Assembly (NCBI GenBank): GCA_009377795.1 | Contig: WHTJ01000001.1 | Coordinates: 1 to 64,000, forward strand | Length of the DNA stretch: 64,000 nt | Direction: 5' to 3' | Source: Propionibacteriales bacterium | GTDB lineage: Bacteria > Actinomycetota > Actinomycetes > Propionibacteriales > Nocardioidaceae | Shown: piece by piece, positions 1 to 64,000 of the stretch | Layout of the letters: each line of letters starts with the position of its first letter | How positions within the stretch are numbered: the first letter of the stretch is position 1 | Notes under the pieces: model-generated | What the model was told of the DNA's origin: nothing | The model's input: only the letters and a program-made list of their open reading frames with translations | Database searches by the model: none | Program-made: the position numbers and the translations under genes

Positions 1-183
1 TGGGCAGCCGACCTCTACAACCGAGCCCGCACCAGAGGACACGACCACCCCCACGCCGTGCGCATCCTCGCCCGCGCCTGGCTCTTCGTCATCTGGCACT
101 GCTGGCAAGACCACATCGCCTACGACCCCACCAAACACAACGCGCTCCAACGACTGCTCAACCCAAACCAGCAGGCGGCTTGA
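1..183 (+). mobile_element. C-terminal end of an IS110-like transposase (cut by window edge)
   Basis: Frame 1 is open from the first base to TGA at 181-183 and gives 60 residues. The segment contains HPHAVRILARAW, then VIWHCWQD and a YDPTKHNALQ tail. This resembles the C-terminus of IS110/IS1111-family DEDD transposases, which cut and join DNA without target-site duplications. The catalytic part lies outside the window. The ORF ends only a few codons before the surviving 3' part of a tadB gene, so the right end of the element should lie just after 183. Family assignment is from memory of the typical tail; another transposase class with a similar tail is possible. Confidence 0.65.
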
Positions 184-362
184 CACAGGGCTTCTCATTT
201 GTCGGCGAGGAGCTTGGTGGCGAGTACGGCGGCCTGGGCCGCGGTGAGTACATCGAGCCGCTCTACACCGATCCGATCGGCTGGGTCCTGGTCGCCGGTG
301 CGACCGTGTCCCTCCTCATAGGTGTCTTCGTGATGCGCAAGGTGATCAGGGTGGATGTGTGA
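184..362 (+). pseudogene. tadB: TadB-like pilus assembly protein, 3' remnant
   Basis: Only about the last 40-60 residues remain: an EPLYTDPIGWVL segment, one hydrophobic helix and an MRKVIRVDV end. This is the usual C-terminus of actinobacterial TadB-type type II/IV secretion F-domain proteins, inner-membrane platform proteins of the Flp/Tad pilus. The upstream part is replaced by the IS110-like transposase end, so the gene appears disrupted. The exact junction within about 184-245 cannot be set by eye. The stop TGA (360-362) overlaps the tadC start by one base, the usual tadB-tadC coupling. Confidence 0.7.
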
Positions 363-1292
363 TGAGCAACAGCACGGTGTTGACGGTTTCGCTCGGCGGT
401 CTATTCGTCGCGCTGCTCGCCGGGGTGATCGCGTTCGGCGCTCCGGCGTCGTCGCAGCGGGTGGCGGTCAACCGGTCGCTCGGGCTGGTCGGGACCTTGG
501 GCCGCCGCGAGGAGGAGAGGGCCGATCCCGGCTCGTTCTTCGACCGGGTCGTCGTACCTCTGTTGCATCGCGTCGCCGTGCTCGGTCGGCGGCTGTCCTC
601 GATGGGCTATTTCGGCTGGGTACATCGCGCCCTGGACCGGGCGGGCAACCCGCCGCGATGGAGGATCGACCGGATCTTCGGCGTCAAGGCCGCCGGACTG
701 CTGGGGCTCGGTGGCGCTCGGAATGCTGTACGGCTCGATGCTCGGTTTCGGCGGCGTCGTGGTCGTACCGCTGGCCGGCGCAGCCGTTGGCTTCTACGTG
801 CCGGATCTCCTGCTCTACAACGCCGGTGTCAAACGCCAAGACCAGATTCGCCGGTCCCTGGCCGAGGCGATGGACATGCTGACCGTCTGCGTTGAGGCCG
901 GGCTCGGCTTCGACGCCGCGCTCGCCCAGGTGGCCCGCAAGACCGACGGCCCGCTTGCCCGGGAGCTGTCCCGCGTGCTGCAGGAGATGCAGCTGGGGAC
1001 CGCCCGGCTGGAGGCCCTGCGCGCGCTGGGGGAACGCAGCACCGTGCCCGAGCTGCAGGCGTTCGTGTCGGCCATCCTGCAGTCCGACGGATTGGGCGTC
1101 CCGATCGCGGATGTCCTGCGCGAGCAGTCCCGGGAGATGCGGACCAAGCGACGGCAGCTCGCCGAGGAGAAGGCGCAGAAGATCCCGGTGAAGATCCTGT
1201 TCCCGATGCTGCTGTTCATCTTCCCGGCGCTGTTCGTCGTGGTGATCGGGCCGGGGGCGATCCAGATCTACCAGATGTTCGCCGGAGTATAG
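362..1292 (+). pseudogene. tadC: TadC-like pilus platform protein, frameshifted
   Basis: Translation starts at ATG 362 (MSNSTVLTVSLGG) and stays open in this frame through an N-terminal helix and linker to IFGVKAAGLLGL. The rest of the protein continues in the next frame from about 705: VALGMLYGSML, then the T2SSF domain with MDMLTVCVEAGLGFDAAL and a C-terminal membrane helix ending at 1292. Removing one G from the GGGG run at 703-706 restores one continuous TadC of about 309 residues. It is either a real +1 frameshift mutation or a homopolymer sequencing error. With tadB cut by an IS element, a decayed Tad locus is the simplest reading. Confidence 0.8.
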
Positions 1293-1300
1293 GTTCGGAC

Positions 1301-2170
1301 TCAGCCCTCGATGTGCGCGGTGACGAGCTCGGCGACCAGGTCGGGCCGGGTGCGCGGGAGCCAGTGGCCGGACGGCACGGTGTGGACGCGGAGGTTCGGC
1401 GCCCATTGCTCGACCTGCGTCTGCAGCGGCACGCCGACGTACCTGTCGCGGGTGGGCGCGATCACCTGGACCGGCACCGTCGTACGCCGTTCCTCCGGAC
1501 GCAGCAGACGCGGGATCATGTTCGCCCGGTAGAGCTGCACGCCGTACACGTAGTCGTCCACCGCGGCGGACGACGGCCGCGTCGAGCTCGGCCGGCGACG
1601 CCCGATCCTCGCGAGGACGATCCGTCCAACGCTGCGGAACACCAGCTCGGGAACGAACGGGATCTGGAAGAACCCGATGTACCAGGACATGCCCACCTGC
1701 TTGAGCAACTGGCGGGGGAGCGGGCCCTGGCCCCGGCCCCGGTTGCGCATGCGCAGGCGTAGGCCCGCATGGTCGAGACAGGGGCCCGAGATCGACGTGA
1801 AGGACGCGATCCGGCCGCGCAGTCGGTCGCCGGTGACGAAATGCCACCCCTGGATGGAGCCCCAGTCGTGCGCCAGCAGGTGCACGGGGCGGTCGGGGCT
1901 GGCCGCGTCGAGGACTGCCGCGCAGTCGGCCTCCAGCACGTCGAGCCGGTACGCCCTGCGCGGCCGTGGCTTGCTCGACTCCCCGGCGCCGCGGGTGTCG
2001 TAGGCCACCACGTGATAGCGGTCGCTCATCCGGTCGACGACGCCGTCCCACAGGCCCTTGTTGTCCGGGTAGCCGTGCAGGCATACCAGGGTGGGATTGG
2101 CCGGGTCGCCGGCGGTGCGTACGGCGAGGCGTACGCCGTCCGGGGCCACCACCTCGGTTGTGGCGGTCAT
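1301..2170 (-). CDS. Alpha/beta hydrolase (epoxide hydrolase/dehalogenase-like)
   Basis: 289 residues. The oxyanion-region motif HGYPDN (about residues 33-38) and the nucleophile elbow AHDWGS, in which Asp replaces the usual Ser, point to the epoxide hydrolase/haloalkane dehalogenase branch of the alpha/beta hydrolase fold. The C-terminal SGHWLPRTRPD supplies the expected catalytic His. There is no signal peptide, so it is probably cytosolic. ATG at 2170 overlaps the stop of the upstream enoyl-reductase-like gene by 4 bp (ATGA), so the two are translationally coupled and probably co-functional in modifying a hydrophobic substrate. The substrate cannot be inferred. Confidence 0.85.
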   Translation of the reverse strand: MTATTEVVAPDGVRLAVRTAGDPANPTLVCLHGYPDNKGLWDGVVDRMSDRYHVVAYDTRGAGESSKPRPRRAYRLDVLEADCAAVLDAASPDRPVHLLAHDWGSIQGWHFVTGDRLRGRIASFTSISGPCLDHAGLRLRMRNRGRGQGPLPRQLLKQVGMSWYIGFFQIPFVPELVFRSVGRIVLARIGRRRPSSTRPSSAAVDDYVYGVQLYRANMIPRLLRPEERRTTVPVQVIAPTRDRYVGVPLQTQVEQWAPNLRVHTVPSGHWLPRTRPDLVAELVTAHIEG

Positions 2171-3375
2171 GTTCTGCGTCCGATCGGCGTCGTACGTTCG
2201 GCGCCCTCGAGGACCCGGAACCCGATGCCGGCGGCCCGCAGGCGCCGGATGAGCGCGTCGCCCATCGCGGCCGCGGTGGTGACCTGGCCGGACGACTCCG
2301 GGAGGTCGTCGAACGCCAGGCAGAGCGCGGACTCGGCGAGCATCTTCGCGGTCTCGGTGTAGCCCGGGTCCCCTCCGGCCACCTCGGTGACCACGCGCTC
2401 ACCGCCGCCCTCGCCGACGAAGCGGACCGTGAACCAGGACCTCGCCCGCTTCTCCTCGCTCGGCCCCGCGCCCGGTGCGCGACGGTTCAGCAGCCGGCGC
2501 CGGATCGGCGGCACCTGTGCCGCCACCAGCACGGCGGCGAGCCCGGACCCGAGGCCGGCGACCGTCGTCAGACGCCGGACGGCGGCGTACTGGCGATACG
2601 TGAAGTCCGGGCCGTACACCTCGAGCGCGGCCGCGGAGCGGGCCACGATCTGCGGGTCCAGCGTCGGAAGCGGGATCGCCCACGCCCCCAGGTCGCGCCG
2701 CCGGCCTGGCCGGCCGCTCACGGCGCGGACCCGGCGACCGTCCGGCAGGGGCTCGACCCGTCGCCTTTCCTTGTGTGCTTGGACATTCTGCCGCGGCCGG
2801 GAGAAGCCCGTGACCGCGCTCTGGAAGGTGCCGCCGGAGACGTCTCCGCGAGCGCGCATGAACGCGTCGAGCCGGATGGGTACGCCGCGGGGGAGCGCCC
2901 GTACGGTGAACAGCCCGCCCAGGTCGTACGGGATCGACTCGAACCCGCACGCGTGCACGAGCCGCGCTCCGGTCTGCGTGGCCCGCTCGTGGTGCCGGAG
3001 GTACGTCCGGTCGACGAACTCGGGCTCGCCGGTGAGGTCGACGTAGTCGGTGCCGTGCTCGGCGCATGCGGCCACTACCGGCTCGCCGTAGCGGACGTAC
3101 GGCCCGACCGTCGTGATGACGACCCGGGTCGCGGCCGCCATCGCGGACATCGAGTCCGGGTTTGTGACGTCGGCGTACAACAACGGCAGCTCGGCGCACG
3201 CCGGGTTGATCGCCGCCAGCCGCCGGCGTACGGCCTCGAGCCTTCCCTGGTGGCGACCGGCAAGGGCGAGCCGCGCCCCGGCCGCCGCGTGCCGTGCGAG
3301 GTACTCGGCGGTGAGCCCGCCGGTGAACCCGGTCGCGCCGAACAGGACGACGTCATGCGTTCGGCCGTCGGTCAT
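2167..3375 (-). CDS. Saccharopine-dehydrogenase-like / trans-acting enoyl reductase family protein
   Basis: 402 residues from ATG 3375, chosen because AGGAG lies 6 nt upstream and the preceding in-frame codons look non-coding. The N-terminal Rossmann motif VVLFGATGFTGGLTAEYLA, followed by the LAGRHQGRLEAV strand-helix and TVGPYVRYGEPVV, is characteristic of the family that includes mycobacterial trans-acting enoyl reductases (Rv2449c/Rv2953 type), NADP-dependent enzymes acting on polyketide or lipid chains. It forms an operon with the alpha/beta hydrolase (4-bp overlap). No polyketide synthase is in the window, so the partner is unknown; a generic saccharopine dehydrogenase-like oxidoreductase is the safer name. 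Confidence 0.8.
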   Translation of the reverse strand: MTDGRTHDVVLFGATGFTGGLTAEYLARHAAAGARLALAGRHQGRLEAVRRRLAAINPACAELPLLYADVTNPDSMSAMAAATRVVITTVGPYVRYGEPVVAACAEHGTDYVDLTGEPEFVDRTYLRHHERATQTGARLVHACGFESIPYDLGGLFTVRALPRGVPIRLDAFMRARGDVSGGTFQSAVTGFSRPRQNVQAHKERRRVEPLPDGRRVRAVSGRPGRRRDLGAWAIPLPTLDPQIVARSAAALEVYGPDFTYRQYAAVRRLTTVAGLGSGLAAVLVAAQVPPIRRRLLNRRAPGAGPSEEKRARSWFTVRFVGEGGGERVVTEVAGGDPGYTETAKMLAESALCLAFDDLPESSGQVTTAAAMGDALIRRLRAAGIGFRVLEGAERTTPIGRRT

Positions 3376-3429
3376 CACGACTCCTCGACTCGGGCGACGG
3401 TTCGGGCGCGGCCCAACCAGGGTCCGCAC

Positions 3430-3435
3430 AGTCTA
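3430..3435 (-). promoter_or_regulatory. Putative -10 element for the enoyl reductase-hydrolase operon
   Basis: On the minus strand TAGACT matches TANNNT and would place a start site near 3423, giving a leader of about 48 nt with the AGGAG site before ATG 3375. No convincing -35 was found. Confidence 0.35.
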
Positions 3436-3439
3436 GGCA

Positions 3440-3483
3440 CCTCGGAGAATTCTGCGAGTACAAGCAACGAGAATCCTCCGAGG
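3440..3483. terminator. Hairpin between the MFS gene and the enoyl reductase gene
   Basis: The inverted repeat CCTCGGAGAATTCT (3440-3453) and AGAATCCTCCGAGG (3470-3483) has 14-bp arms with one mismatch and a 16-nt loop. It lies just after the MFS stop (3511, minus strand) and upstream of the next gene on the same strand. There is no U-run, so it is either a GC-type terminator or an mRNA 3' stabiliser. Confidence 0.5.
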
Positions 3484-3510
3484 CTCGCTCGCCCGCAGCG
3501 CGTCGTCGGA

Positions 3511-4776
3511 TCAGTCGTCCGCGAAGATCTCGGTGGGCGCCTGACGCTGGTCGGTGGGTGCTTCAAGCCTGTCGGGTTCCTGCAGGGTGCGCAGGAGGAA
3601 CCAGCCGACGGCGGGTAGTGCGATCAGGGGTGCGAGGCCGGTCTGCAAGGAGGTGGCGTCGGCGACGGCGCCGATGATCGGGCTGGCGATGCCACCGATG
3701 CTGATGGTCAGGCCCAGGGTGACGCCGCTGGCGGTGCCCACGTGTCGCGGCAGGTAGTCCTGGCCGAGGGTGATGTGCAGGGAGAAGGGCACGTACAGGC
3801 CGGCCGAGGTGAGCGCGACGAACACGAAGAGCGGCGGACCGGGAACGAAGACCACGCCGGCCACGGCGAGGACGGTCAGGGCGTACGACCACCGGACCAC
3901 GGGGAGGCGGCCGAAGCGGGTGGCCAGTCTTCCCCCGGCCACGGTGCCGACCGCGCCGCCGAGGTAGAGGATGAACAGCGCGACGGTGCCGGAGACGTCC
4001 CCTCCGCCGGTGCGTTGACGCACGTACAGGGAGATGAACGCGCTCAGGCCGACGAAGACGATGGAACGGAACACGATGGCACCGGACAGTTTCATGAAGG
4101 CGGCCCAGTCGTCCTGGACGGCGGCGTGGTTCGGACGGGCGGCCGCGGTCGCTGTGGCGGGCTTCGTGATTCCTCGCAGTGCGGCCACGCACAGTGCTGC
4201 GCCGGCGAGGGCGGGGACGACCAGCAGTGGGGAGGCGTGCAGGCCGCCGGTGGCGATGACGGCGGAGACCATCAGGGGTGCGGCGGCGAATCCGAGGTTG
4301 CCGCCGAGGGAGAACCAGCCCATCGCGGTGTGGCTGCCGCGGCTGGCCGCCCGCGCCGCGCGGGCGGCCTCCGGGTGGTAGGCGGCGACGCCGACCCCGG
4401 ACGCCGCGACGACCGCCAGGGTGAATGCGTAGGAGCCGCTGACGCCGGCGAGGGCGACGCCGACCCCGCCCACCAGGGTGCTGGTCGGCAACAGCCACGG
4501 CATGGGCCACCTGTCGGTCAGTGCCCCGAACAGCGGCTGCACCACCGAGGACAGCACGGTGGCGGCCAGGACGATGCCGGCGGCGGCGGCGTAGGAGTAG
4601 GCCCGCTCGGCGACGAAGAACGGCACCAGCGCGGCCACCGCGCCTTGGTAGATGTCCACGCAGGCATGCCCCAGGGACAGCAGCGTGATCGGGCCGGGGC
4701 GGCGCGAGGTCCGGTCGGTCGGCACCGGGTCATCGTCGCCGCGGCACCACCGGGCGTGCTTCCGATAAACTGCCAT
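3511..4776 (-). CDS. MFS transporter, fosmidomycin-resistance-like
   Basis: About 421 residues with 12 predicted membrane spans. The N-terminal GHACVDIYQGAVAALVPFF fits the Fsr/fosmidomycin-resistance type of MFS exporter, with a Gly-Asp-type loop (ALTDRWPMPW) after TM2. It likely exports a small drug or metabolite. The start is uncertain: ATG 4776 (MAVYRKHARW) leaves 3 bp to the divergent AraC-type regulator, and GTG 4725 is an alternative. The AraC neighbour is the natural candidate regulator. The C-terminal tail after the last helix (PTDQRQAPTEIFADD) is charged and probably cytosolic. Confidence 0.85.
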   Translation of the reverse strand: MAVYRKHARWCRGDDDPVPTDRTSRRPGPITLLSLGHACVDIYQGAVAALVPFFVAERAYSYAAAAGIVLAATVLSSVVQPLFGALTDRWPMPWLLPTSTLVGGVGVALAGVSGSYAFTLAVVAASGVGVAAYHPEAARAARAASRGSHTAMGWFSLGGNLGFAAAPLMVSAVIATGGLHASPLLVVPALAGAALCVAALRGITKPATATAAARPNHAAVQDDWAAFMKLSGAIVFRSIVFVGLSAFISLYVRQRTGGGDVSGTVALFILYLGGAVGTVAGGRLATRFGRLPVVRWSYALTVLAVAGVVFVPGPPLFVFVALTSAGLYVPFSLHITLGQDYLPRHVGTASGVTLGLTISIGGIASPIIGAVADATSLQTGLAPLIALPAVGWFLLRTLQEPDRLEAPTDQRQAPTEIFADD

Positions 4777-4790
4777 ATCATGCCGGATAT
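4766..4790 (+). promoter_or_regulatory. Divergent promoter/operator between the MFS and AraC genes
   Basis: TAAACT (4766-4771) fits a -10 element for the rightward gene, with 8 nt before its ATG 4780, so the mRNA is probably leaderless. ATATC (4775-4779) and GATAT (4786-4790) form a short inverted repeat over both start codons, a possible AraC-type site. Confidence 0.4.
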
Positions 4791-5526
4791 CCGCCACACT
4801 CCCGAGGCGCCCACCCGCACCCAGCCGCTGGCACCGGGAGAACGCATCGACGCGCACCGCCACGACGACCACCAGATCATCTACGCGGGCTCCGGCGTCC
4901 TGGCCCTCACCACCGACGCTGGCACCTGGTTCGCCCCCGGCACCCGCGCCATCTGGGTGCCCGCCGGATGCGTCCACGCCCACCGCGCACACGGCCACCT
5001 CGACCTGCACCTGGTCGGCCTGCCCGCCGACACCAACCCACTGGGCCTGAACTCCCCGAACGTCCTGGCCGTCAGCCCCCTGCTGCGCGAACTGATCCTC
5101 GCCTACACCCACAGGCCCGGCGACGACACCCCCGAGCGGCAACGCCTGCGCGCCGTCCTCCTCGACCAGCTACGCGCCTCCCCGCAACAGCCAGTCCAGC
5201 TGCCCACTCCCGCCGACCCTCGCCTCACGGTCGTCTGCGACCTGTTGCACCGTGACCCCGCCGACCCGCGCACCCTGGCTCAACTGGGCAGGGCCACCGG
5301 AGCCGGCGAGCGAACCCTCAGCCGCCTCTTTCGCCGCGACCTGGGCATGACCTTCCCGCAGTGGCGCACCCAGCTACGCCTGTACCACGCCCTGCGCATG
5401 CTGGCCGACGACACACCGGTGACCACCGTCGCCCATCGCTGCGGCTGGTCGTCCACCAGCGCCTTCATCGACGTCTTCCGCCGGGCCTTCGGCTACACAC
5501 CCGGCACCCACAACCGACGACCCTGA
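4780..5526 (+). CDS. AraC-family transcriptional regulator
   Basis: 248 residues. The N-terminal cupin sensor (HRHDDHQIIYAGSGVLAL, then WFAPGTRAIWVPAG) is followed by two C-terminal helix-turn-helix units: LAQLGRATGAGERTLSRLFR and VTTVAHRCGWSSTSAFIDVFRR, ending in the typical FGYTPGTHNRR. This is the standard layout of small cupin-AraC regulators that control an adjacent exporter. It is divergent from the MFS gene with starts only 3 bp apart, so one bound regulator would affect both promoters. A leaderless start at ATG 4780 is favoured by the -10 spacing. Confidence 0.9.
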   Translation: MPDIRHTPEAPTRTQPLAPGERIDAHRHDDHQIIYAGSGVLALTTDAGTWFAPGTRAIWVPAGCVHAHRAHGHLDLHLVGLPADTNPLGLNSPNVLAVSPLLRELILAYTHRPGDDTPERQRLRAVLLDQLRASPQQPVQLPTPADPRLTVVCDLLHRDPADPRTLAQLGRATGAGERTLSRLFRRDLGMTFPQWRTQLRLYHALRMLADDTPVTTVAHRCGWSSTSAFIDVFRRAFGYTPGTHNRRP

Positions 5527-5616
5527 ACCATTCGTGCCCGGACTTCCGCCCGCTCTCGGCCGACCGCCGGGAGTGGCGGCTTTCGACCGCCGACCGGCTG
5601 TGGCAGCATCGCGCGG

Positions 5617-8799
<3,183 letters not shown>

Positions 8800-8811
8800 G
8801 GGGTACGCCGC

Positions 8812-8817
8812 TATCGT
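8812..8817 (+). promoter_or_regulatory. -10 element of carbonic anhydrase gene (leaderless)
   Basis: TATCGT ends 6 nt before GTG 8824. This is the spacing of leaderless actinobacterial transcripts, and no Shine-Dalgarno lies before the GTG. Confidence 0.5.
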
Positions 8818-8823
8818 TGCCCG

Positions 8824-9429
8824 GTGACCGATCGGCCCGCCTCTCCCTCGCACGCACTCGCGGAACTGCTGGCCGGCAACCACCGATTCGTCAGCGGCGA
8901 CCGGATCCACCCGAACCAGGACGCCGAGCGCCGGACCGCCCTGGCGGATGCGCAGAACCCGTTCGCGGTCGTCCTGGGCTGCTCCGACTCGCGGCTCGCC
9001 GCCGAGATCATCTTCGACCGCGGACTCGGTGACCTGTTCGTCGTACGCACCGCCGGGCACGTCGTCAGCCCGGAGGTGCTGGGCAGCATCGAGTACGCCG
9101 TCACGGTGCTGCACACGCCGCTCGTCGTCGTCCTCGGCCACGACTCGTGCGGTGCCGTGCGGGCGACTCGCGAGGCGGTTTCCGGCGACGCCTCGCCGGC
9201 GGGGCACCTGCGTTCGGTCGTGGACGCGGTCGCGCCGAGCGTCCGGGTCGCCGCCGAGCGGCGGATCGAAGACGTCGACGGGATCGTCGACGTCCACATC
9301 GGGAGGACCGTCGAGCTGCTGCGGTCGCGTTCGGACGTGATCGGGGCGGCGGTCGACTCGGGGAACTGCGCGGTGGTCGGCATGTACTACCGGCTGAGCG
9401 CCGGCCGGGTCCGCATCGTCGGCGAGTAA
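8824..9429 (+). CDS. Beta-carbonic anhydrase
   Basis: 201 residues. The zinc ligands of the beta class are present: GCSDSR (Cys and the Asp-Arg dyad) and GHDSCGAV (His and Cys). The ALAELLAGNHRFVSGD N-terminus is typical of actinobacterial cytosolic enzymes. It interconverts CO2 and bicarbonate, supplying bicarbonate to carboxylases and helping pH balance. It is probably expressed as a leaderless mRNA from its own -10 element. It sits between the EndoQ-helicase and ArsR genes with no evident operon partner. Confidence 0.93.
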   Translation: MTDRPASPSHALAELLAGNHRFVSGDRIHPNQDAERRTALADAQNPFAVVLGCSDSRLAAEIIFDRGLGDLFVVRTAGHVVSPEVLGSIEYAVTVLHTPLVVVLGHDSCGAVRATREAVSGDASPAGHLRSVVDAVAPSVRVAAERRIEDVDGIVDVHIGRTVELLRSRSDVIGAAVDSGNCAVVGMYYRLSAGRVRIVGE

Positions 9430-9438
9430 GCTTCAGAC

Positions 9439-9456
9439 TTGACTTATATAAGTCAA
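9439..9456. promoter_or_regulatory. 18-bp perfect palindrome, probable ArsR operator
   Basis: TTGACTTATATAAGTCAA reads the same on both strands and ends 18 nt before the ArsR-family start at 9475. A TATAAG element inside it (9447-9452) could be the -10, so binding would block the promoter. Size and position fit autoregulation by a winged-helix ArsR dimer. Confidence 0.65.
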
Positions 9457-9474
9457 CGCTGAAAGACTCGCCGC

Positions 9475-9870
9475 ATGCACGCGCTCGATGTTCTGGGCGA
9501 CCCGGTGCGCCGCCGGATCCTGGAGCTGCTCGCCGAGGGTGAGCACGCGGCCGGCGAGATCGGCTCCGTGGTCCAGGGCGAGTTCGGGATCTCCCAGCCG
9601 GCGGTGTCCCAGCACCTGCGCGTGCTCCGAGACAACGGGTTCGCGCAGGTACGCGCCGAGGGCACCCGCCGGCTCTACGCCGTCGACCCGACGGCGTTGC
9701 GCGAGGTGGACCTGTGGCTGGAGCGCTATCGGCGGTTCTGGACCCAGCGGCTCGACGCTCTCGGCACAGAGCTGGCGCGCGGCAGGCGACAACGCCGTAC
9801 GACGGAAGGGAAGTCCGATGACCGACACCACAAACCTGATCGAGCAGACCGAACGCGAGATCGGCAGTAA
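9475..9870 (+). CDS. ArsR-family winged-helix repressor
   Basis: 131 residues. The core starts MHALDVLGDPVRRRILELLAEGEHAAGEI and has the recognition helix ISQPAVSQHLRVLRDNGFAQV and wing AEGTRRLYAVDP, typical of the ArsR subgroup that lacks metal-binding Cys and is paired with SRPBCC proteins. The 3' 53 bp overlap the next gene in another frame, so the last basic residues may be tolerated extension. It likely represses the two-gene unit through the palindrome at 9439-9456. Confidence 0.9.
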   Translation: MHALDVLGDPVRRRILELLAEGEHAAGEIGSVVQGEFGISQPAVSQHLRVLRDNGFAQVRAEGTRRLYAVDPTALREVDLWLERYRRFWTQRLDALGTELARGRRQRRTTEGKSDDRHHKPDRADRTRDRQ

Positions 9871-10393
9871 GCAGATCGCCGCGGGCGAGGCCCGCACCGC
9901 CGTCCTGCGGCGGCGTTACCCCGCGTCCATCGACGACGTCTGGGACGCCTGCACCGATCCCGAACGGCTCCGCAGGTGGTTTCTGAGGGTCACCGGAGAT
10001 CTTCGGCTCGGCGGGACGTTCAGTTTCGAGGGCAACGCCAGTGGCGAGATCGTACGCTGCGAGCCGCCGCGCCTGCTGGCGGTCACCTGGGTGTACGGCG
10101 ACCACCCGGTCGACGAGGTGGAGCTGCGGCTTTCGCCTGGTGAGGAAGGCGAAACCGTGCTCGAACTCGAACACGCCACGGTGTCCGATACGACCGAGTT
10201 CGAGGGACAGCTGTACGACGCCGTCTTCGGAGTCGGGACCGGGTGGGACCCGGCCCTGTGGGCCCTGGATCTCTACCTGCGCGACGAGCTGCCCGAGGAC
10301 CTGGCCGAGAGATGGCGGTCCGGCGACTTCCCGCCGGAGGTCGAGGACTTCTTCAGTCGATCCGCCGAGGCGTGGACGCGCGTTCTCGGGTGA
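9818..10393 (+). CDS. SRPBCC (AHA1-like) domain protein
   Basis: 191 residues from ATG 9818, which is preceded by GGAAGGGAAG. The START/Bet v1-type fold is indicated by VLRRRYPASIDDVWDACTDP, RLRRWFLRVTGDLRLGGTF and CEPPRLLAVTWVY, the usual AHA1/CalC pattern. These proteins bind small hydrophobic ligands, and many pair with ArsR regulators as here. The gene overlaps the regulator by 53 bp and, tail to tail, overlaps the 3' end of nhaA by 41 bp. The molecular function is unknown. Confidence 0.85.
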   Translation: MTDTTNLIEQTEREIGSKQIAAGEARTAVLRRRYPASIDDVWDACTDPERLRRWFLRVTGDLRLGGTFSFEGNASGEIVRCEPPRLLAVTWVYGDHPVDEVELRLSPGEEGETVLELEHATVSDTTEFEGQLYDAVFGVGTGWDPALWALDLYLRDELPEDLAERWRSGDFPPEVEDFFSRSAEAWTRVLG

Positions 10394-11576
10394 GCCGCAG
10401 CAGGCCGGCGCCGACGGCAGCGGCGAGCGCCGAGCCGGTCAGGATGCCCACCTTGGCCTGGCCGATCAGTGCCGGGTCGTCGAACGCCAGACCGGTGATG
10501 AACAGCGAGACGGTGAAGCCGATTCCAGCGAGTGTCGCGAGCCCCCACACCACCCGTCCCGGAACGTCGGCGGGCAGGGAGACCAGGCCGAGCCGCCGGG
10601 CCGCGAAGACGGCGGCCCCGATGCCGACCGTCTTGCCGACCAGGAGGCCGACGACCACCGCCCATACCGGCCGGCTGCTCAGTGCGTCGACGACCACGCC
10701 GCCGCGCAGGTCGACCCCCGCGTTGGCGAGGGCGAACAGCGGCACCACCACGAAAGCGGCGACCGGGTGCACGTAGTGCTCGAGGTCCTCCAGCACTCGC
10801 CTGCCGTTCACCGGGCTCGCGGGCGTGAGCAGTCCGAGGGCCACGCCCGCGATCGTCGCGTGCACACCCGAGTGGAACATCGCGTACCAGACGAGGACCC
10901 CGACCACGACGTACGCCGCCACCCAGGTGGTCCCGGCGCGCCGCATCACGACCACGAGCGCCAGCCCGCCGAGCGCGGCCGCCAGCCAGCCGAACGACAG
11001 GGCCCCGCTGTACGCGATGGCGATCACCACCACCGCGATGATGTCGTCCACGATGGCCACGGACAGCAGGAACAACCTCGCGCCGGCGGGGATCCACCTG
11101 CCCAGCACCGCGAGCACGCCGATCGCGAACGCGATGTCGGTCGCCATCGGGATGCCCCATCCGGAGGCCGCGGGGGTACCTCCGGCGATCCCGAGATACA
11201 GCGCCGCGGGTACAACGACCCCACCCACGGCCGCGACCACCGGCAGCGCCGCCGCTCGCGGTTCACGGAGCTCGCCGACGGCCAGCTCGCGCTTGATCTC
11301 CAGCCCCACCAGGAAGAAGAACAACACCATCGCGGCGTCGTTGACCCAGTGCTGGAGGTCGTCGCTGATCGCCGCCGGTCCGCTGCCGATGGTCAGCGAG
11401 GCGTGCCACAGCCGCTCGTACAGATCGCCGGCCGGGCTGTTGACCCAGACCAGCGCCACGACCGTCGCGACGAGCAGCACCACGCCGCCGACCGCCTCGT
11501 CGTGCAGGAACTCCGGCAGCGGACGCCGGGCACGGCGGGACGGGGCGTCGTCGGTCGGAGCGTGCACAGACGGCAT
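10353..11576 (-). CDS. nhaA: Na+/H+ antiporter NhaA
   Basis: 407 residues from ATG 11576. NhaA hallmarks are present: FFFLVGLEIKRELAVGEL (TM2-TM3), GWGIPMATDIAFAIGVLA (TM4 assembly with the ion-path Asp), VAIVDDIIAVVVIA (the paired Asp residues of TM5) and the TM10-11 stretch GKTVGIG. It exchanges Na+ or Li+ for protons across the cytoplasmic membrane and supports pH and salt tolerance. The 3' end overlaps the convergent SRPBCC gene. The GNAT gene lies 29 bp upstream on the same strand, so co-transcription is possible. Confidence 0.94.
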   Translation of the reverse strand: MPSVHAPTDDAPSRRARRPLPEFLHDEAVGGVVLLVATVVALVWVNSPAGDLYERLWHASLTIGSGPAAISDDLQHWVNDAAMVLFFFLVGLEIKRELAVGELREPRAAALPVVAAVGGVVVPAALYLGIAGGTPAASGWGIPMATDIAFAIGVLAVLGRWIPAGARLFLLSVAIVDDIIAVVVIAIAYSGALSFGWLAAALGGLALVVVMRRAGTTWVAAYVVVGVLVWYAMFHSGVHATIAGVALGLLTPASPVNGRRVLEDLEHYVHPVAAFVVVPLFALANAGVDLRGGVVVDALSSRPVWAVVVGLLVGKTVGIGAAVFAARRLGLVSLPADVPGRVVWGLATLAGIGFTVSLFITGLAFDDPALIGQAKVGILTGSALAAAVGAGLLRLTRERASTPRRID

Positions 11577-11605
11577 TGTTCCAGCAGCCCCTCGCGTGCC
11601 GGCAG

Positions 11606-12157
11606 TCACATGGAGGGGACATCCGTCAGGTCGAGGTCGTACCGCACCTCTTCCAGCTCGTGTCCGAACCTTCTCGCTGAAATACGTTCTATACGACGGA
11701 ATCCAGCCTCGACATAGAGATGTGCGGCGGCGTCGAGCAGGTGCACGGTCCAGAGCTTGATGTGGGTGAATCCGCGCGCCTGCGCGTGGTCCAGCAGTGC
11801 CCGCAGCAGTCTGCGGCCGAGCCCGCTGCCACGGGCCGACGGGTCGACCAGGAACCAGCGGAGCTGGCCGGTCCCGCCGCCCTCGTCGGTGAGCGCGACC
11901 GTGCCGACCGTGCGGCCGCTGCGCTCGGCGACCCACAGCCATCCGGGCTCGTGCCCGTCGGATCGGTCGCGGGCCTCGCCGAGGGCGGCGGCGAACTGCG
12001 TGAGGCCGTGCGCGACGTGTGCCTCGAACCGCTCGTCGAAGTCGTACTCCCGGCGGTAGAGGTCTCCATGCATCGCGAGCACGGTCCCCAGGTCCCCCGG
12101 CTCGGGCCCGAGGCGAATCGTGATCTCATCCGCACCTGGCTGTGTCGAGGTTGTCAT
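11606..12157 (-). CDS. GNAT-family N-acetyltransferase
   Basis: 183 residues with the GNAT core: GWLWVAERSGRTVGTVAL, LRWFLVDPSARGSGLGRRLL (motif A, acetyl-CoA binding) and HLYVEAGFRRIER (motif B). It transfers an acetyl group from acetyl-CoA to an unknown amine, possibly a drug or small metabolite. It is divergent from a TetR-type gene. A strong palindrome starts 6 bp upstream of its ATG, so the GNAT gene is almost certainly under that regulator and its mRNA must be leaderless or nearly so. Confidence 0.9.
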   Translation of the reverse strand: MTTSTQPGADEITIRLGPEPGDLGTVLAMHGDLYRREYDFDERFEAHVAHGLTQFAAALGEARDRSDGHEPGWLWVAERSGRTVGTVALTDEGGGTGQLRWFLVDPSARGSGLGRRLLRALLDHAQARGFTHIKLWTVHLLDAAAHLYVEAGFRRIERISARRFGHELEEVRYDLDLTDVPSM

Positions 12158-12163
12158 GCCGTC

Positions 12164-12195
12164 CCTTCGACTGAAACAATCGTTTCAGTCGAAGG
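12164..12195. promoter_or_regulatory. TetR operator between GNAT and TetR genes
   Basis: A perfect inverted repeat has 14-bp arms CCTTCGACTGAAAC and GTTTCAGTCGAAGG around AATC. The core TGAAACAATCGTTTCA is a common TetR-family recognition layout. It lies 6 bp from the GNAT start and 53 bp before the TetR start, so it can control both. Confidence 0.8.
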
Positions 12196-12248
12196 CTAGC
12201 ACCCTGTTCCGGCGAGGGCCAAGGGGTCATGGCGAGAGAGGACGGTCG

Positions 12249-12824
12249 ATGCCGGCAACCGGCAAGACGGACACGAGCACCGCCCAGGACAGCCGGCGCC
12301 GGGCCGAGCTGCTGAGCAGGCTGCTGGAGTATTCGACGACCCATGGGCTGTCCGAGGTCTCGCTGCGTCCGCTCGCGGCGGCGGTCGGGTCGAGTCCGCG
12401 CATGCTGCTGTACTTCTTCGGGTCGAAGGAGGGGTTGGTACGCGAGGTCCACCGGAATGCCCGCCAGGTCCAGCTCGAGCTGCTGAGCCGCCAACTCGAG
12501 CAGCACTCGGGTGGCCCGGCGGCGTTGCGCGTCCTCTGGGAGTGGCTGAGCGACCCGGCGCACCACAACATGGTGCGGTTCTTCTTCGAGAGCTACGCGC
12601 GGTCCCTGCACGATCGCGACGGGGCGTGGAGCGGCTTCGGCGAGAGCAGCGTGTCCGAGTGGCTGCCTCACATACAGGAGGTGCTCGACTCATCCGAGGC
12701 GGAGGCGACCCTGGTGCTCGCGGGGTTGCGCGGCCTCCTGCTCGACCTGATGGCGACCGGTGACACCGCGCGGGTGGACGCGGCCTTCGAGGAGCTGGTT
12801 ACTCGGCTGGCGGTTGGCGCGTAA
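12249..12824 (+). CDS. TetR/AcrR-family regulator
   Basis: 191 residues from ATG 12249. The N-terminal DNA-binding domain has LLEYSTTHGLSEVSLRPLAAAVG and SPRMLLYFFGSKEGLVREVH, the usual TetR helix-turn-helix ending in the YxxFxSKEgL motif. The C-terminal ligand domain is helical with a phenylalanine-rich MVRFFFESYAR. It is divergent from the GNAT gene and separated from it by a perfect palindromic operator. It converges on copA (26 bp apart). The ligand is unknown; induction of the acetyltransferase by its substrate is a reasonable guess. Confidence 0.9.
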   Translation: MPATGKTDTSTAQDSRRRAELLSRLLEYSTTHGLSEVSLRPLAAAVGSSPRMLLYFFGSKEGLVREVHRNARQVQLELLSRQLEQHSGGPAALRVLWEWLSDPAHHNMVRFFFESYARSLHDRDGAWSGFGESSVSEWLPHIQEVLDSSEAEATLVLAGLRGLLLDLMATGDTARVDAAFEELVTRLAVGA

Positions 12825-12849
12825 CGAGGTCGCGGCGGCCGGTTCGGCG

Positions 12850-15171
12850 TCAGCGCCCGGCCGGGCTCGCGGCGAGCGGCCGGAAGCGGCGCAACCGCAG
12901 GCTGTTGGACACCACGAACACCGAGCTGAACGCCATCGCCGCGCCCGCGATCATCGGGTTCAGCAGGCCGGCGGCGGCCAGCGGCAAGGCCGCGAGGTTG
13001 TACGCGAACGCCCAGAACAGGTTTCCCTTGATGGTGGTCAACGTACGGCGGGACAGCCGGATCGCGTCCGCGGCGACCCGCAGGTCGCCGCGGACCAGTG
13101 TGAGGTCGCTCGCCTCGATCGCGACGTCGGTGCCGGTGCCCATCGCCAGACCCAGGTCGGCCTGCGCCAGGGCGGCGGCGTCGTTCACGCCGTCGCCGAC
13201 CATGGCGACGGACCTGCCCTCCGCCTGCAGCTTTCGTACGACATCGACCTTGTCCTTCGGGAGTACCTCCGCGACCACTTGGTCGATGCCGACCTGCTCG
13301 GCGACGGAGCGCGCGACCGCCTCGTGGTCGCCGGTGAGCAGGATCGGCGTCAGGCCGAGGTCGCGCAGCCGGGCGATCGCCTCGGCTGAGGTGGGCTTCA
13401 CGGTGTCCGCGACCACCACGATGCCGCGGGCCGAGCCGTCCCACCCGACGGCGACCGCCGTCCCGCCGGAGCCCTCCGCCTCCGCCTTCGCCTTGTCCAG
13501 CTCCGCGGGCAGGTGCTGCGACCATTCCGCCAGCAGTGCGGTACGTCCCGCGAGCACCGCGTGACCCTCCACGATGCCCTGCACGCCGAGTCCCTCGATG
13601 TTCCGGAAATCATCCACGGCCGGAAGGCTCCCCGTACGTTCGGCCGCGCCCTGCGCGATCGCCCGCGCGATCGGATGCTCGGACGCGTCCTCCAGGGCAC
13701 CGGCGAGCCGCAGCACCGTACCGGCGTCCTCCCCGGGTGCGGGGACGACGTCCCGCAGCGCCATGGTCCCGGTGGTGACCGTTCCGGTCTTGTCGAGTAC
13801 GACGGTGTCGACCTTGCGGGTCGACTCCAGGACCTCCGGGCCCTTGATCAGGATGCCGATCTGCGCGCCTCGCCCGGTGCCGACCATCAACGCGGTCGGC
13901 GTGGCCAGACCGAGCGCGCACGGGCACGCGATGATGAGCACGGCGACCGCGGCGGTGAACGCTGCACCCCAGCCGCCGTCGGCTCCGACCCAGTATCCGA
14001 GGGTGGCGACGGCGAGGGCGATGACGATCGGCACGAACACCGCGGAGATCCGGTCCGCCAGCCGCTGCACCTCGGCCTTCGCGCCCTGAGCGTCCTCGAC
14101 CAGCTTGGCCATCTGCGCGAGCTGGGTGTCCGATCCGATCCGGCTGGCGCGCACGACGATCCGGCCGCCGACGTTCACCGTGCCGCCGACCGCGGTGTCG
14201 CCGGGTCCGACCTCGACCGGCACCGACTCCCCGGTCAGCATGGAAATGTCGATGGCCGACGACCCGTCGGCGATGGTGCCGTCGGTGGCGACCTTCTCAC
14301 CGGGGCGTACGACGAACGGGTCTCCGACGGCCAGATCCTCGACCGGTACCCGTTGCTCGACCCCGTCGCGCAGCACCGCGACCTCCTTCGCGCCGAGCTC
14401 GAGCAGCGCCCGCAGGGCGGCGCCGGCGCGGCGCTTGGACCGCACCTCGAAGTAGCGGCCCAGGAGGATGAACGTCGTCACCCCCGCGGCCACCTCGAGG
14501 TAGATGTTGCCCGCCCCGTCACTGCGCGAGATGGTCAGTTCGAACGGATGGACCATGCCGGGCACGCCCGCCGTGCCGAGGAACAGCGCGTACAGCGACC
14601 AGACGAACGCCGCCGCGGTGCCGAGAGAGATCAGGGTGTCCATCGTCGCCGCGCCGTGCCGGAGGTTCTTCCAGGTCGCGACGTGGAACGGTAGCCCGCC
14701 CCACACCACCACAGGTGCGGCGAGGGTGAGCGAGGCCCATTGCCAGTAGTCGAACTGCAACCAGCCGAGCCTCACGGCCGGCGCCATCGCCAGCACGATC
14801 ACCGGTACGGACAGCAGGACGCTGACGATCACCCTGGTGCGCAGCGAGCGAAGCTCGGCGTCCTCCGCCTCGTCCTTCGTCTCCGCGACCCCGCCGTCCC
14901 GCGACGACGGCTTGGGGACCTCGGCGGTGTAGCCGGCCCGCTCCACCTGCGCGATCAGGTCGTCGGCGGCCACGTCGTCGGGGTAGCTGACGCGCGCCTT
15001 TTCCGTTGCGTAGTTGACCGTTGCGGTTACGCCGTCCAGCTTGTTCAGCCGCTTCTCGATGCGCGCGGCGCACGAAGCGCAGGTCATGCCGCCGATCGCC
15101 AGGTCGACCTGCTGGCGCCGGTCCGGGGTGGTGCCGGCCGGTCCCGTGGCGGGGGAGTCAGTGGTCATCAT
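12850..15171 (-). CDS. copA: Copper-exporting P1B-type ATPase CopA
   Basis: About 773 residues. One N-terminal heavy-metal-associated domain carries GMTCASC (Cys31, Cys34). It is followed by eight expected membrane helices, actuator [10 protein letters not shown], ion-site [12 protein letters not shown], phosphorylation DKTGTVTTG, nucleotide-binding SEHPIARA and hinge [15 protein letters not shown] with a downstream YN pair ([12 protein letters not shown]) and a [22 protein letters not shown] end indicates Cu+ export. ATG 15171 has AGGAGG 5 nt upstream; ATG 15168 is adjacent. The start overlaps the upstream gene by 14 bp, so both are one operon behind the CsoR-like site at 16189. Confidence 0.94.
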
Positions 15172-16141
15172 GACCGCCTCCTTCACCAGCGTCGTCTTCA
15201 CCAGCGTCGTCCGCGTGTGTTGCGGCCTCGCCGGCGCGCACGGTGAACTCCGCGGTGTGGACCGCGTCGTCGTGGCGGAACTGGAGGAAGAGCCGGTAGT
15301 CACCGGCCGAGGGTGTCGTGGCGTGGAACGCGATCCGCGGCCCGGACTCGGTGGTTCCGTCGCCGGGCTCGCCCTCGGGATGCACGTGCAAGTAGGCCAG
15401 GTCGCCGTCCCGGAGGGCGACCAGGTGACCGTACGCCGCGAGGTAGGGCTGGAGGTCGGTCACGGGGCGGCCGTCCCGGCTGACCGAGAACGTCAGCTCT
15501 GACCCCTCACCGGCCGCGAGCCCGCTGTCCAGGGTCACCTCGTAGCCGTCGACGTGCGCGGTCCGGTCCGGCTCGGGAAGTGGGCGCGGCTGATAGTCGC
15601 CGACGGCCACGAGCTCGGACGCGAGCGTCATCTGCATGTCGTGGCCGGTGGCGACGAAGTCGGCGAAGATCCGGTACGGCCCGGGGTGCGACAGGTCCAG
15701 GCGGGTGCGCCAGGTCCCGGAGTCGTCGAGCACCGGATGGACGTGCTGGAAGCCGGCCATGTCGCGGCGTACGGCGATCAGGTGCAGATCCCTGCCGTGC
15801 GTCTCGTCGTACTCGGTGACCGGAGCGCTGTCCGGCCTCACGATGCGGAACCGCAGCGGGACGCCGCGCGCGGCCGGTGCGGTCCGCTGCGCGATGTCCA
15901 GGGTGTAGCCGTGCTGGGAGATCATCAGCCCGGCCGGCATCGCCTCGGTGGCGGTGTCGTCGCCTGCCGCGTCCCTCTTCGCGGCGTGATCGCCTCCCCG
16001 AGAGTCGTGGTCGCCCGCCGTCTCGCTCTCCGCACGCTCCACGGTCCCGGCGTCGACGAGGACGTCACCGAGTAGAGTCCCGGCGCCGAAGATCAGGGCC
16101 AGCACGGCGAGGTACCCGCCGAGCCTGGTCGGGGTGTTCAT
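15158..16141 (-). CDS. Membrane-anchored YtkA-like protein of the copper operon
   Basis: 327 residues with an N-terminal hydrophobic anchor ([19 protein letters not shown]), a His/Asp-rich extracytoplasmic linker and two beta-rich segments ([21 protein letters not shown] and [15 protein letters not shown]) that resemble YtkA-type domains. Histidine clusters ([28 protein letters not shown] and the EGGGHDDH tail) suggest metal binding outside the cell. It overlaps copA by 14 bp and is first after the CsoR-like site, so a role in copper handling is inferred. The biochemical function is not established from sequence. Confidence 0.75.
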
Positions 16142-16188
16142 CGCGGACCCTTTCGGGCGGCCGGTGTGGCGTACATGTACCCGAGGTT

Positions 16189-16205
16189 ATACCCCCCTAG
16201 GGTAT
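16189..16205. promoter_or_regulatory. CsoR-like copper operator
   Basis: ATACCCCCCTAGGGTAT has the CsoR layout: a GC-rich near-palindrome flanked by AT. It lies 47 bp upstream of the YtkA-like/copA operon start at 16141 on the minus strand. It touches the stop codon of the upstream P450 gene. No csoR gene is visible in the window, so the repressor must be elsewhere. Confidence 0.7.
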
Positions 16206-17554
16206 TAGCGCAAGCGTCTGCCCGGCCGGCGAGGAGTCAGCATGACCCGTGCGCCGCGGCGCGGAGCGAGCGTGACGTTGCGCGCCTTGAGCGCCTCGGG
16301 TCGCGAAGTGCCGGCGCGTACGTCGAACCTGGTCAGCACCTCGCGCAGGATGACCTCCGACTCCATCAGCGAGAAGCCCGCGCCGAGGCACCGGCGTACG
16401 CCGCCACCGAACGGGAACCAAGTATGGCTCGACGGAGGATCCGGATCGAGGAAACGCTCCGGCCGGAACTCCCGCGGACGAGGATGGTGCTCCTCATCGG
16501 AGTGGACGAGCCCGATGACCGGCATCACGGTCACACCCGCGGGAAGGCGGTATCCCGCCACCTCCGCCGGTTCGGTGAGGACACGGGCGGTCTCGTAGAT
16601 GACCGGATGCAGTCGCAGCGCCTCCTTGGCCACCGCACCGAGATAGGCGTCGTCTCTCTCGTCGGCGACCCGCTGCGCGCTCGCGAGGACCGCGGGGTTG
16701 CGGGCGAGCTCGTGGAAGGCCCACGCCAGCCCGGTCGCGGTCGTCTCGTGGCCCGCCAGCAGCAGCGTCACGAGCTGGTCGCGCAGCTCCTCGTCGGTCA
16801 GCGAGCTCTCCGGTGTGGTGAGCAGGCGGGAGAGGACGTCGTGCCGGTCCGCCAGCGAGTCGGCCGTCCTGCGTTCGGCGATCTCGGCGTACAGCAGGTC
16901 GTCCATCCGTTCCTGGACCTCGAGATGCCGCCGCCACGGGCCGTAGTTTCGTAACGGGGGATAGAAACCGGCCACCATGATCAGCGGGCTCACCGAGACG
17001 ACGCGCTCGACCAGGGGCCGCAAGGCGGCCAGCCGGGCCCGGTCCGTGACGCCGAAGACCACGCGCAGGATGACCTCGAGCGTGATGGCCTGCATCCGGG
17101 GGTGGATCGGGGCGTGTCTCCCGACCGGCCAGCCGCCCACCTGCTCCCGGGTGATGCCCGCGACGAGGTCGCGGTAGCCGCGGAGTGCGGCCCCGTTGAA
17201 CGCCGGCATGAGCTGCCGGCGGACCTTGAGATGGTCGTCCTCGTCCAGCAACAGCACCGAGTGCGGACCCATCAGCGGCCCGAGGATCGCGTTGCCCTCA
17301 CCGGCATGGAACGTCGTGCTGGATCCGGAGAACACCTCGCGGATGTGCTCTGGTCGCGCGAGGAGGACCATCCGTCGGCTTCGCGGCGCGATGCGGAGCA
17401 GTACGGCGTCGCCGTACCTCCGGCGCAGCGTGGGCAGCCAGCGGTGCCGGTAACCGCCGAACAGGAACGTTTGCACAACCATCGGCCATGGGGGACCGGG
17501 CGGCAGCGAGGTGGCCCTGTCCGGTGCGGCGGCGGCATGGGGTGCGGCGGACAT
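16205..17554 (-). CDS. Cytochrome P450 monooxygenase
   Basis: 449 residues from ATG 17554, which has GGAGG 7 nt upstream. The I-helix oxygen motif LAGHETTATG, K-helix EALR (KEALRLHP), PERF-like FRPERFLDP and heme loop FPFGGGVRRCLGAG with Cys389 are all present. The N-terminus is Pro-rich (LPPGPPWP) with no transmembrane anchor, so this is a soluble class I enzyme needing a ferredoxin partner, none of which is nearby. The substrate cannot be deduced. The gene points toward the copper operon but is probably a separate unit. Confidence 0.93.
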   Translation of the reverse strand: MSAAPHAAAAPDRATSLPPGPPWPMVVQTFLFGGYRHRWLPTLRRRYGDAVLLRIAPRSRRMVLLARPEHIREVFSGSSTTFHAGEGNAILGPLMGPHSVLLLDEDDHLKVRRQLMPAFNGAALRGYRDLVAGITREQVGGWPVGRHAPIHPRMQAITLEVILRVVFGVTDRARLAALRPLVERVVSVSPLIMVAGFYPPLRNYGPWRRHLEVQERMDDLLYAEIAERRTADSLADRHDVLSRLLTTPESSLTDEELRDQLVTLLLAGHETTATGLAWAFHELARNPAVLASAQRVADERDDAYLGAVAKEALRLHPVIYETARVLTEPAEVAGYRLPAGVTVMPVIGLVHSDEEHHPRPREFRPERFLDPDPPSSHTWFPFGGGVRRCLGAGFSLMESEVILREVLTRFDVRAGTSRPEALKARNVTLAPRRGARVMLTPRRPGRRLR

Positions 17555-17635
17555 CGGCGGACCTCCGGATGAGGCGTGCTGATTTCCAGAGTAAGCCGCG
17601 CGGCGCTCGTGGGTCCGGCCGACTGACTCCCTCTG

Positions 17636-17686
17636 TCGCGCCGAGATTGCACATCTGGTCGACCAGATGTGCAATCTCGCCGCGAA
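17636..17686. repeat. Palindromic intergenic repeat, short version
   Basis: Two 24-bp arms meet without a loop at 17660/17661 with a single mismatch. The outer arm is CGCGCCGAGATTGCA and the inner part CATCTGGTC. The outer arm is shared with the palindromes at 34180, 49321, 59073 and 60594, but the inner part is shorter and different. It lies between divergently placed promoter-side regions of the P450 gene and the 3' end of the NAD-binding gene. Confidence 0.9.
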
Positions 17687-17699
17687 GGAGTCGCCGCGT

Positions 17700-17746
17700 G
17701 GCGCGTTCTGGTTGCGGATTTCGAGGAGTCGCCGCCAAAACGCGCC
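17700..17746. repeat. Second, unrelated inverted repeat next to the palindrome
   Basis: GGCGCGTTCTGG near 17700 and CCAAAACGCGCC near 17735 form 12-bp arms with one mismatch. A direct repeat AGGAGTCGCCGC flanks it (about 17687 and 17726). It is not part of the 17636 palindrome family. It could be a terminator for the 17758-18408 gene or a different mobile palindrome. Confidence 0.45.
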
Positions 17747-17757
17747 GCACTGTGGTG

Positions 17758-18408
17758 TCAGAGCGCGGCGAGTCCGGTGGCGATCGATGCGGTACCGCCG
17801 ATGAGGTCGAACTGCTTGCGAACCGTCCACTCCGGATGGTCCAGCGCGGCGAGCAGGACCCCGGCGACGTCGTCGCGCGTCACCTGCCCGGGCTCGAGGC
17901 TCTCGCCGACCGTGACGTGGCCGGTTCCCGGGTCGTCGGTGAGCCCTCCTGGCCGCACGATCGTCCAGTCGAGGTCACGGGAGCGGAGGTCCGCATCGGC
18001 CGCGGCCTTGGCCCGCAGGTACACCTGGAACACGTCGTCCGATGTCGGGTCGGCCCGGTCGACGCGGATCGCCGAGACCATCAGATAGCGGCGTACGCCG
18101 GCCGCGCCGGCGGCATCGGCCAGAAGGATCGCGGCGTCCCGGTCCACGGTGTCCTTGCGGGCCGCGCCGCTTCCCGGTCCGGCACCGGCCGCGAACACGA
18201 CCGCGTCCGCGCCGTCGAGCGTTCCGCCGACCTCACCCACGGCGGCCCGCTCCAGATCCAGCACGACCGGCCGGACACCGGCGTCCTCGAGGTCCGCGAC
18301 ATGGTCCGAATTGCGGATCAACCCCACGGCCTGGTCCCCGCGACCGCTCAGCAACCGCCCCAGCCGCAGGCCGATCTTGCCGTGTCCGCCGGCGATGACT
18401 ACGCGCAT
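17758..18408 (-). CDS. NAD(P)H-binding SDR-like protein
   Basis: 216 residues from ATG 18408. The N-terminus MRVVIAGGHGKIGLRLGRLLSGRG is an atypical-SDR Rossmann fold (GGHGKIG). Later DAVVFAAGAGPGSG, a YLMVSAIRVDR strand and the DWTIVRPGGLTDDPGTG segment match NmrA/YwnB-like NAD(P)-binding proteins. The classical Tyr-x-x-x-Lys catalytic pair is not evident, so it may be a redox sensor or a reductase of unknown substrate. It is divergent from the leuS leader. Confidence 0.85.
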   Translation of the reverse strand: MRVVIAGGHGKIGLRLGRLLSGRGDQAVGLIRNSDHVADLEDAGVRPVVLDLERAAVGEVGGTLDGADAVVFAAGAGPGSGAARKDTVDRDAAILLADAAGAAGVRRYLMVSAIRVDRADPTSDDVFQVYLRAKAAADADLRSRDLDWTIVRPGGLTDDPGTGHVTVGESLEPGQVTRDDVAGVLLAALDHPEWTVRKQFDLIGGTASIATGLAAL

Positions 18409-18559
18409 AGCGACGAACGTACCAACCGGCCGGCGAATTCGGGATCGCCGTTGGCCCTCGCTGCGGTGTCGACAGCGCCGGAGCGGGGTTCCCGCAGCGC
18501 AGGCGGAGCGAGCCGGGCGCTCCGTCCGGCTGAGGGGGACCGGAGCGGCTCGCATGCGC

Positions 18560-18565
18560 TACCCT
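18560..18565 (+). promoter_or_regulatory. -10 element for the leuS leader transcript
   Basis: TACCCT ends 7 nt before ATG 18573, so the transcript should start at or next to the leader-peptide ATG (leaderless leader ORF). Confidence 0.5.
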
Positions 18566-18572
18566 GGGTGAC

Positions 18573-18608
18573 ATGCGGACGGCGCTGCTTCTTGTCGCGC
18601 CGCGCTGA
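18573..18608 (+). CDS. Leucine leader peptide of leuS attenuator
   Basis: A short ORF encodes [11 protein letters not shown] with three consecutive Leu codons (CTG CTT CTT at 18585-18593). Its stop TGA is embedded in the left arm of a strong hairpin, and a terminator with a U-run follows before leuS. This is the classical layout of ribosome-mediated attenuation: when charged tRNA-Leu is scarce the ribosome stalls at the Leu codons and changes the downstream folding. The peptide itself probably has no function. Confidence 0.75.
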
Positions 18609-18630
18609 GAGGTTGGAGATCAGCGCGGCG
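18598..18630 (+). promoter_or_regulatory. Leader hairpin overlapping the leader-peptide stop
   Basis: CGCCGCGCTGA (18598-18608) pairs perfectly with TCAGCGCGGCG (18620-18630), an 11-bp stem with an 11-nt loop. A ribosome finishing the peptide would cover the left arm, while one stalled at the Leu codons would leave it free. It is thus a pause or protector element adjacent to the terminator. Loop bases GGTTGGAG could pair with the CCTCC of the terminator arm as an antiterminator. Confidence 0.65.
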
Positions 18631-18655
18631 ACCCCTCCTGTGTGAGGGGTTTTTT
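18631..18655 (+). terminator. Intrinsic terminator (attenuator) upstream of leuS
   Basis: ACCCCTC (18631-18637) and GAGGGGT (18644-18650) form a 7-bp stem with a 6-nt loop, followed by a run of six T. It lies 45 nt before the leuS start, so read-through is required for leuS expression. Confidence 0.8.
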
Positions 18656-18700
18656 CATGCGAGCGGTTATGTCCGATGCTTGGGTAGACGAGGAGTGGAC

Positions 18701-21166
<2,466 letters not shown>

Positions 21167-21188
21167 GCCGCTCGGTCAGGATCGCATC

Positions 21189-22640
21189 GTGACCGGCTCG
21201 GAGTACGGCGAGCGGCAACGGGCCTTCGGGGGTGCGTTCGGCTCGTACGACGGCTACGGTCCGCCGGACGCCACGATCGTCGTACTCCCGTCGCTCAGCT
21301 TCCCGGTGGTCGAGCTGCAGAAGATCACCGCGGTCACGTTCTACGAGCATCGGCTGCTGTGCCTGCTCCTGCTGCTCGCCGAGCCCGGTCGGCGCATGGT
21401 GTTCGTCAGCTCGATGTCGGTCGACCCGGTCGTACTGGACTACTACCTGTCGTTCCTTCCCGACCCCGAGGGAGCGCGGGCACGGCTCACCATGATGAGC
21501 CTGGGTGATCCCGCGCCGCATGGGCTCAGCCTGAAGCTGCTCGAACGCAGGAGCGTCCTGGACGAGATCCGTGCACTGGTCTCCGGAGCCAGGGTCGGCT
21601 ATCTGATCCCGTTCAACGTCACCGAGGCCGAGCGCCGGGTGGCCGACGTCGTGGGCCTGCCGATCTTCGGGCCGGCGCCGGAGCACGCCAGGCTGGGCAC
21701 GAAGACCGGGTCCCGCCAGGTCGCGAAACTGGCCGACGTCCCCGTGCTCGACGGTTTCGAGGGCCTCACCTCGATGCCGGCGGTCGACGACGCCATCGCC
21801 AAGCTGTGCGCGTCCGCGCGTCCCCCCGATGCCGTGGTGATCAAGCTGAACGAGGGCTTCTCCGGGCAGGGGAGCGCGATCGTCGACTGCCGGGACTTCG
21901 CACCACCCGCCAGTTCGAGCCCGACGATGTTCTGCGGCGACGGGGAGACGTGGAGCAGCTACGGCCAGAAGGTCCACCATGAGGGTGCCGTGGTGGAGCG
22001 CCTGCTCCGGGAGGATCTGGTGGCCTCCCCGAGTGTCCAGGTGCGGATCATGCCGGACGGTACGCCGGGGGTGATCTCGACTCACGACCAGGTCCTGGGC
22101 GGGGAGGAGAACCAGGTGTACCTCGGGTGTCGGTTCCCCGCCTCCGGCGAGTACCGCGACCTGATCACGGACTGCGCGCAACGCATCACCGACCACCTCG
22201 CCGAGGAGGGCGTGGTCGGCATGTTCGGGATGGACTTCCTGGTGCAGGCCGACGAGGGCCGTCCGCACGCCGTGCTGTCGGAGATCAACCTGCGACTCGG
22301 AGGTACGACGCATCCGTTCGTGATGGCCCAGCTGATGACCTGGGCGACGTACGATCCGGCGAGCGGCGAGCTGACCGACCCCGCCGGGCGCCCGGTGCAC
22401 TACCTCGCCTCCGACAACATCAAGTCGCCGGACCTGGTCGGCAGCGCTCCGGGCGTGGTGATCGACAGGCTGGACAAGGCCGGGCTCCTGTACGACCCGC
22501 GGACCGGCGTGGGCACCACCGTCCACCTGCTCGGTGCGTTGACCGATGACGGCAAGATGGGCGCGATGTGCCTCGCGCACAGCCTGGAAGAGGCGGAGGA
22601 GCTCTCGCGTGCGGTCATGAGGACCCTGAACGCGGTGTAG
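21189..22640 (+). CDS. ATP-grasp peptide ligase, PGM1-related
   Basis: 483 residues from GTG 21189, 22 bp after leuS. The N-terminal half (IVVLPSLSFPVVELQKITAV, MVFVSSMSVDPVVLDYYLSF) matches the N-terminal domain of pheganomycin ligase PGM1-type proteins. The C-terminal half is an ATP-grasp fold with AVVIKLNEGFSGQGSAI, then GMFGMDFLVQ and LSEINLRLGGTTHPF as Mg-ATP binding motifs. PGM1 joins a nonproteinogenic amino acid to a ribosomal peptide; the substrate here is unknown, and no precursor or biosynthetic cluster is adjacent. Other actinobacterial homologues are often encoded away from clusters. Confidence 0.8.
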   Translation: MTGSEYGERQRAFGGAFGSYDGYGPPDATIVVLPSLSFPVVELQKITAVTFYEHRLLCLLLLLAEPGRRMVFVSSMSVDPVVLDYYLSFLPDPEGARARLTMMSLGDPAPHGLSLKLLERRSVLDEIRALVSGARVGYLIPFNVTEAERRVADVVGLPIFGPAPEHARLGTKTGSRQVAKLADVPVLDGFEGLTSMPAVDDAIAKLCASARPPDAVVIKLNEGFSGQGSAIVDCRDFAPPASSSPTMFCGDGETWSSYGQKVHHEGAVVERLLREDLVASPSVQVRIMPDGTPGVISTHDQVLGGEENQVYLGCRFPASGEYRDLITDCAQRITDHLAEEGVVGMFGMDFLVQADEGRPHAVLSEINLRLGGTTHPFVMAQLMTWATYDPASGELTDPAGRPVHYLASDNIKSPDLVGSAPGVVIDRLDKAGLLYDPRTGVGTTVHLLGALTDDGKMGAMCLAHSLEEAEELSRAVMRTLNAV

Positions 22641-22694
22641 GGCCCGGTGGGCCAATAGAGCCGAGTACGCCGGAAGCGCCGCGCGGGCGCACGA

Positions 22695-22700
22695 TAACCT
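22695..22700 (+). promoter_or_regulatory. -10 element of degV (leaderless)
   Basis: TAACCT ends 7 nt before ATG 22708, the spacing expected for a leaderless mRNA. Confidence 0.45.
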
Positions 22701-22707
22701 CGCCGCC

Positions 22708-23553
22708 ATGCGTCGCGTCGCTTTGGTCACGGACTCCACGTCCATGCTGTCCGAGGATGTCGTCGCCGAGCACGGGCTCGTCGTCGTACCCCTGCAGGTG
22801 ATCATCGGGTCTACGCCGTACGCGGAGGGGAGCGAGACCAGCGCGGACATGGTCGCCGAGGCGTTGCGCGCCGGGCAGCCGGTGAGCACGTCGAGGCCGG
22901 CGCCGGAGGCGTTCGTGTCGGCCTACGAGAACGCCGCGGCGTCCGGCGCCGAGGCCGTGGTGTCGATCCACCTGTCCTCCGAGATCTCCGGGACGTTCGA
23001 GTCGGCGCAACTGGCCGCCAAGCAGGTCTCCGTCCCGGTCGAGGTCGTGGACTCCCGGCAGGTCGGGTTGGGCACCGGATTCGCCGTACTCGCCGCCGCC
23101 GAGGCGAGGGAAGCGGGCGAGCAGCCCGAGGGCATCGCCGGGGCCGCGCATGCGCGAGCGGAGGCGACCAGCGCGTTGTTCTATGTCGACACGCTGGAGT
23201 ACCTGCGGCGCGGCGGCCGGATCGGGGCCGCGGCCAAGCTGTTGGGGTCCGCGCTGGCGGTCAAGCCGCTCCTGCGGATCGAGGACGGACGCATCGTGCC
23301 GCTGGAGAAGGTGCGCACCACGGGCCGCGCCTTGAGCCGGATCGAGGACCTGGCGGTCGAGGTCGCCGGCGACCGGACGGTGGACGTCGGGGTGGCGCAT
23401 CTGGCGACTCCCGAGCGGGCGGAGGTCGTCGCGGCCCATCTGCGGGAGCGGATCGCCGGGGTGCGGGAGCTGGTCGTCGGGGAGGTGGGCGCCGTGATCG
23501 GCGCTCATGTGGGGCCCGGCATGGTCGCCGTGGTGGTCTCGCCGCTCGCCTGA
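22708..23553 (+). CDS. DegV-family fatty-acid-binding protein
   Basis: 281 residues. VALVTDSTSMLSEDVVAEHGLVVVPLQVII is the DegV N-terminus. STSRPAP, SIHLSSEISGTF and VDSRQVGLGTGF are the family's ligand-contact segments, and YLRRGGRIGAAAKLLGSALAVKPLL the central motif. DegV proteins bind a fatty acid and hand it to fatty-acid kinases or phospholipid synthesis. No fakA-like kinase is in the window. It lies directly upstream of the competence-type genes, with 165 bp between and no clear operon link. Confidence 0.9.
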   Translation: MRRVALVTDSTSMLSEDVVAEHGLVVVPLQVIIGSTPYAEGSETSADMVAEALRAGQPVSTSRPAPEAFVSAYENAAASGAEAVVSIHLSSEISGTFESAQLAAKQVSVPVEVVDSRQVGLGTGFAVLAAAEAREAGEQPEGIAGAAHARAEATSALFYVDTLEYLRRGGRIGAAAKLLGSALAVKPLLRIEDGRIVPLEKVRTTGRALSRIEDLAVEVAGDRTVDVGVAHLATPERAEVVAAHLRERIAGVRELVVGEVGAVIGAHVGPGMVAVVVSPLA

Positions 23554-23718
23554 GTCGGCAGGCGTGGGAGGCGCCGTCCCCGGGTCGGACCGATTCCGGG
23601 TCGCGCCGGTTCCCGGGTCGCGCCGGTTTCCATCCACAGCCCGCGGAGGGGCGGGGACCGTCCACAGGACGCCGCCGGGCCCTGGAGGTCGCCGCGGCGC
23701 CGTTCGTAGCTTCGCGCC

Positions 23719-24630
23719 ATGTTCACGCGCAAACCATCGTCCGATCCGGAGGCCCGGGCGGCGGCGCTGCGTCGGCTGGCTCTGGTCGACCCGGCCCCGA
23801 CGTCTCCGGAGGACCTCGCCTCGACGTCCCTGGATGACCGTGCCCCGGCGCCCGCGGGCGACCTCGCGTCGGCGCCCTCGGGTCGGCATGCGAGCGCGCG
23901 GCTCTCGATGCTGAGCCGGCTCCTTGGCCGAGTGGAGGATGCGATGCCGCCGACCTTTCGCGGGCGCCTGGGGGTGACCTCTCAGCACATCACGGTGGTC
24001 GCCCTCGTCCTGACCGCGGCGATGGCGCTGGCGGCGTGGCTGGTGATCCAGTCGAAGCCGCAGCCGGTCACGCCTCCCCAGCCGGCGTCCATCGAAGTAC
24101 CGGCGGGCGCCTCCTCGGGTGGCCGGTCGGGCGAGGCCGCCTCGGTGCCGACCGGGGGATCCGAACCGACGCCAACCGGCGGCCGCTCGGGGAGGCTGAT
24201 CGTCGACGTGGCCGGCAAGGTCAGGAAGCCGGGGATCGCGAGGCTTCCGGCCGGGTCCCGGGTGGTCGATGCGCTGAAGGCCGCCGGAGGCGCGAAGCCC
24301 GGAGTCGACCTGACCACCCTCAACCTGGCCCGCCCACTCGTCGACGGCGAGCAGATCCTGGTCGGCGTCCGCGCTTCCCCCGCACCCGCGACCTCGCCAC
24401 TGTCCCCGGATGCGGGACTCCTCCCGACGGAACCGTCGACGCCGGTCAACCTCAACACTGCAAGCCAGGCCGAGCTGGAGGAGCTGCCGGGGGTCGGACC
24501 CGTCACGGCGGCCAGCATCATCAAGTGGCGGACGGAGCACGGCGGGTTCAGCGTGGTCGAGGAGCTGCTCGAGGTGTCCGGGATCGGCGACGTGACCCTG
24601 GCCGAGCTGCGCGATCTCGTGACGGTGTGA
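23719..24630 (+). CDS. comEA: ComEA-like DNA-binding protein
   Basis: 303 residues. A long cytoplasmic Pro/Ala-rich N-terminus precedes one membrane helix (VVALVLTAAMALAAWLVI, about 93-111), an SLBB domain (LIVDVAGKVRKPGIARLPAGSRV) and a C-terminal double helix-hairpin-helix (VNLNTASQAELEELPGVGPVTAASII). The extracytoplasmic HhH domain binds duplex DNA and passes it to the ComEC channel. comEC starts 1 bp after its stop, so the two are cotranscribed. Natural competence is unproven in most actinobacteria; DNA scavenging or repair of uptake intermediates remains possible. Confidence 0.92.
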   Translation: MFTRKPSSDPEARAAALRRLALVDPAPTSPEDLASTSLDDRAPAPAGDLASAPSGRHASARLSMLSRLLGRVEDAMPPTFRGRLGVTSQHITVVALVLTAAMALAAWLVIQSKPQPVTPPQPASIEVPAGASSGGRSGEAASVPTGGSEPTPTGGRSGRLIVDVAGKVRKPGIARLPAGSRVVDALKAAGGAKPGVDLTTLNLARPLVDGEQILVGVRASPAPATSPLSPDAGLLPTEPSTPVNLNTASQAELEELPGVGPVTAASIIKWRTEHGGFSVVEELLEVSGIGDVTLAELRDLVTV

Positions 24631-24631
24631 G

Positions 24632-26941
24632 ATGTCCGCGGTTGAGCCGGCGCGTGCGGACAGCGCGGACTTCCGGCTGCTCCCGGCCGCTGTGGCGGTG
24701 TGGGTAGCCGCGGCCGCGGCGGCCGGGGTGCCCGTGCCGCACGCCTTGCTGGCGTCCGCTGGACTGCTGTCGGGCGGATTGTGCTTGGTGCGTCGCCGTC
24801 CCGTTGCGGCGGCGCCGATGGTGCTGGCGGCCGCGGCCCTCGCGGCCGCGGCCCTTCGAGTCGCGGGTACGCACGTCGGACCGGTCGGCGCTTGGGCCGA
24901 GGAGCGGGCGATCGTGAGCGCGGAGGCGGAGATCCTGACCGAGCCCCGGCCGCGATCCGGGCCGTACGGTGACTACGTCGTGCTGCGCGCCCGGCTGGAC
25001 GAGGTGACCGGCCGGGGTCGTACCTATCACGTGCGTACGCCGGTTCTGGTGATCGCGGACCCCCGGTGGCAGGATGCGGTCACCGGGCAGGTCGTCAGGA
25101 TGTCGGGGCGGCTGGACGCGTCGCGTGACAGGGACATCGCCGCCGTGATCATCGCGCGCGGACCCCCGACGACCGTGCGTGAGCCGTCCTGGCCGATCCG
25201 GGTGGCGAACCGGCTGCGGGCCGGTCTTCGCGAGTCGGTCTCCGGTCTGCCGTCGGAGGAGCGCGCGCTGGTTCCCGCACTGGTGGTCGGGGACGACGTC
25301 GGCATGCCAGAGCAGCTGGCCGCGGACTTTCGGGCGACCGGGCTGACTCATCTGCTGGCGGTATCGGGCGCCAATCTCACGATCGTCCTCGGGTTCGTGA
25401 TGCTGGTGGGTCGCTGGTGCGGCGTCCGTGCGCGAGGGCTGGTCGTGTTCGGTGCGCTCGGCGTGCTCGGGTTCGTGGTGCTGGCGAGGTTCGAGCCCAG
25501 CGTGCTACGAGCCGCCGCGATGGGTGTCGTCGCGCTCGCCGGACTCAGCGCGGGCGGCCGCCGGCAGGGCATCCGGGCGTTGTGCGCGGCCATCGTCTTA
25601 CTCGTGCTGGTCGATCCCTGGCTGGCCCGGTCGGTGGCGTTCCTGCTGTCGGTGTTGGCGACGTCGGGGATCCTGCTGCTCGTCCCGCCGTGGCGCGACG
25701 CGATGTCCCGCTGGATGCCACGTCCGGTCGCCGAGGCGCTCGCGGTGCCGCTGGCGGCGCAGATCGTGGTGACGCCGGTGATCGCCGCGATCTCGGGTCA
25801 GGTCAGCCTGGTGGCGGTGCTCGCCAATCTGCTGGCGGCTCCGGCCGTGGCGCCCGCGACGGTGCTCGGTGTGATGGCCACGCTGGCGTCCGTGGTCAAC
25901 GCCGACTTCGCGGCCTGGTGCGGATGGTCGGCCGGCCGGGCCGCGTGGTGGATCGTGGCGGTCGCCGAGCGAGGAGCGGCGATGCCGGCCGCCGCGATGC
26001 CGTGGCCGGTGTCGACGGCCACACTGCTCGGGCTGGGCGCCGTCTGCCTTGGTCTCGTGTTCGTGCTGCCATGGCTGCTGGCGCGCCGGGTGTGGACCGT
26101 CGCGGTGGCGCTGGCTGGGGCGCTGGTCGTCGTACAGCCCGCCGGCGGCGTCGGCTGGCCACCCTCGGGCTGGGTGATGGTGGCGTGCGACGTCGGCCAG
26201 GGTGACGCGCTCGTCCTGAACGCCGGGGAGAATGCCGCGGTGATAGTCGACACCGGGCCGGACGCGACCGCCGTGGACCGCTGCCTCGATCGGCTGGATG
26301 TCCGGCGCGTCCGGCTGGTGATGCTGTCGCATCTGCACGCCGACCACGCCGGCGGCCTGGCCGGGGTCGCGGACGGCCGCCCGATCGCGGAGATCGAGAT
26401 CGGTCCGCTCACGGAGCCGGCGGGGCGGTTCCGCTCGTTGGTCCGGTGGGCCGAATCGCATCGGGTTCCGGTGCGCGAGTCGACGTACGGCGCGCGACGC
26501 CGCGCGGGCGACGTCTCCTGGACCGTGCTGTCGCCGCCGGATGTCGAGGGCGGCATACCGTCGGCCGGCGAAGCGAGCGGCGACGAGAACAACGCCAGCA
26601 TCGTGCTGCTCGCTCAGGTGCGGGGTGCTCGGCTGTTGCTCACCGGCGACATCGAGCCGGAAGCCCAGACGACGTTGCTGCACTCCAGTGCCGACCTGCG
26701 CGCGGACGTGCTGAAGGTTCCGCACCACGGCTCGGTGAACCAGGACGCGGACTTCCTCGCCGCGGTCGATGCCGACGTCGCGATCGTCTCCGCCGGCGAG
26801 GAGAACGACTACGGTCATCCGTCAGGGTTGACCCTCGACCTGCTGCAGAAGGAGGGTGCGCTGACCTACCGCACAGACCTCGACGGCGACATCGCGGTGG
26901 TCTCGCGGTCCGGCGAGCTCGCGGTGGCTACTCGCGGCTGA
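24632..26941 (+). CDS. comEC: ComEC/Rec2 DNA-uptake channel with metallo-beta-lactamase domain
   Basis: 769 residues. The N-terminal DUF4131-type segment with membrane helices is followed by the Competence domain (ALVPALVVGDDVGMPEQLA, then HLLAVSGANLTIVLGFVML), a multi-helix channel, and a C-terminal MBL-fold domain. That domain has VACDVGQGDALVL, SHLHADHAGGLAG (zinc motif HxHxDH), LLTGDIEPE and KVPHHGS. The MBL domain is thought to degrade the non-transported strand. The complete motif set suggests an active protein. holA follows 67 bp downstream and could be coexpressed. Confidence 0.94.
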   Translation: MSAVEPARADSADFRLLPAAVAVWVAAAAAAGVPVPHALLASAGLLSGGLCLVRRRPVAAAPMVLAAAALAAAALRVAGTHVGPVGAWAEERAIVSAEAEILTEPRPRSGPYGDYVVLRARLDEVTGRGRTYHVRTPVLVIADPRWQDAVTGQVVRMSGRLDASRDRDIAAVIIARGPPTTVREPSWPIRVANRLRAGLRESVSGLPSEERALVPALVVGDDVGMPEQLAADFRATGLTHLLAVSGANLTIVLGFVMLVGRWCGVRARGLVVFGALGVLGFVVLARFEPSVLRAAAMGVVALAGLSAGGRRQGIRALCAAIVLLVLVDPWLARSVAFLLSVLATSGILLLVPPWRDAMSRWMPRPVAEALAVPLAAQIVVTPVIAAISGQVSLVAVLANLLAAPAVAPATVLGVMATLASVVNADFAAWCGWSAGRAAWWIVAVAERGAAMPAAAMPWPVSTATLLGLGAVCLGLVFVLPWLLARRVWTVAVALAGALVVVQPAGGVGWPPSGWVMVACDVGQGDALVLNAGENAAVIVDTGPDATAVDRCLDRLDVRRVRLVMLSHLHADHAGGLAGVADGRPIAEIEIGPLTEPAGRFRSLVRWAESHRVPVRESTYGARRRAGDVSWTVLSPPDVEGGIPSAGEASGDENNASIVLLAQVRGARLLLTGDIEPEAQTTLLHSSADLRADVLKVPHHGSVNQDADFLAAVDADVAIVSAGEENDYGHPSGLTLDLLQKEGALTYRTDLDGDIAVVSRSGELAVATRG

Positions 26942-27008
26942 GCCCGTCCATGAACCGGGATCGCCGGGCGTACTCCGCTGTCGTGGGCGCGTGAGATAGT
27001 TGCCAGCG

Positions 27009-27989
27009 ATGGCCAGACCCCGAGCAGCAGACGTCCTCGGCCGGGTCACGTTGGTGACCGGGCCCGAGGAGTTCCTGGCCGAGCGCACCGTCCGCACGGT
27101 GATCGACGCCGTGCGTACGGCGGACGCCGAGGCGGACGTCACCCAGGTCGACGGAGCCGAGCTGGGGTCCGGCGCGTTCTCCGAGCTCACCAGTCCCTCG
27201 CTGTTCTCCACGTCGCGGGTCGTCGTCGTGCGACAGGTCCAGGACGCTCCGGAGGAGCCGGTCGCGGGGCTTCTCCGGTACGCCGAATCCCCGGACGACG
27301 ATCTGGCATTGGTCGTCGTACACCCCGGTGGCCAGAAGGGCCGCGGCGTCGTCGACAAGCTCCGCAAGATCGGTGTCGTCGAGGTCAAAAGCGAGACCCC
27401 GAAGCAGTACGAGCTGCCTCGATTCGTCACGGCCGAGGTGCAGGCGGAGGGCGGCAGCATCGGCGAGGAGGCCGCTGCGGCCCTGGTCGACGCCATCGGC
27501 CCGGACCTGCGGGCGCTGTCGGCCGCCGGTGGGCAGCTCACCCATGACAGTGGGGGCGAACCCATCACGGTGGACGTCGTACGCCGGTACTTCGGCGGTC
27601 GCGCGGAGGTGAAGAGCTTCGCCGTGGCCGATGCCGCCATCGGCGGCGACCCGGCGCGGTCGCTCGAGCAACTTCGGTGGGCGATGGGAAACGGCGTGGC
27701 CCCCGTGCTCATGACCAGCGCCTTCGCGAGCGGCCTGCGTGCGCTCGCCCGCTACGTTTCGGCGCCGCGTGGTCTCAAGGACAACGACCTGGCACGGGAG
27801 GTCGGCGTACCGCCGTGGAAGCTGCGGACGCTGCGGACGCAGGCGCGCGGCTGGTCGCAGACCGGGCTGGCGGCGGCGATCAAGGCCGTGGCTCGCGCGG
27901 ACGCGGAGGTCAAGGGTGCGGCCGACGACGCCGACCATGCCCTGGAGCGGATGGTGCTCGCGGTCACCGGCGCGCGAACGACGCGTTAA
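27009..27989 (+). CDS. holA: DNA polymerase III delta subunit
   Basis: 326 residues from ATG 27009 (TTG 27000 is in frame but less likely). VTLVTGPEEFLAERTVRTVI and DVTQVDGAELGSGAFSELTSPSLFSTSRVVVVRQVQ match the N-terminal domain of HolA. KPWKL-type PPWKLRTLRTQARGWSQTGLAAAIKAV and DAEVKGAADDADHALERMVLAVT are the C-terminal collar domain. It is the clamp-loader subunit that opens the beta clamp. The comEC-holA-rpsT order is widely conserved in bacteria, and here rpsT is convergent. Confidence 0.95.
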   Translation: MARPRAADVLGRVTLVTGPEEFLAERTVRTVIDAVRTADAEADVTQVDGAELGSGAFSELTSPSLFSTSRVVVVRQVQDAPEEPVAGLLRYAESPDDDLALVVVHPGGQKGRGVVDKLRKIGVVEVKSETPKQYELPRFVTAEVQAEGGSIGEEAAAALVDAIGPDLRALSAAGGQLTHDSGGEPITVDVVRRYFGGRAEVKSFAVADAAIGGDPARSLEQLRWAMGNGVAPVLMTSAFASGLRALARYVSAPRGLKDNDLAREVGVPPWKLRTLRTQARGWSQTGLAAAIKAVARADAEVKGAADDADHALERMVLAVTGARTTR

Positions 27990-28090
27990 CCCGAACTGGG
28001 GGAGGCGTCCCTGGTCGGCTCGCGAGTGATGCGTGATCCCGGGGTTTCGGTCGAGGACCGGTGCGGGTCAGGCCGGTTGCTGGCTGCCGG

Positions 28091-28351
28091 TCAGAGAGAC
28101 GTGACCCGCTTGGCGATCGTGGACTTCTTGTTCGCGGCCTGGTTCTTGTGGATGACACCGGCCGACGCGGCCTTGTCGAGCCGCCGGCTGGCCTCGCGGG
28201 CCGCGGTCACCGCAGCCTCGGGGTCGCCGGTGTCGGCCGCCTCGCGGAAACGACGAATCGAGGTCCGGAGCGCCGACTTGGTCGACTTGTTGCGCTCCCG
28301 GGCCTGTTCGTTCTGCCGGTTACGCTTGATCTGAGACTTGATGTTCGCCAC
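28091..28351 (-). CDS. rpsT: 30S ribosomal protein S20
   Basis: 86 residues from GTG 28351. The N-terminus [21 protein letters not shown] and C-terminus [22 protein letters not shown] are standard S20. It is a helical protein binding the 5' domain of 16S rRNA. In-frame codons upstream of the GTG do not look coding. It is convergent with holA (101 bp between stops). Confidence 0.97.
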
Positions 28352-28463
28352 GAAGCAATGCCTTTGAGTCGGGAAGTGGATCGAGGCGCGAACGCACACG
28401 AAGACGACTCGCGCGAGGACTGAGCCTACCAGCGCGGAGCGGGACCCCTCAAATCCCGGGTGG

Positions 28464-29267
28464 CTACGACCCGCCGGCCTCTGCCCACGAGGCCGGCACC
28501 GGCTCCCGGCGGCTGCCGACCATCGCCACGTAGTACAGCGGCTCGCCCGTGACCAGCAGGCGATGCCGGTAGCGTCGCTGGCTGTGCAGCCGAAGTACGC
28601 CGCTGTCCAACATCTGCCGGATGAGCCGGGCGAAGCCGGTGTCGTCGTGACCTCCGAGAAACTCCTCCTTGATGGTGAACGCGACCCATCCCTGCGGCTC
28701 GACGAGGTTGTAGGCCTCCACGAACGCCAGCGGCGGGATGTCGCCGAAGCCGAGGGCGGCGACCACGGTCAGGCAGTTGAACCTCCGGGCACGCAGGGTC
28801 TCCCGGACCGGGTGCGGCATGTCGGTCAGGTCCGCGACCAGGTAGTCGTCGTACACGTCCGGGCGGTCGCGCATCGCGGCCAGCCGCGCCTCCGGGAGGA
28901 TGTCGATGCCGACGATCTCGCTCGCCCCGAGCCGGGCGAACTCCTCGGCGACCATCCCGTTGCCGGCGCCGACGTCCAGCACCCGCAGCTTGCCCGCGTC
29001 ATAGCCGAGCCGCTCGAGATCCTCCGCCACCAGGGCGCCGACCGTCCGCGGCGAGGCGCACTCGAGTACGTCGTAGAAGAGCCGTTCGTACAGGCCGGGG
29101 ATGGAGAAGATCTCCGCATAGTCGTGAAACCGGATCCGGCGCACCCGGCCCTCGTACTCGACCTCGCACCACTCCTCGCCCTGGCTCACCCCGGCGTCGT
29201 CCTGGATCAGCCGGACGGTGAACGACTGGCCACGAGCTCGCCCGCCGGTGGCATCGGACTCGGACAC
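28464..29267 (-). CDS. Class I SAM-dependent methyltransferase
   Basis: About 267 residues if GTG 29267 is used; ATG 29342 is an in-frame alternative with a non-coding-looking extension. The SAM motif [21 protein letters not shown] is followed by [19 protein letters not shown] (motif with the acidic ribose ligand) and [14 protein letters not shown]. The N-terminal segment [32 protein letters not shown] and the C-terminal [18 protein letters not shown] suggest a small-molecule methyltransferase. The substrate is unknown. It is upstream of rpsT but separated by 112 bp. Confidence 0.8.
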
Positions 29268-29417
29268 CCTGGATCCACACTCCCGTCGTATCGCGGCTGA
29301 GTCCTCCCGGTCTCGGCCATCGTGCGGGACGGGAAGAGCCACCTGATACGAGCTTATCCAGCGCCGGTGCCTGCGGGTGTCGCGTCCTCGTCCGGGTGGT
29401 GAACAGTACGGCGTCGG

Positions 29418-30173
29418 TCAGCCGCCCCAGCGCAGGTTGAAGACCTCGAAGCGTACGGCGTGAGTGCAGCCCATCCGCGAGCCGTCCTGCCGCGACATCC
29501 CCTCCAGGAACTCCTCCGGGTCGAAGTTCTCCCATCCGAGGCCGCGGATGTACGTGTCGTGCAGCCTGAGCGACTCGACGCCGCGGTCGAAGGTGTCGGT
29601 GACGTCCACCCCGTGCTCGGCCACCGGCGACGCCGCCGACCACACCTCACGCACGCCGTCCCACGGCTCCAGGCCCTCGTCGGCCAGGTCGGCGAACACC
29701 CACCGGTTGCCGGCGTCGCGTACGGCGTCCAGCACCGCTCGGCCGGCTGCGATGTGGTCGGCCTGGTTCAGGGCCGTGGCGCCGTCCCACGTATCGCGGA
29801 AGTTGACCGTGATCACGATCTCCGGACTATGCCGGCGTACGACCCGGGTGATCTCGCGCCGCAGCGGTACGCCGTACTCCAGCACGCCGTCCGGCAACCC
29901 CAGGAACTCCACCTGGTCCACACCGACCGCCGCCGCGGACGCGCGTTCCTCGGCCTCGCGCACCCGCTTGGTCTCGGCGGGCTCCATGCCGTCGATGCCG
30001 GCCTCGCCGCTGGTGAGCATGCAGTACACGATCTGCTTGCCGTGGCCGGTCCAGCGGGCGATCGCGGCGGAGGCGCCGAACTCCAGATCGTCGGGATGCG
30101 CGACGATCGCCAGCCCGCGCTCCCAGTCCTCGTCCACCGGCTGGAGGGGAGGAGGTAGTTCGGCTGCAGTCAT
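29418..30173 (-). CDS. PIG-L family N-acetylglucosaminyl deacetylase (LmbE-like)
   Basis: 251 residues. The zinc motif AHPDDLEFGA (His-x-Asp-Asp), the downstream HDTYIRGLGWE and a central NQADHIAAGRAVLDAV (third zinc ligand His) are the PIG-L/MshB signature. Family members remove acetyl groups from GlcNAc conjugates, for example in mycothiol synthesis (MshB) or mycothiol-conjugate cleavage (Mca). Which one applies here cannot be told from sequence alone. There is no signal peptide. Confidence 0.88.
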   Translation of the reverse strand: MTAAELPPPLQPVDEDWERGLAIVAHPDDLEFGASAAIARWTGHGKQIVYCMLTSGEAGIDGMEPAETKRVREAEERASAAAVGVDQVEFLGLPDGVLEYGVPLRREITRVVRRHSPEIVITVNFRDTWDGATALNQADHIAAGRAVLDAVRDAGNRWVFADLADEGLEPWDGVREVWSAASPVAEHGVDVTDTFDRGVESLRLHDTYIRGLGWENFDPEEFLEGMSRQDGSRMGCTHAVRFEVFNLRWGG

Positions 30174-30263
30174 CGGGGTGCCCCTTCTCGCGTTGCCCAG
30201 CAGGTTATGCCGATGGCAACCGAGCAGGCTCCCACCGCATTCCGAAGAGGCTGGGGGGGACCG

Positions 30264-30297
30264 GCGCCCGGCGCGCCCGGCGCGCCCGGCGCGCCAG
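30264..30297. repeat. Short GC tandem repeat (9-bp unit)
   Basis: Three units of GCGCGCCCG (the last with one change) follow a partial unit in the intergenic gap between the PIG-L and DUF2461 genes. No function is evident. Confidence 0.7.
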
Positions 30298-30379
30298 GAT
30301 GCGCGACCGGAGAGTCCGGCCGCACGCGGTTTCGGCGCTCACCGGTCGAGGGTCCGAGGGGTCGTGCAAGATAGCGTGC

Positions 30380-31009
30380 ATGACGTTCACCGGGATTCCC
30401 GACGAGGCGCTGGAGTTCTACGAGGGCCTGGCCGCCGACAACACGAAGACGTACTGGACGGCGAACAAGCAGACCTTCGAGAACGCCGTACGCGCTCCGG
30501 TCGTCGCCCTGTGCGAGGCGCTCTCGCCGGAGTTCGGTTCGGTTCACCTGTTCCGGCCGTACCGCGACCTCCGGTTCGCCAAGAACCGCAGCCCGTACAA
30601 GGAGCAGCAGGGGGCGACCGTGGGGAGCTGCTACTTCCACATCTCCGCGGAGGGGTTGTTCGCGGCCGTGGGGTATTACCAGATGGGCTCCGAGGCGATC
30701 GCGCGCTATCGGGAGGCGGTCGACGACAACCGGACCGGGCGCCGGCTGGAGCGGCTCGTGGCCGGCCTACGGGGACAGGGGTACACGGTCAGCGGGAACA
30801 CGCTGAAGACGCGGCCGCGCGGCTACCCGGCCGACCACCCGCGGATCGAGCTGCTCCGGCATCGCTCACTGGTCGCCTGGCACACGTTCGGCGCACCGGA
30901 CTGGCTGCAGACCGGCGAGGCCGCCGAACATATCGCCGCGGTGTGGCGGGAGCTGTTGCCGCTGCACGCCTGGCTGGAGAGGCATGTCGGCCCGGCGCAC
31001 CCGGGTTGA
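30380..31009 (+). CDS. DUF2461 domain protein
   Basis: 209 residues from ATG 30380. FTGIPDEALEFYEGLAADNTKTYWTANKQ and LFRPYRDLRFAKNRSPYKEQQG, then YYQMGSEAIARYREAVDD, are the DUF2461/TIGR02453 signature. It is a conserved cytosolic protein of unknown function found in many phyla. No enzymatic motif is recognised. It is divergent from the PIG-L gene and its stop is only 8 bp from the end of the convergent sigma-factor gene. Confidence 0.9.
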   Translation: MTFTGIPDEALEFYEGLAADNTKTYWTANKQTFENAVRAPVVALCEALSPEFGSVHLFRPYRDLRFAKNRSPYKEQQGATVGSCYFHISAEGLFAAVGYYQMGSEAIARYREAVDDNRTGRRLERLVAGLRGQGYTVSGNTLKTRPRGYPADHPRIELLRHRSLVAWHTFGAPDWLQTGEAAEHIAAVWRELLPLHAWLERHVGPAHPG

Positions 31010-31017
31010 GCTAGGGC

Positions 31018-31923
31018 CTAGTCCCGCGCGGGGCGCTCGCCGTACAGGGCGGGCAGGTCGGCCAGCGGCGCGAGGTGGCGCAGCTTCGCCGGGTTGATGA
31101 CCGACCGCACGGTCTGGATGAGCCCGTCGCCGACATCGATCGATATCACGTTGACCAGCCGGCCATCGCCGGTCAGGCATTGCGCGCCGGGCTGGCCGTT
31201 GACCTCGACCGGTACTAGCGTCAGCCCCGCCTGGTTCACCTGCCGCATGAACCCCTGCAGCAGACGGCTCACTCGCCCCCGGCCGTGTACCGGGTTCGGC
31301 AGCCCGAATCCGGTGCCGCCGCCGTCGCCGTAGAAGACCACGTCCTCGGCCAGAAGGCGGACCAGACCGTCGACGTCGCCTTCCTCGCACGCGGCGAGGA
31401 AGCGGCGCATGAGCTCGTCCCGCTGCCGGCGGTCCGCGTCGAACCGCGGCCTGCGTTCCGCGATCCGGCGCCGGGCGCGTACGGCGAGCTGCCGGCAGTT
31501 CTCCTCGGTCTTGTCTACGATGCGCGCGATCTCGTGGTACGGATAGTCGAACACCTCGCGGAGCAGGAACACCGCGCGCTCGACCGGGGACAGGCTCTCC
31601 AGCAGCACCAGGAACGCCATCGACATCGAGTCGGCCGTCTCGGCGTGTTGTGCGGCATCCGGTGCCGGGTCGGTGAGCAGGGGCTCGGGCAGCCAGGGCC
31701 CGATGTACTGCTCCCGTCGCACCCGAGCCAGGCGCAGATGGTCCACCGCGAGCCGGGTCGCGATCGTGGACAGGTAGGCCTTCGGTGAGTCGATCCGGGT
31801 ACCGTCCTGGGTGGCGCGGTGGTAGCGAAGGTACGCCTCCTGCACGATGTCCTCCGCGTCGCTCACGCTGCCGACCATGCGGTAGGCGATGGAGAACAAC
31901 AGCGGCCGCAGCTCGTCGTACAC
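31018..31923 (-). CDS. sigJ: ECF41-type RNA polymerase sigma factor (SigJ-like)
   Basis: 301 residues from GTG 31923, with GAGAGGA upstream. Sigma-2 (YDELRPLLFSIAYRMVGSVSDAEDIVQEAYLR) and sigma-4 (SPVERAVFLLREVFDYPYHEIARIVDKTEENCRQLAVRARR) regions are complete. They are followed by a SnoaL-like C-terminal domain (FLAACEEGDVDGLVRLLAEDVVFYGDGGG, then LPNPVHGRGRV) that regulates ECF41 sigma factors in place of a separate anti-sigma factor. Family members are usually beside a COE-type gene (carboxymuconolactone decarboxylase, oxidoreductase or epimerase). A remnant of one appears to lie upstream at 32068. Confidence 0.92.
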   Translation of the reverse strand: MYDELRPLLFSIAYRMVGSVSDAEDIVQEAYLRYHRATQDGTRIDSPKAYLSTIATRLAVDHLRLARVRREQYIGPWLPEPLLTDPAPDAAQHAETADSMSMAFLVLLESLSPVERAVFLLREVFDYPYHEIARIVDKTEENCRQLAVRARRRIAERRPRFDADRRQRDELMRRFLAACEEGDVDGLVRLLAEDVVFYGDGGGTGFGLPNPVHGRGRVSRLLQGFMRQVNQAGLTLVPVEVNGQPGAQCLTGDGRLVNVISIDVGDGLIQTVRSVINPAKLRHLAPLADLPALYGERPARD

Positions 31924-31980
31924 GTCTGTTCCTCTCGTCGGTCCAGGCGCCGCCCGCACGGCGGGCCGCTCACTGTCTGG

Positions 31981-32007
31981 GACGGATTCGCCGCCGTCGG
32001 CGTGACA
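31981..32007 (-). promoter_or_regulatory. ECF41-type promoter upstream of sigJ
   Basis: On the minus strand TGTCACG (-35 side, 32001-32007) is followed by 16 nt and then CGTC (31981-31984). This differs at one position from the ECF41 consensus TGTCACA-N16-CGTC as I recall it. It points toward sigJ, 58 bp upstream of its GTG, so the sigma factor is probably autoregulated. Confidence 0.6.
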
Positions 32008-32067
32008 CCCGGAGGTGACGGCGAGACGTCGCCGTTCGTCTCCATTGTCAAACGATCGGGAGGAAGC

Positions 32068-32196
32068 ATGAAGATCCTCGTCGCGGGCGCCGCGGCGCTG
32101 GTGGCATCCGAGCCGGCGGCAGGATTCGAGGAGCTGGCCGGCGGGGGATGCGGAGTTGGCCGGCATGGGATGATGGATCGTCCGCCGTACCTCTGA
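32068..32196 (+). pseudogene. Vestige of an NAD-dependent epimerase/oxidoreductase next to sigJ
   Basis: A 42-codon ORF starts MKILVAGAAALVASEPAAGF right after an excellent ribosome site (GGGAGGAAGC). MKILVAGA is the start of a Rossmann-fold epimerase or NmrA-type protein, but the sequence soon becomes low-complexity and stops. ECF41 sigma factors normally control an adjacent epimerase-like gene, so this looks like the first codons of that target after a large internal deletion. It may still be translated as a nonsense peptide. Confidence 0.5.
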
Positions 32197-32199
32197 CGC

Positions 32200-34116
<1,917 letters not shown>

Positions 34117-34147
34117 CGAAGTAACCCGCTGCTCCGCGGCGCCCCCC

Positions 34148-34175
34148 TTCGCGCCGAGATTGCACATCAGGCCGT
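34148..34175. repeat. Half-copy of the palindromic intergenic repeat
   Basis: TTCGCGCCGAGATTGCA is followed by CATCAGGCCG, without the right-hand arm. It matches the outer arm of the family and the CAT... start of the inner arm seen at 17636. It lies directly before a complete palindrome in the gap after lepA. Confidence 0.85.
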
Positions 34176-34179
34176 TCTC

Positions 34180-34243
34180 TTCGCGCCGAGATTGCAGAAG
34201 TGGCCGATCTGCAGATCGGCCACTTCTGCAATCTCGGCGCGAG
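34180..34243. repeat. Palindromic intergenic repeat, full copy
   Basis: Perfect 31-bp arms (34181-34211 and 34212-34242) meet at a CTGCAG centre. The outer part is TCGCGCCGAGATTGCA and the inner part GAAGTGGCCGATCTG. It lies in the 324-bp gap between lepA and fadD, which otherwise holds only the half-copy before it and the fadD promoter region. It could act as a bidirectional terminator but has no T-run. Confidence 0.95.
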
Positions 34244-34376
34244 TATGTGGCTGGAGCCCGACGTGCGCGAGAATGGGGCGCATGCCCGCACGTCCCACGC
34301 TGATACTCCGCATCGAGGGAGCGTCCTGTCTGCAGAGAATCCTGGCCGCTCACTACCGCACAGTAGTCATCTGATC

Positions 34377-34382
34377 TAAGTT
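34377..34382 (+). promoter_or_regulatory. Possible -10 element of fadD
   Basis: TAAGTT fits TANNNT and would start an mRNA with a leader of about 50 nt carrying AAGGAA before ATG 34441. Confidence 0.3.
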
Positions 34383-34440
34383 GCATGGTGACGGCATGGC
34401 CGTGAGGCGGCGTGCCGGTCCTGAGAGACAAGGAACCCTC

Positions 34441-36267
34441 ATGTCGGTCGAAACGCCTTCCCCAGACGACGTACTCGAGAACCGCGCGCCCAGCGTCGGC
34501 CGGATGTTCCTCGACCGGGTCGCCCAGACACCGCAACACGAGGCCTACCGTTACCCCGAGGGCGACGGCTGGGCATCGATGACCTGGAGGCAGGTCGGCG
34601 ATCGGGTGCGCATGCTCGCGGCCGGCCTGGTGGCGCTGGGGGTCGAGCCGGAGCAACGGGTGGCGATCGCCTCGACCACCCGCATCGAGTGGATCCTGGC
34701 CGACCTCGCGATCATGTGCTCCGGTGCCGCGACCACGACCGTCTACCCCTCGACCATGGGCGAGGACGTCGCCTTCATCCTGGCCGACTCCGACAGCCGG
34801 GTGATCTTCGCGGAGGACGACGAGCAGATCGCCAAGCTGAAGCGGCATCGAGACGAGCTCCCCGAGCAGGCCACGGTCGTGACGTTCGACGGCACGCCCG
34901 TGGGTGAGTGGGTGATCTCGCTCGACCAGCTGGCCGAGCTCGGCGAGAAGCTGATGCAGGACCAGCCCGATGTCGTCGAGCAGCGGGTGGACGCGATCGG
35001 ACGGGACAGCCTGGCCACGCTCATCTACACGTCGGGCACGACCGGACGCCCGAAGGGTGTACGCATCGCCCACGACAGCTGGACGTACGAGGGCGCGGCC
35101 GTGGAGGCGCAACGGCATCTGTCGGCCGACGACGTGCAGTTCCTCTGGCTGCCCATGGCGCACTCTTTCGGCAAGGTCCTGCTGAGCGTCCAGCTCCAGA
35201 TCGGCTTCATGACCGCCGTCGACGGCCGGATAGACAAGATCATCGACAACCTGGCCGTGGTCAAGCCGACGTTCATGGGGGCAGCACCGCGGATCTTCGA
35301 GAAGGCGCACGCCCGGATCGTCACGATGCAGCAGGCCGAGGGCGGCGCGAAAGAGAAGATCTTCAACTGGGCCATGGACGTCGGGAAGGAACACTCCCGC
35401 CGGCGGCTGGCCGGTGAGCCCATGCCGCGGAGCCTGGCGCTGAAGCACAAGGTCGCCGACCGGCTGGTGTTCTCCAAGATCCGTGAGCGTTTCGGCGGCC
35501 GGGTGCGGTTCTTCGTCTCCGGGGCCGCGGCGCTCAACCGTGACGTCGCGGAATGGTTCCATGCCGCCGGCATCCTGATCCTGGAGGGTTACGGGCTCAC
35601 GGAGACCACCGCCGGGTCTTCGCTCAATCGTCCCGAGCACTACAAGTTCGGCACGGTGGGGCCTCCCTTCCCGGGAACGGAGTTCCGGATCGCCGACGAT
35701 GGCGAGATCCTGATCAGGGGTCCCGGTGTCATGCAGGGTTACCACAACCTCGACGACGCGACCCGCGAGTCGCTCGACGAGGACGGCTGGTTCCACACCG
35801 GCGACATCGGCGAGATCGACTCCGACGGCTTCGTTCGCGTCACCGATCGCAAGAAGGACCTGTTCAAGACCTCCGGCGGCAAGTACGTCGCCCCGTCCCT
35901 CATCGAGAGCAGGTTCAAGGCGCTGTGCCCGTACGCCGGCCAGTTCCTCGTACACGGCGCGGAGCGGAACTTCTGTACGGCGATCGTCACGCTCGATCCG
36001 GACGCGATGCAGCAGTGGGCCGAGCAGAACGACATGGCCGGGAGGTCCTACGAGGAGCTGGTGTCGTCCCCCGGGGCCCGGGAGATGGTGGAGGGGTACG
36101 TCAAGCAGCTCAACGACGGGCTCAACCGCTGGGAGACGATCAAGAAGTTCGTCATCCTCGACCACGACCTGACGGTCGAGGGCGGCGAGATGACCCCGTC
36201 CCTGAAGGTGAAGCGCAAGGCGGTCGAGGACAAGTTCCGCGACCAGCTGGACTCCCTCTACGCCTGA
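34441..36267 (+). CDS. Long-chain fatty-acid-CoA ligase (FadD15-like)
   Basis: 608 residues from ATG 34441. The adenylation motif is LIYTSGTTGRPKGVRIAH. EGYGLTETTAGSSLN, DGWFHTGDIGEIDSDGFVRVTDRKKD and the C-terminal catalytic Lys region (LKVKRKAVEDKF) are the AMP-binding superfamily motifs of long-chain acyl-CoA synthetases. It activates fatty acids to acyl-CoA via acyl-AMP for beta-oxidation or lipid synthesis at the membrane face. The N-terminus is short and not membrane-spanning. hemW follows 23 bp downstream with its own -10 element. Confidence 0.93.
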   Translation: MSVETPSPDDVLENRAPSVGRMFLDRVAQTPQHEAYRYPEGDGWASMTWRQVGDRVRMLAAGLVALGVEPEQRVAIASTTRIEWILADLAIMCSGAATTTVYPSTMGEDVAFILADSDSRVIFAEDDEQIAKLKRHRDELPEQATVVTFDGTPVGEWVISLDQLAELGEKLMQDQPDVVEQRVDAIGRDSLATLIYTSGTTGRPKGVRIAHDSWTYEGAAVEAQRHLSADDVQFLWLPMAHSFGKVLLSVQLQIGFMTAVDGRIDKIIDNLAVVKPTFMGAAPRIFEKAHARIVTMQQAEGGAKEKIFNWAMDVGKEHSRRRLAGEPMPRSLALKHKVADRLVFSKIRERFGGRVRFFVSGAAALNRDVAEWFHAAGILILEGYGLTETTAGSSLNRPEHYKFGTVGPPFPGTEFRIADDGEILIRGPGVMQGYHNLDDATRESLDEDGWFHTGDIGEIDSDGFVRVTDRKKDLFKTSGGKYVAPSLIESRFKALCPYAGQFLVHGAERNFCTAIVTLDPDAMQQWAEQNDMAGRSYEELVSSPGAREMVEGYVKQLNDGLNRWETIKKFVILDHDLTVEGGEMTPSLKVKRKAVEDKFRDQLDSLYA

Positions 36268-36278
36268 CCGGCCCCGGC

Positions 36279-36284
36279 TAAGCT
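36279..36284 (+). promoter_or_regulatory. -10 element of hemW (leaderless)
   Basis: TAAGCT ends 6 nt before GTG 36291, the leaderless spacing also seen for several other genes in this window. Confidence 0.45.
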
Positions 36285-36290
36285 GGAGCG

Positions 36291-37517
36291 GTGCCGTCAG
36301 CGTTGCCTGAAGGGGACCCCGCGCCGCGCGACGGGGTGCTTCCCGAGAGCGCGCTGAGCGGTCTGGGCTCGCGGCGGTTCGGGCTCTACATGCACGTGCC
36401 GTTTTGCGTTGTACGGTGCGGATACTGCGACTTCAACACGTACACCGCGTCCGAGCTGGGCGACGACCCGGGAGCATCGCGTACGTCGTACCACCGGGCC
36501 GTGATCCACGAGCTCAACCTGGCTCGGAAGGTCCTCGGCGCCGACGCACCCCCCGCCGACACGGTGTTCTTCGGTGGCGGTACGCCGACCCTGCTCACCC
36601 CAGAGCAGTTCGACGCGGTCCTGACCGTCGTCCGCGACGAGTTCGGTCTCGCACCGGACGCCGAGATCACCACCGAGGCCAATCCGGACAGTATCGGCGC
36701 AGACTCCCTCCGGCGGCTACGCGACTCGGGAATCACCAGGATCTCGTTCGGGATGCAGTCGGCGGTGCCGCATGTCCTGGCCACGCTGGACCGCACGCAT
36801 GATCCGGAGCGGGTGCCTCGGGTCATGGACTGGGCCCGGGAGGCCGGGTTCGACCATGTCAGCCTCGACCTGATCTACGGCACGCCCGGCGAGTCGATGG
36901 CGGACTGGCGGACCAGCCTCGACGCGGCCCTGGACACGCGACCGGACCACATCAGCGCCTACTCGCTGATCGTGGAGCCGGGTACCGCCCTCGCGCAGCG
37001 GGTACGTCGCGGCGAGCTGGCGGCGCCGGACGACGACGACCTGGCCGACAAGTACCAGCTCGCCGACGAGGTGCTCGGTGCGCGCGGCCTCGCGTGGTAC
37101 GAGGTATCGAACTGGGCACGCGCGCCCGCGGCGCGGTGCCGGCACAACGAGATCTACTGGACCGGCGGCGACTGGTGGGGAGCGGGACCGGGCGCCCATT
37201 CCCACGTCGGCGGGGTCCGGTGGTGGAACGTCAAGCACCCCGCGGCGTACGCCGCTCGGCTGGCCGAGGACCGAAGCCCGGCGTACGCGCGGGAGATCCT
37301 CGACGACGAAGTCCGGCGGATGGAGCGCGTGCTGCTGGAGCTGCGGCTCTCGGACGGCCTGTCGCTGAGCGTGCTGGATCCGGCCGGGGTACGAGCGGCC
37401 GCCCGGCAGACCGAGGCCGGAAACCTGGAGCCCGCCGCCCTGGATCGGGGCCGGGCCGTGCTGACGTGTCGCGGGCGGCTGCTGGCGGACGCCGTCGTAC
37501 GGGATCTGCTGCCCTGA
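36291..37517 (+). CDS. hemW: Heme chaperone HemW (radical SAM)
   Basis: 408 residues from GTG 36291. The radical SAM cluster motif CVVRCGYC is preceded by YMHVPFC, with FFGGGTPTLL, ITTEANPDS and RISFGMQSA downstream. This is the HemW pattern (CxxxCxxC with the extra Cys), so it is a heme chaperone rather than HemN itself. It inserts heme into membrane respiratory enzymes. The C-terminal HemN-like domain, with the GAGPGAHSHVGGVRWWN segment, is intact. hrcA lies further downstream, beyond an oppositely oriented operon. Confidence 0.95.
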   Translation: MPSALPEGDPAPRDGVLPESALSGLGSRRFGLYMHVPFCVVRCGYCDFNTYTASELGDDPGASRTSYHRAVIHELNLARKVLGADAPPADTVFFGGGTPTLLTPEQFDAVLTVVRDEFGLAPDAEITTEANPDSIGADSLRRLRDSGITRISFGMQSAVPHVLATLDRTHDPERVPRVMDWAREAGFDHVSLDLIYGTPGESMADWRTSLDAALDTRPDHISAYSLIVEPGTALAQRVRRGELAAPDDDDLADKYQLADEVLGARGLAWYEVSNWARAPAARCRHNEIYWTGGDWWGAGPGAHSHVGGVRWWNVKHPAAYAARLAEDRSPAYAREILDDEVRRMERVLLELRLSDGLSLSVLDPAGVRAAARQTEAGNLEPAALDRGRAVLTCRGRLLADAVVRDLLP

Positions 37518-37528
37518 GCGCCGACGGC

Positions 37529-37981
37529 CTAGCGCACGATCGGGACGGCGATCGGGTAGCGGAAGTCGCGGCCCTGCCCGGCCCGGATCGTGGCGACGAT
37601 CGGGAGCACGTACATCGCGGCGATCAGGACGGCGAACACACCGAAGCCGAGCACCAGGAGAGGCGGGAGCTCGCCCTCCCGCGGGTCGGTCGCGGCGACC
37701 ATCCCCATGAGGAGCAGGAGCCACCCGATCGTGATGCTCAGCATGGTGATCTGGAAGTTCAGCGACTCGATCGCGTGCCTGCGTACGAACGTCGAGCGCG
37801 GGCCGCCGATCAGCATGACCAGCAGCGGCGCGACGAAGCTGAGGACCAGCGCGCCCGCGTGTGCGGCGACCACCCACAGGGTCGTCTCGGTGCCGTCCAT
37901 CGGCCGCTCGGCCGGCGGTAGCTCGTCCGGCGGTGTCTCGTCCGGCGGTGTCTCGTCCGGCTGGGGTGCTGGCGCCGTCAT
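37529..37981 (-). CDS. DUF4870 membrane protein
   Basis: 150 residues from ATG 37981, which overlaps the MFS stop by 4 bp (ATGA). A Pro/Asp/Glu-rich N-terminus with a DETPP repeat, encoded by a 15-bp tandem duplication, is followed by three to four helices and the hallmark GPRSTFVRRHAIESLNFQI of DUF4870/Tic20-like small membrane proteins. The function is unknown. It is the last gene of the ArsR-small ORF-MFS-DUF4870 operon. Confidence 0.85.
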   Translation of the reverse strand: MTAPAPQPDETPPDETPPDELPPAERPMDGTETTLWVVAAHAGALVLSFVAPLLVMLIGGPRSTFVRRHAIESLNFQITMLSITIGWLLLLMGMVAATDPREGELPPLLVLGFGVFAVLIAAMYVLPIVATIRAGQGRDFRYPIAVPIVR

Positions 37982-39066
37982 GCTGCCAGCGTAGGTCGCC
38001 GCCGTTCGATCTGCCGCCACTCCGCCCGCACGGCGGGCAGCATGGTGGCGACGAGGTACGCCGTACCGCACACCACCAGTGCGGGCGCAAGGCCCGCCGC
38101 GGCGATCAGCGTGCCGCCCACCACGCCACCCAGCGGCATCCCGGCCCAGGAGAGCGACGTGGTCAGGGAGGAGACCCGGCCCACCAGCGGCTTGGGGATG
38201 CGGTCGAAGATCACCGCGCCCAGTATCGGGTTGAGGAACCCCGACGCCAGCCCGCCGCAGGCGAACACCGCGACGACCACGGACAGCGGCATATCGAGCG
38301 CGAGCACCAGGAACCGCGGCGCGCCGGTGATCAGGAAGCAGAGGAGGTACGTCGCGAACCGGGGAAGGCGCTCCGCGATCGCGGCCGCGGTCAGGGAGCC
38401 GACCGTCGACATCGCGGCGAACACCGCGAACAGCAGTCCAATGATCTCCGGCCCTCGGTCCGGGTGGTCCGCCCACACCGGTACCAGCACCACCAGGAAG
38501 GCCTGGTCGAGCAGGTTCGTCGTACCCACCATCACCGTGATCGCGACCAGGACCGGATCCCTGCGCAGGAAGTCCCAGCCCGCGCGCAGCCGGGCCAGGT
38601 AACCGTCACCGGCTTCCGCGTGCTCGTCCTGATGAACCCGGCGCGGTGCCGTGCCCGCGATCAGGGCGGCGGCGACGCCGAAGCTGGCCGCGTCCACGGT
38701 CAACGCCGCGACCGGCCCGATCCAGGCGATGAGGACGCCGGCCGCGGCCGCGCCGGCGGTGGTGGCGAGCCGTTCGGCGGCGCCGACCAGCAGGAGCAGA
38801 GCCGGATAGCTCAGGGCGTCCAGATGGTGCAGCAGCGGGATCGGGCCGACGACCACCAGGCTGAGCGAGTCGGCGGCGGCGCTGACCCTGCGGGCGCCGA
38901 ACCGGTCGATCAGCGGGCCGCCGAGCGCCTTGGCGAGGACGTACGGCGCCATCTCCGCGAAGCCCACGATCCCGGTCAGGGAGATGGTCTCGGCGCTCAG
39001 CCAGCCCACCAATGGGGTGAACCGCCGGCGGGTCGTGGCCGTCGGCCCGCCCGGACCTGATGTCAT
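37978..39066 (-). CDS. MFS transporter, apparently shortened
   Basis: 362 residues from ATG 39066. The family is MFS_1 of the macrolide/bacterial exporter type (GGPLIDRFGARRVSAAADSLSLVVVG, GPEIIGLLFAVFAAMSTVGSLTA). Compared with relatives of about 420 residues, TM1 seems shortened between AETISLTG and IVGFAEMAPY. A second gap seems to remove the loop usually present between LLLLV and AERLATTAG, where proteins of this type carry a LVPxVAERAG stretch. Both gaps are in frame. It may be a non-functional transporter. It is coexpressed with the upstream ArsR-type gene. Confidence 0.8.
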   Translation of the reverse strand: MTSGPGGPTATTRRRFTPLVGWLSAETISLTGIVGFAEMAPYVLAKALGGPLIDRFGARRVSAAADSLSLVVVGPIPLLHHLDALSYPALLLLVGAAERLATTAGAAAAGVLIAWIGPVAALTVDAASFGVAAALIAGTAPRRVHQDEHAEAGDGYLARLRAGWDFLRRDPVLVAITVMVGTTNLLDQAFLVVLVPVWADHPDRGPEIIGLLFAVFAAMSTVGSLTAAAIAERLPRFATYLLCFLITGAPRFLVLALDMPLSVVVAVFACGGLASGFLNPILGAVIFDRIPKPLVGRVSSLTTSLSWAGMPLGGVVGGTLIAAAGLAPALVVCGTAYLVATMLPAVRAEWRQIERRRPTLAA

Positions 39067-39070
39067 GCGC

Positions 39071-39232
39071 TTACGACGGTGGCTCGGTGTCGAGCCGGCG
39101 GGCGAGGTGGTGCAGGGCGACGGCGAGCGTGTGCCGGGCGCGAGGGCGTCGGCGAGGTGGTCGCGGGCCCGGACCGTGTACGTGCCGTTCCGCGTCGATC
39201 GCATGCACCAGCTCTTCGAAGCCGAGGCTCAT
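39071..39232 (-). CDS. Small 53-residue ORF between ArsR and MFS genes
   Basis: ATG 39232 overlaps the ArsR stop by 4 bp (ATGA) and follows GGGGAG, and the stop lies 4 bp before the MFS ATG, so it is placed like a real coupled gene. Its first part (MSLGFEELVHAIDAERH) and last part (LAVALHHLARRLDTEPPS) have high GC at third positions. The middle (GPGPRPPRRRPRAR) does not, while the next frame there reads VRARDHLADALAPG with high GC3. Two compensating frameshifts in an originally simple helical protein would explain this. No homologue is recognised. Confidence 0.6.
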   Translation of the reverse strand: MSLGFEELVHAIDAERHVHGPGPRPPRRRPRARHTLAVALHHLARRLDTEPPS

Positions 39233-39837
39233 CGTTCGCTCCCCGAGTCAGGTTCGTCGGCGGATGGGGTGGGGCCCGGATAGGGGAAGGTGTGGAACTG
39301 GAACATCACGGTGCGGGTGCCCGGCACCGGCTCGGCGGGTTCGGGAGTGCGCTGGTACGTCTCCATCATGAGGTCCACGACGCGTCGGGTCAGCTGCTCC
39401 GCCTGCTCCGGGGTGAGTCGCAGGACCACGTCGTTCGACGTGCTGACCCGGCGCCACTCGTCGGGAAGGGACGGCCGCTCCTCGACCGCGCGTTGCAAGG
39501 CCTGGGACTGCACGATCACCGCGGCCTGCGCGAACGCGTCGGCCGCGTCCCTCGCGGCCGGTTCGGCCGGGGCCTCGTCCACGTGGGTGAAGCGATGGGT
39601 GGCCCGCCACCAGCGGTCCCGCTGGTTGCCGCGGTCGGCGTCCTCCTCGATGAAGCCGTGCTGGGCGAGCTGGCGCAGGTGGTAGCTGGTGGCGCCGGTG
39701 TTGAGGCCGAGCTGCTCGGCCAGCCGGCTCGCCGTCGACGGTCCGTCGATCCGCAGGCTGCCGAGCATCCGGAGGCGCACCGGGTGCGCGAGGGCGCGCA
39801 GCGCCTGCGGATCGGGGGTGGTGTTCTCCTCGGCCAT
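39229..39837 (-). CDS. ArsR-type winged-helix regulator with C-terminal extension
   Basis: 202 residues from ATG 39837. The N-terminal HTH (PQALRALAHPVRLRMLGSLRIDGPSTASRLAEQLGLNTGATSYHLRQLAQHGFIEE) is typical of actinobacterial helix-turn-helix regulators paired with MFS exporters, with a conserved DRWWRATHRF wing segment. The C-terminal half (SDLMMETYQRTPEPAEP) is helical and may be dimerising or ligand-binding. Its operon includes the downstream small ORF, MFS and DUF4870 genes. A 21-bp perfect inverted repeat 15 bp upstream is the likely operator. Confidence 0.9.
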   Translation of the reverse strand: MAEENTTPDPQALRALAHPVRLRMLGSLRIDGPSTASRLAEQLGLNTGATSYHLRQLAQHGFIEEDADRGNQRDRWWRATHRFTHVDEAPAEPAARDAADAFAQAAVIVQSQALQRAVEERPSLPDEWRRVSTSNDVVLRLTPEQAEQLTRRVVDLMMETYQRTPEPAEPVPGTRTVMFQFHTFPYPGPTPSADEPDSGSER

Positions 39838-39851
39838 GCATCGGAGCCTAC

Positions 39852-39903
39852 AACTCCATACATCTCTTTGCACATATTATTTTGCAAAGAGATGTATGGA
39901 GTT
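39852..39903. promoter_or_regulatory. Large inverted repeat upstream of the ArsR-MFS operon
   Basis: Perfect 21-bp arms (39852-39872 and 39883-39903; core CTCCATACATCTCTTTGCA) flank a 10-bp AT-rich spacer. AT content is far above that of neighbouring sequence. It starts 15 bp before ATG 39837. TTGCA and TATGGA words within it could serve as promoter elements on either strand. Probably the operator of the ArsR-type regulator. Confidence 0.7.
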
Positions 39904-40080
39904 TCGGATGGCGACACCCTCGCTCGCCTGGACGTTGTTGGCGCGCCTGCAGACGTAAGACCGCCCGGAATGTCGCCAATGTTCAGCACCACCGCGAGTG
40001 AACCACTGCCAGCCGAGTGAAGCCGGACACGGCCCGCGTCGGTTGGGGCTTGCGGGGATGAGCCAGGTGTCGTCGGGCCG

Positions 40081-40114
40081 CTATGACCTGCCCGGAGTTC
40101 CGGGCAGGTCATAG
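40081..40114. terminator. Perfect 15-bp hairpin after the MBL hydrolase gene
   Basis: CTATGACCTGCCCGG and CCGGGCAGGTCATAG form a perfect stem around AGTT. It lies between the end of the MBL gene (40167, minus strand) and the ArsR-type regulator operon. There is no T-run. Plausible as a terminator for the MBL gene. The rest of the 329-bp gap (39838-40166) holds the 39852 inverted repeat and otherwise no recognisable element. Confidence 0.6.
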
Positions 40115-40166
40115 CCGGCGGGTGAAGTGCCTGGTCAGGCCGGGTGCGAAAGGTTCGGAGCCGTCC

Positions 40167-41045
40167 TCAGGAGATGATCCGGAGCTGGTCCGATGGTCCG
40201 GCGGCGTGCTCGTACCCGCGGCGTACGGCGTGCTCCAGGTGTGCCCGCTCCCACGGCCAGTCGCCCTCGTCGAGCGCGGCTGCGAGGGGTACGCCGGAGC
40301 TCGCGAGCTGTCCGATGGTGTTCGCCACGACCGCGACGTCGCCGTGTTGTCGCTGCACGAACTCTCGGTCCACCGGCGACCCGTGCCCCGGAAGCACCGT
40401 GCCGCCGTCGGTCACCACCCCGAGCACCATCTCCAGGGCCGCGGGCCATTCCAGCGGGAAGCAGTCCGGGCCGTAGCTGGGCCGTCCGCTCTGCTCCACC
40501 AGGTCCCCCGCGAACACCACGTCGACGTCCGGAACCCGGACCACCAGGTCGCCGTCGGTGTGGCCGCGGCCGCAGTAGACCAGCTCGGCGCCACGATCAC
40601 CGAGGTCGAGTACGGCGACCGAGGAGAACGTCCGGTCCGCCGGTCGCAACCGGGTGTCCAGGACGTCCTGGAGCACATCGGTGGTGATCGGAGGCGCTTC
40701 CTCGCCGTTGGCGAGGTTCTCCCGGCGCTGCTCCCGCACCCACCGGGCGTGCGCGTCCAGGCCCATGGCGGCGTTCTCGTGCGCCCAGATCTCGGCGTCG
40801 TCGAAGGCGATGTTGCCGAACGTATGGTCGAAGTGCTGATGGGTGTTCACCACCCACCGGATGGGGGAGCTGGACAGCCGGCGTACGTCGTCGCGCAACG
40901 ACCGGCCCTGCCCGGCCGTAGCCCGGGTGTCGATCACCGCCAGGCCGTCCGATCCGGCCACCACGCCCACCGTGACGTCCCACTCGGGATAGCGGCGCAT
41001 CCAGCATCGCTGCGCGACCTCGGTCCAGTCAGCAGGCGCCGCCAT
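40167..41045 (-). CDS. Metallo-beta-lactamase-fold hydrolase
   Basis: 292 residues from ATG 41045. The zinc motif [13 protein letters not shown] (HxHxDH) is followed by the metal-ligand segments [30 protein letters not shown] and [14 protein letters not shown]. It is a cytosolic MBL-fold hydrolase, probably of thioester, lactone or phosphodiester type. The substrate is unknown. It is divergent from hrcA, whose CIRCE element is in the short gap. Confidence 0.9.
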
Positions 41046-41114
41046 GCCACGATCATCACACGCTGAGCACGTCGGACCACCCGCACGACGAGGTGACGTA
41101 ACGCCCCCACCGCG

Positions 41115-41145
41115 TAGACTGGCACTCCGACGGACGGAGTGCCAA
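41115..41145 (+). promoter_or_regulatory. CIRCE operator with overlapping -10 (hrcA promoter)
   Basis: CTGGCACTC, a 9-bp spacer and GAGTGCCAA (41119-41145) form a CIRCE element close to consensus TTAGCACTC-N9-GAGTGCTAA. The -10 TAGACT (41115-41120) overlaps it. HrcA binding would therefore shut off its own hrcA-dnaJ-rsmE transcript. Confidence 0.85.
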
Positions 41146-41166
41146 GGGACGAAGGGATGGGGCGCC

Positions 41167-42201
41167 ATGTCAGACAGCGGTACCGACGACCGCAAGCTCG
41201 ACGTGCTGCGCGCCATCGTGGAGGACTACGTCTCGACCCAGGAGCCGGTGGGGTCGAAGTCCCTGGTCGAACGTCACAGGCTCGGGGTCTCCCCGGCGAC
41301 CGTGCGCAACGACATGGCCGCACTGGAGGAGGAGGGCCTGATCACGCAACCGCACACCAGTGCCGGCCGGGTTCCGACCGACAAGGGTTACCGGTTGTTC
41401 GTCGACCGGCTCACCGCGGTCAAGCCGTTGAGCGGCGCGGAACGCCGGGCGATCTCCACGTTCCTCGAGGGCGCGGTCGACCTGGACGACGTCGTGCAGC
41501 GCACGGTCCGGATGCTCGCTCAGCTGACCCAGCAGGTCGCGATCGTGCAGTACCCGACGCTGTCCAGGTCCACGGTCCGGCACGTGGAGCTGGTGCCGCT
41601 CGCCACCACGAGACTGCTCCTCGTCCTGATCACGAGCGGCGGACGGGTCGAGCAACGGGTGATCACGTTGCCCGAGGCTCCACACGAGACCGTGTTGGGC
41701 GACCTGCGGGCACGCCTCAACCAGGAGGCGATCGGGCACAGGCTGGTCGAGGCGACCAAGCGGCTCAGCCGGCTCCCGGAGGCGTACGCGCCGGAGGACA
41801 GGCCGGTGGTGTCGGTGGTGGTGACCTCGCTGATCGAGCTCATCTCCGACGAGCGCTCCGACGAACGGGTCGCGATCGGCGGCACCGCGAACCTGTCCCA
41901 TTTCGGGGACGACTTCGAGCGCTCGATCAAGCCCGTCCTCGAGGTGCTGGAGGAGCACGTCGTACTCCTCCGCCTGCTGGGTGAGGCGACCAGCCCGAGT
42001 ACGGTCACCGTCCGCATCGGCCACGAGCAGCCGTACGAGGAGCTGTCGTCGACCAGCGTGATCGCCACCGGTTACGGCCCGAGCGAAGAAGCCCTGGCCA
42101 CGCTCGGTATCGTCGGCCCGACCCGGATGGATTACCCCGGGAGCATGGCCGCCGTCCGAGCCGTCGCCCGCTACGTCAGCCGTATCCTCTCCGAGTCGTA
42201 A
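41167..42201 (+). CDS. hrcA: Heat-inducible repressor HrcA
   Basis: 344 residues from ATG 41167. The N-terminal winged helix ([45 protein letters not shown]) and central [17 protein letters not shown]-type motif ([19 protein letters not shown]) are the HrcA signature, with the GTANLSHF C-terminal domain. It represses heat-shock genes by binding CIRCE and is controlled by GroEL availability. A CIRCE copy lies just upstream, so autoregulation is evident. dnaJ follows 59 bp downstream. Confidence 0.96.
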
Positions 42202-42260
42202 CCCGTCGTGTGCACCCCCGCCGTACCTTGGAAACCGTCGACTGAAAGCCCACCCCACCT

Positions 42261-43445
42261 ATGGCCACGAGCATGAGTCAGGACTACTACGAGATCCTCG
42301 GCATCTCGCGGGACGCGAGCCAGGAGGAGATCAAGAAGGCGTACCGACGGCTCGCGCGTCAGCTGCATCCAGACGTCAACCCGGACGCGGAGACCCAGGA
42401 CCGGTTCAAGGACGTCACCCGGGCCTACGAGGTGCTCTCCGATCCGCAGAAGCGCGAGATGTACGACCTCGGCGGCGATCCGACGACCACGGCCGCGGGC
42501 GGCGGCTTCGGGCAGGGCTTCTCGTTCACCGACATCATGGACGCCTTCTTCGGCCAGCAGGGCGCGACCACTCGCGGGCCGCGATCCCGGGTGCGCCGCG
42601 GCCAGGACGCCCTGATCCGGCTCGAGGTCGAGCTGGCCGAGGCCGCGTTCGGGGCGACCCGTCAGCTCAAGGTCGACACCGCGGTGGCGTGTACGACGTG
42701 TGGCGGGGACGGCGCCGCACCCGGCTCCGGGCCGGTCCGATGCGAGACCTGTCGCGGGCGCGGTGAGATCCACCAGGTGCAGCGGTCGTTCCTGGGCGAC
42801 ATCCGCACCATGCGGCCGTGTCCCGCGTGCCGGGGGTACGGAACGGTGATCGCGGACCCGTGCAAGGAGTGCTCCGGCGACGGCCGGGTCCGGGCCCGCC
42901 GTACCATCACGGTCAAGATCCCGGCGGGCGTCGACGACGGCACTCGGGTCCAGCTGGGCGGCCAGGGCGAGGTGGGCCCCGGCGGCGGACCGGCGGGCGA
43001 CCTGTACGTCGAGATCCACGTCGCCCCGCACCCGGTCTTCTCGCGCGACGGCGACGACCTGCACTGCACCATCACGCTGCCGATGACGGCGGCCGCGCTC
43101 GGTACCAAGACCGACCTGCCCGTTCTGGAGGCGGACGTGCTGAGCGCCGACGATTCCGAACCGAGCGAGACCAGCGTGCCGGTGGACATCAAGCCCGGTA
43201 CCCAGTCCGGGGAGACCATCGTGCTGAATGCGCGAGGCGTTCCCCGGCTGCGCGGAGTCGGCCGCGGTGATCTCGTCGTACACGTCGTCGTCGAGACCCC
43301 GACCCGGCTCGACCAGCGCCAGGAGGAGCTGCTGCGCGATCTGGCGCAGCTGCGCGAGGAGGAGCAGTCCTCCGGGTCCGTGGGCAGCCCGCCGTCGCAT
43401 CGCGGGGTCTTCGGGCGGCTGCGCGACGCGTTCGGTCCGCGCTGA
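42261..43445 (+). CDS. dnaJ: Chaperone DnaJ
   Basis: 394 residues. The J-domain has HPD at 36-38 ([12 protein letters not shown]). It is followed by a Gly/Phe-rich linker ([12 protein letters not shown]), four zinc-finger repeats ([32 protein letters not shown]) and the C-terminal substrate domains. A 26-residue Ser/Glu-rich segment interrupts the C-terminal beta domain ([13 protein letters not shown]). It stimulates DnaK ATPase and delivers clients. It is in the hrcA-dnaJ-rsmE operon (rsmE 17 bp downstream). ATG 42273 is a possible alternative start. Confidence 0.96.
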
Positions 43446-43462
43446 GTGTTCCGCTCCCGGCG

Positions 43463-44197
43463 ATGAGCGCTCCGCTCTTCCTGGTCGACGAGGCCCGGTT
43501 GCGCGACGATCCGATCGTGCTGGACGGCGACGAGGGACGGCATGCGGCGGTGGTACGCCGGATCCGGATCGGCGAGCGGGTCGACCTGGGCGACGGCGCC
43601 GGACAGGTCGCCCGGTGCGTCGTCTCGGACGCCTCGCGGTCCGGACTGGTCTGCCGGGTCGAGAGCAGGTACGCCGAGCCGCCGCCGTCGCCGCGACTGG
43701 TCGTCGTACAGGCTCTGCCCAAGGGTGACCGCGCCCTGGCGGCGGTCGAGATGCTGACCGAGGTCGGTGCCGACGTGATCGTGCCCTGGACGGCCGCGCG
43801 GTGTGTCGTGCGATGGTCGGGCGAGCGCGCCGACAAGGCGCTCGCGAGGTGGCGTTCCACGGCCCGCGAGGCCGCGAAGCAGTCGCGCCGCGCATGGGTG
43901 CCCGAGGTGACCGATCCGGCGTCGACCGACCGGGTGGCGACGGTGCTGGGTTCCGCCGAGCTGTCCGTCGTCCTCCACGAGGCCGCGGAACGGCCGCTGG
44001 CGAGTCTCGCCGTGCCGACCGGGGGAGACGTGGTGCTGGTCGTCGGGCCGGAGGGCGGCATCGACGACCGGGAGCTGGCCGGCTTCGCGGACGCCGGTGC
44101 GCAGCCGGTGCGCCTCGGGTCGTCCGTCCTGCGGACCTCCACGGCGGGGGTCGCGGCGGCCGCCGCCCTGCTGTCGCGGACGCCGCGCTGGGCCTAG
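43463..44197 (+). CDS. rsmE: 16S rRNA m3U1498 methyltransferase RsmE
   Basis: 244 residues. A PUA-like N-terminus (LDGDEGRHAAVVRRIRIGERVDLGDG) is followed by a SPOUT-fold domain with VVQALPKGDRALAAVEMLTEVGAD, WRSTAREAAKQSRRAWVPEV, VVLVVGPEGGIDDRELAGF and LGSSVLRTSTAGVAAAAAL. It methylates U1498 of 16S rRNA at N3 using SAM via the trefoil knot. It is the third gene of the hrcA-dnaJ operon, a common actinobacterial arrangement. The next gene (anti-sigma-like) is convergent. Confidence 0.95.
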   Translation: MSAPLFLVDEARLRDDPIVLDGDEGRHAAVVRRIRIGERVDLGDGAGQVARCVVSDASRSGLVCRVESRYAEPPPSPRLVVVQALPKGDRALAAVEMLTEVGADVIVPWTAARCVVRWSGERADKALARWRSTAREAAKQSRRAWVPEVTDPASTDRVATVLGSAELSVVLHEAAERPLASLAVPTGGDVVLVVGPEGGIDDRELAGFADAGAQPVRLGSSVLRTSTAGVAAAAALLSRTPRWA

Positions 44198-44215
44198 GGC
44201 CGGCCGGGACCGGGA

Positions 44216-45214
44216 CTACTCGACCGTGAAGTCCTTGGTGTCGATGTCTCGTCGGCCGCCGAGCGCGGTGTCCTCGGCGAACGCGGTCAGCGTGTAGTTC
44301 CCTGGGTCGAGCCGCCGGGTCTCGGACCACGGACTCCACTCGAAGCCGACCCTCGCCGTCGTCGGCCAGGTGTCGATCACCCGGCCCTCACGGCGGAGCT
44401 CGAGCACGACGGTGCCCTCGTACACCGCGGCCATCCCGCGGAACGTCACCGGGCTGCTGACCGCGTCATCCTGTGCCGGTTTGTTGATCCAGATGGCGGC
44501 GAGGTCCGCCAGCGGGTCCGGCGGATCGACCTCCTCGAACCGCGGCTCGCCGTCCACCTGCACGACGACATCGGCCTTGGCTCCGGCCGCGCGGCGCACG
44601 GTCCACTCCAGCTGGCTGACCACCGGGCTCTGATCGCGGCCCGGATCCGGGGCGGCGGTCAGGTCGACGGTGATCACGTCGTCGGTGACGTCCACCGAGT
44701 TGACCTCGGCGTCGAGCTCCAGCCAGGGATTGGTGTAGTCCGGATCCTCGGGCGCCGCGGTGAGCAGCTCCTGGGCGGCCGCGTGGGCGGGTCCCTCCTC
44801 CAGATCGGGGACGAGGTGCGTCTCCCGGTACAGCCTGGGGAGGTCCGGCCCCTCCGAGCCCGCCTCGCCCTTGGTCTCCGGTGTCGCGTCGAGGTAGTAG
44901 ATCTCCGCGGGTACGGTCCCGACGGCCTCGGTGGGTCGCGGATCGGCCGGGTCGGGCGGGCCCGGCGTGACCCGCGGTCCCTCGCCGCCGATCGTCATCA
45001 CCGCGAGGATGGTGGCCGCGGTCGCCAGTGCCGCGGCGCCCGCGGCCGCCCACCATCTGCGGGATGAGGTACGCCGCCGCCTGCGGCGGCCGGCCGACGA
45101 GACCGTCGTACGCGCCCGGATCTCGGCCAGCCCCTCGCGGGGCTCGACCCGCCGAGCCTCGTGTTCGAGTGCCTCGCGAACCCGGCGTTCCAGGTCATCC
45201 CGAGTGGCGTTCAC
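44216..45214 (-). CDS. Membrane-anchored GerMN/Gmad2-like protein, sigma-factor partner
   Basis: 332 residues from GTG 45214, which overlaps the sigma-factor stop by 4 bp. An N-terminal acidic/basic cytoplasmic region (about 1-55) precedes one membrane helix (WWAAAGAAALATAATILAVM). The extracytoplasmic part has a GerMN-like domain (AAAQELLTAAPEDPDYTNPW, then VDLTAAPDPGRDQS) and a C-terminal Gmad2 immunoglobulin-like domain (SSPVTFRGMAAVYEGTVVLELRREG). The topology fits an anti-sigma-like partner of the coupled sigma factor, but a spore or cell-wall role is not excluded. Direct anti-sigma activity is inference. Confidence 0.75.
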   Translation of the reverse strand: MNATRDDLERRVREALEHEARRVEPREGLAEIRARTTVSSAGRRRRRRTSSRRWWAAAGAAALATAATILAVMTIGGEGPRVTPGPPDPADPRPTEAVGTVPAEIYYLDATPETKGEAGSEGPDLPRLYRETHLVPDLEEGPAHAAAQELLTAAPEDPDYTNPWLELDAEVNSVDVTDDVITVDLTAAPDPGRDQSPVVSQLEWTVRRAAGAKADVVVQVDGEPRFEEVDPPDPLADLAAIWINKPAQDDAVSSPVTFRGMAAVYEGTVVLELRREGRVIDTWPTTARVGFEWSPWSETRRLDPGNYTLTAFAEDTALGGRRDIDTKDFTVE

Positions 45215-45747
45215 GATTCTCCCTCCAGAGTCTTGCGCAGCGCCGCCATCCCGCGCGAGCTGTGGCTCTTGACCGCACCCCGGCTGCATCCCATGGCGCG
45301 CGCGATGTCGGCCTCCGACAGGTCGACGTAGTAGCGCAGGACGATCGCCTCACGCTGGCGTTCCGGCAGCCCGCGGATCGCCTCCAGCACCGCGCGATAC
45401 TCGCCCGCGATCATCGCGTCGTGCTCCGCGCTGGCGGCGTCCGGCATGGGCTTCGGCTGGTGCTTGTGCCGTACGGCCCGGTGCCGCAGGACGGATCGCG
45501 AGCGGTTCACGACCGCCTGCCGGAGATAGGCCAGCCCGTTCTCCGGGTCCCGGAGCCGGTGCCAGCGGCCGTGCATGGCGACGAACGCGTCCTGTACCAC
45601 CTCCTCCGCCTCGGCGATGTTGCGCAGCAGCAGGGCGGACAGCCTCACCAGCTCCGGGTAGTGCTCGGAATGCAGGCGGGTGACCGCATCGTCTGCGTCG
45701 TACGGGTCGTACGGGTCGTACGCGTCGTGCGCCGGCGTCGGCGGCAT
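45211..45747 (-). CDS. SigE-family ECF sigma factor
   Basis: 178 residues from ATG 45747, with GGAGAGCGAGAG upstream. Sigma-2 (HSEHYPELVRLSALLLRNIAEAEEVVQDAFVAMHGRW) and sigma-4 (LPERQREAIVLRYYVDLSEADIARAMGCSRGAVKSHSSRGMAAL) are typical of SigE-type 70-family members. A DPYDPYDADD repeat near the N-terminus comes from a repeated GTCGTACGG word (45697-45730). The coupled downstream Gmad2-like membrane protein probably controls it. ATG 45813 is an alternative that adds a basic extension. Confidence 0.9.
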   Translation of the reverse strand: MPPTPAHDAYDPYDPYDADDAVTRLHSEHYPELVRLSALLLRNIAEAEEVVQDAFVAMHGRWHRLRDPENGLAYLRQAVVNRSRSVLRHRAVRHKHQPKPMPDAASAEHDAMIAGEYRAVLEAIRGLPERQREAIVLRYYVDLSEADIARAMGCSRGAVKSHSSRGMAALRKTLEGES

Positions 45748-45926
45748 GCTCTCTCGCTCTCCGGATGCCCCGGCGGAAACGGCCCGACGGCCGCGTGCGG
45801 TGATAACCCTCACGCAATGAAGACGCCGAGGTCGGTGTCGTGGTTTACGCCTTCCTCCTCATGATGAACGAACCGATAGCCTCGGACCCGGCTCGACGCA
45901 CCGGTGACAGAGGAGGAGTGATCGCC

Positions 45927-46277
45927 GTGACGACCGACTCGGACTGCCTGTTCTGCAAGATCGTCGCTGGGGACGTACCGAGCGAGAAGGTGCGCGACAG
46001 CGAGCGGACGTACACCTTCCGCGACATCAACCCGCAGGCACCCACGCACGTGCTGGTGATCCCGAAGGACCACCACCCCGACGTGGGCTCGCTGGCCGCG
46101 TCGGATCCGGGACTGCTCGGCGAGGTGGTGCGCGAGTGCGCCGCGGTCGCCGCGGACGAGAAGCTCGACGCCGGCCACCGGGTGGTGTTCAACACCGGCG
46201 CCGGGGCCGGGCAGACGGTCTTCCACGTCCACGCCCACGTGCTCGGTGGGCGGCCGATGACCTGGCCGCCCGGCTGA
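45927..46277 (+). CDS. HIT-domain nucleotide-binding protein
   Basis: 116 residues from GTG 45927, with AGGAGG upstream. DCLFCKIVAGDVPSEKV, HVLVIPKDHH and the catalytic triad motif FHVHAHVLGGRPMTWPPG (HxHxH) are the HIT/HINT hydrolase signature. The Cys pair near the N-terminus (CLFC) is typical of bacterial Hint-type proteins. It hydrolyses AMP-N or AMP-amidate bonds in the cytosol. A TAGCCT word at 45877 may be its -10. It is divergent from the sigma-factor gene and upstream of phoH. Confidence 0.93.
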   Translation: MTTDSDCLFCKIVAGDVPSEKVRDSERTYTFRDINPQAPTHVLVIPKDHHPDVGSLAASDPGLLGEVVRECAAVAADEKLDAGHRVVFNTGAGAGQTVFHVHAHVLGGRPMTWPPG

Positions 46278-46422
46278 CGCAGGGTAGGCAGACCGGACGT
46301 ATCGGTCAGAGACGGCGCCCGGATGAATCGGCCGCGGACTGATAACGGGTGGCGGAAGCCCGTACCATGGGAGTCGACCTTGCACGCCGTACGAGGGGAG
46401 ATGGCCACACCCGGGCCGGCCG

Positions 46423-47439
46423 ATGGCTGAAACCGCGACACCTCACACCACTGTCGTCATTCCCTCGAGCGTCCCCATGGTCGCTCTGCTCGGGCCGCAG
46501 GACGAGTTCCTGATGATCATCGAGCAGGCCTTCGAGGCGTCCGTCCATGTCCGCGGAAACGAGGTCACGCTGTCCGGGTCGCCGGCCGAGGTCCACCTGA
46601 TCGAGCGGCTGTTCGACGAGCTGGTGACCATGCTGCGTACCGGGCAGGGCCTCACCTCGGAGACGGTGGAGCGGTCCATCGGGATGCTGCGCTCCGAGAC
46701 CACCGAGCGGCCGGCCGAGGTGCTGACCACCAACATCCTGTCCAGTCGGGGCCGGACCATCCGCCCCAAGTCGCTCAACCAGAAGCGCTACGTCGACGCG
46801 ATCGACAAGCACACCGTCGTGTTCTCCATCGGGCCCGCCGGCACCGGCAAGACCTACCTGGCGATGGCGAAGGCCGTCCAGGCGCTGCAGGAGAAGGAGG
46901 CGAACCGGATCATCCTGACCCGGCCGGCCGTGGAGGCGGGCGAGCGGCTGGGGTTCCTGCCCGGCACGCTCTCGGAGAAGATCGACCCGTACCTCCGCCC
47001 GCTGTACGACGCGCTGCACGACATGATCGACCCGGACTCGATTCCGAGACTGCTCACCGCGGGCACCATCGAGGTGGCGCCGCTCGCGTACATGCGGGGG
47101 CGCACGCTCAACGACGCGTTCATCATCCTCGACGAGGCGCAGAACACCTCGCCGGAGCAGATGAAGATGTTCCTCACCCGGCTGGGGTTCGGCTCGAAGA
47201 TGGTGGTCACGGGTGACATCACCCAGATCGACCGGCCGGCGGGCGCCGACAGCGGACTGAACGTCGTCCGCGACATCCTCACGGACGTGTCCGACATCCA
47301 CTTCTCCTGGCTCACCAGCCACGACGTCGTACGCCACAAGCTGGTGGGGAGCATCGTGGCCGCGTACGACGCCTACGAGGCCGCCGACCGCAGACCGCAC
47401 GTCGCGCCGGCCAGCCACCTGCCGCGTTCCCAGCATTGA
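46423..47439 (+). CDS. phoH: PhoH-family ATPase
   Basis: 338 residues. Walker A GPAGTGKTYLA is at 138-147. VILTRPAVEAGERLGFLPGTLSEKIDPYLRP is the family's conserved stretch, and IILDEAQNTSPEQMKMFLTRLG the Walker B region. The N-terminal 100 residues resemble KH-like RNA-binding PhoH extensions. PhoH proteins are predicted RNA helicase-like ATPases and occur directly before ybeY in most bacteria, as here (stop 14 bp before ybeY). TACCAT at 46363 may be the -10. Confidence 0.94.
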   Translation: MAETATPHTTVVIPSSVPMVALLGPQDEFLMIIEQAFEASVHVRGNEVTLSGSPAEVHLIERLFDELVTMLRTGQGLTSETVERSIGMLRSETTERPAEVLTTNILSSRGRTIRPKSLNQKRYVDAIDKHTVVFSIGPAGTGKTYLAMAKAVQALQEKEANRIILTRPAVEAGERLGFLPGTLSEKIDPYLRPLYDALHDMIDPDSIPRLLTAGTIEVAPLAYMRGRTLNDAFIILDEAQNTSPEQMKMFLTRLGFGSKMVVTGDITQIDRPAGADSGLNVVRDILTDVSDIHFSWLTSHDVVRHKLVGSIVAAYDAYEAADRRPHVAPASHLPRSQH

Positions 47440-47450
47440 ACGAGTCACTC

Positions 47451-47990
47451 ATGGGCATCGAGGTCCTGAACGAGTCTGGTGAGAGCGCCGACGTCTCCTC
47501 CCTGAGCAGGCTGAGCCGGTTCGTGCTCGACCGGATGCGGATCCATCCGCAGGCCGAGCTGTGCGTGAAGCTGGTCGACCCGGAGACCATCGCGACGCTC
47601 AATGCCCAGTGGATGGACGGGACGGGTCCCACCGACGTACTCGCGTTTCCGATGGACGAGCTGCGCCCGAGCCCGGGGTCCGAGGAGCCGGCGCCCGGCG
47701 TCGTCGGCGACGTCGTGCTCTGCCCGCGGGTCGCGGCGGGCCAGGCGGCCGCCCACGGGCAGTCGGCGCAGGACGAGATCGACCTCCTGCTCATCCATGG
47801 CGTCCTGCACCTTCTGGGCTTCGATCATGCGGAGCCGGAGGAACACCGCGAGATGTTCGGTCTGCAGGCCAGGTTGCTGGGGGAGTGGCAAGGGGTACGA
47901 CGCGGGGAGGAACCGAGCGAGCCGGCTCGCGAACAGGGCAGCGCGGTGAGGCGAATTCCTCCGACCAGCGCGAGCGAGGCGGAGGCATGA
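47451..47990 (+). CDS. ybeY: rRNA maturation endoribonuclease YbeY
   Basis: 179 residues from ATG 47451. The zinc motif HGVLHLLGFDH supplies His116, His120 and His126. MDGTGPTDVLAFPMDE and GDVVLCP are the other conserved parts. It acts in 16S rRNA 3' end maturation and rRNA quality control. The C-terminal tail after the zinc motif (RRGEEPSEPAREQG...ASEAEA) is longer than usual and charged. Its TGA overlaps the next ATG (ATGA). It belongs to the phoH-ybeY-CNNM operon. Confidence 0.95.
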   Translation: MGIEVLNESGESADVSSLSRLSRFVLDRMRIHPQAELCVKLVDPETIATLNAQWMDGTGPTDVLAFPMDELRPSPGSEEPAPGVVGDVVLCPRVAAGQAAAHGQSAQDEIDLLLIHGVLHLLGFDHAEPEEHREMFGLQARLLGEWQGVRRGEEPSEPAREQGSAVRRIPPTSASEAEA

Positions 47991-49312
47991 CGCCGGACGA
48001 CTTATGGCTGCTCGGCACAGCGGTGTTGTCGGTCTTCCTCGCCGGGCTGGTGGCCAGTGCCGAGGCCGCTCTGTCGTCGGTCTCGAAGGTTCGTGCGGAC
48101 GAGCTGGTCCGTGAGGGCAGGCCCGGCGCCGCGCGGCTGCGCGACGTCGTCGACGACGCGCCCCGTTATCTCAACAACGCGATGCTGTTGCGTCTCGCCG
48201 CTGAGATCGCCGCCATCGTGCTGGTGACCGTCGTGAGCATGGACCTGCTGGACCGGCAGTGGGCCGAGCTGACCGTCACGATCGTCGTCATGCTGGTGGT
48301 GTCGTACGTCGTCATCGGTGTGGGCCCGCGCACTCTCGGTCGTCAGCACAGCGAGCGGGTCGCGCTGGCATCGGCCGGGCCGCTGAAGCTGGCCACGGCC
48401 GTACTGGCACCGCTCACCCAGCTGCTGATCCGGATCGGCAACGCGCTCACGCCCGGCAAGGGGTTCGCCGAGGGTCCGTTCGCCAGCGAGGCGGAGCTGC
48501 GGGAGCTGGTCGATCTCGCCGAGCAGAGCTCGCTGATCGAGTCCGGCGAGAGCCGGATGATCCAGCGGGTGTTCGAGCTGGGCGACACGTTGGCGCGGGA
48601 GGTGATGGTGCCGCGTACCGAGATGATCTTCATCGAGCAGCAGAAGACGCTGCGGCAGATGATGTCGCTGGCGTTGCGCAGCGGCTTCTCCCGCATTCCG
48701 GTCGTCGGTGAGGATCTCGACGACGTCGTCGGCGTGGTGTATCTCAAGGATGTCACCAAGCGGGTCTTCGACAAGCACGAGGCCGAGACCACGGAGCGGG
48801 TCGAGTCCATGGTGCGCGAGGCGATGTTCGTGCCGGACACGAAGCCGGTCGACGAGCTGATGCGGGCGATGCAGACCCAGCGGATGCATGTGGCGATCGT
48901 CGTCGACGAGTACGGCGGGACGGCCGGGCTGGTCACCATCGAGGACATCATCGAGGAGATCGTCGGCGAGATCACTGACGAGTACGACGCCACGTCGAAC
49001 GACATCGAGCAGCTCGGGAACGGCTCGGTACGGGTGGCGGCCCGGCTGTCGCTGGACGATCTCGGGGAGGCGCTCGACGTACACCTGGACGACGAGGACG
49101 TCGACTCCGTGGGCGGCCTGATGGCCAAGCACCTCGGGCGGGTGCCCATCCCCGGTGCGGAGGTGACCATCGAGTCGCTGCGGTTCGTCGCCGAGGCGCC
49201 GAGCGGCCGGCGTAACCGCCTGGGCACCGTGATCGTGTCCCGGCCCGGCTCCGACGGCGGCCGGGAGACCGCGCCCAACTCCGCGGGCAACGGCACCGTC
49301 GCCAGGAAATAG
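47987..49312 (+). CDS. CNNM/CBS-domain hemolysin-like membrane protein (CorC/HlyC family)
   Basis: 441 residues. The N-terminal CNNM transmembrane region (GTAVLSVFLAGLVASAEAALSSVSKVRADELV, then ILVTVVSMDLL) is followed by two CBS domains (LAREVMVPRTEMIFIEQQKTL and MQTQRMHVAIVVDEYGGTAGLVTIEDIIEEIVGEI) and a C-terminal CorC/HlyC domain (VAARLSLDDLGEALDVHL). These proteins handle Mg2+ or Na+ export. ATG 47987 overlaps the ybeY stop. The gene order with era is conserved in actinobacteria. Confidence 0.93.
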   Translation: MTPDDLWLLGTAVLSVFLAGLVASAEAALSSVSKVRADELVREGRPGAARLRDVVDDAPRYLNNAMLLRLAAEIAAIVLVTVVSMDLLDRQWAELTVTIVVMLVVSYVVIGVGPRTLGRQHSERVALASAGPLKLATAVLAPLTQLLIRIGNALTPGKGFAEGPFASEAELRELVDLAEQSSLIESGESRMIQRVFELGDTLAREVMVPRTEMIFIEQQKTLRQMMSLALRSGFSRIPVVGEDLDDVVGVVYLKDVTKRVFDKHEAETTERVESMVREAMFVPDTKPVDELMRAMQTQRMHVAIVVDEYGGTAGLVTIEDIIEEIVGEITDEYDATSNDIEQLGNGSVRVAARLSLDDLGEALDVHLDDEDVDSVGGLMAKHLGRVPIPGAEVTIESLRFVAEAPSGRRNRLGTVIVSRPGSDGGRETAPNSAGNGTVARK

Positions 49313-49320
49313 CCCCACCC

Positions 49321-49428
49321 TTCGCGCCGAGATTGCAGTTCTGGTCGATCTTGGATCGACCAGAACTGCAATCTCGACGCAACGGGCGTGGCATCTCGGC
49401 GCGAGGCGCATGGCAATCTCGGCGCGAG
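49321..49428. repeat. Palindromic intergenic repeat plus two half-copies
   Basis: The full palindrome is at 49321-49382 (arms of about 30 bp, loop TTG) with inner arm GTTCTGGTCGATC; its right outer arm has one change (CTCGACGCAA). It is followed by GCATCTCGGCGCGAG (49391-49405) and GGCAATCTCGGCGCGAG (49412-49428), two right-hand half-copies in the same orientation. It lies between the CNNM gene and the CDA-like gene. Confidence 0.9.
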
Positions 49429-49466
49429 GCGGGTGGCTGACGGCGTGAGCGGTCGAGTCGGCTCGG

Positions 49467-49472
49467 TACGCT
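49467..49472 (+). promoter_or_regulatory. -10 element of the CDA-like gene (leaderless)
   Basis: TACGCT ends 6 nt before ATG 49479, fitting a leaderless transcript for the CDA-like-era pair. Confidence 0.45.
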
Positions 49473-49478
49473 GACCGC

Positions 49479-49844
49479 ATGTCGGCAGACCCCGCCCGTA
49501 CCCCGGATCCCACCGATCCGGAGGACCTGAAGATCATCACGCTGGCCCGGTCCACCCGCGCCCGGTCGGGCGCCGCGGAGGGTGCGTGCGTACGCGACAC
49601 CGACGGCCGCACATACGCCGCGGGCGCCGTGTCGTTGCCCAGCCTGAGGCTCTCCGCCCTCCAGGTCGCGGTGGCGATGTCCGCATCCAGCGGGGTCACC
49701 GGGCTCGAGGCGGCGGCGGTCGTGACCGCCGCCCACACCGTGGACGAGGCCGGCGTCGCCGCGGTACGGGACGCCGGCGGTTCCGGGCTGCCGATCTACC
49801 GGGCCGACGTCACGGGGACCGTCGGGGGCGTGCTCACCACATGA
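49479..49844 (+). CDS. Cytidine-deaminase-like protein lacking zinc ligands
   Basis: 121 residues. KIITLARSTRARSGAAEGACVRDTDGRTYAAGAVSLPSLRLSALQVAVAMSASSG resembles the fold of small CDA-family proteins, and the protein precedes era in many actinobacteria. However, the zinc-binding His/Cys-Ala-Glu and Pro-Cys-x-x-Cys motifs of real deaminases are absent; Cys37 is the only cysteine. It is probably not a deaminase; a nucleotide-binding or structural role is a guess. Its TGA overlaps the era ATG by 4 bp, so it is coupled to era translation. Confidence 0.75.
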   Translation: MSADPARTPDPTDPEDLKIITLARSTRARSGAAEGACVRDTDGRTYAAGAVSLPSLRLSALQVAVAMSASSGVTGLEAAAVVTAAHTVDEAGVAAVRDAGGSGLPIYRADVTGTVGGVLTT

Positions 49845-50767
49845 GCGGCGGTCCTCACCGGTGTGGGTTCGCCTCCCTCGTCGGCCGGCCCAACGTGGGC
49901 AAGTCGACCCTGACGAACGCGCTGGTGGGTAGCAAGGTCGTCATCACGTCCGAGCGGCCGCAGACCACACGGCACGTGGTGCGCGGAATCCTGACCCGCG
50001 AGGACGCGCAGCTGGTCCTCATCGACACCCCCGGCCTGCATCGACCCCGCACCCTGCTCGGCGAGCGCCTGAACGATCTGGTGCACGCGACGTGGAGCGA
50101 GGTCGACGTGATCGGCGTGTGCTTCCCGGCCGACCAGCGGGTCGGTCCCGGTGACCGGTTCCTGGTCGCTGAGCTGGCGAGGGTGCGCCGTACGCCGAAG
50201 ATCGCGATCGCCACGAAGTCCGACCTGGCCGGCCGGGACCAGCTGGCCGCCCACCTCGCGGCCATCGCCGGCCTGGCCGATGAGCACGCCGACCTGGAGT
50301 GGGAGGAGATCGTCCCGGTCTCGGCGACGGACGGGTACCAGGTGGGCCTGCTCGCGGACCTGCTGGTCGCCCGGTTGCCGGAGGGCCCGGCACTGTACCC
50401 GGAGGGCGAGGTCAGCGACGAGCCCGAGGAGCAGCTGGTCGCCGAGCTGATCCGGGAGGCGGCGCTGAACGGCGTACGGGATGAGCTGCCGCACTCCATC
50501 GCGGTCGTGGTCGAGGAGATGTCACCGCGTGCGGACCGGCCAGCGGACCGCCCGCTGCTCGACGTCTACGCCAACCTGTTCGTCGAGCGGGACAGCCAGA
50601 AATCCATCGTGATCGGCGCGAAGGGTGCTCGGCTCAAGGAGGTGGGCAGCCGGGCGCGGCGGCAGATCGAGGCGATCCTGGGTACGCCGGTCTATCTCGA
50701 CCTGCGGGTCAAGCTGGCCAAGGACTGGCAGCGCGATCCCAAGCAGCTCCGCCGGCTCGGCTTCTAG
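49841..50767 (+). CDS. era: GTPase Era
   Basis: 308 residues from ATG 49841. G1 is GRPNVGKST (15-23). TSERPQTTRHVVRGIL is the switch I region, DTPGLHRPR is G3 and ATKSDLAG is G4. The C-terminal KH domain contains SIVIGAKGARLKEVGSRARRQIEAILGTPVYLDLRVKLAKDWQRD. Era binds 16S rRNA near its 3' end and couples ribosome assembly to the cell cycle. It is in the CDA-like-era pair. A 24-bp duplication at its stop repeats the last codons downstream. Confidence 0.96.
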   Translation: MSGGPHRCGFASLVGRPNVGKSTLTNALVGSKVVITSERPQTTRHVVRGILTREDAQLVLIDTPGLHRPRTLLGERLNDLVHATWSEVDVIGVCFPADQRVGPGDRFLVAELARVRRTPKIAIATKSDLAGRDQLAAHLAAIAGLADEHADLEWEEIVPVSATDGYQVGLLADLLVARLPEGPALYPEGEVSDEPEEQLVAELIREAALNGVRDELPHSIAVVVEEMSPRADRPADRPLLDVYANLFVERDSQKSIVIGAKGARLKEVGSRARRQIEAILGTPVYLDLRVKLAKDWQRDPKQLRRLGF

Positions 50768-50801
50768 CAACAAATCAGCCTGGGCTTCTAGCAACAAATC
50801 A
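50761..50801. repeat. Tandem duplication at the 3' end of era
   Basis: CTTCTAGCAACAAATCA occurs at 50761-50777, where it includes the era stop TAG, and again at 50785-50801, a period of 24 bp. The second copy overlaps the last codons of the convergent lipoprotein gene. A recent slippage duplication is likely. Confidence 0.8.
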
Positions 50802-51632
50802 ACGGGTCATACCGGGGAGCCCCTGTCCCCGTGCGGCGACCGCCCAGCACAGCGCCTCCCGGCTGCCGAACCTCCGCCACCCGAGCGCGGTGGGCACGGT
50901 GAGGTATCCTCTCGCGGCCTCGTCGACCGGCCTGCTCGCTCGCCGGCACCACGGCGTGTGCTCGGCCAGTAGCCGAGACCTGCCGGGGTAGCGGGCACCG
51001 GCGCCGCCCAGCGTCCGCACCTGAGTCACGTGCTCCGCGACATGCGGGCGTCCGCAGTCCACGAAGTCCTGTGACTGCATCCTCCGCGGTCTCGTTCCGA
51101 GACACGCGCGGTACGAGACCGGCGTGCGTCCCCGCAGGACGCCGCGCAGGCTCCCGGTCCGCTCCACCGCGAACTGCGCGCCGGTGTCCTGCATGACGCC
51201 GACGTCACACCGCACCCATGCGTCCTCGTCGGACTCCTTCGGCGGCGGGCCGAAGTAGAAGACCGCGATCGTGGTCGGATAGAACGTGCCGCCCAAGAAC
51301 TCCGTGGCCTCCTCGTTGCAGTCACGCCCATACCGCGGCAGGTTCCTCCGGGTCGGCCGCGCCGGGACGTCGAGTACGGCGAACGTCTCCAGCGTGTGGG
51401 GTTGTTCGCAGCTGGTCGGCCTCGTCGGGTCGTAGGTCTTGACCAGCAACAGGTCGGTGGTCGCGAAGCAGTCACCGATCGACGGACGACCGGAGGATCG
51501 CACGGCCGGCCGGTCGTCTTCACCGGGCTCCGCCGAGCGTTCCTCATTGGGGTCGGCGTCGACAAGGTCCGTCGCGGAGGCGCAGGCCGCGAGCCCGATC
51601 ACGAGTACGACGAGTGTCGCGGCGATCCGCAC
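50799..51632 (-). CDS. Septum-formation-family lipoprotein
   Basis: 277 residues from GTG 51632. The signal peptide ends in lipobox LAAC (Cys17). The mature part has paired domains with DCFATTDLLLV, SCEQPHTLETFAVLDVP, WVRCDVGVM and a second half with VDCGRPHVAEHVTQV and ALCWAV. The repeated Cys-rich 'septum formation' domain of actinobacteria has the pattern of conserved Cys-Pro-His near each start (QPHTLETF, RPHVAEHV). Surface-anchored, function unknown. A paralogue follows 4 bp upstream (51637-52548). Convergent with era. Confidence 0.75.
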   Translation of the reverse strand: MRIAATLVVLVIGLAACASATDLVDADPNEERSAEPGEDDRPAVRSSGRPSIGDCFATTDLLLVKTYDPTRPTSCEQPHTLETFAVLDVPARPTRRNLPRYGRDCNEEATEFLGGTFYPTTIAVFYFGPPPKESDEDAWVRCDVGVMQDTGAQFAVERTGSLRGVLRGRTPVSYRACLGTRPRRMQSQDFVDCGRPHVAEHVTQVRTLGGAGARYPGRSRLLAEHTPWCRRASRPVDEAARGYLTVPTALGWRRFGSREALCWAVAARGQGLPGMTR

Positions 51633-51636
51633 CGTG

Positions 51637-52548
51637 CTACTGCCTGGTCTGCGCCCAGCAGAGGCCGTATCGGGTGCCGCTCTCCCATGAGGCCTTGTCG
51701 AAGGGGATCGCGTTGAAGTTCACCTGCCGATCGATTCCCGCACGCCGCACCCAGGCCCGCACCTTCGGCTGGCAGCGGTTCCGGCCGCGTTCTTGCAGCT
51801 GCGCGACACCGGGCCAGCGTTCGGCCCTCCTGCCCGCGACGAAGGTGTCCACGGCACGCCAGTTGTGCGGCTTGGCACAGATGATCGCGCGGAACGCGTT
51901 GCGGCCCGGATCGACGTTGCCGCAACGGCCCACGCGGTCACGGATCCTGGGGTCCTTCATGCCGCCCTTCAGCCCGTTCGGCAGCCGGGAGAGCGCCCGC
52001 TTGCCGCCATCGTCGACCGCGTACGCGAAGACGTCGCAGCGCACCCAGGGCGCGCCCAGCCGGAACTGCCTGCGGTCCGGCAGGAAGTACTCCGTATCCA
52101 GCATCGTGAGTGCCAGCTCGTGGTCGGTGCCCGCGATCCAGGTGCGGAACGTGGTGTCACACCCGCGACGGGCGGCGTTCTGAACCCGCTTCCGGGCCGG
52201 AGAGAGCGTGCCCTTCTTCAGGATCCTCGGCGGGAGTTTGCCGACGTCGTACGTGTACACGGTGTGCGGTTTGCGGCAGCCGACGACCGGGCTGTCGTCC
52301 ACCACCGTGGCGAGATCGTCGATGCTCAGCCGCCGGCAGCCGGTGTCCGGTGCCGGGTCGGGCTCCGGCGGCGGCTCGGGCTCGCGCTCGGGCTGCGGCT
52401 CCGGGCGGGGTGCTGTCGTCTCCTGCTCGAGCGTCCGGGCGGACTCGGCGAGCTCGGCGGCCGCGGCGCAACCGGTCAGGACGACGAACGCCGTGACACC
52501 CGTCGCGACGCACTTCACCTTGCGAAGGCCCCCCGAAGGCCGCGACAC
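51637..52548 (-). CDS. Septum-formation-family lipoprotein, paralogue
   Basis: 303 residues from GTG 52548. Lipobox LTGC follows a hydrophobic segment. After a Pro/Glu/Asp-rich linker (PEPQPEREPEPPPEPDPAP), two Cys-containing domains follow, each with a CxKPH or KPHNWRAVDTF type motif (GCRKPHTVYTYDV and CAKPHNWRAVDTFV), plus WVRCDVFAYAV and LCWAQ at the end. The shared pattern with 50799-51632 shows a tandem duplication. Cell-surface protein, probably disulfide-bonded; function unknown. The two are cotranscribed (4-bp gap). Confidence 0.75.
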   Translation of the reverse strand: MSRPSGGLRKVKCVATGVTAFVVLTGCAAAAELAESARTLEQETTAPRPEPQPEREPEPPPEPDPAPDTGCRRLSIDDLATVVDDSPVVGCRKPHTVYTYDVGKLPPRILKKGTLSPARKRVQNAARRGCDTTFRTWIAGTDHELALTMLDTEYFLPDRRQFRLGAPWVRCDVFAYAVDDGGKRALSRLPNGLKGGMKDPRIRDRVGRCGNVDPGRNAFRAIICAKPHNWRAVDTFVAGRRAERWPGVAQLQERGRNRCQPKVRAWVRRAGIDRQVNFNAIPFDKASWESGTRYGLCWAQTRQ

Positions 52549-52650
52549 GGGTCGCCCCCTTCCTGGACACGGCGGATCGGCTCACGAGATTTTCCCTCCG
52601 ACCTTATGCCACCGCGCGCCACGCGGAGGAGACCGGTGCCCGGCCGCGCG

Positions 52651-53976
52651 TTACGAGCCGCTGGACAGCACGAGGTCGACCAGTGCCCTGAGGTCGGGCG
52701 TCAGGTCGTGCTCGTACAGCGTGACGACCCGTCCGTCGACGTCGATCGCGTAGGCGTACCCGTCCGGCCGAGGGGTGCTGCTGTGTTCCACGGTGTCGAG
52801 GTCGATCCCGGCCAGCAGCTCGTCGATCTCCCTCCCGTTGGGCGCGGTGCCGGTGTCCAGGCTGCAGTCGACGGGTATGCCGGCGAAGCCGCCGGTACGC
52901 CGTACCGCGACCCGATGGCCGCCGGGCGAGGGGGCCGGCGCGCCCACCACCTCGACGCCCACCCCGCTCCAGGCGTCGCGCACCGCCCGCGCCTCCGTGG
53001 AGTCCGGCCCGAAGAGCTGCTCCGCGACCTGGAGCGTGAGCTCGGCGAACCGGGCGAAGTCGGCGTCGGCCTCGAGCCGGGGATCGGTCAGTGTGGCGTA
53101 CCAGATCCATCCGGCCTGTTCCCAGGCATGGCCGCCGATCCCGGTGGCCGCGAGATGGAACGCGCGGTTCGGGATGCCCGAGTTGATGTGTACGCCCCCG
53201 TTGTCCTCCTCGGTCTCGACGTAGTCGTCCATGTGGCCGGGCTGCGGGTCCGTGCCGATCAGGGGGTCGTCGTACGCCGTTCCCGGCTCCTTCATCGAGC
53301 GCAGCGCCGTCGCGTTGACGTTCTCCGTGAACAGCCCCTCGCCGATCAGCCAGGAGGCCTCGTCGGCGGTCTCGTCGTTGGCCTTCTGCACGGCGAGCAC
53401 CGCGAACACGTCCGAGACGCTCTCGTTGAGCGCGCCGGACTGGCCCTCGTAGAGCAGACCCGCGGTGTGCTCGGTGACCGCGTGGGTGAACTCGTGGACC
53501 ACGACGTCGGGTGCCTTGGTGAAGCGCTGGAAGATCCGCCCGTCCCCGTCGCCGAAGACCAGCTGCTCGCCGTCCCAGAACGCGTTGGCGTAGTTGCGCT
53601 CGTAGTGCACGGTCGCACTGATCCGGTGGCCGTCGCCGTCGTACGAGTCGCGCTCGTAGTCCTCGCGGAACAGCGTCCACGCCAGTCCGGATCCGTCGTA
53701 CGCCTCGTCGACCGCCTCGTCCCCGGTCGGGTCGTCGCCCTCGGCACGCACGAGCTCGCCGGGAAGGTCACGGGTGTTGCGGGCATCGTGGATCGCGCGA
53801 TCGGGACGGTCGCCCTGGGTCGCTCCGGATGGCCTGCTCCCGCGTTGTCGGCGACGGGTGCGGATGGCGTCGTCGAGCTCCAGGGTGCTTCGTGCGTAGC
53901 CGCGCACCTCGTCGTCGTCGGTCTGCTCGGCGAGGCGGGAGAGGATGAACGGCGGAATGATGTGACAACGGGTCAT
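52651..53976 (-). CDS. M4 metalloprotease fused to an emfourin-like inhibitor domain
   Basis: 441 residues from ATG 53976. The catalytic domain is protealysin-like: VVVHEFTHAVTEH (HEFTH 161-165), Glu185 in GALNESVSD as third zinc ligand and His263 in NGGVHINSGIPN. No signal peptide; the N-terminus MTRCHIIPPFIL resembles the short propeptide of intracellular protealysins. The last about 88 residues (354-441: RVAVRRTGGFAGIPVDC, DELLAGIDLD, VDGRVVTLYEHDLTPDLRALVDL) look like emfourin, the inhibitor usually encoded as a separate gene next to protealysins. The fusion would give a self-inhibited enzyme. Confidence 0.85.
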   Translation of the reverse strand: MTRCHIIPPFILSRLAEQTDDDEVRGYARSTLELDDAIRTRRRQRGSRPSGATQGDRPDRAIHDARNTRDLPGELVRAEGDDPTGDEAVDEAYDGSGLAWTLFREDYERDSYDGDGHRISATVHYERNYANAFWDGEQLVFGDGDGRIFQRFTKAPDVVVHEFTHAVTEHTAGLLYEGQSGALNESVSDVFAVLAVQKANDETADEASWLIGEGLFTENVNATALRSMKEPGTAYDDPLIGTDPQPGHMDDYVETEEDNGGVHINSGIPNRAFHLAATGIGGHAWEQAGWIWYATLTDPRLEADADFARFAELTLQVAEQLFGPDSTEARAVRDAWSGVGVEVVGAPAPSPGGHRVAVRRTGGFAGIPVDCSLDTGTAPNGREIDELLAGIDLDTVEHSSTPRPDGYAYAIDVDGRVVTLYEHDLTPDLRALVDLVLSSGS

Positions 53977-54031
53977 GACATGTGTCTACCCGGTTGCGTT
54001 GGGTGACAATCGCACCGGGGTGGGTCGGAGG

Positions 54032-56977
<2,946 letters not shown>

Positions 56978-56980
56978 CCC

Positions 56981-57030
56981 CTTCGCGCCGAGATTGCACT
57001 TCTGGCCGTTGTCCGCAGCCTCGACGCGAG
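56981..57030. repeat. Degenerate half-copy of the palindromic repeat
   Basis: CTTCGCGCCGAGATTGCACTTCTGGCCGT matches the outer arm and part of the inner arm. The right arm has decayed to CCTCGACGCGAGG. It lies between leuA and the HesB-like gene. Confidence 0.75.
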
Positions 57031-57035
57031 GTGGG

Positions 57036-57323
57036 TCAGCTGGCCTGCTGGATCAGGGTGAACTGAACGGCGCCGCTGGAGTCGACCTGGGCGTCGAGCA
57101 CCTTGTCGTCGAGGGTCACCGCTGCGTTCTCCTCGAGAAAGACGCGCGCGCCTCCCTCTTCGATCACCTGGTCGCTCGGCTCGGGGCCTCCGGCCGCCGC
57201 GACCGACAGGTCGGGGCTGTCGGAGGTCTCCGATGAGATCCGCAGACCAGACGTCTCCGACTCTTCGCCGGACCCGGTGATGGTCTTGATGATGGTGCTG
57301 GCGTTCTCGGTCAGGGTGAGCAC
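57036..57323 (-). CDS. HesB/A-type carrier-like protein without cysteines
   Basis: 95 residues. The HesB/IscA fold is recognisable (MLTLTENASTIIKTI, LRISSE, DQVIEEGGARVFLEENAAVTLDDKVLDAQVDSSGAVQFTL). All three Cys ligands that bind Fe-S in A-type carriers are absent, and there is no cysteine at all. Such degenerate actinobacterial HesB-like proteins cannot carry clusters by the usual mechanism. Its function is unknown. It stands alone, convergent with leuA and divergent from recO. Confidence 0.85.
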   Translation of the reverse strand: MLTLTENASTIIKTITGSGEESETSGLRISSETSDSPDLSVAAAGGPEPSDQVIEEGGARVFLEENAAVTLDDKVLDAQVDSSGAVQFTLIQQAS

Positions 57324-57479
57324 GGCTTCTCTCCTTGAATCGCGTACAGACGCTCAGGTCACCCTGCCCACTAGATCACATGCCAAACATCGGGCAAACC
57401 CCCCCACCGTCCGGCCCGATGTCGAGCCGGGGCGTGTCATGCGGATCGTGGGGCCCGGCCAGTGGGTGAGAATAGACGC

Positions 57480-58238
57480 GTGGGCCTCTACCGAGACGAA
57501 GGCGTCGTCCTGCGGACCCAGAAGCTGGGCGAGGCCGACCGCATCGTCAGCCTGCTCACCCGGCGGCACGGCCGGATCCGTGCGGTGGCGAAGGGGGTAC
57601 GCCGCACGTCGTCGCGGTTCGGCTCCCGGCTCGAGCCGTTCATGCACGTCGACGCGCAGCTGGCCGAGGGCCGCTCGCTGGACGTCGTCGCGCAGGTCGA
57701 GACGGTGACGCCGTACGGGCAGCCGGTCTGCGCCAACTACGGCCTCTACACCGCCGGCACCGTGATGCTCGAGACCACCGAACGCCTGGTGGCCGAGGAG
57801 CACGAGCCGGCTCTTCAGCAGTTCCTGCTGCTGGTCGGGGGACTGCGTGCGTTGTCGCAGCAGGAGCATGCGCCAGGCCTGACCCTCGACTCGTTCCTGC
57901 TGCGGTCGCTGGCGATCGCCGGATACGCGCCGTCGTTCAGCGACTGCGCGCACTGTGGTGCCGAAGGGCCGCACCGGGCGTTCAGCCCGGCCGCCGGAGG
58001 TCTCCTGTGCGCGGACTGCCGGGTCCCCGGTACCGCGCGACCGGCTCCGGAGACGATCGAGCTGCTGGCCGCCCTGCTCGCGGGTGACTGGGAGGTCGCC
58101 GACGCCAGCGAGCCGCGGATACGTCGCGAGACTTGCGGGCTGGTGTCGGCGTACGTCCGGTGGCACCTCGAGCGCGACCTGCGCTCGCTGGTGTACGTGG
58201 ACCGGACGCCGGAACCGAACGGGACGGTGCGTGGCTGA
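57480..58238 (+). CDS. recO: DNA repair protein RecO
   Basis: 252 residues from GTG 57480. The OB-fold N-terminus ([39 protein letters not shown]) is followed by a helical domain with a zinc-finger pair (CAHCGAEG and CADCR). It loads RecA onto SSB-coated ssDNA with RecR in recombinational repair. uppS starts inside its 3' end (8-bp overlap), so the two are one operon. The era-leuA-recO-uppS order is actinobacterial. Confidence 0.95.
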
Positions 58239-59067
58239 CCGAAGGAGCACCCGCCGCCGCGCCCGTGGTGCTCGGGCCGCCGCATCCCGGGTCGAGCGCC
58301 GGCCGCCGTCGCCCCACCCGTCGGGAGCGCGCCCGCCACGGATACCGCCGGAGCTGGTACCCGGCCATGTCGCGATCGTGATGGACGGCAACGGGCGCTG
58401 GGCGAACGCGCGCGGGCTGCCGCGCACCAAGGGACACGAGGCGGGCGAGGCCGCCCTGTTCGACGTGGTGGAGGGCGCGATCGAGATCGGCGTACGCCAT
58501 GTGTCGGCGTACGCCTTCTCCACCGAGAACTGGAAACGCTCACCCGACGAGGTGCGTTTCCTGATGGGGTTCAACCGGGACGTCATCCGGCGGCGGCGCG
58601 ACGACATGCACGCGCTGGGCGTCCGGGTGCGCTGGGTCGGACGGCGGCCGCGGCTGTGGACGAGCGTGATCAAGGAGCTGGAGATCGCCGAGGAGCTGAC
58701 CCGGCACAACGACGTGATGACGCTCAACATGTGCGTCAACTACGGCGGGCGGGCCGAGATCGCGGACGCGGCACGCGGCCTCGCGGAGGACGTCGCGGCC
58801 GGCCGGGTGCGCCCCGACCGGATCACCGACCGGGTTCTCGCCCGCTACCTCGACGAGCCCGACATGCCTGACGTCGACCTCTTCCTGCGTACGTCGGGGG
58901 AGCAGCGCACGTCGAACTTCCTGCTCTGGCAGTCGGCGTACGCCGAACTGGTCTTCCTCGACGTGCTCTGGCCGGACGCGGATCGCCGGATCCTGTGGGA
59001 CGCGATCGAGATCTACGCGCGGCGCGACCGCCGGTACGGCGGCGCGCTGGACACCCCGTCCTCGTAA
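58231..59067 (+). CDS. uppS: Isoprenyl transferase (undecaprenyl diphosphate synthase-type)
   Basis: 278 residues from GTG 58231, with an Arg-rich N-terminal extension. [26 protein letters not shown] carries the diphosphate-binding Asp. [33 protein letters not shown] and [24 protein letters not shown] are the other conserved cis-prenyltransferase regions. It makes the long polyprenyl diphosphate carrier for peptidoglycan synthesis. It overlaps recO by 8 bp. Confidence 0.95.
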
Positions 59068-59072
59068 GCCGT

Positions 59073-59135
59073 TTCGCGCCGAGATTGCAGTTGTGGTCGA
59101 TCTCAGATCGACCACAACTGCAATCTCGGCGCGAA
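59073..59135. repeat. Palindromic intergenic repeat, full copy
   Basis: Perfect 31-bp arms (59073-59103 and 59105-59135) flank a single C. The outer arm TTCGCGCCGAGATTGCA continues into inner part GTTGTGGTCGATCT. It sits between uppS and the convergent amidase gene, close to both stop codons. Confidence 0.95.
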
Positions 59136-59143
59136 GGTGGGGG

Positions 59144-60574
59144 TCACCAGCAGGGCGGATGGTGGTCGTGCCACGGGGCGGCCGCCTCCACCTGGGCCGC
59201 CAGCGAGCACAGCACGTGCTCCTCGCCGGCGCGTCCCGCGAGCATGACCCCGATCGGCAGCCCGTCGTCGTTCCAGTGCAGGGGAAGGGAGAAGGCCGGC
59301 ATGCCGGTGGCGTTCCAGGCCATGGTGAAGGGGGTGAATCGCTTCTGTGCCTCGAAATCCGCGGCCGGGTCTTCGTCGTTGCGCAGTGCGCCGACCGGCA
59401 ACGGCGGCTGGGCCAGGGTGGGCGTGAGCACGGCGTCGTACTCGCGAAGGGCGCGCCGGGCGGCGGCCGCGGACTGCCGCAGCCCGATCAGCCAGGCGGC
59501 GAACGCCGGCCCGTCGACCTCGTTGCCGAGCTCGATCAGCCAGCGGGTCAGGGGCCGCAGGAGATGCTCGCGTTCCGGCGGTACGACGGAGAGCGCGGTC
59601 GAGACGAACCACACCGGTTCGAACCGCTCGATCACGTCCGGCGCGAACGGCCGGTCCACCTCGACCACCTCGTGTCCGAGCGACTCGAGCAGGTCGCTGG
59701 CTCGTTCGTAGGCGCGCAGGCAGTCCGGATGCACCGGCGTGTCGATGATCACCGGGGCGTCGAAGCGGGCGATGCGCAGACTGCCGGGTTCGCGGTCGCA
59801 CCAGCCGCGCAGTCCGGTCTCGGGTACCGGGGTCACCTCGTACGGGTCCCCGGCGGCCGGGCCGGCCACCGCATCCAGGAACGCTGCGGCATCCCGGACG
59901 GTACGGGCGAGCGGTCCGGAGACGCCGAGCCCGGTGATGTCGGCGTACGTCGGCGCGGTACTGATCCGGCCCCGGCTCGGCTTGAGCCCGACCAGGCCGC
60001 ACATGCTGGCGGGGATCCGTATGGACCCCGCACCGTCCGAGCCCTGGGCCATCGGCACGAGTCCGCCCGCGACCGCGGCCGCCGAGCCGCCGGACGAGCC
60101 GCCGGCCGAGCGGGCCGGGTCGTACGGCGTGCGCGCCGGCGGCGCGACGGCGGGCTCGGTGTAGCAGGGCGATCCGAACTCCGGGGTGTTGGTCTTGCCG
60201 AGCGAGATCATCCCGGCTCGCTCCATCCGCAGGACCAGCTCGTCACTCTCGTCCGGGACGAACTCGTCGTACACCGCGGACCCGAACGTCGTGCGCACGC
60301 CCGCGGTCGGGTTGAGGTCCTTGATCGCGGTGGGTACGCCGTACAGCGGCGACACCTCGTCGAGGTCTCCGGAGCCTCGCCACTCGCTCACTCGCCGTTC
60401 GGCCAGGCGGGCCTGTTCGAGGGCGCGCTCCCGCGTCACGGTGATGAACGCGCCCAGATCGTCGGAGAGCCGCTCGACCCGGTCCAGGTAGTGCGTGCAC
60501 AGCTCGACCGGCGACACCTCGCCGCGACGTACGGCGGCACCCTGCTCCAGTGCCGTCAGGTCGTGCAGCTGCAT
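59144..60574 (-). CDS. Amidase (amidase signature family)
   Basis: 476 residues from ATG 60574. The Ser-cis-Ser-Lys triad is present: Lys in PTAIKDLN, cis-Ser and nucleophilic Ser in the AGGSSGGSAAAVAGGLVPMAQGSDGAGSIRIPAS stretch. The family includes fatty-acid, peptide and nitrile-derived amide hydrolases. No GatCAB partner genes are near, so it is a stand-alone amidase rather than an amidotransferase subunit. Substrate unknown. Both flanks carry palindromic repeats. Confidence 0.9.
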   Translation of the reverse strand: MQLHDLTALEQGAAVRRGEVSPVELCTHYLDRVERLSDDLGAFITVTRERALEQARLAERRVSEWRGSGDLDEVSPLYGVPTAIKDLNPTAGVRTTFGSAVYDEFVPDESDELVLRMERAGMISLGKTNTPEFGSPCYTEPAVAPPARTPYDPARSAGGSSGGSAAAVAGGLVPMAQGSDGAGSIRIPASMCGLVGLKPSRGRISTAPTYADITGLGVSGPLARTVRDAAAFLDAVAGPAAGDPYEVTPVPETGLRGWCDREPGSLRIARFDAPVIIDTPVHPDCLRAYERASDLLESLGHEVVEVDRPFAPDVIERFEPVWFVSTALSVVPPEREHLLRPLTRWLIELGNEVDGPAFAAWLIGLRQSAAAARRALREYDAVLTPTLAQPPLPVGALRNDEDPAADFEAQKRFTPFTMAWNATGMPAFSLPLHWNDDGLPIGVMLAGRAGEEHVLCSLAAQVEAAAPWHDHHPPCW

Positions 60575-60593
60575 GGCTATCGCCTCTTCCCTC

Positions 60594-60656
60594 TTCGCGC
60601 CGAGATTGCAGAAGTGGTCGATTCCGGATCGACCACTTCTGCAATCTCGGCGCGAA
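60594..60656. repeat. Palindromic intergenic repeat, full copy
   Basis: Perfect 29-bp arms (60594-60622 and 60628-60656) flank TCCGG. The inner part is GAAGTGGTCGAT, unlike the neighbour at 59073. It lies between the amidase promoter side and the zur 3' end. Confidence 0.95.
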
Positions 60657-60662
60657 ACAAAT

Positions 60663-61055
60663 CTACGCGCAGTCCGCGCAGGTGCCGAAGATCTCCAGGG
60701 TGTGGGAGAGATCGCGGAAGCCGTTCTCGGCGGCGACCTTGTCCGCCCAGCGTTCGACGGTCGGTCCCGTGACCTCGACCGTCCGCCCGCACTCCCGGCA
60801 GACCAGATGATGGTGATGGGTGTCGCTGCACAGGCGGTAGAGGGTCTCGCCCTCGTCGGTGCGCAACGCGTCGACGCCGCCGGAGTCCCAGAGCGCCTGG
60901 AGGGCCCGGTAGACCGTGGTGAGGCCGACCCGTTCGCCGCGCTGCTTCAGCAGATCGTGGATCTCCTGGGCGCTGCGGAAGTCGTCGATCGACTCCAGGG
61001 CCGACGCCACGGCCTTGCGCTGCCGGGTCGGCCGGCGGAACTCAGTGCTCGTCAT
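60663..61055 (-). CDS. zur: Zinc uptake regulator (Fur family)
   Basis: 130 residues from ATG 61055, with GGAG upstream. RQRKAVASALESIDDFRSAQEIHDLL and GLTTVYRALQAL form the Fur-type winged helix. THHHHLVCRECG and TCADC supply the structural and regulatory zinc sites. Linkage to znuACB (14-bp overlap with znuB) makes it Zur rather than an iron Fur. It is cotranscribed with the transporter it controls. Confidence 0.93.
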   Translation of the reverse strand: MTSTEFRRPTRQRKAVASALESIDDFRSAQEIHDLLKQRGERVGLTTVYRALQALWDSGGVDALRTDEGETLYRLCSDTHHHHLVCRECGRTVEVTGPTVERWADKVAAENGFRDLSHTLEIFGTCADCA

Positions 61056-62034
61056 AGTGGTCTCCATGCGGTGCGTGGCGATGTCCGTCATGCACGTAGT
61101 CGACATGGTCGCCGTGTACGACCGCCGGGTGCTGGCAATATTCGTCGTGCTCGTGCGGATGCGACTCCGCGGCCTGGTGTTCGGTGCGTACGGCGATCGC
61201 GTCCGGTTCTTCGAACGGCTCCACGAGCCGCCGACGGTACCTGATCGCCGCGCCGATCGGCCAGGTGGCGACGAAGACGGCGAGGGCCAGCAACACGATG
61301 GTCGCACCCGGCGCCACGTCGGCATAGAACGAAGTGGTCACGCCGCCGACGGCGGCGAGCGTTCCGACCGCCATGGCGGTCGCGAGGGTCAGGCGGAACC
61401 CTCGTGCGATCTGCTGCGCGGTCGCCACCGGTACGACCATGAGGGCGCTCACCAGGAGCAGTCCGACGGTCCGCATGGCGATCGTGATGGTGACCGCGGC
61501 CAACACCGACATCGCGACGCTGTACAGGCGTACGTTCAGTCCTTGGACGGCCGCGAAGTCCTCGTCCTGACACACCGCGAAGAACTGCGGCGACATGCCG
61601 ACCGCGACCGAGACCACCACGATCGCGAGGCCGACCGTCGCCCACACGTCGGCGGGCGAAGCGGTCGCGATGGACCCGAAGAGGTACTCGTGGAGCCTCG
61701 CGGTGCCGCCCTCGAGCTCGGCCAGCAACACACCACCGGCGATGCCGCCGTAGAAGAGCAACGCGAGAGCGACGTCACCGCTGGTACGGGCGCGCGCCCG
61801 GATCACCTCGATCAGGATCGCGCCGAGGGTGGCGACCACGATCGCGGTCAGCACCGGTGCCTGACCGGTGAGCAGGCCCAGGGCGACACCGGTCACCGCG
61901 ACGTGGCCGATGCCGTCGCCCAGCAGCGCGAGCCGGCGCTGCACGAGGTACGTGCCGACGGCCGGTGCGGCCAGCCCGGTCAGCAGGGCGGCCAGCAGGG
62001 CCCGCTGCATGAAGTCGTACGCCAGGATATTCAT
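61042..62034 (-). CDS. znuB: Zinc ABC transporter permease ZnuB
   Basis: 330 residues. Multi-helix ABC-3 permease with YDFMQRALLAALLTGLAAPAVGTYLVQRRLALLGDGIGHVAVTGVALG at the N-terminus. An unusual His-rich C-terminal tail (HEHDEYCQHPAVVHGDHVDYVHDGHRHAPHGDHYDEH, within about 290-330) probably binds zinc in the cytoplasm. It overlaps znuC by 4 bp and zur by 14 bp. Confidence 0.93.
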   Translation of the reverse strand: MNILAYDFMQRALLAALLTGLAAPAVGTYLVQRRLALLGDGIGHVAVTGVALGLLTGQAPVLTAIVVATLGAILIEVIRARARTSGDVALALLFYGGIAGGVLLAELEGGTARLHEYLFGSIATASPADVWATVGLAIVVVSVAVGMSPQFFAVCQDEDFAAVQGLNVRLYSVAMSVLAAVTITIAMRTVGLLLVSALMVVPVATAQQIARGFRLTLATAMAVGTLAAVGGVTTSFYADVAPGATIVLLALAVFVATWPIGAAIRYRRRLVEPFEEPDAIAVRTEHQAAESHPHEHDEYCQHPAVVHGDHVDYVHDGHRHAPHGDHYDEH

Positions 62035-62804
62035 AGCGGTCCGCCCTCTCCGAGCGGCTGGCGGTCCGGGGGCTCGCCCTCACCGGGATGCGCATGGCTG
62101 TGGAACGCCGCCATGCCGTCACCGGGCTGGGGCGGGCCGTCGTACGCGATCCGACCGTCGCGGACCACCACGGTGCGGTCGATCAGCGACTCCAGTGGAC
62201 CGAGCTCGTGTGCTACCAGGACCACCGTCGCCCCCCTGGCGATGATCTCCCGCAGGGTGTCGGAGAGGGCGTGCTGGCTGTGCAGGTCGACGCCCGCCGT
62301 CGGCTCGTCGAGCACGAACAGCTCGGGTTGTCCGGCGAGCGCCCGGGCGATCAGCACCCGTTGCTGCTGGCCACCGGACAGCGTGCTCACCTCGTCGTTC
62401 CTGCGATGCAGCAGGCCGACCGTCTCGATCGCGTGCGCGATCGCCGTACGGTCGTCTCTTCTCAGCGGCGTGAGCCAGCGCCGCCGGGCGAGCCGGCCGG
62501 ACGCCACGACCTCCCAGACCGTGGCCGGCACACCCGAGGCCGCGGTCGTGCGTTGCGGCACGTACCCGACGCGCCTCCAGTCGTGGAACCGCGCCAGGGG
62601 TACGCCGAACAGCCGGATTTCTCCGCGGGTGAGCGGGAGGCGTCCCATGCATGCCCTGATCAGCGTCGACTTCCCGGAGCCGTTGCTCCCGAGCAGGGCG
62701 ACCACCTCGCCGCCGCGGGCGGAGAAGTCGATGCCTCGAAGGATGGGGCGGCCGCCGATCGCGACCGCACCGTCGGTGACTTCAAGGCTCGGGGTCATCG
62801 GCAT
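62031..62804 (-). CDS. znuC: Zinc ABC transporter ATPase ZnuC
   Basis: 257 residues from ATG 62804. Walker A is LLGSNGSGKST, the signature LSGGQQQRVLIARAL and Walker B LFVLDEPTAGVD; the H-loop His is in VAHE. A His-containing C-terminus (AAFHSHAHPGEGE) may also bind zinc. The partner permease is ZnuB directly downstream and the binding protein ZnuA directly upstream (10-bp overlap). Confidence 0.95.
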   Translation of the reverse strand: MPMTPSLEVTDGAVAIGGRPILRGIDFSARGGEVVALLGSNGSGKSTLIRACMGRLPLTRGEIRLFGVPLARFHDWRRVGYVPQRTTAASGVPATVWEVVASGRLARRRWLTPLRRDDRTAIAHAIETVGLLHRRNDEVSTLSGGQQQRVLIARALAGQPELFVLDEPTAGVDLHSQHALSDTLREIIARGATVVLVAHELGPLESLIDRTVVVRDGRIAYDGPPQPGDGMAAFHSHAHPGEGEPPDRQPLGEGGPL

Positions 62805-63742
62805 CCGTTGGCTTCGCGGAGTTTCTGGAGGTTGGAGCGCATGAGAGAAAAGTAGTCCTCCTCCGCGGTCTCGTCCGTCAGTCCCTCGATCGGATCGAGC
62901 ACCTCGGTGGTCACGCCCACCTCGTCGGCCAGGGTCTCGCTCAGCCTCGGGTCGGCGAGGGTCTCGGAGAACACGGTGGTGATCCCTTCGTCCTCCGCCA
63001 GGTCCTGGAGCTCGCGCATCCGCGCCAGGGAGGGCTCGGCGTCGGGGGAGAGGCCGCTGATGGCGATCATCTCCAGGTCGTACCGCTGGGCGAGATAGCC
63101 GAACGCCGCGTGGCTGGTGACGAAGGTACTGCGCTCGCAGTCCGCGAGACCTCGCCGGAACTCGGTGTCGAGATCGGCGAGGTCGCGGGACAGCGCCTCG
63201 GCGTTCGCGTGGTAGTCGTCCGCGCGGTCCGGATCGGTCTCGGCCAGCGCGTCCGCGACGGCCCGGCCGAGACCGGCCAGCTTGGTGGGGTCCTGCCAGG
63301 CGTGCGGGTCACCGGACAGGTCCTCGTCGGCCTCGTGTTCCTCGGGTTCGTGACCTTCCTCGTCCGCGTGTGAGTCTGCGGGCGCTCCGGTGTCCTGGAG
63401 TTCGACGACGTCGGTGACGTCGAGAGCGGCACCGTCCTCCATGAGCTCCACGGCCTCGTCGAGCGAGGGCTGGAATCCGGCCTGGTGAATGACGACGTCG
63501 GCCTCGGAGACCTCCGCCACCTGCTGGGGACCCAGCTCGAGGTCGTGCGGCTCGCCGCCCGTCGACGTGAGGTTGGCGACCGACGCGCGGTCGCCCGCGA
63601 CGCGCTCGGCGACGTAGGCGTACGGGTAGAACCCCGCGACGACCGAGGGGCCTTCGCGGGCGACCGGCGACCCGTCGCCACAGGCGGCAAGGAGGGCGGC
63701 ACTGATTCCGACGCCGAGCAGCGTCACGGGCTGGATCCGCAT
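62795..63742 (-). CDS. znuA: Zinc-binding lipoprotein ZnuA
   Basis: 315 residues from ATG 63742 (ATG 63751 is in frame). Lipobox LLAAC is in the signal peptide (Cys21). It is a cluster A-I substrate-binding protein with PHDLELGPQQVAEVSEADVVIHQAGF, a His/Asp/Glu-rich loop (SHADEEGHEPEEHEADED), DPHAWQDP, FVTSHAAFGYLAQRYDL and TTVFSETLADPRLSETLADE. The acidic His-rich loop is typical of zinc scavengers. First gene of the znuACB-zur operon, with a Zur box upstream. Confidence 0.94.
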   Translation of the reverse strand: MRIQPVTLLGVGISAALLAACGDGSPVAREGPSVVAGFYPYAYVAERVAGDRASVANLTSTGGEPHDLELGPQQVAEVSEADVVIHQAGFQPSLDEAVELMEDGAALDVTDVVELQDTGAPADSHADEEGHEPEEHEADEDLSGDPHAWQDPTKLAGLGRAVADALAETDPDRADDYHANAEALSRDLADLDTEFRRGLADCERSTFVTSHAAFGYLAQRYDLEMIAISGLSPDAEPSLARMRELQDLAEDEGITTVFSETLADPRLSETLADEVGVTTEVLDPIEGLTDETAEEDYFSLMRSNLQKLREANGCR

Positions 63743-63762
63743 GCACCCCATCCTGAGGAAAA

Positions 63763-63777
63763 TGAAAATGATTGTCA
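63763..63777. promoter_or_regulatory. Zur box upstream of znuA
   Basis: TGAAAATGATTGTCA is one base from the actinobacterial Zur motif TGAAAATGATTTTCA and sits 20 bp before ATG 63742. Zur would repress the znuACB-zur operon when zinc is sufficient, including its own gene. Confidence 0.85.
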
Positions 63778-63826
63778 ACTTGTGGGTGGCGGTTGCCGGG
63801 TCGGGACCGGACTTCGTCTCCGGGGC

Positions 63827-63852
63827 GGCCAGATCTGCAATCTCGGCGCGAG
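63827..63852. repeat. Half-copy of the palindromic repeat
   Basis: GGCCAGATCTGCAATCTCGGCGCGAG matches the right-hand inner and outer arm without the left arm. It lies between znuA and glyS. Confidence 0.8.
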
Positions 63853-63949
63853 GAGGTAACCTGGCCTCTCGATCAGCGCTCGCAGAAGGGCCTCCCGCCC
63901 CGGACGCGGCCGCGCAAACCGCCGACACCCAGCCGGATGGAGTGATTCC

Positions 63950-64000
63950 GTGGCCACGAGCACGGCCCCACTGGAAAACGTCATCAACCTCTGCAAGCGC
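63950..64000 (+). CDS. glyS: Glycyl-tRNA synthetase, 5' end (cut by window edge)
   Basis: GTG 63950 starts 17 codons reading MATSTAPLENVINLCKR. ENVINLCKR is the conserved N-terminus of the dimeric class II GlyRS. GGAG at 63938-63941 serves as ribosome site 8 nt before the start. TAACCT at 63857 could be the -10, giving a leader of about 85 nt with no Gly-rich leader peptide. The rest of the gene is outside the window. Confidence 0.85.
   Translation, partial: MATSTAPLENVINLCKR

Follow-up and report, generated by a model that had tools for sequence, protein, structure and literature searches.

The gene between leuS and degV in the window (the whole stretch of DNA analysed, 64,000 nucleotides of a Propionibacteriales genome) encodes a patchily spread predicted ligase, which is not PGM1, not BesA and not a housekeeping enzyme. 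It is best explained as a horizontally acquired, stand-alone amide-bond ligase whose substrate would be of the amino-acid type or a small peptide and not a ribosomal precursor peptide, and we give this reading a probability of roughly 0.7. The tempting view of the gene as a PGM1 or a housekeeping function is thereby corrected. Bacteria contain many members of this ligase family, for almost none of which a substrate is known.

The open reading frame is intact (Table 1) and is the sole match to the ligase in its own genome. It lies on the same strand as leuS, 22 nt beyond the leuS stop codon, and is separated from degV by 67 nt. On the upstream side the neighbours encode a P450, an NAD-binding protein and LeuS, and on the downstream side DegV, a ComEA-like helix-hairpin-helix/SLBB protein, a large protein in the position of comEC and a DNA polymerase III delta subunit; leuS and comEC are presumptive assignments, made from sequence and position. 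No biosynthetic cluster adjoins the ligase, and no precursor peptide or pheganomycin-type genes occur near it in ~15-34 kb of the window. The two flanking gaps are too small, so there is no room for an adjoining precursor peptide gene. A sequence-only reading of this DNA had described an orphan ATP-grasp ligase between leuS and degV lacking an adjacent precursor or cluster, and that description was borne out.

Table 1. Positions of the predicted ligase gene, its flanking genes and its conserved regions in the window. Residue numbers refer to the predicted protein.
Feature	Position	Strand	Basis
Predicted ATP-grasp amide ligase gene, 483 aa, GTG start	21189..22640	+	Open reading frame; Pfam, NCBIfam and PDB matches
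leuS, upstream flank	18701..21166	+	Just 5' of degV in 21/29 relatives
degV, downstream flank	22708..23553	+	degV survey of the family
Pre-ATP-grasp region (residues 63-157), under Pfam cut-off	21375..21659	+	Pfam
ATP-grasp core, IQCH-like (residues 253-386)	21945..22346	+	Pfam
Motifs SPS (280), HDQ (299), GCRFPA (313)	22026..22142	+	Kept in nearly all relatives and BesA
EINLR (365-369)	22281..22295	+	Alignments
GGTTHP (371-376)	22299..22316	+	Window protein and most relatives; VGPSH in BesA
PGM1_C domain (residues 424-476)	22458..22616	+	Pfam

The Pfam models passing their cut-offs were ATP-grasp_IQCH (PF24923; E 4.5e-15, score 56.2 against a cut-off of 27), which is the best Pfam match of the core, PGM1_C (PF18105; E 9.7e-14, 51.1 against 22.5) and ATP-grasp_3 (PF02655; E 3.9e-6, 27.5 against 23.2). 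A PreAtp-grasp match (E 0.0012) stayed below its cut-off, so the PGM1-derived C-terminal domain is recognised over threshold and the N-terminal pre-ATP-grasp domain under it. Invariant columns of a 30-row alignment include K172, K219, E270, Q301, D349, E365, N367 and R369; we take K172, K219, E270, D349, E365 and N367 to be those that ATP-grasp enzymes are expected to have, and EINLR presumably supplies the expected metal/ATP-binding Glu and Asn. Across 86 aligned rows, E[IVL]N[LA]R is present in 84 and GG[TS][TS]HP in 69. Domains and conserved residues agree in identifying the predicted ligase as a member of the ATP-grasp superfamily, of the PGM1_C type, and its intact motifs suggest an active enzyme. 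A single-sequence structure model reached a pLDDT of 38.9, too low for use.

ATP-grasp enzymes use ATP to activate a carboxylate via an acyl-phosphate, which is attacked by an amine with release of ADP and phosphate. In the window ligase, ATP would most likely be bound in the ATP-grasp cleft and the carboxylate phosphorylated there, and attack by the amine would give an amide bond, ADP and phosphate. By analogy with BesA, its substrate is most likely a small peptide or an amino acid, and glutamate or a similar amino acid is a plausible candidate; a gamma-glutamyl bond might be formed, which is a guess. Tagging of a protein or peptide, as the sequence-only reading had suggested, is a bare possibility. 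The gene falls in a clade whose members are lone genes, mostly from other classes of the phylum; it would have been gained horizontally and inserted between leuS and degV, where co-transcription with leuS is probable. The protein family, the intact motifs, the tree position and the absence from the junction in relatives are observed, and we infer the catalysis, the horizontal origin and the co-transcription.

To place the junction in its family, degV was sought in 41 family genomes and matched in 38, and loci were obtained for the window and 29 relatives. In none of the 29 does the ligase lie within 1.5 kb upstream of degV. leuS lies within this distance on the same strand in 21 (~26-311 nt away in 13) and is not seen there in the other eight. 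As leuS and degV are paired in relatives that lack the ligase at this site, the flanks represent an old neighbourhood and the ligase a local addition. In eight relatives (L171, L175, L176, L178, L182, L185, L188 and L190) the leuS-degV gap measures ~570-1010 nt, which is enough for another gene, so the junction may accept insertions often.

The distribution of the ligase is uneven. At E <= 0.001 a match is found in 9 of 61 genomes of the family, 20 of 147 of the order, 45 of 394 of the class and 49 of 198 of the phylum. Many of these hits are weak and partial, and probably represent other ATP-grasp enzymes. Matches above 100 bits, counting the window's own genome, occur in 8/61, 16/147, 28/394 and 29/198 genomes, respectively. 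The closest proteins (50-53% identity) come from families f62 and f51, which belong to other classes. Within the order that includes one f51 genome, a match at E <= 0.001 occurs in 14 of 16 genomes and is strong in 13. Six matches came from plasmid records, including one from Nonomuraea (44% identity) and two from S. cattleyicolor (30.7%). Among phage sequences the ligase had no match, and a contig scan gave one short match, to Prevotella.

An 86-row tree, from which two fragments (111 and 162 aa) and duplicates had been dropped beforehand, places the window ligase in a 29-row clade (SH-aLRT 100) made up of all f51, f62, f89 and f81 rows and ten f20-type rows (nine from f20 genomes and one from the Nonomuraea plasmid). 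Its nearest neighbours in the tree are f62 proteins from another class (50-52% identity), and no other sequence of the window's own family or order in this tree falls inside the clade. The same clade is recovered with support of 98/98 in a 42-row tree; for this tree and the AU test below, five long-branch rows were removed and 42 were kept from the other 81. Ligase copies split over two frames were seen at L017/L108 (G018) and L033/L034 (G147); these are possibly broken genes or sequence errors. The junction survey and the tree position together point to a horizontal gain, which is the most likely origin of the ligase, with vertical descent followed by many independent losses as the formal alternative. 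Base composition was also considered as evidence of transfer, but the GC (68.8%) and GC3 (90.9%) of the ligase gene resemble those of its neighbours and give no sign of a recent event.

The surroundings of the relatives were compared using genes called by a purpose-written script, not an established gene finder, and limited to genes of at least ~50 aa. Clustering of the neighbours within six genes of the ligase revealed no co-inherited cluster shared with the window locus, and none that spans f51, f62 and f20. In f20 loci the ligase stands beside an M20 peptidase, a Bmp-type ABC transporter and a D-Ala-D-Ala carboxypeptidase-like protein; two f62 loci have an M20 peptidase, a globin and a JmjC protein near it, and several f51 loci an M23 peptidase protein and three subunits that we take to be nuo-like from their sizes and gene order. 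An M20 peptidase adjoins the ligase in all ten f20-type loci and lies near it in two of three f62 loci, but these peptidases belong to different subfamilies, so the association is only suggestive. Small MMPL and pirin clusters that recur in single loci across clades look incidental. A polyamine pathway, considered for the agmatinase and FAD oxidoreductase beside some f51 members, was rejected as the other neighbours do not fit; the FAD oxidoreductase scored best against an aminophosphonate oxidoreductase model, below its cut-off.

In a sister clade the ligase is the last gene of a four-gene operon, preceded in order by a hybrid histidine kinase (two GAF, HisKA, HATPase and REC domains), a single REC protein and a protein joining REC to an adenylate/guanylate cyclase. 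This clade holds 20 rows of the 86-row tree, and the operon is complete in 17 loci, mostly with 4-nt overlaps (for example L094:3922-9252). In L143 and L052 the cyclase gene is seen upstream of the ligase and the sequence then ends, while L093 (L093:9172-9336) keeps the ligase and its 17 kb contain no match to the kinase, regulator or cyclase. No description of an ATP-grasp ligase arranged with a two-component system and a nucleotide cyclase was found in the literature searched. By tying such a ligase to these signalling genes, the operon provides a direct handle on the role of the family and is a more interesting lead than the window gene itself.

In 13 loci a further protein is encoded just after the ligase, as at L098:7475-8113 (-), and where its start is intact the N-terminus reads WYVAYGSNL or a close variant (YGTNL, YASNL). 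YGS is given as a motif of the gamma-glutamylcyclotransferase fold in one paper (PMC12756093), and the YGSNL protein may have a fold of this kind. It has no match in Pfam, NCBIfam or the PDB. Comparison with GGACT members by hhalign gave E 0.0024 at a probability of 12%, against E 0.038 for the best of 31 control clusters, and is a suggestive hint given that the members used (from 23 of 30 loci) were chosen by a pattern containing YG[ST], which favours the match. The position of this protein just 3' of the ligase would fit a gamma-glutamyl bond, again as a hint.

These operons raise the question of whether the window ligase is itself linked to signalling, making a small gamma-glutamyl-type conjugate that serves as a signal or is under signal control, with the window copy lacking a dedicated kinase and cyclase. 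The 17 operons favour such a role, as does L093, a clade member that retains its ligase in a locus with none of the other three genes. A homologue of the YGSNL protein is also found in the window's genome, on another contig away from the ligase (L199:1483-1992). However, no hybrid histidine kinase, response regulator or REC-cyclase genes lie directly upstream of the window ligase, and the REC-cyclase has no full-length match in that genome, where matches cover the REC part or the cyclase part only. The window ligase also falls outside the operon clade: forcing it together with 13 rows of that clade, to which ligases of the window's own family belong, costs 157.6 log-likelihood units and is rejected (p-AU 1.89e-6) for a clade that was defined after the first tree. 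With the YGSNL protein unmatched in the databases as well, we consider a signalling-linked role for the window ligase unlikely. Still more speculative, and rather improbable, is a broader scheme for the sister clade, in which the ligase would write a gamma-glutamyl conjugate, or one like it, under the control of the GAF-containing hybrid histidine kinase, the response regulator and the REC-cyclase, and the YGSNL protein, as a cyclotransferase, would erase it. On this scheme the lone window ligase would form conjugates of that class free of such control, and the wider family would consist of regulated small-molecule amide ligases. If true, actinobacteria would use conjugates in a new kind of signalling.

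Equally doubtful is a PGM1-type peptide ligase, whose acceptor for a nonproteinogenic amino acid would be a ribosomal peptide encoded elsewhere in the genome. The PGM1_C domain speaks for it, as does the recovery of PGM1 (3wvq) at E 8.9e-11 by a 30-sequence family profile, which places PGM1 in the same superfamily. In that search 3wvq ranks beside another peptide ligase (8ynd), and its best stretch covers profile positions 98-263 of 491. With the window protein alone (phmmer against the PDB), no PGM1 chain is found at E <= 1, where the only matches are a GAR synthetase and the BesA structure 8yi6, the latter being the only full-length one (E 5.9e-47, residues 26-479). BesA is far nearer, and there is neither a cluster nor space for a precursor beside the ligase. 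The alignment used for the profile search included BesA, which makes the BesA E-value of that search a product of its construction and the single-sequence search the independent result. The earlier claim that the protein matches PGM1 over both halves is thus not confirmed, while the looser description 'PGM1-like' stands at the level of the superfamily, through PGM1_C, and fails as a specific tie, with BesA as the nearest characterised enzyme.

A conserved housekeeping tagging enzyme tied functionally to leuS, in translation or leucine metabolism, is highly improbable and largely refuted: the same-strand leuS stop 22 nt away invites it, and the sequence-only reading had seen a gene positioned like a housekeeping gene in a conserved process, but the ligase is at this junction in 0/29 relatives, strong matches are confined to 8 of 61 family and 16 of 147 order genomes, and the relatives' surroundings are wholly different.

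The stand-alone amide-bond ligase that we favour can be set against several known systems. Its core (21945-22346) fits the model of the eukaryotic IQCH ATP-grasp domain (PF24923) better than other ATP-grasp models. This likeness is one of Pfam profile alone, and the bacterial ligase family may share ancestry with IQCH, a eukaryotic IQ-motif sperm protein; a search of the literature pairing IQCH with ATP-grasp found nothing. A 'peptide ligase PGM1-related protein' of Robbsia andropogonis (WP_320534214.1) is 27.6% identical over 94% of the query, sits among SIS-domain, SDR, aldehyde dehydrogenase and amidinotransferase genes and forms a very long branch in the tree; a literature search for 'peptide ligase PGM1-related' likewise found none, and one on the Pfam families brought up only papers with unrelated titles. 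The ligases of the kinase/cyclase operons (e.g. L094) have the same domains as the window ligase and ~35-40% identity to it, but they belong to another clade and their signalling operon is absent from the window's genome. PGM1 (PDB 3wvq, 3wvr), named as the pheganomycin peptide ligase in PMC8939145, has the PGM1_C domain and the overall ATP-grasp superfamily in common with the window ligase, and differs in escaping the single-sequence search and in that no pheganomycin-type genes adjoin the window ligase.

BesA (L-propargylglycine--L-glutamate ligase), which belongs to an alkyne amino-acid cluster, is homologous to the window ligase as an ATP-grasp enzyme over its full length and shares its SPS, HDQ, GCRFPA and EINLR motifs and its PGM1_C domain. 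The two S. cattleyicolor plasmid records are taken to carry BesA itself, and the L153 protein is read as BesA because it agrees with the 8yi6 chain. The NCBIfam BesA model (NF042917) matches the window ligase at E 2.8e-49, but with 168.1 bits against an equivalog cut-off of 750, so the window ligase is not BesA. Identity between the two is only ~30%, and the tree puts BesA in a separate clade, together with rows from f21 and f7 and apart from the 29 rows around the window ligase. The refutation envisaged in the sequence-only reading, a grouping with some other enzyme whose substrate is defined, thus applies by half: the window ligase is nearer to BesA than to PGM1, yet stands outside the BesA clade. 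BesA carries VGPSH where the window ligase has GGTTHP, and because this position differs the substrates of BesA are not transferable to the window ligase.

Follow-up and report, generated by a model that had tools for sequence, protein, structure and literature searches.

Protealysin of Serratia proteamaculans is encoded in a two-gene operon with emfourin (M4in), and this pair is among the closest described systems to the gene reported here. Emfourin in its free form binds to the active-site region of protealysin in a 1:1 ratio, and deletion of emfourin in Serratia increased proteolysis and decreased viability; its authors suggested a toxin-immunity role for the pair (PMC9505478). Streptomyces and Actinomadura also have protease and emfourin gene pairs, in which a stop codon and short spacer, or an overlap, keep the products as two proteins; the Streptomyces pairs often lie beside leuA in divergent orientation and are mostly in frame. 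The N-terminal inhibitory propeptides of thermolysin and LasB provide the zymogen logic in which a domain of the same chain holds the enzyme off. IMPI and sermetstatin are likewise protein inhibitors of metalloproteases.

In a 64,000-nucleotide stretch of a Propionibacteriales genome (contig WHTJ01000001.1; hereafter the window), protease and inhibitor are joined in one gene. The encoded protein resembles the Serratia pair in having a protealysin-type propeptide, an M4 domain, an emfourin-family inhibitor and no visible signal peptide, but its inhibitor has low sequence identity to Serratia emfourin, and both parts reside on a single chain and hence in a fixed ratio, whereas emfourin of Serratia is a separate protein that acts in trans. 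It shares the invariant inhibitor residues of the Streptomyces and Actinomadura pairs. Relative to thermolysin and LasB it adds a second, C-terminal inhibitor domain of an unrelated family. In contrast, IMPI and sermetstatin are separate proteins to which no sequence relation was found, and Foldseek gave only a weak, non-significant fold match to sermetstatin (E 0.37). We found no published description of such a fusion in a search that lacked the two primary emfourin papers, and thus priority is uncertain.

Domain make-up of the fused protein

The fused gene, a protealysin-like M4 protease with a C-terminal emfourin domain, occupies positions 52651..53976 of the minus strand (as do all features of the protein given below) and is a single open reading frame of 441 codons with an ATG start and no internal stops. 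Hence, the separate inhibitor gene that characterizes the protealysin-emfourin operon is not present here. The M4 catalytic domain (residues about 52-341; 52954..53823) was assigned by Pfam and phmmer, with Peptidase_M4 matching residues 71-169 at 90.7 bits and Peptidase_M4_C matching residues 172-341 at 182.3 bits, both above the curated cut-offs. The zinc-binding and catalytic HEFTH motif is found at residues 161-165 (53482..53496) and alignment with thermolysin gives E185 (53422..53424) as the third zinc ligand. In 31 fused homologues there is no variation at H161, E162, H165, Y176, E185, R226 or H263, positions that correspond in the alignment to the established zinc and catalytic residues of thermolysin, so the catalytic site looks intact, and the M4 domain with its zinc and catalytic residues is that of a protealysin-like protease. 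Among solved sequences the closest is the protealysin precursor 2vqx, which phmmer matched over residues 2-341 (E 3.8e-106), ahead of the thermolysins. When the N-terminus (MTRCHIIPPFILSRL) was read directly by eye, no signal peptide pattern was seen. An earlier sequence-only reading of the window had proposed an intact, apparently cytosolic M4 protease fused to an emfourin-like tail, and the intact protease of that proposal was borne out, as were its coordinates and residue range. The gene encodes the sole M4 protease and contains the sole emfourin found in the genome (assembly about 97% complete).

The same reading overlooked a third domain. Residues 1 to about 51 (53824..53976) form a protealysin-type propeptide, as judged from the PLN_propep profile and the 2vqx match, the maturation boundary being placed by alignment. 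The Pfam score (25.8 bits at residues 4-33) falls just under the cut-off of 28.1, but the segment has the short length and PP(x)L-type motif of protealysin-like propeptides, and the two prolines of its conserved PP motif, P8 and P9, are invariant in the 31-member fused alignment. In addition, the AlphaFold model of the full chain covers 2vqx over its length with a TM of 0.96 (Foldseek), with the propeptide region placed as it is in that precursor. There, in the solved structure, the propeptide is an inhibitory module. The same type of propeptide is on the window chain, so that the tail would come as a second lock, and the protein most likely carries two putative locks on one active site. A cysteine, C4, lies a few residues before the PP motif (window 53950-53976, protein residues 1-9); the majority of the actinobacterial enzymes of this kind have a cysteine there, the Serratia precursor segment compared does not, and a cysteine switch is a candidate role only.

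The catalytic domain is followed by a Pro/Gly/Ala-rich linker of 14 residues, EVVGAPAPSPGGHR (52912..52953), and then by the emfourin domain (residues 354-441; 52654..52917), which was assigned by Pfam, by profiles and from the model. The tail scored 36.5 bits against Emfourin (PF20242; cut-off 27) over residues 358-436, which bears out its earlier identification as emfourin-like, and each of the 31 sequences in the fused alignment (A1) matched Emfourin independently, which excludes chance for the tail of the window protein. In a larger alignment of emfourin domains (56 fused, 83 encoded near a protease and 28 solo), R360, G362, G363 and G366 were present in 100% of the fused and in 93-100% of the free domains, D405 in 100% of fused, adjacent and solo domains, and Y409 in 96-98% across the sets (98% in the fused). 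The residues that are fixed throughout the family are therefore present in the window tail, as the invariant loop R360-T-G-G-F-A-G366 (RxGGFxG; 52879..52899) and the invariant aspartate D405 (52762..52764), both picked out by conservation. We infer from this pattern that the RxGGFxG loop and the D405 loop would make up the inhibitory surface; the Serratia inhibitor is said to use two loops, one of which has an aspartate that binds the zinc.

Similarity to the solved Serratia inhibitor, 6zyg, is distant. A profile of 54 emfourin domains found 6zyg weakly (E 0.21), hhalign against a 72-residue part of 6zyg gave a probability of 61% (E 8e-5), and a phmmer search of the PDB with the tail alone gave no usable match. 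The top match of the 54-domain profile was a designed repeat protein, which we rejected as spurious because it was made of eight weak repeats. Nor was 6zyg among the best 50 Foldseek matches listed for the model, a ranking that is based on the whole chain.

Purifying selection acts on the tail. The dN/dS values of 13 informative close pairs were 0.13-0.53 for the tail and 0.17-0.33 for the protease domain, the tail being the faster evolving. This faster change, together with the weak similarity to Serratia emfourin, could be taken to mean that the tail is no longer inhibitory and now functions in substrate recruitment, localization or stability. We consider such a loss of inhibition quite unlikely, as fused and free forms have their invariant residues in common, which would not be expected of a relaxed inhibitory surface.

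Distribution and origin of the fused form

Comparison of homologues showed that the fusion is not a curiosity of one genome but is widespread in several actinobacterial families. Fused genes are found in Nocardioidaceae, Propionibacteriaceae, Intrasporangiaceae, Cellulomonadaceae and two further families (f11 and f110). An assembly artefact that joined two genes might be imagined given that in split relatives the genes are parted by only a single stop codon or an overlap of 4 nt, but the chance of this is negligible: recurrence refutes it, with more than 50 distinct fused homologues in independent assemblies that include single-contig chromosomes. Hence, the fusion is real and a fairly common form in which the protealysin-emfourin pair occurs. 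Within the order of the window, 73 of 198 genomes gave an emfourin match with Pfam, each of them exactly one. The Pfam threshold misses some fused emfourins; seven more fused genes (L187, L188, L189, L191, L192, L193 and L194) turned up in genomes from this order for which Pfam had given no match. A search of plasmids did not find a fused copy. The presence in several families of emfourin-family domains tied to their own protease on one chain supports a functional pairing across Actinomycetota, beyond Serratia.

The first reading took emfourin to be, as a rule, a separate gene next to that of the protease, and this is the case in most of the other lineages compared. Two separate genes are kept in Streptomyces, Thermomonosporaceae, Arthrobacter, Leifsonia, Nostoc and the small Nocardioidaceae genomes of genus g2, and in Streptomyces, Actinomadura and some Nocardioidaceae the protease and inhibitor genes are adjacent or overlapping. 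The Kribbella-like genomes (g8) have a solo emfourin about 9 kb from an M4 gene with a long propeptide (for example, L199:11347-11680 and L200:11137-11785), a spacing taken from two loci that were read and from match coordinates in several genomes; these genomes also have protealysin-like proteases without an adjoining emfourin.

In most Streptomyces the stop of the protease gene and the start of the inhibitor gene are in the same frame and are separated by a spacer of mostly 20-35 nt. The fused gene would have arisen from such a protealysin-emfourin two-gene pair when the stop that separates its genes was lost. The Streptomyces spacer often holds a conserved CGTACTAGACA (L106:5036-5060, with the same placement in most of the loci L110-L165), which from its sequence has the look of an element for regulation or ribosome loading.

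A tree of 126 protease domains required three changes of the fused label. When the 51 fused rows were held as one group the likelihood was above that of the free quick tree (p-AU 0.775), and thus the data are compatible with a single origin for the main fused set. The free quick tree scattered the fused rows but, given the higher likelihood of the constrained tree, it gives no ground for a claim of several origins. A wider tree required seven changes, of which at least four were forced by starred branches; in it L237 and L209, which belong to one genus, differ and L229 lies among split genes. One gene inside the fused group, L077, is split again with a GTGA overlap. Gains and splits have therefore occurred since the origin of the main fused set, and the re-split gene argues that the inhibitor domain still works alone, contrary to the view that the tail has lost its inhibitory role.

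Proposed control of the active site

We infer that the window gene encodes a latent intracellular protealysin-like protease that is inhibited by its tail, in cis, with two locks that act in order and a release step. In the precursor the N-terminal propeptide would fold over the cleft, and once the propeptide was gone the C-terminal emfourin domain, carried on a flexible linker, would fill the cleft in its place. The tethered tail would thereby hold the enzyme inactive, in a ratio fixed at 1:1, and activity would require that the tail be displaced or cut off. As the genome has only this M4 protease and only this emfourin, the only M4 target of the tail encoded there is its own enzyme. Action of the tail on itself is favored by the flexible linker and by the lack of another M4 target in the genome, and we think it probable that the fused emfourin tail blocks its own active site in cis, such that the enzyme is latent.

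AlphaFold gave confident models of the full chain (mean pLDDT 93.3, pTM 0.85) and of residues 52-441, from which the propeptide had been removed (mean pLDDT 95.0, pTM 0.84), although pLDDT and pTM alone do not place the tail relative to the cleft. The tail was modelled at block pLDDT values of 81-96 and was good save for the last residue. As the pTM was the same with and without the propeptide, there was no sign of tight docking of the tail in the freed cleft. This would fit inhibition in trans, in which the emfourin domain of a second molecule sits in the cleft, so that the dimer is inactive, or in which a tail set free shields the cell from active enzyme, and the fusion serves mainly to fix a 1:1 dose. 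Free emfourin does act in trans (PMC9505478), and the shortest linkers, 7 residues when measured between HMM boundaries, may hinder reach in cis. However, the linkers of 56 fused matches range from 7 to 86 residues, mostly 14-40, with 73% of positions Pro, Gly, Ala, Ser or Thr (HMM boundaries), and hence have no fixed geometry, and a tethered inhibitor is present at high local concentration. We therefore regard action in trans as unlikely and retain inhibition of the enzyme by its own tail as the preferred reading.

A broader proposal, which we advance only tentatively, is that the propeptide and then the emfourin domain hold the one active site in turn, that cutting or displacement of the tail is under the control of a signal and that these proteins are intracellular proteases triggered by stress or death, not toxins with attached immunity. 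Two genera contain both fused and split forms (L077 versus L009 in g4 and L237 versus L244 in g334), which offer natural material for comparing what the fusion does. With natural fused, overlapping and split versions in one genus, the question is directly testable, and a quenched peptide substrate has been described for protealysin (PMC6778150).

Gene neighborhood

A GNAT acetyltransferase gene (54032..55129, minus strand) lies 55 bp upstream of the protease gene on the same strand, and is followed by leuA (2-isopropylmalate synthase; 54890..56977, plus strand), the ORF of which is over-long at its 5' end. Just downstream of the protease gene are two adjacent, divergent genes of the Septum_form family (50799-51632 and 51637-52548, minus strand). 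leuA is a common neighbor of the Streptomyces split pair: many of these pairs are divergent beside leuA, and the window gene is likewise so, with the GNAT gene between.

The pairing of a protease with an inhibitor, and the immunity proposal made for Serratia (PMC9505478), raise the alternative that the protein is an interbacterial toxin with an attached immunity domain, the tail guarding the producer and being stripped on delivery. This seems very improbable. The protein has no visible secretion signal, the neighbors are leuA, GNAT and Septum_form genes rather than secretion genes, and an immunity domain fused to the toxin would be delivered along with it, which favors self-regulation in these bacteria. 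An inhibitor fused to its enzyme is hard to square with a toxin-immunity role for protealysin and suggests that the enzyme regulates itself.

In another genome of the order (L091) an orphan emfourin gene (5421-5678, plus strand) has no adjoining M4 protease, and its neighbors are those of the window gene: leuA (55-1935, minus strand), GNAT (5697-6719) and Septum_form (6791-7636). The protease may have been lost from this locus, or moved, with retention of the inhibitor.
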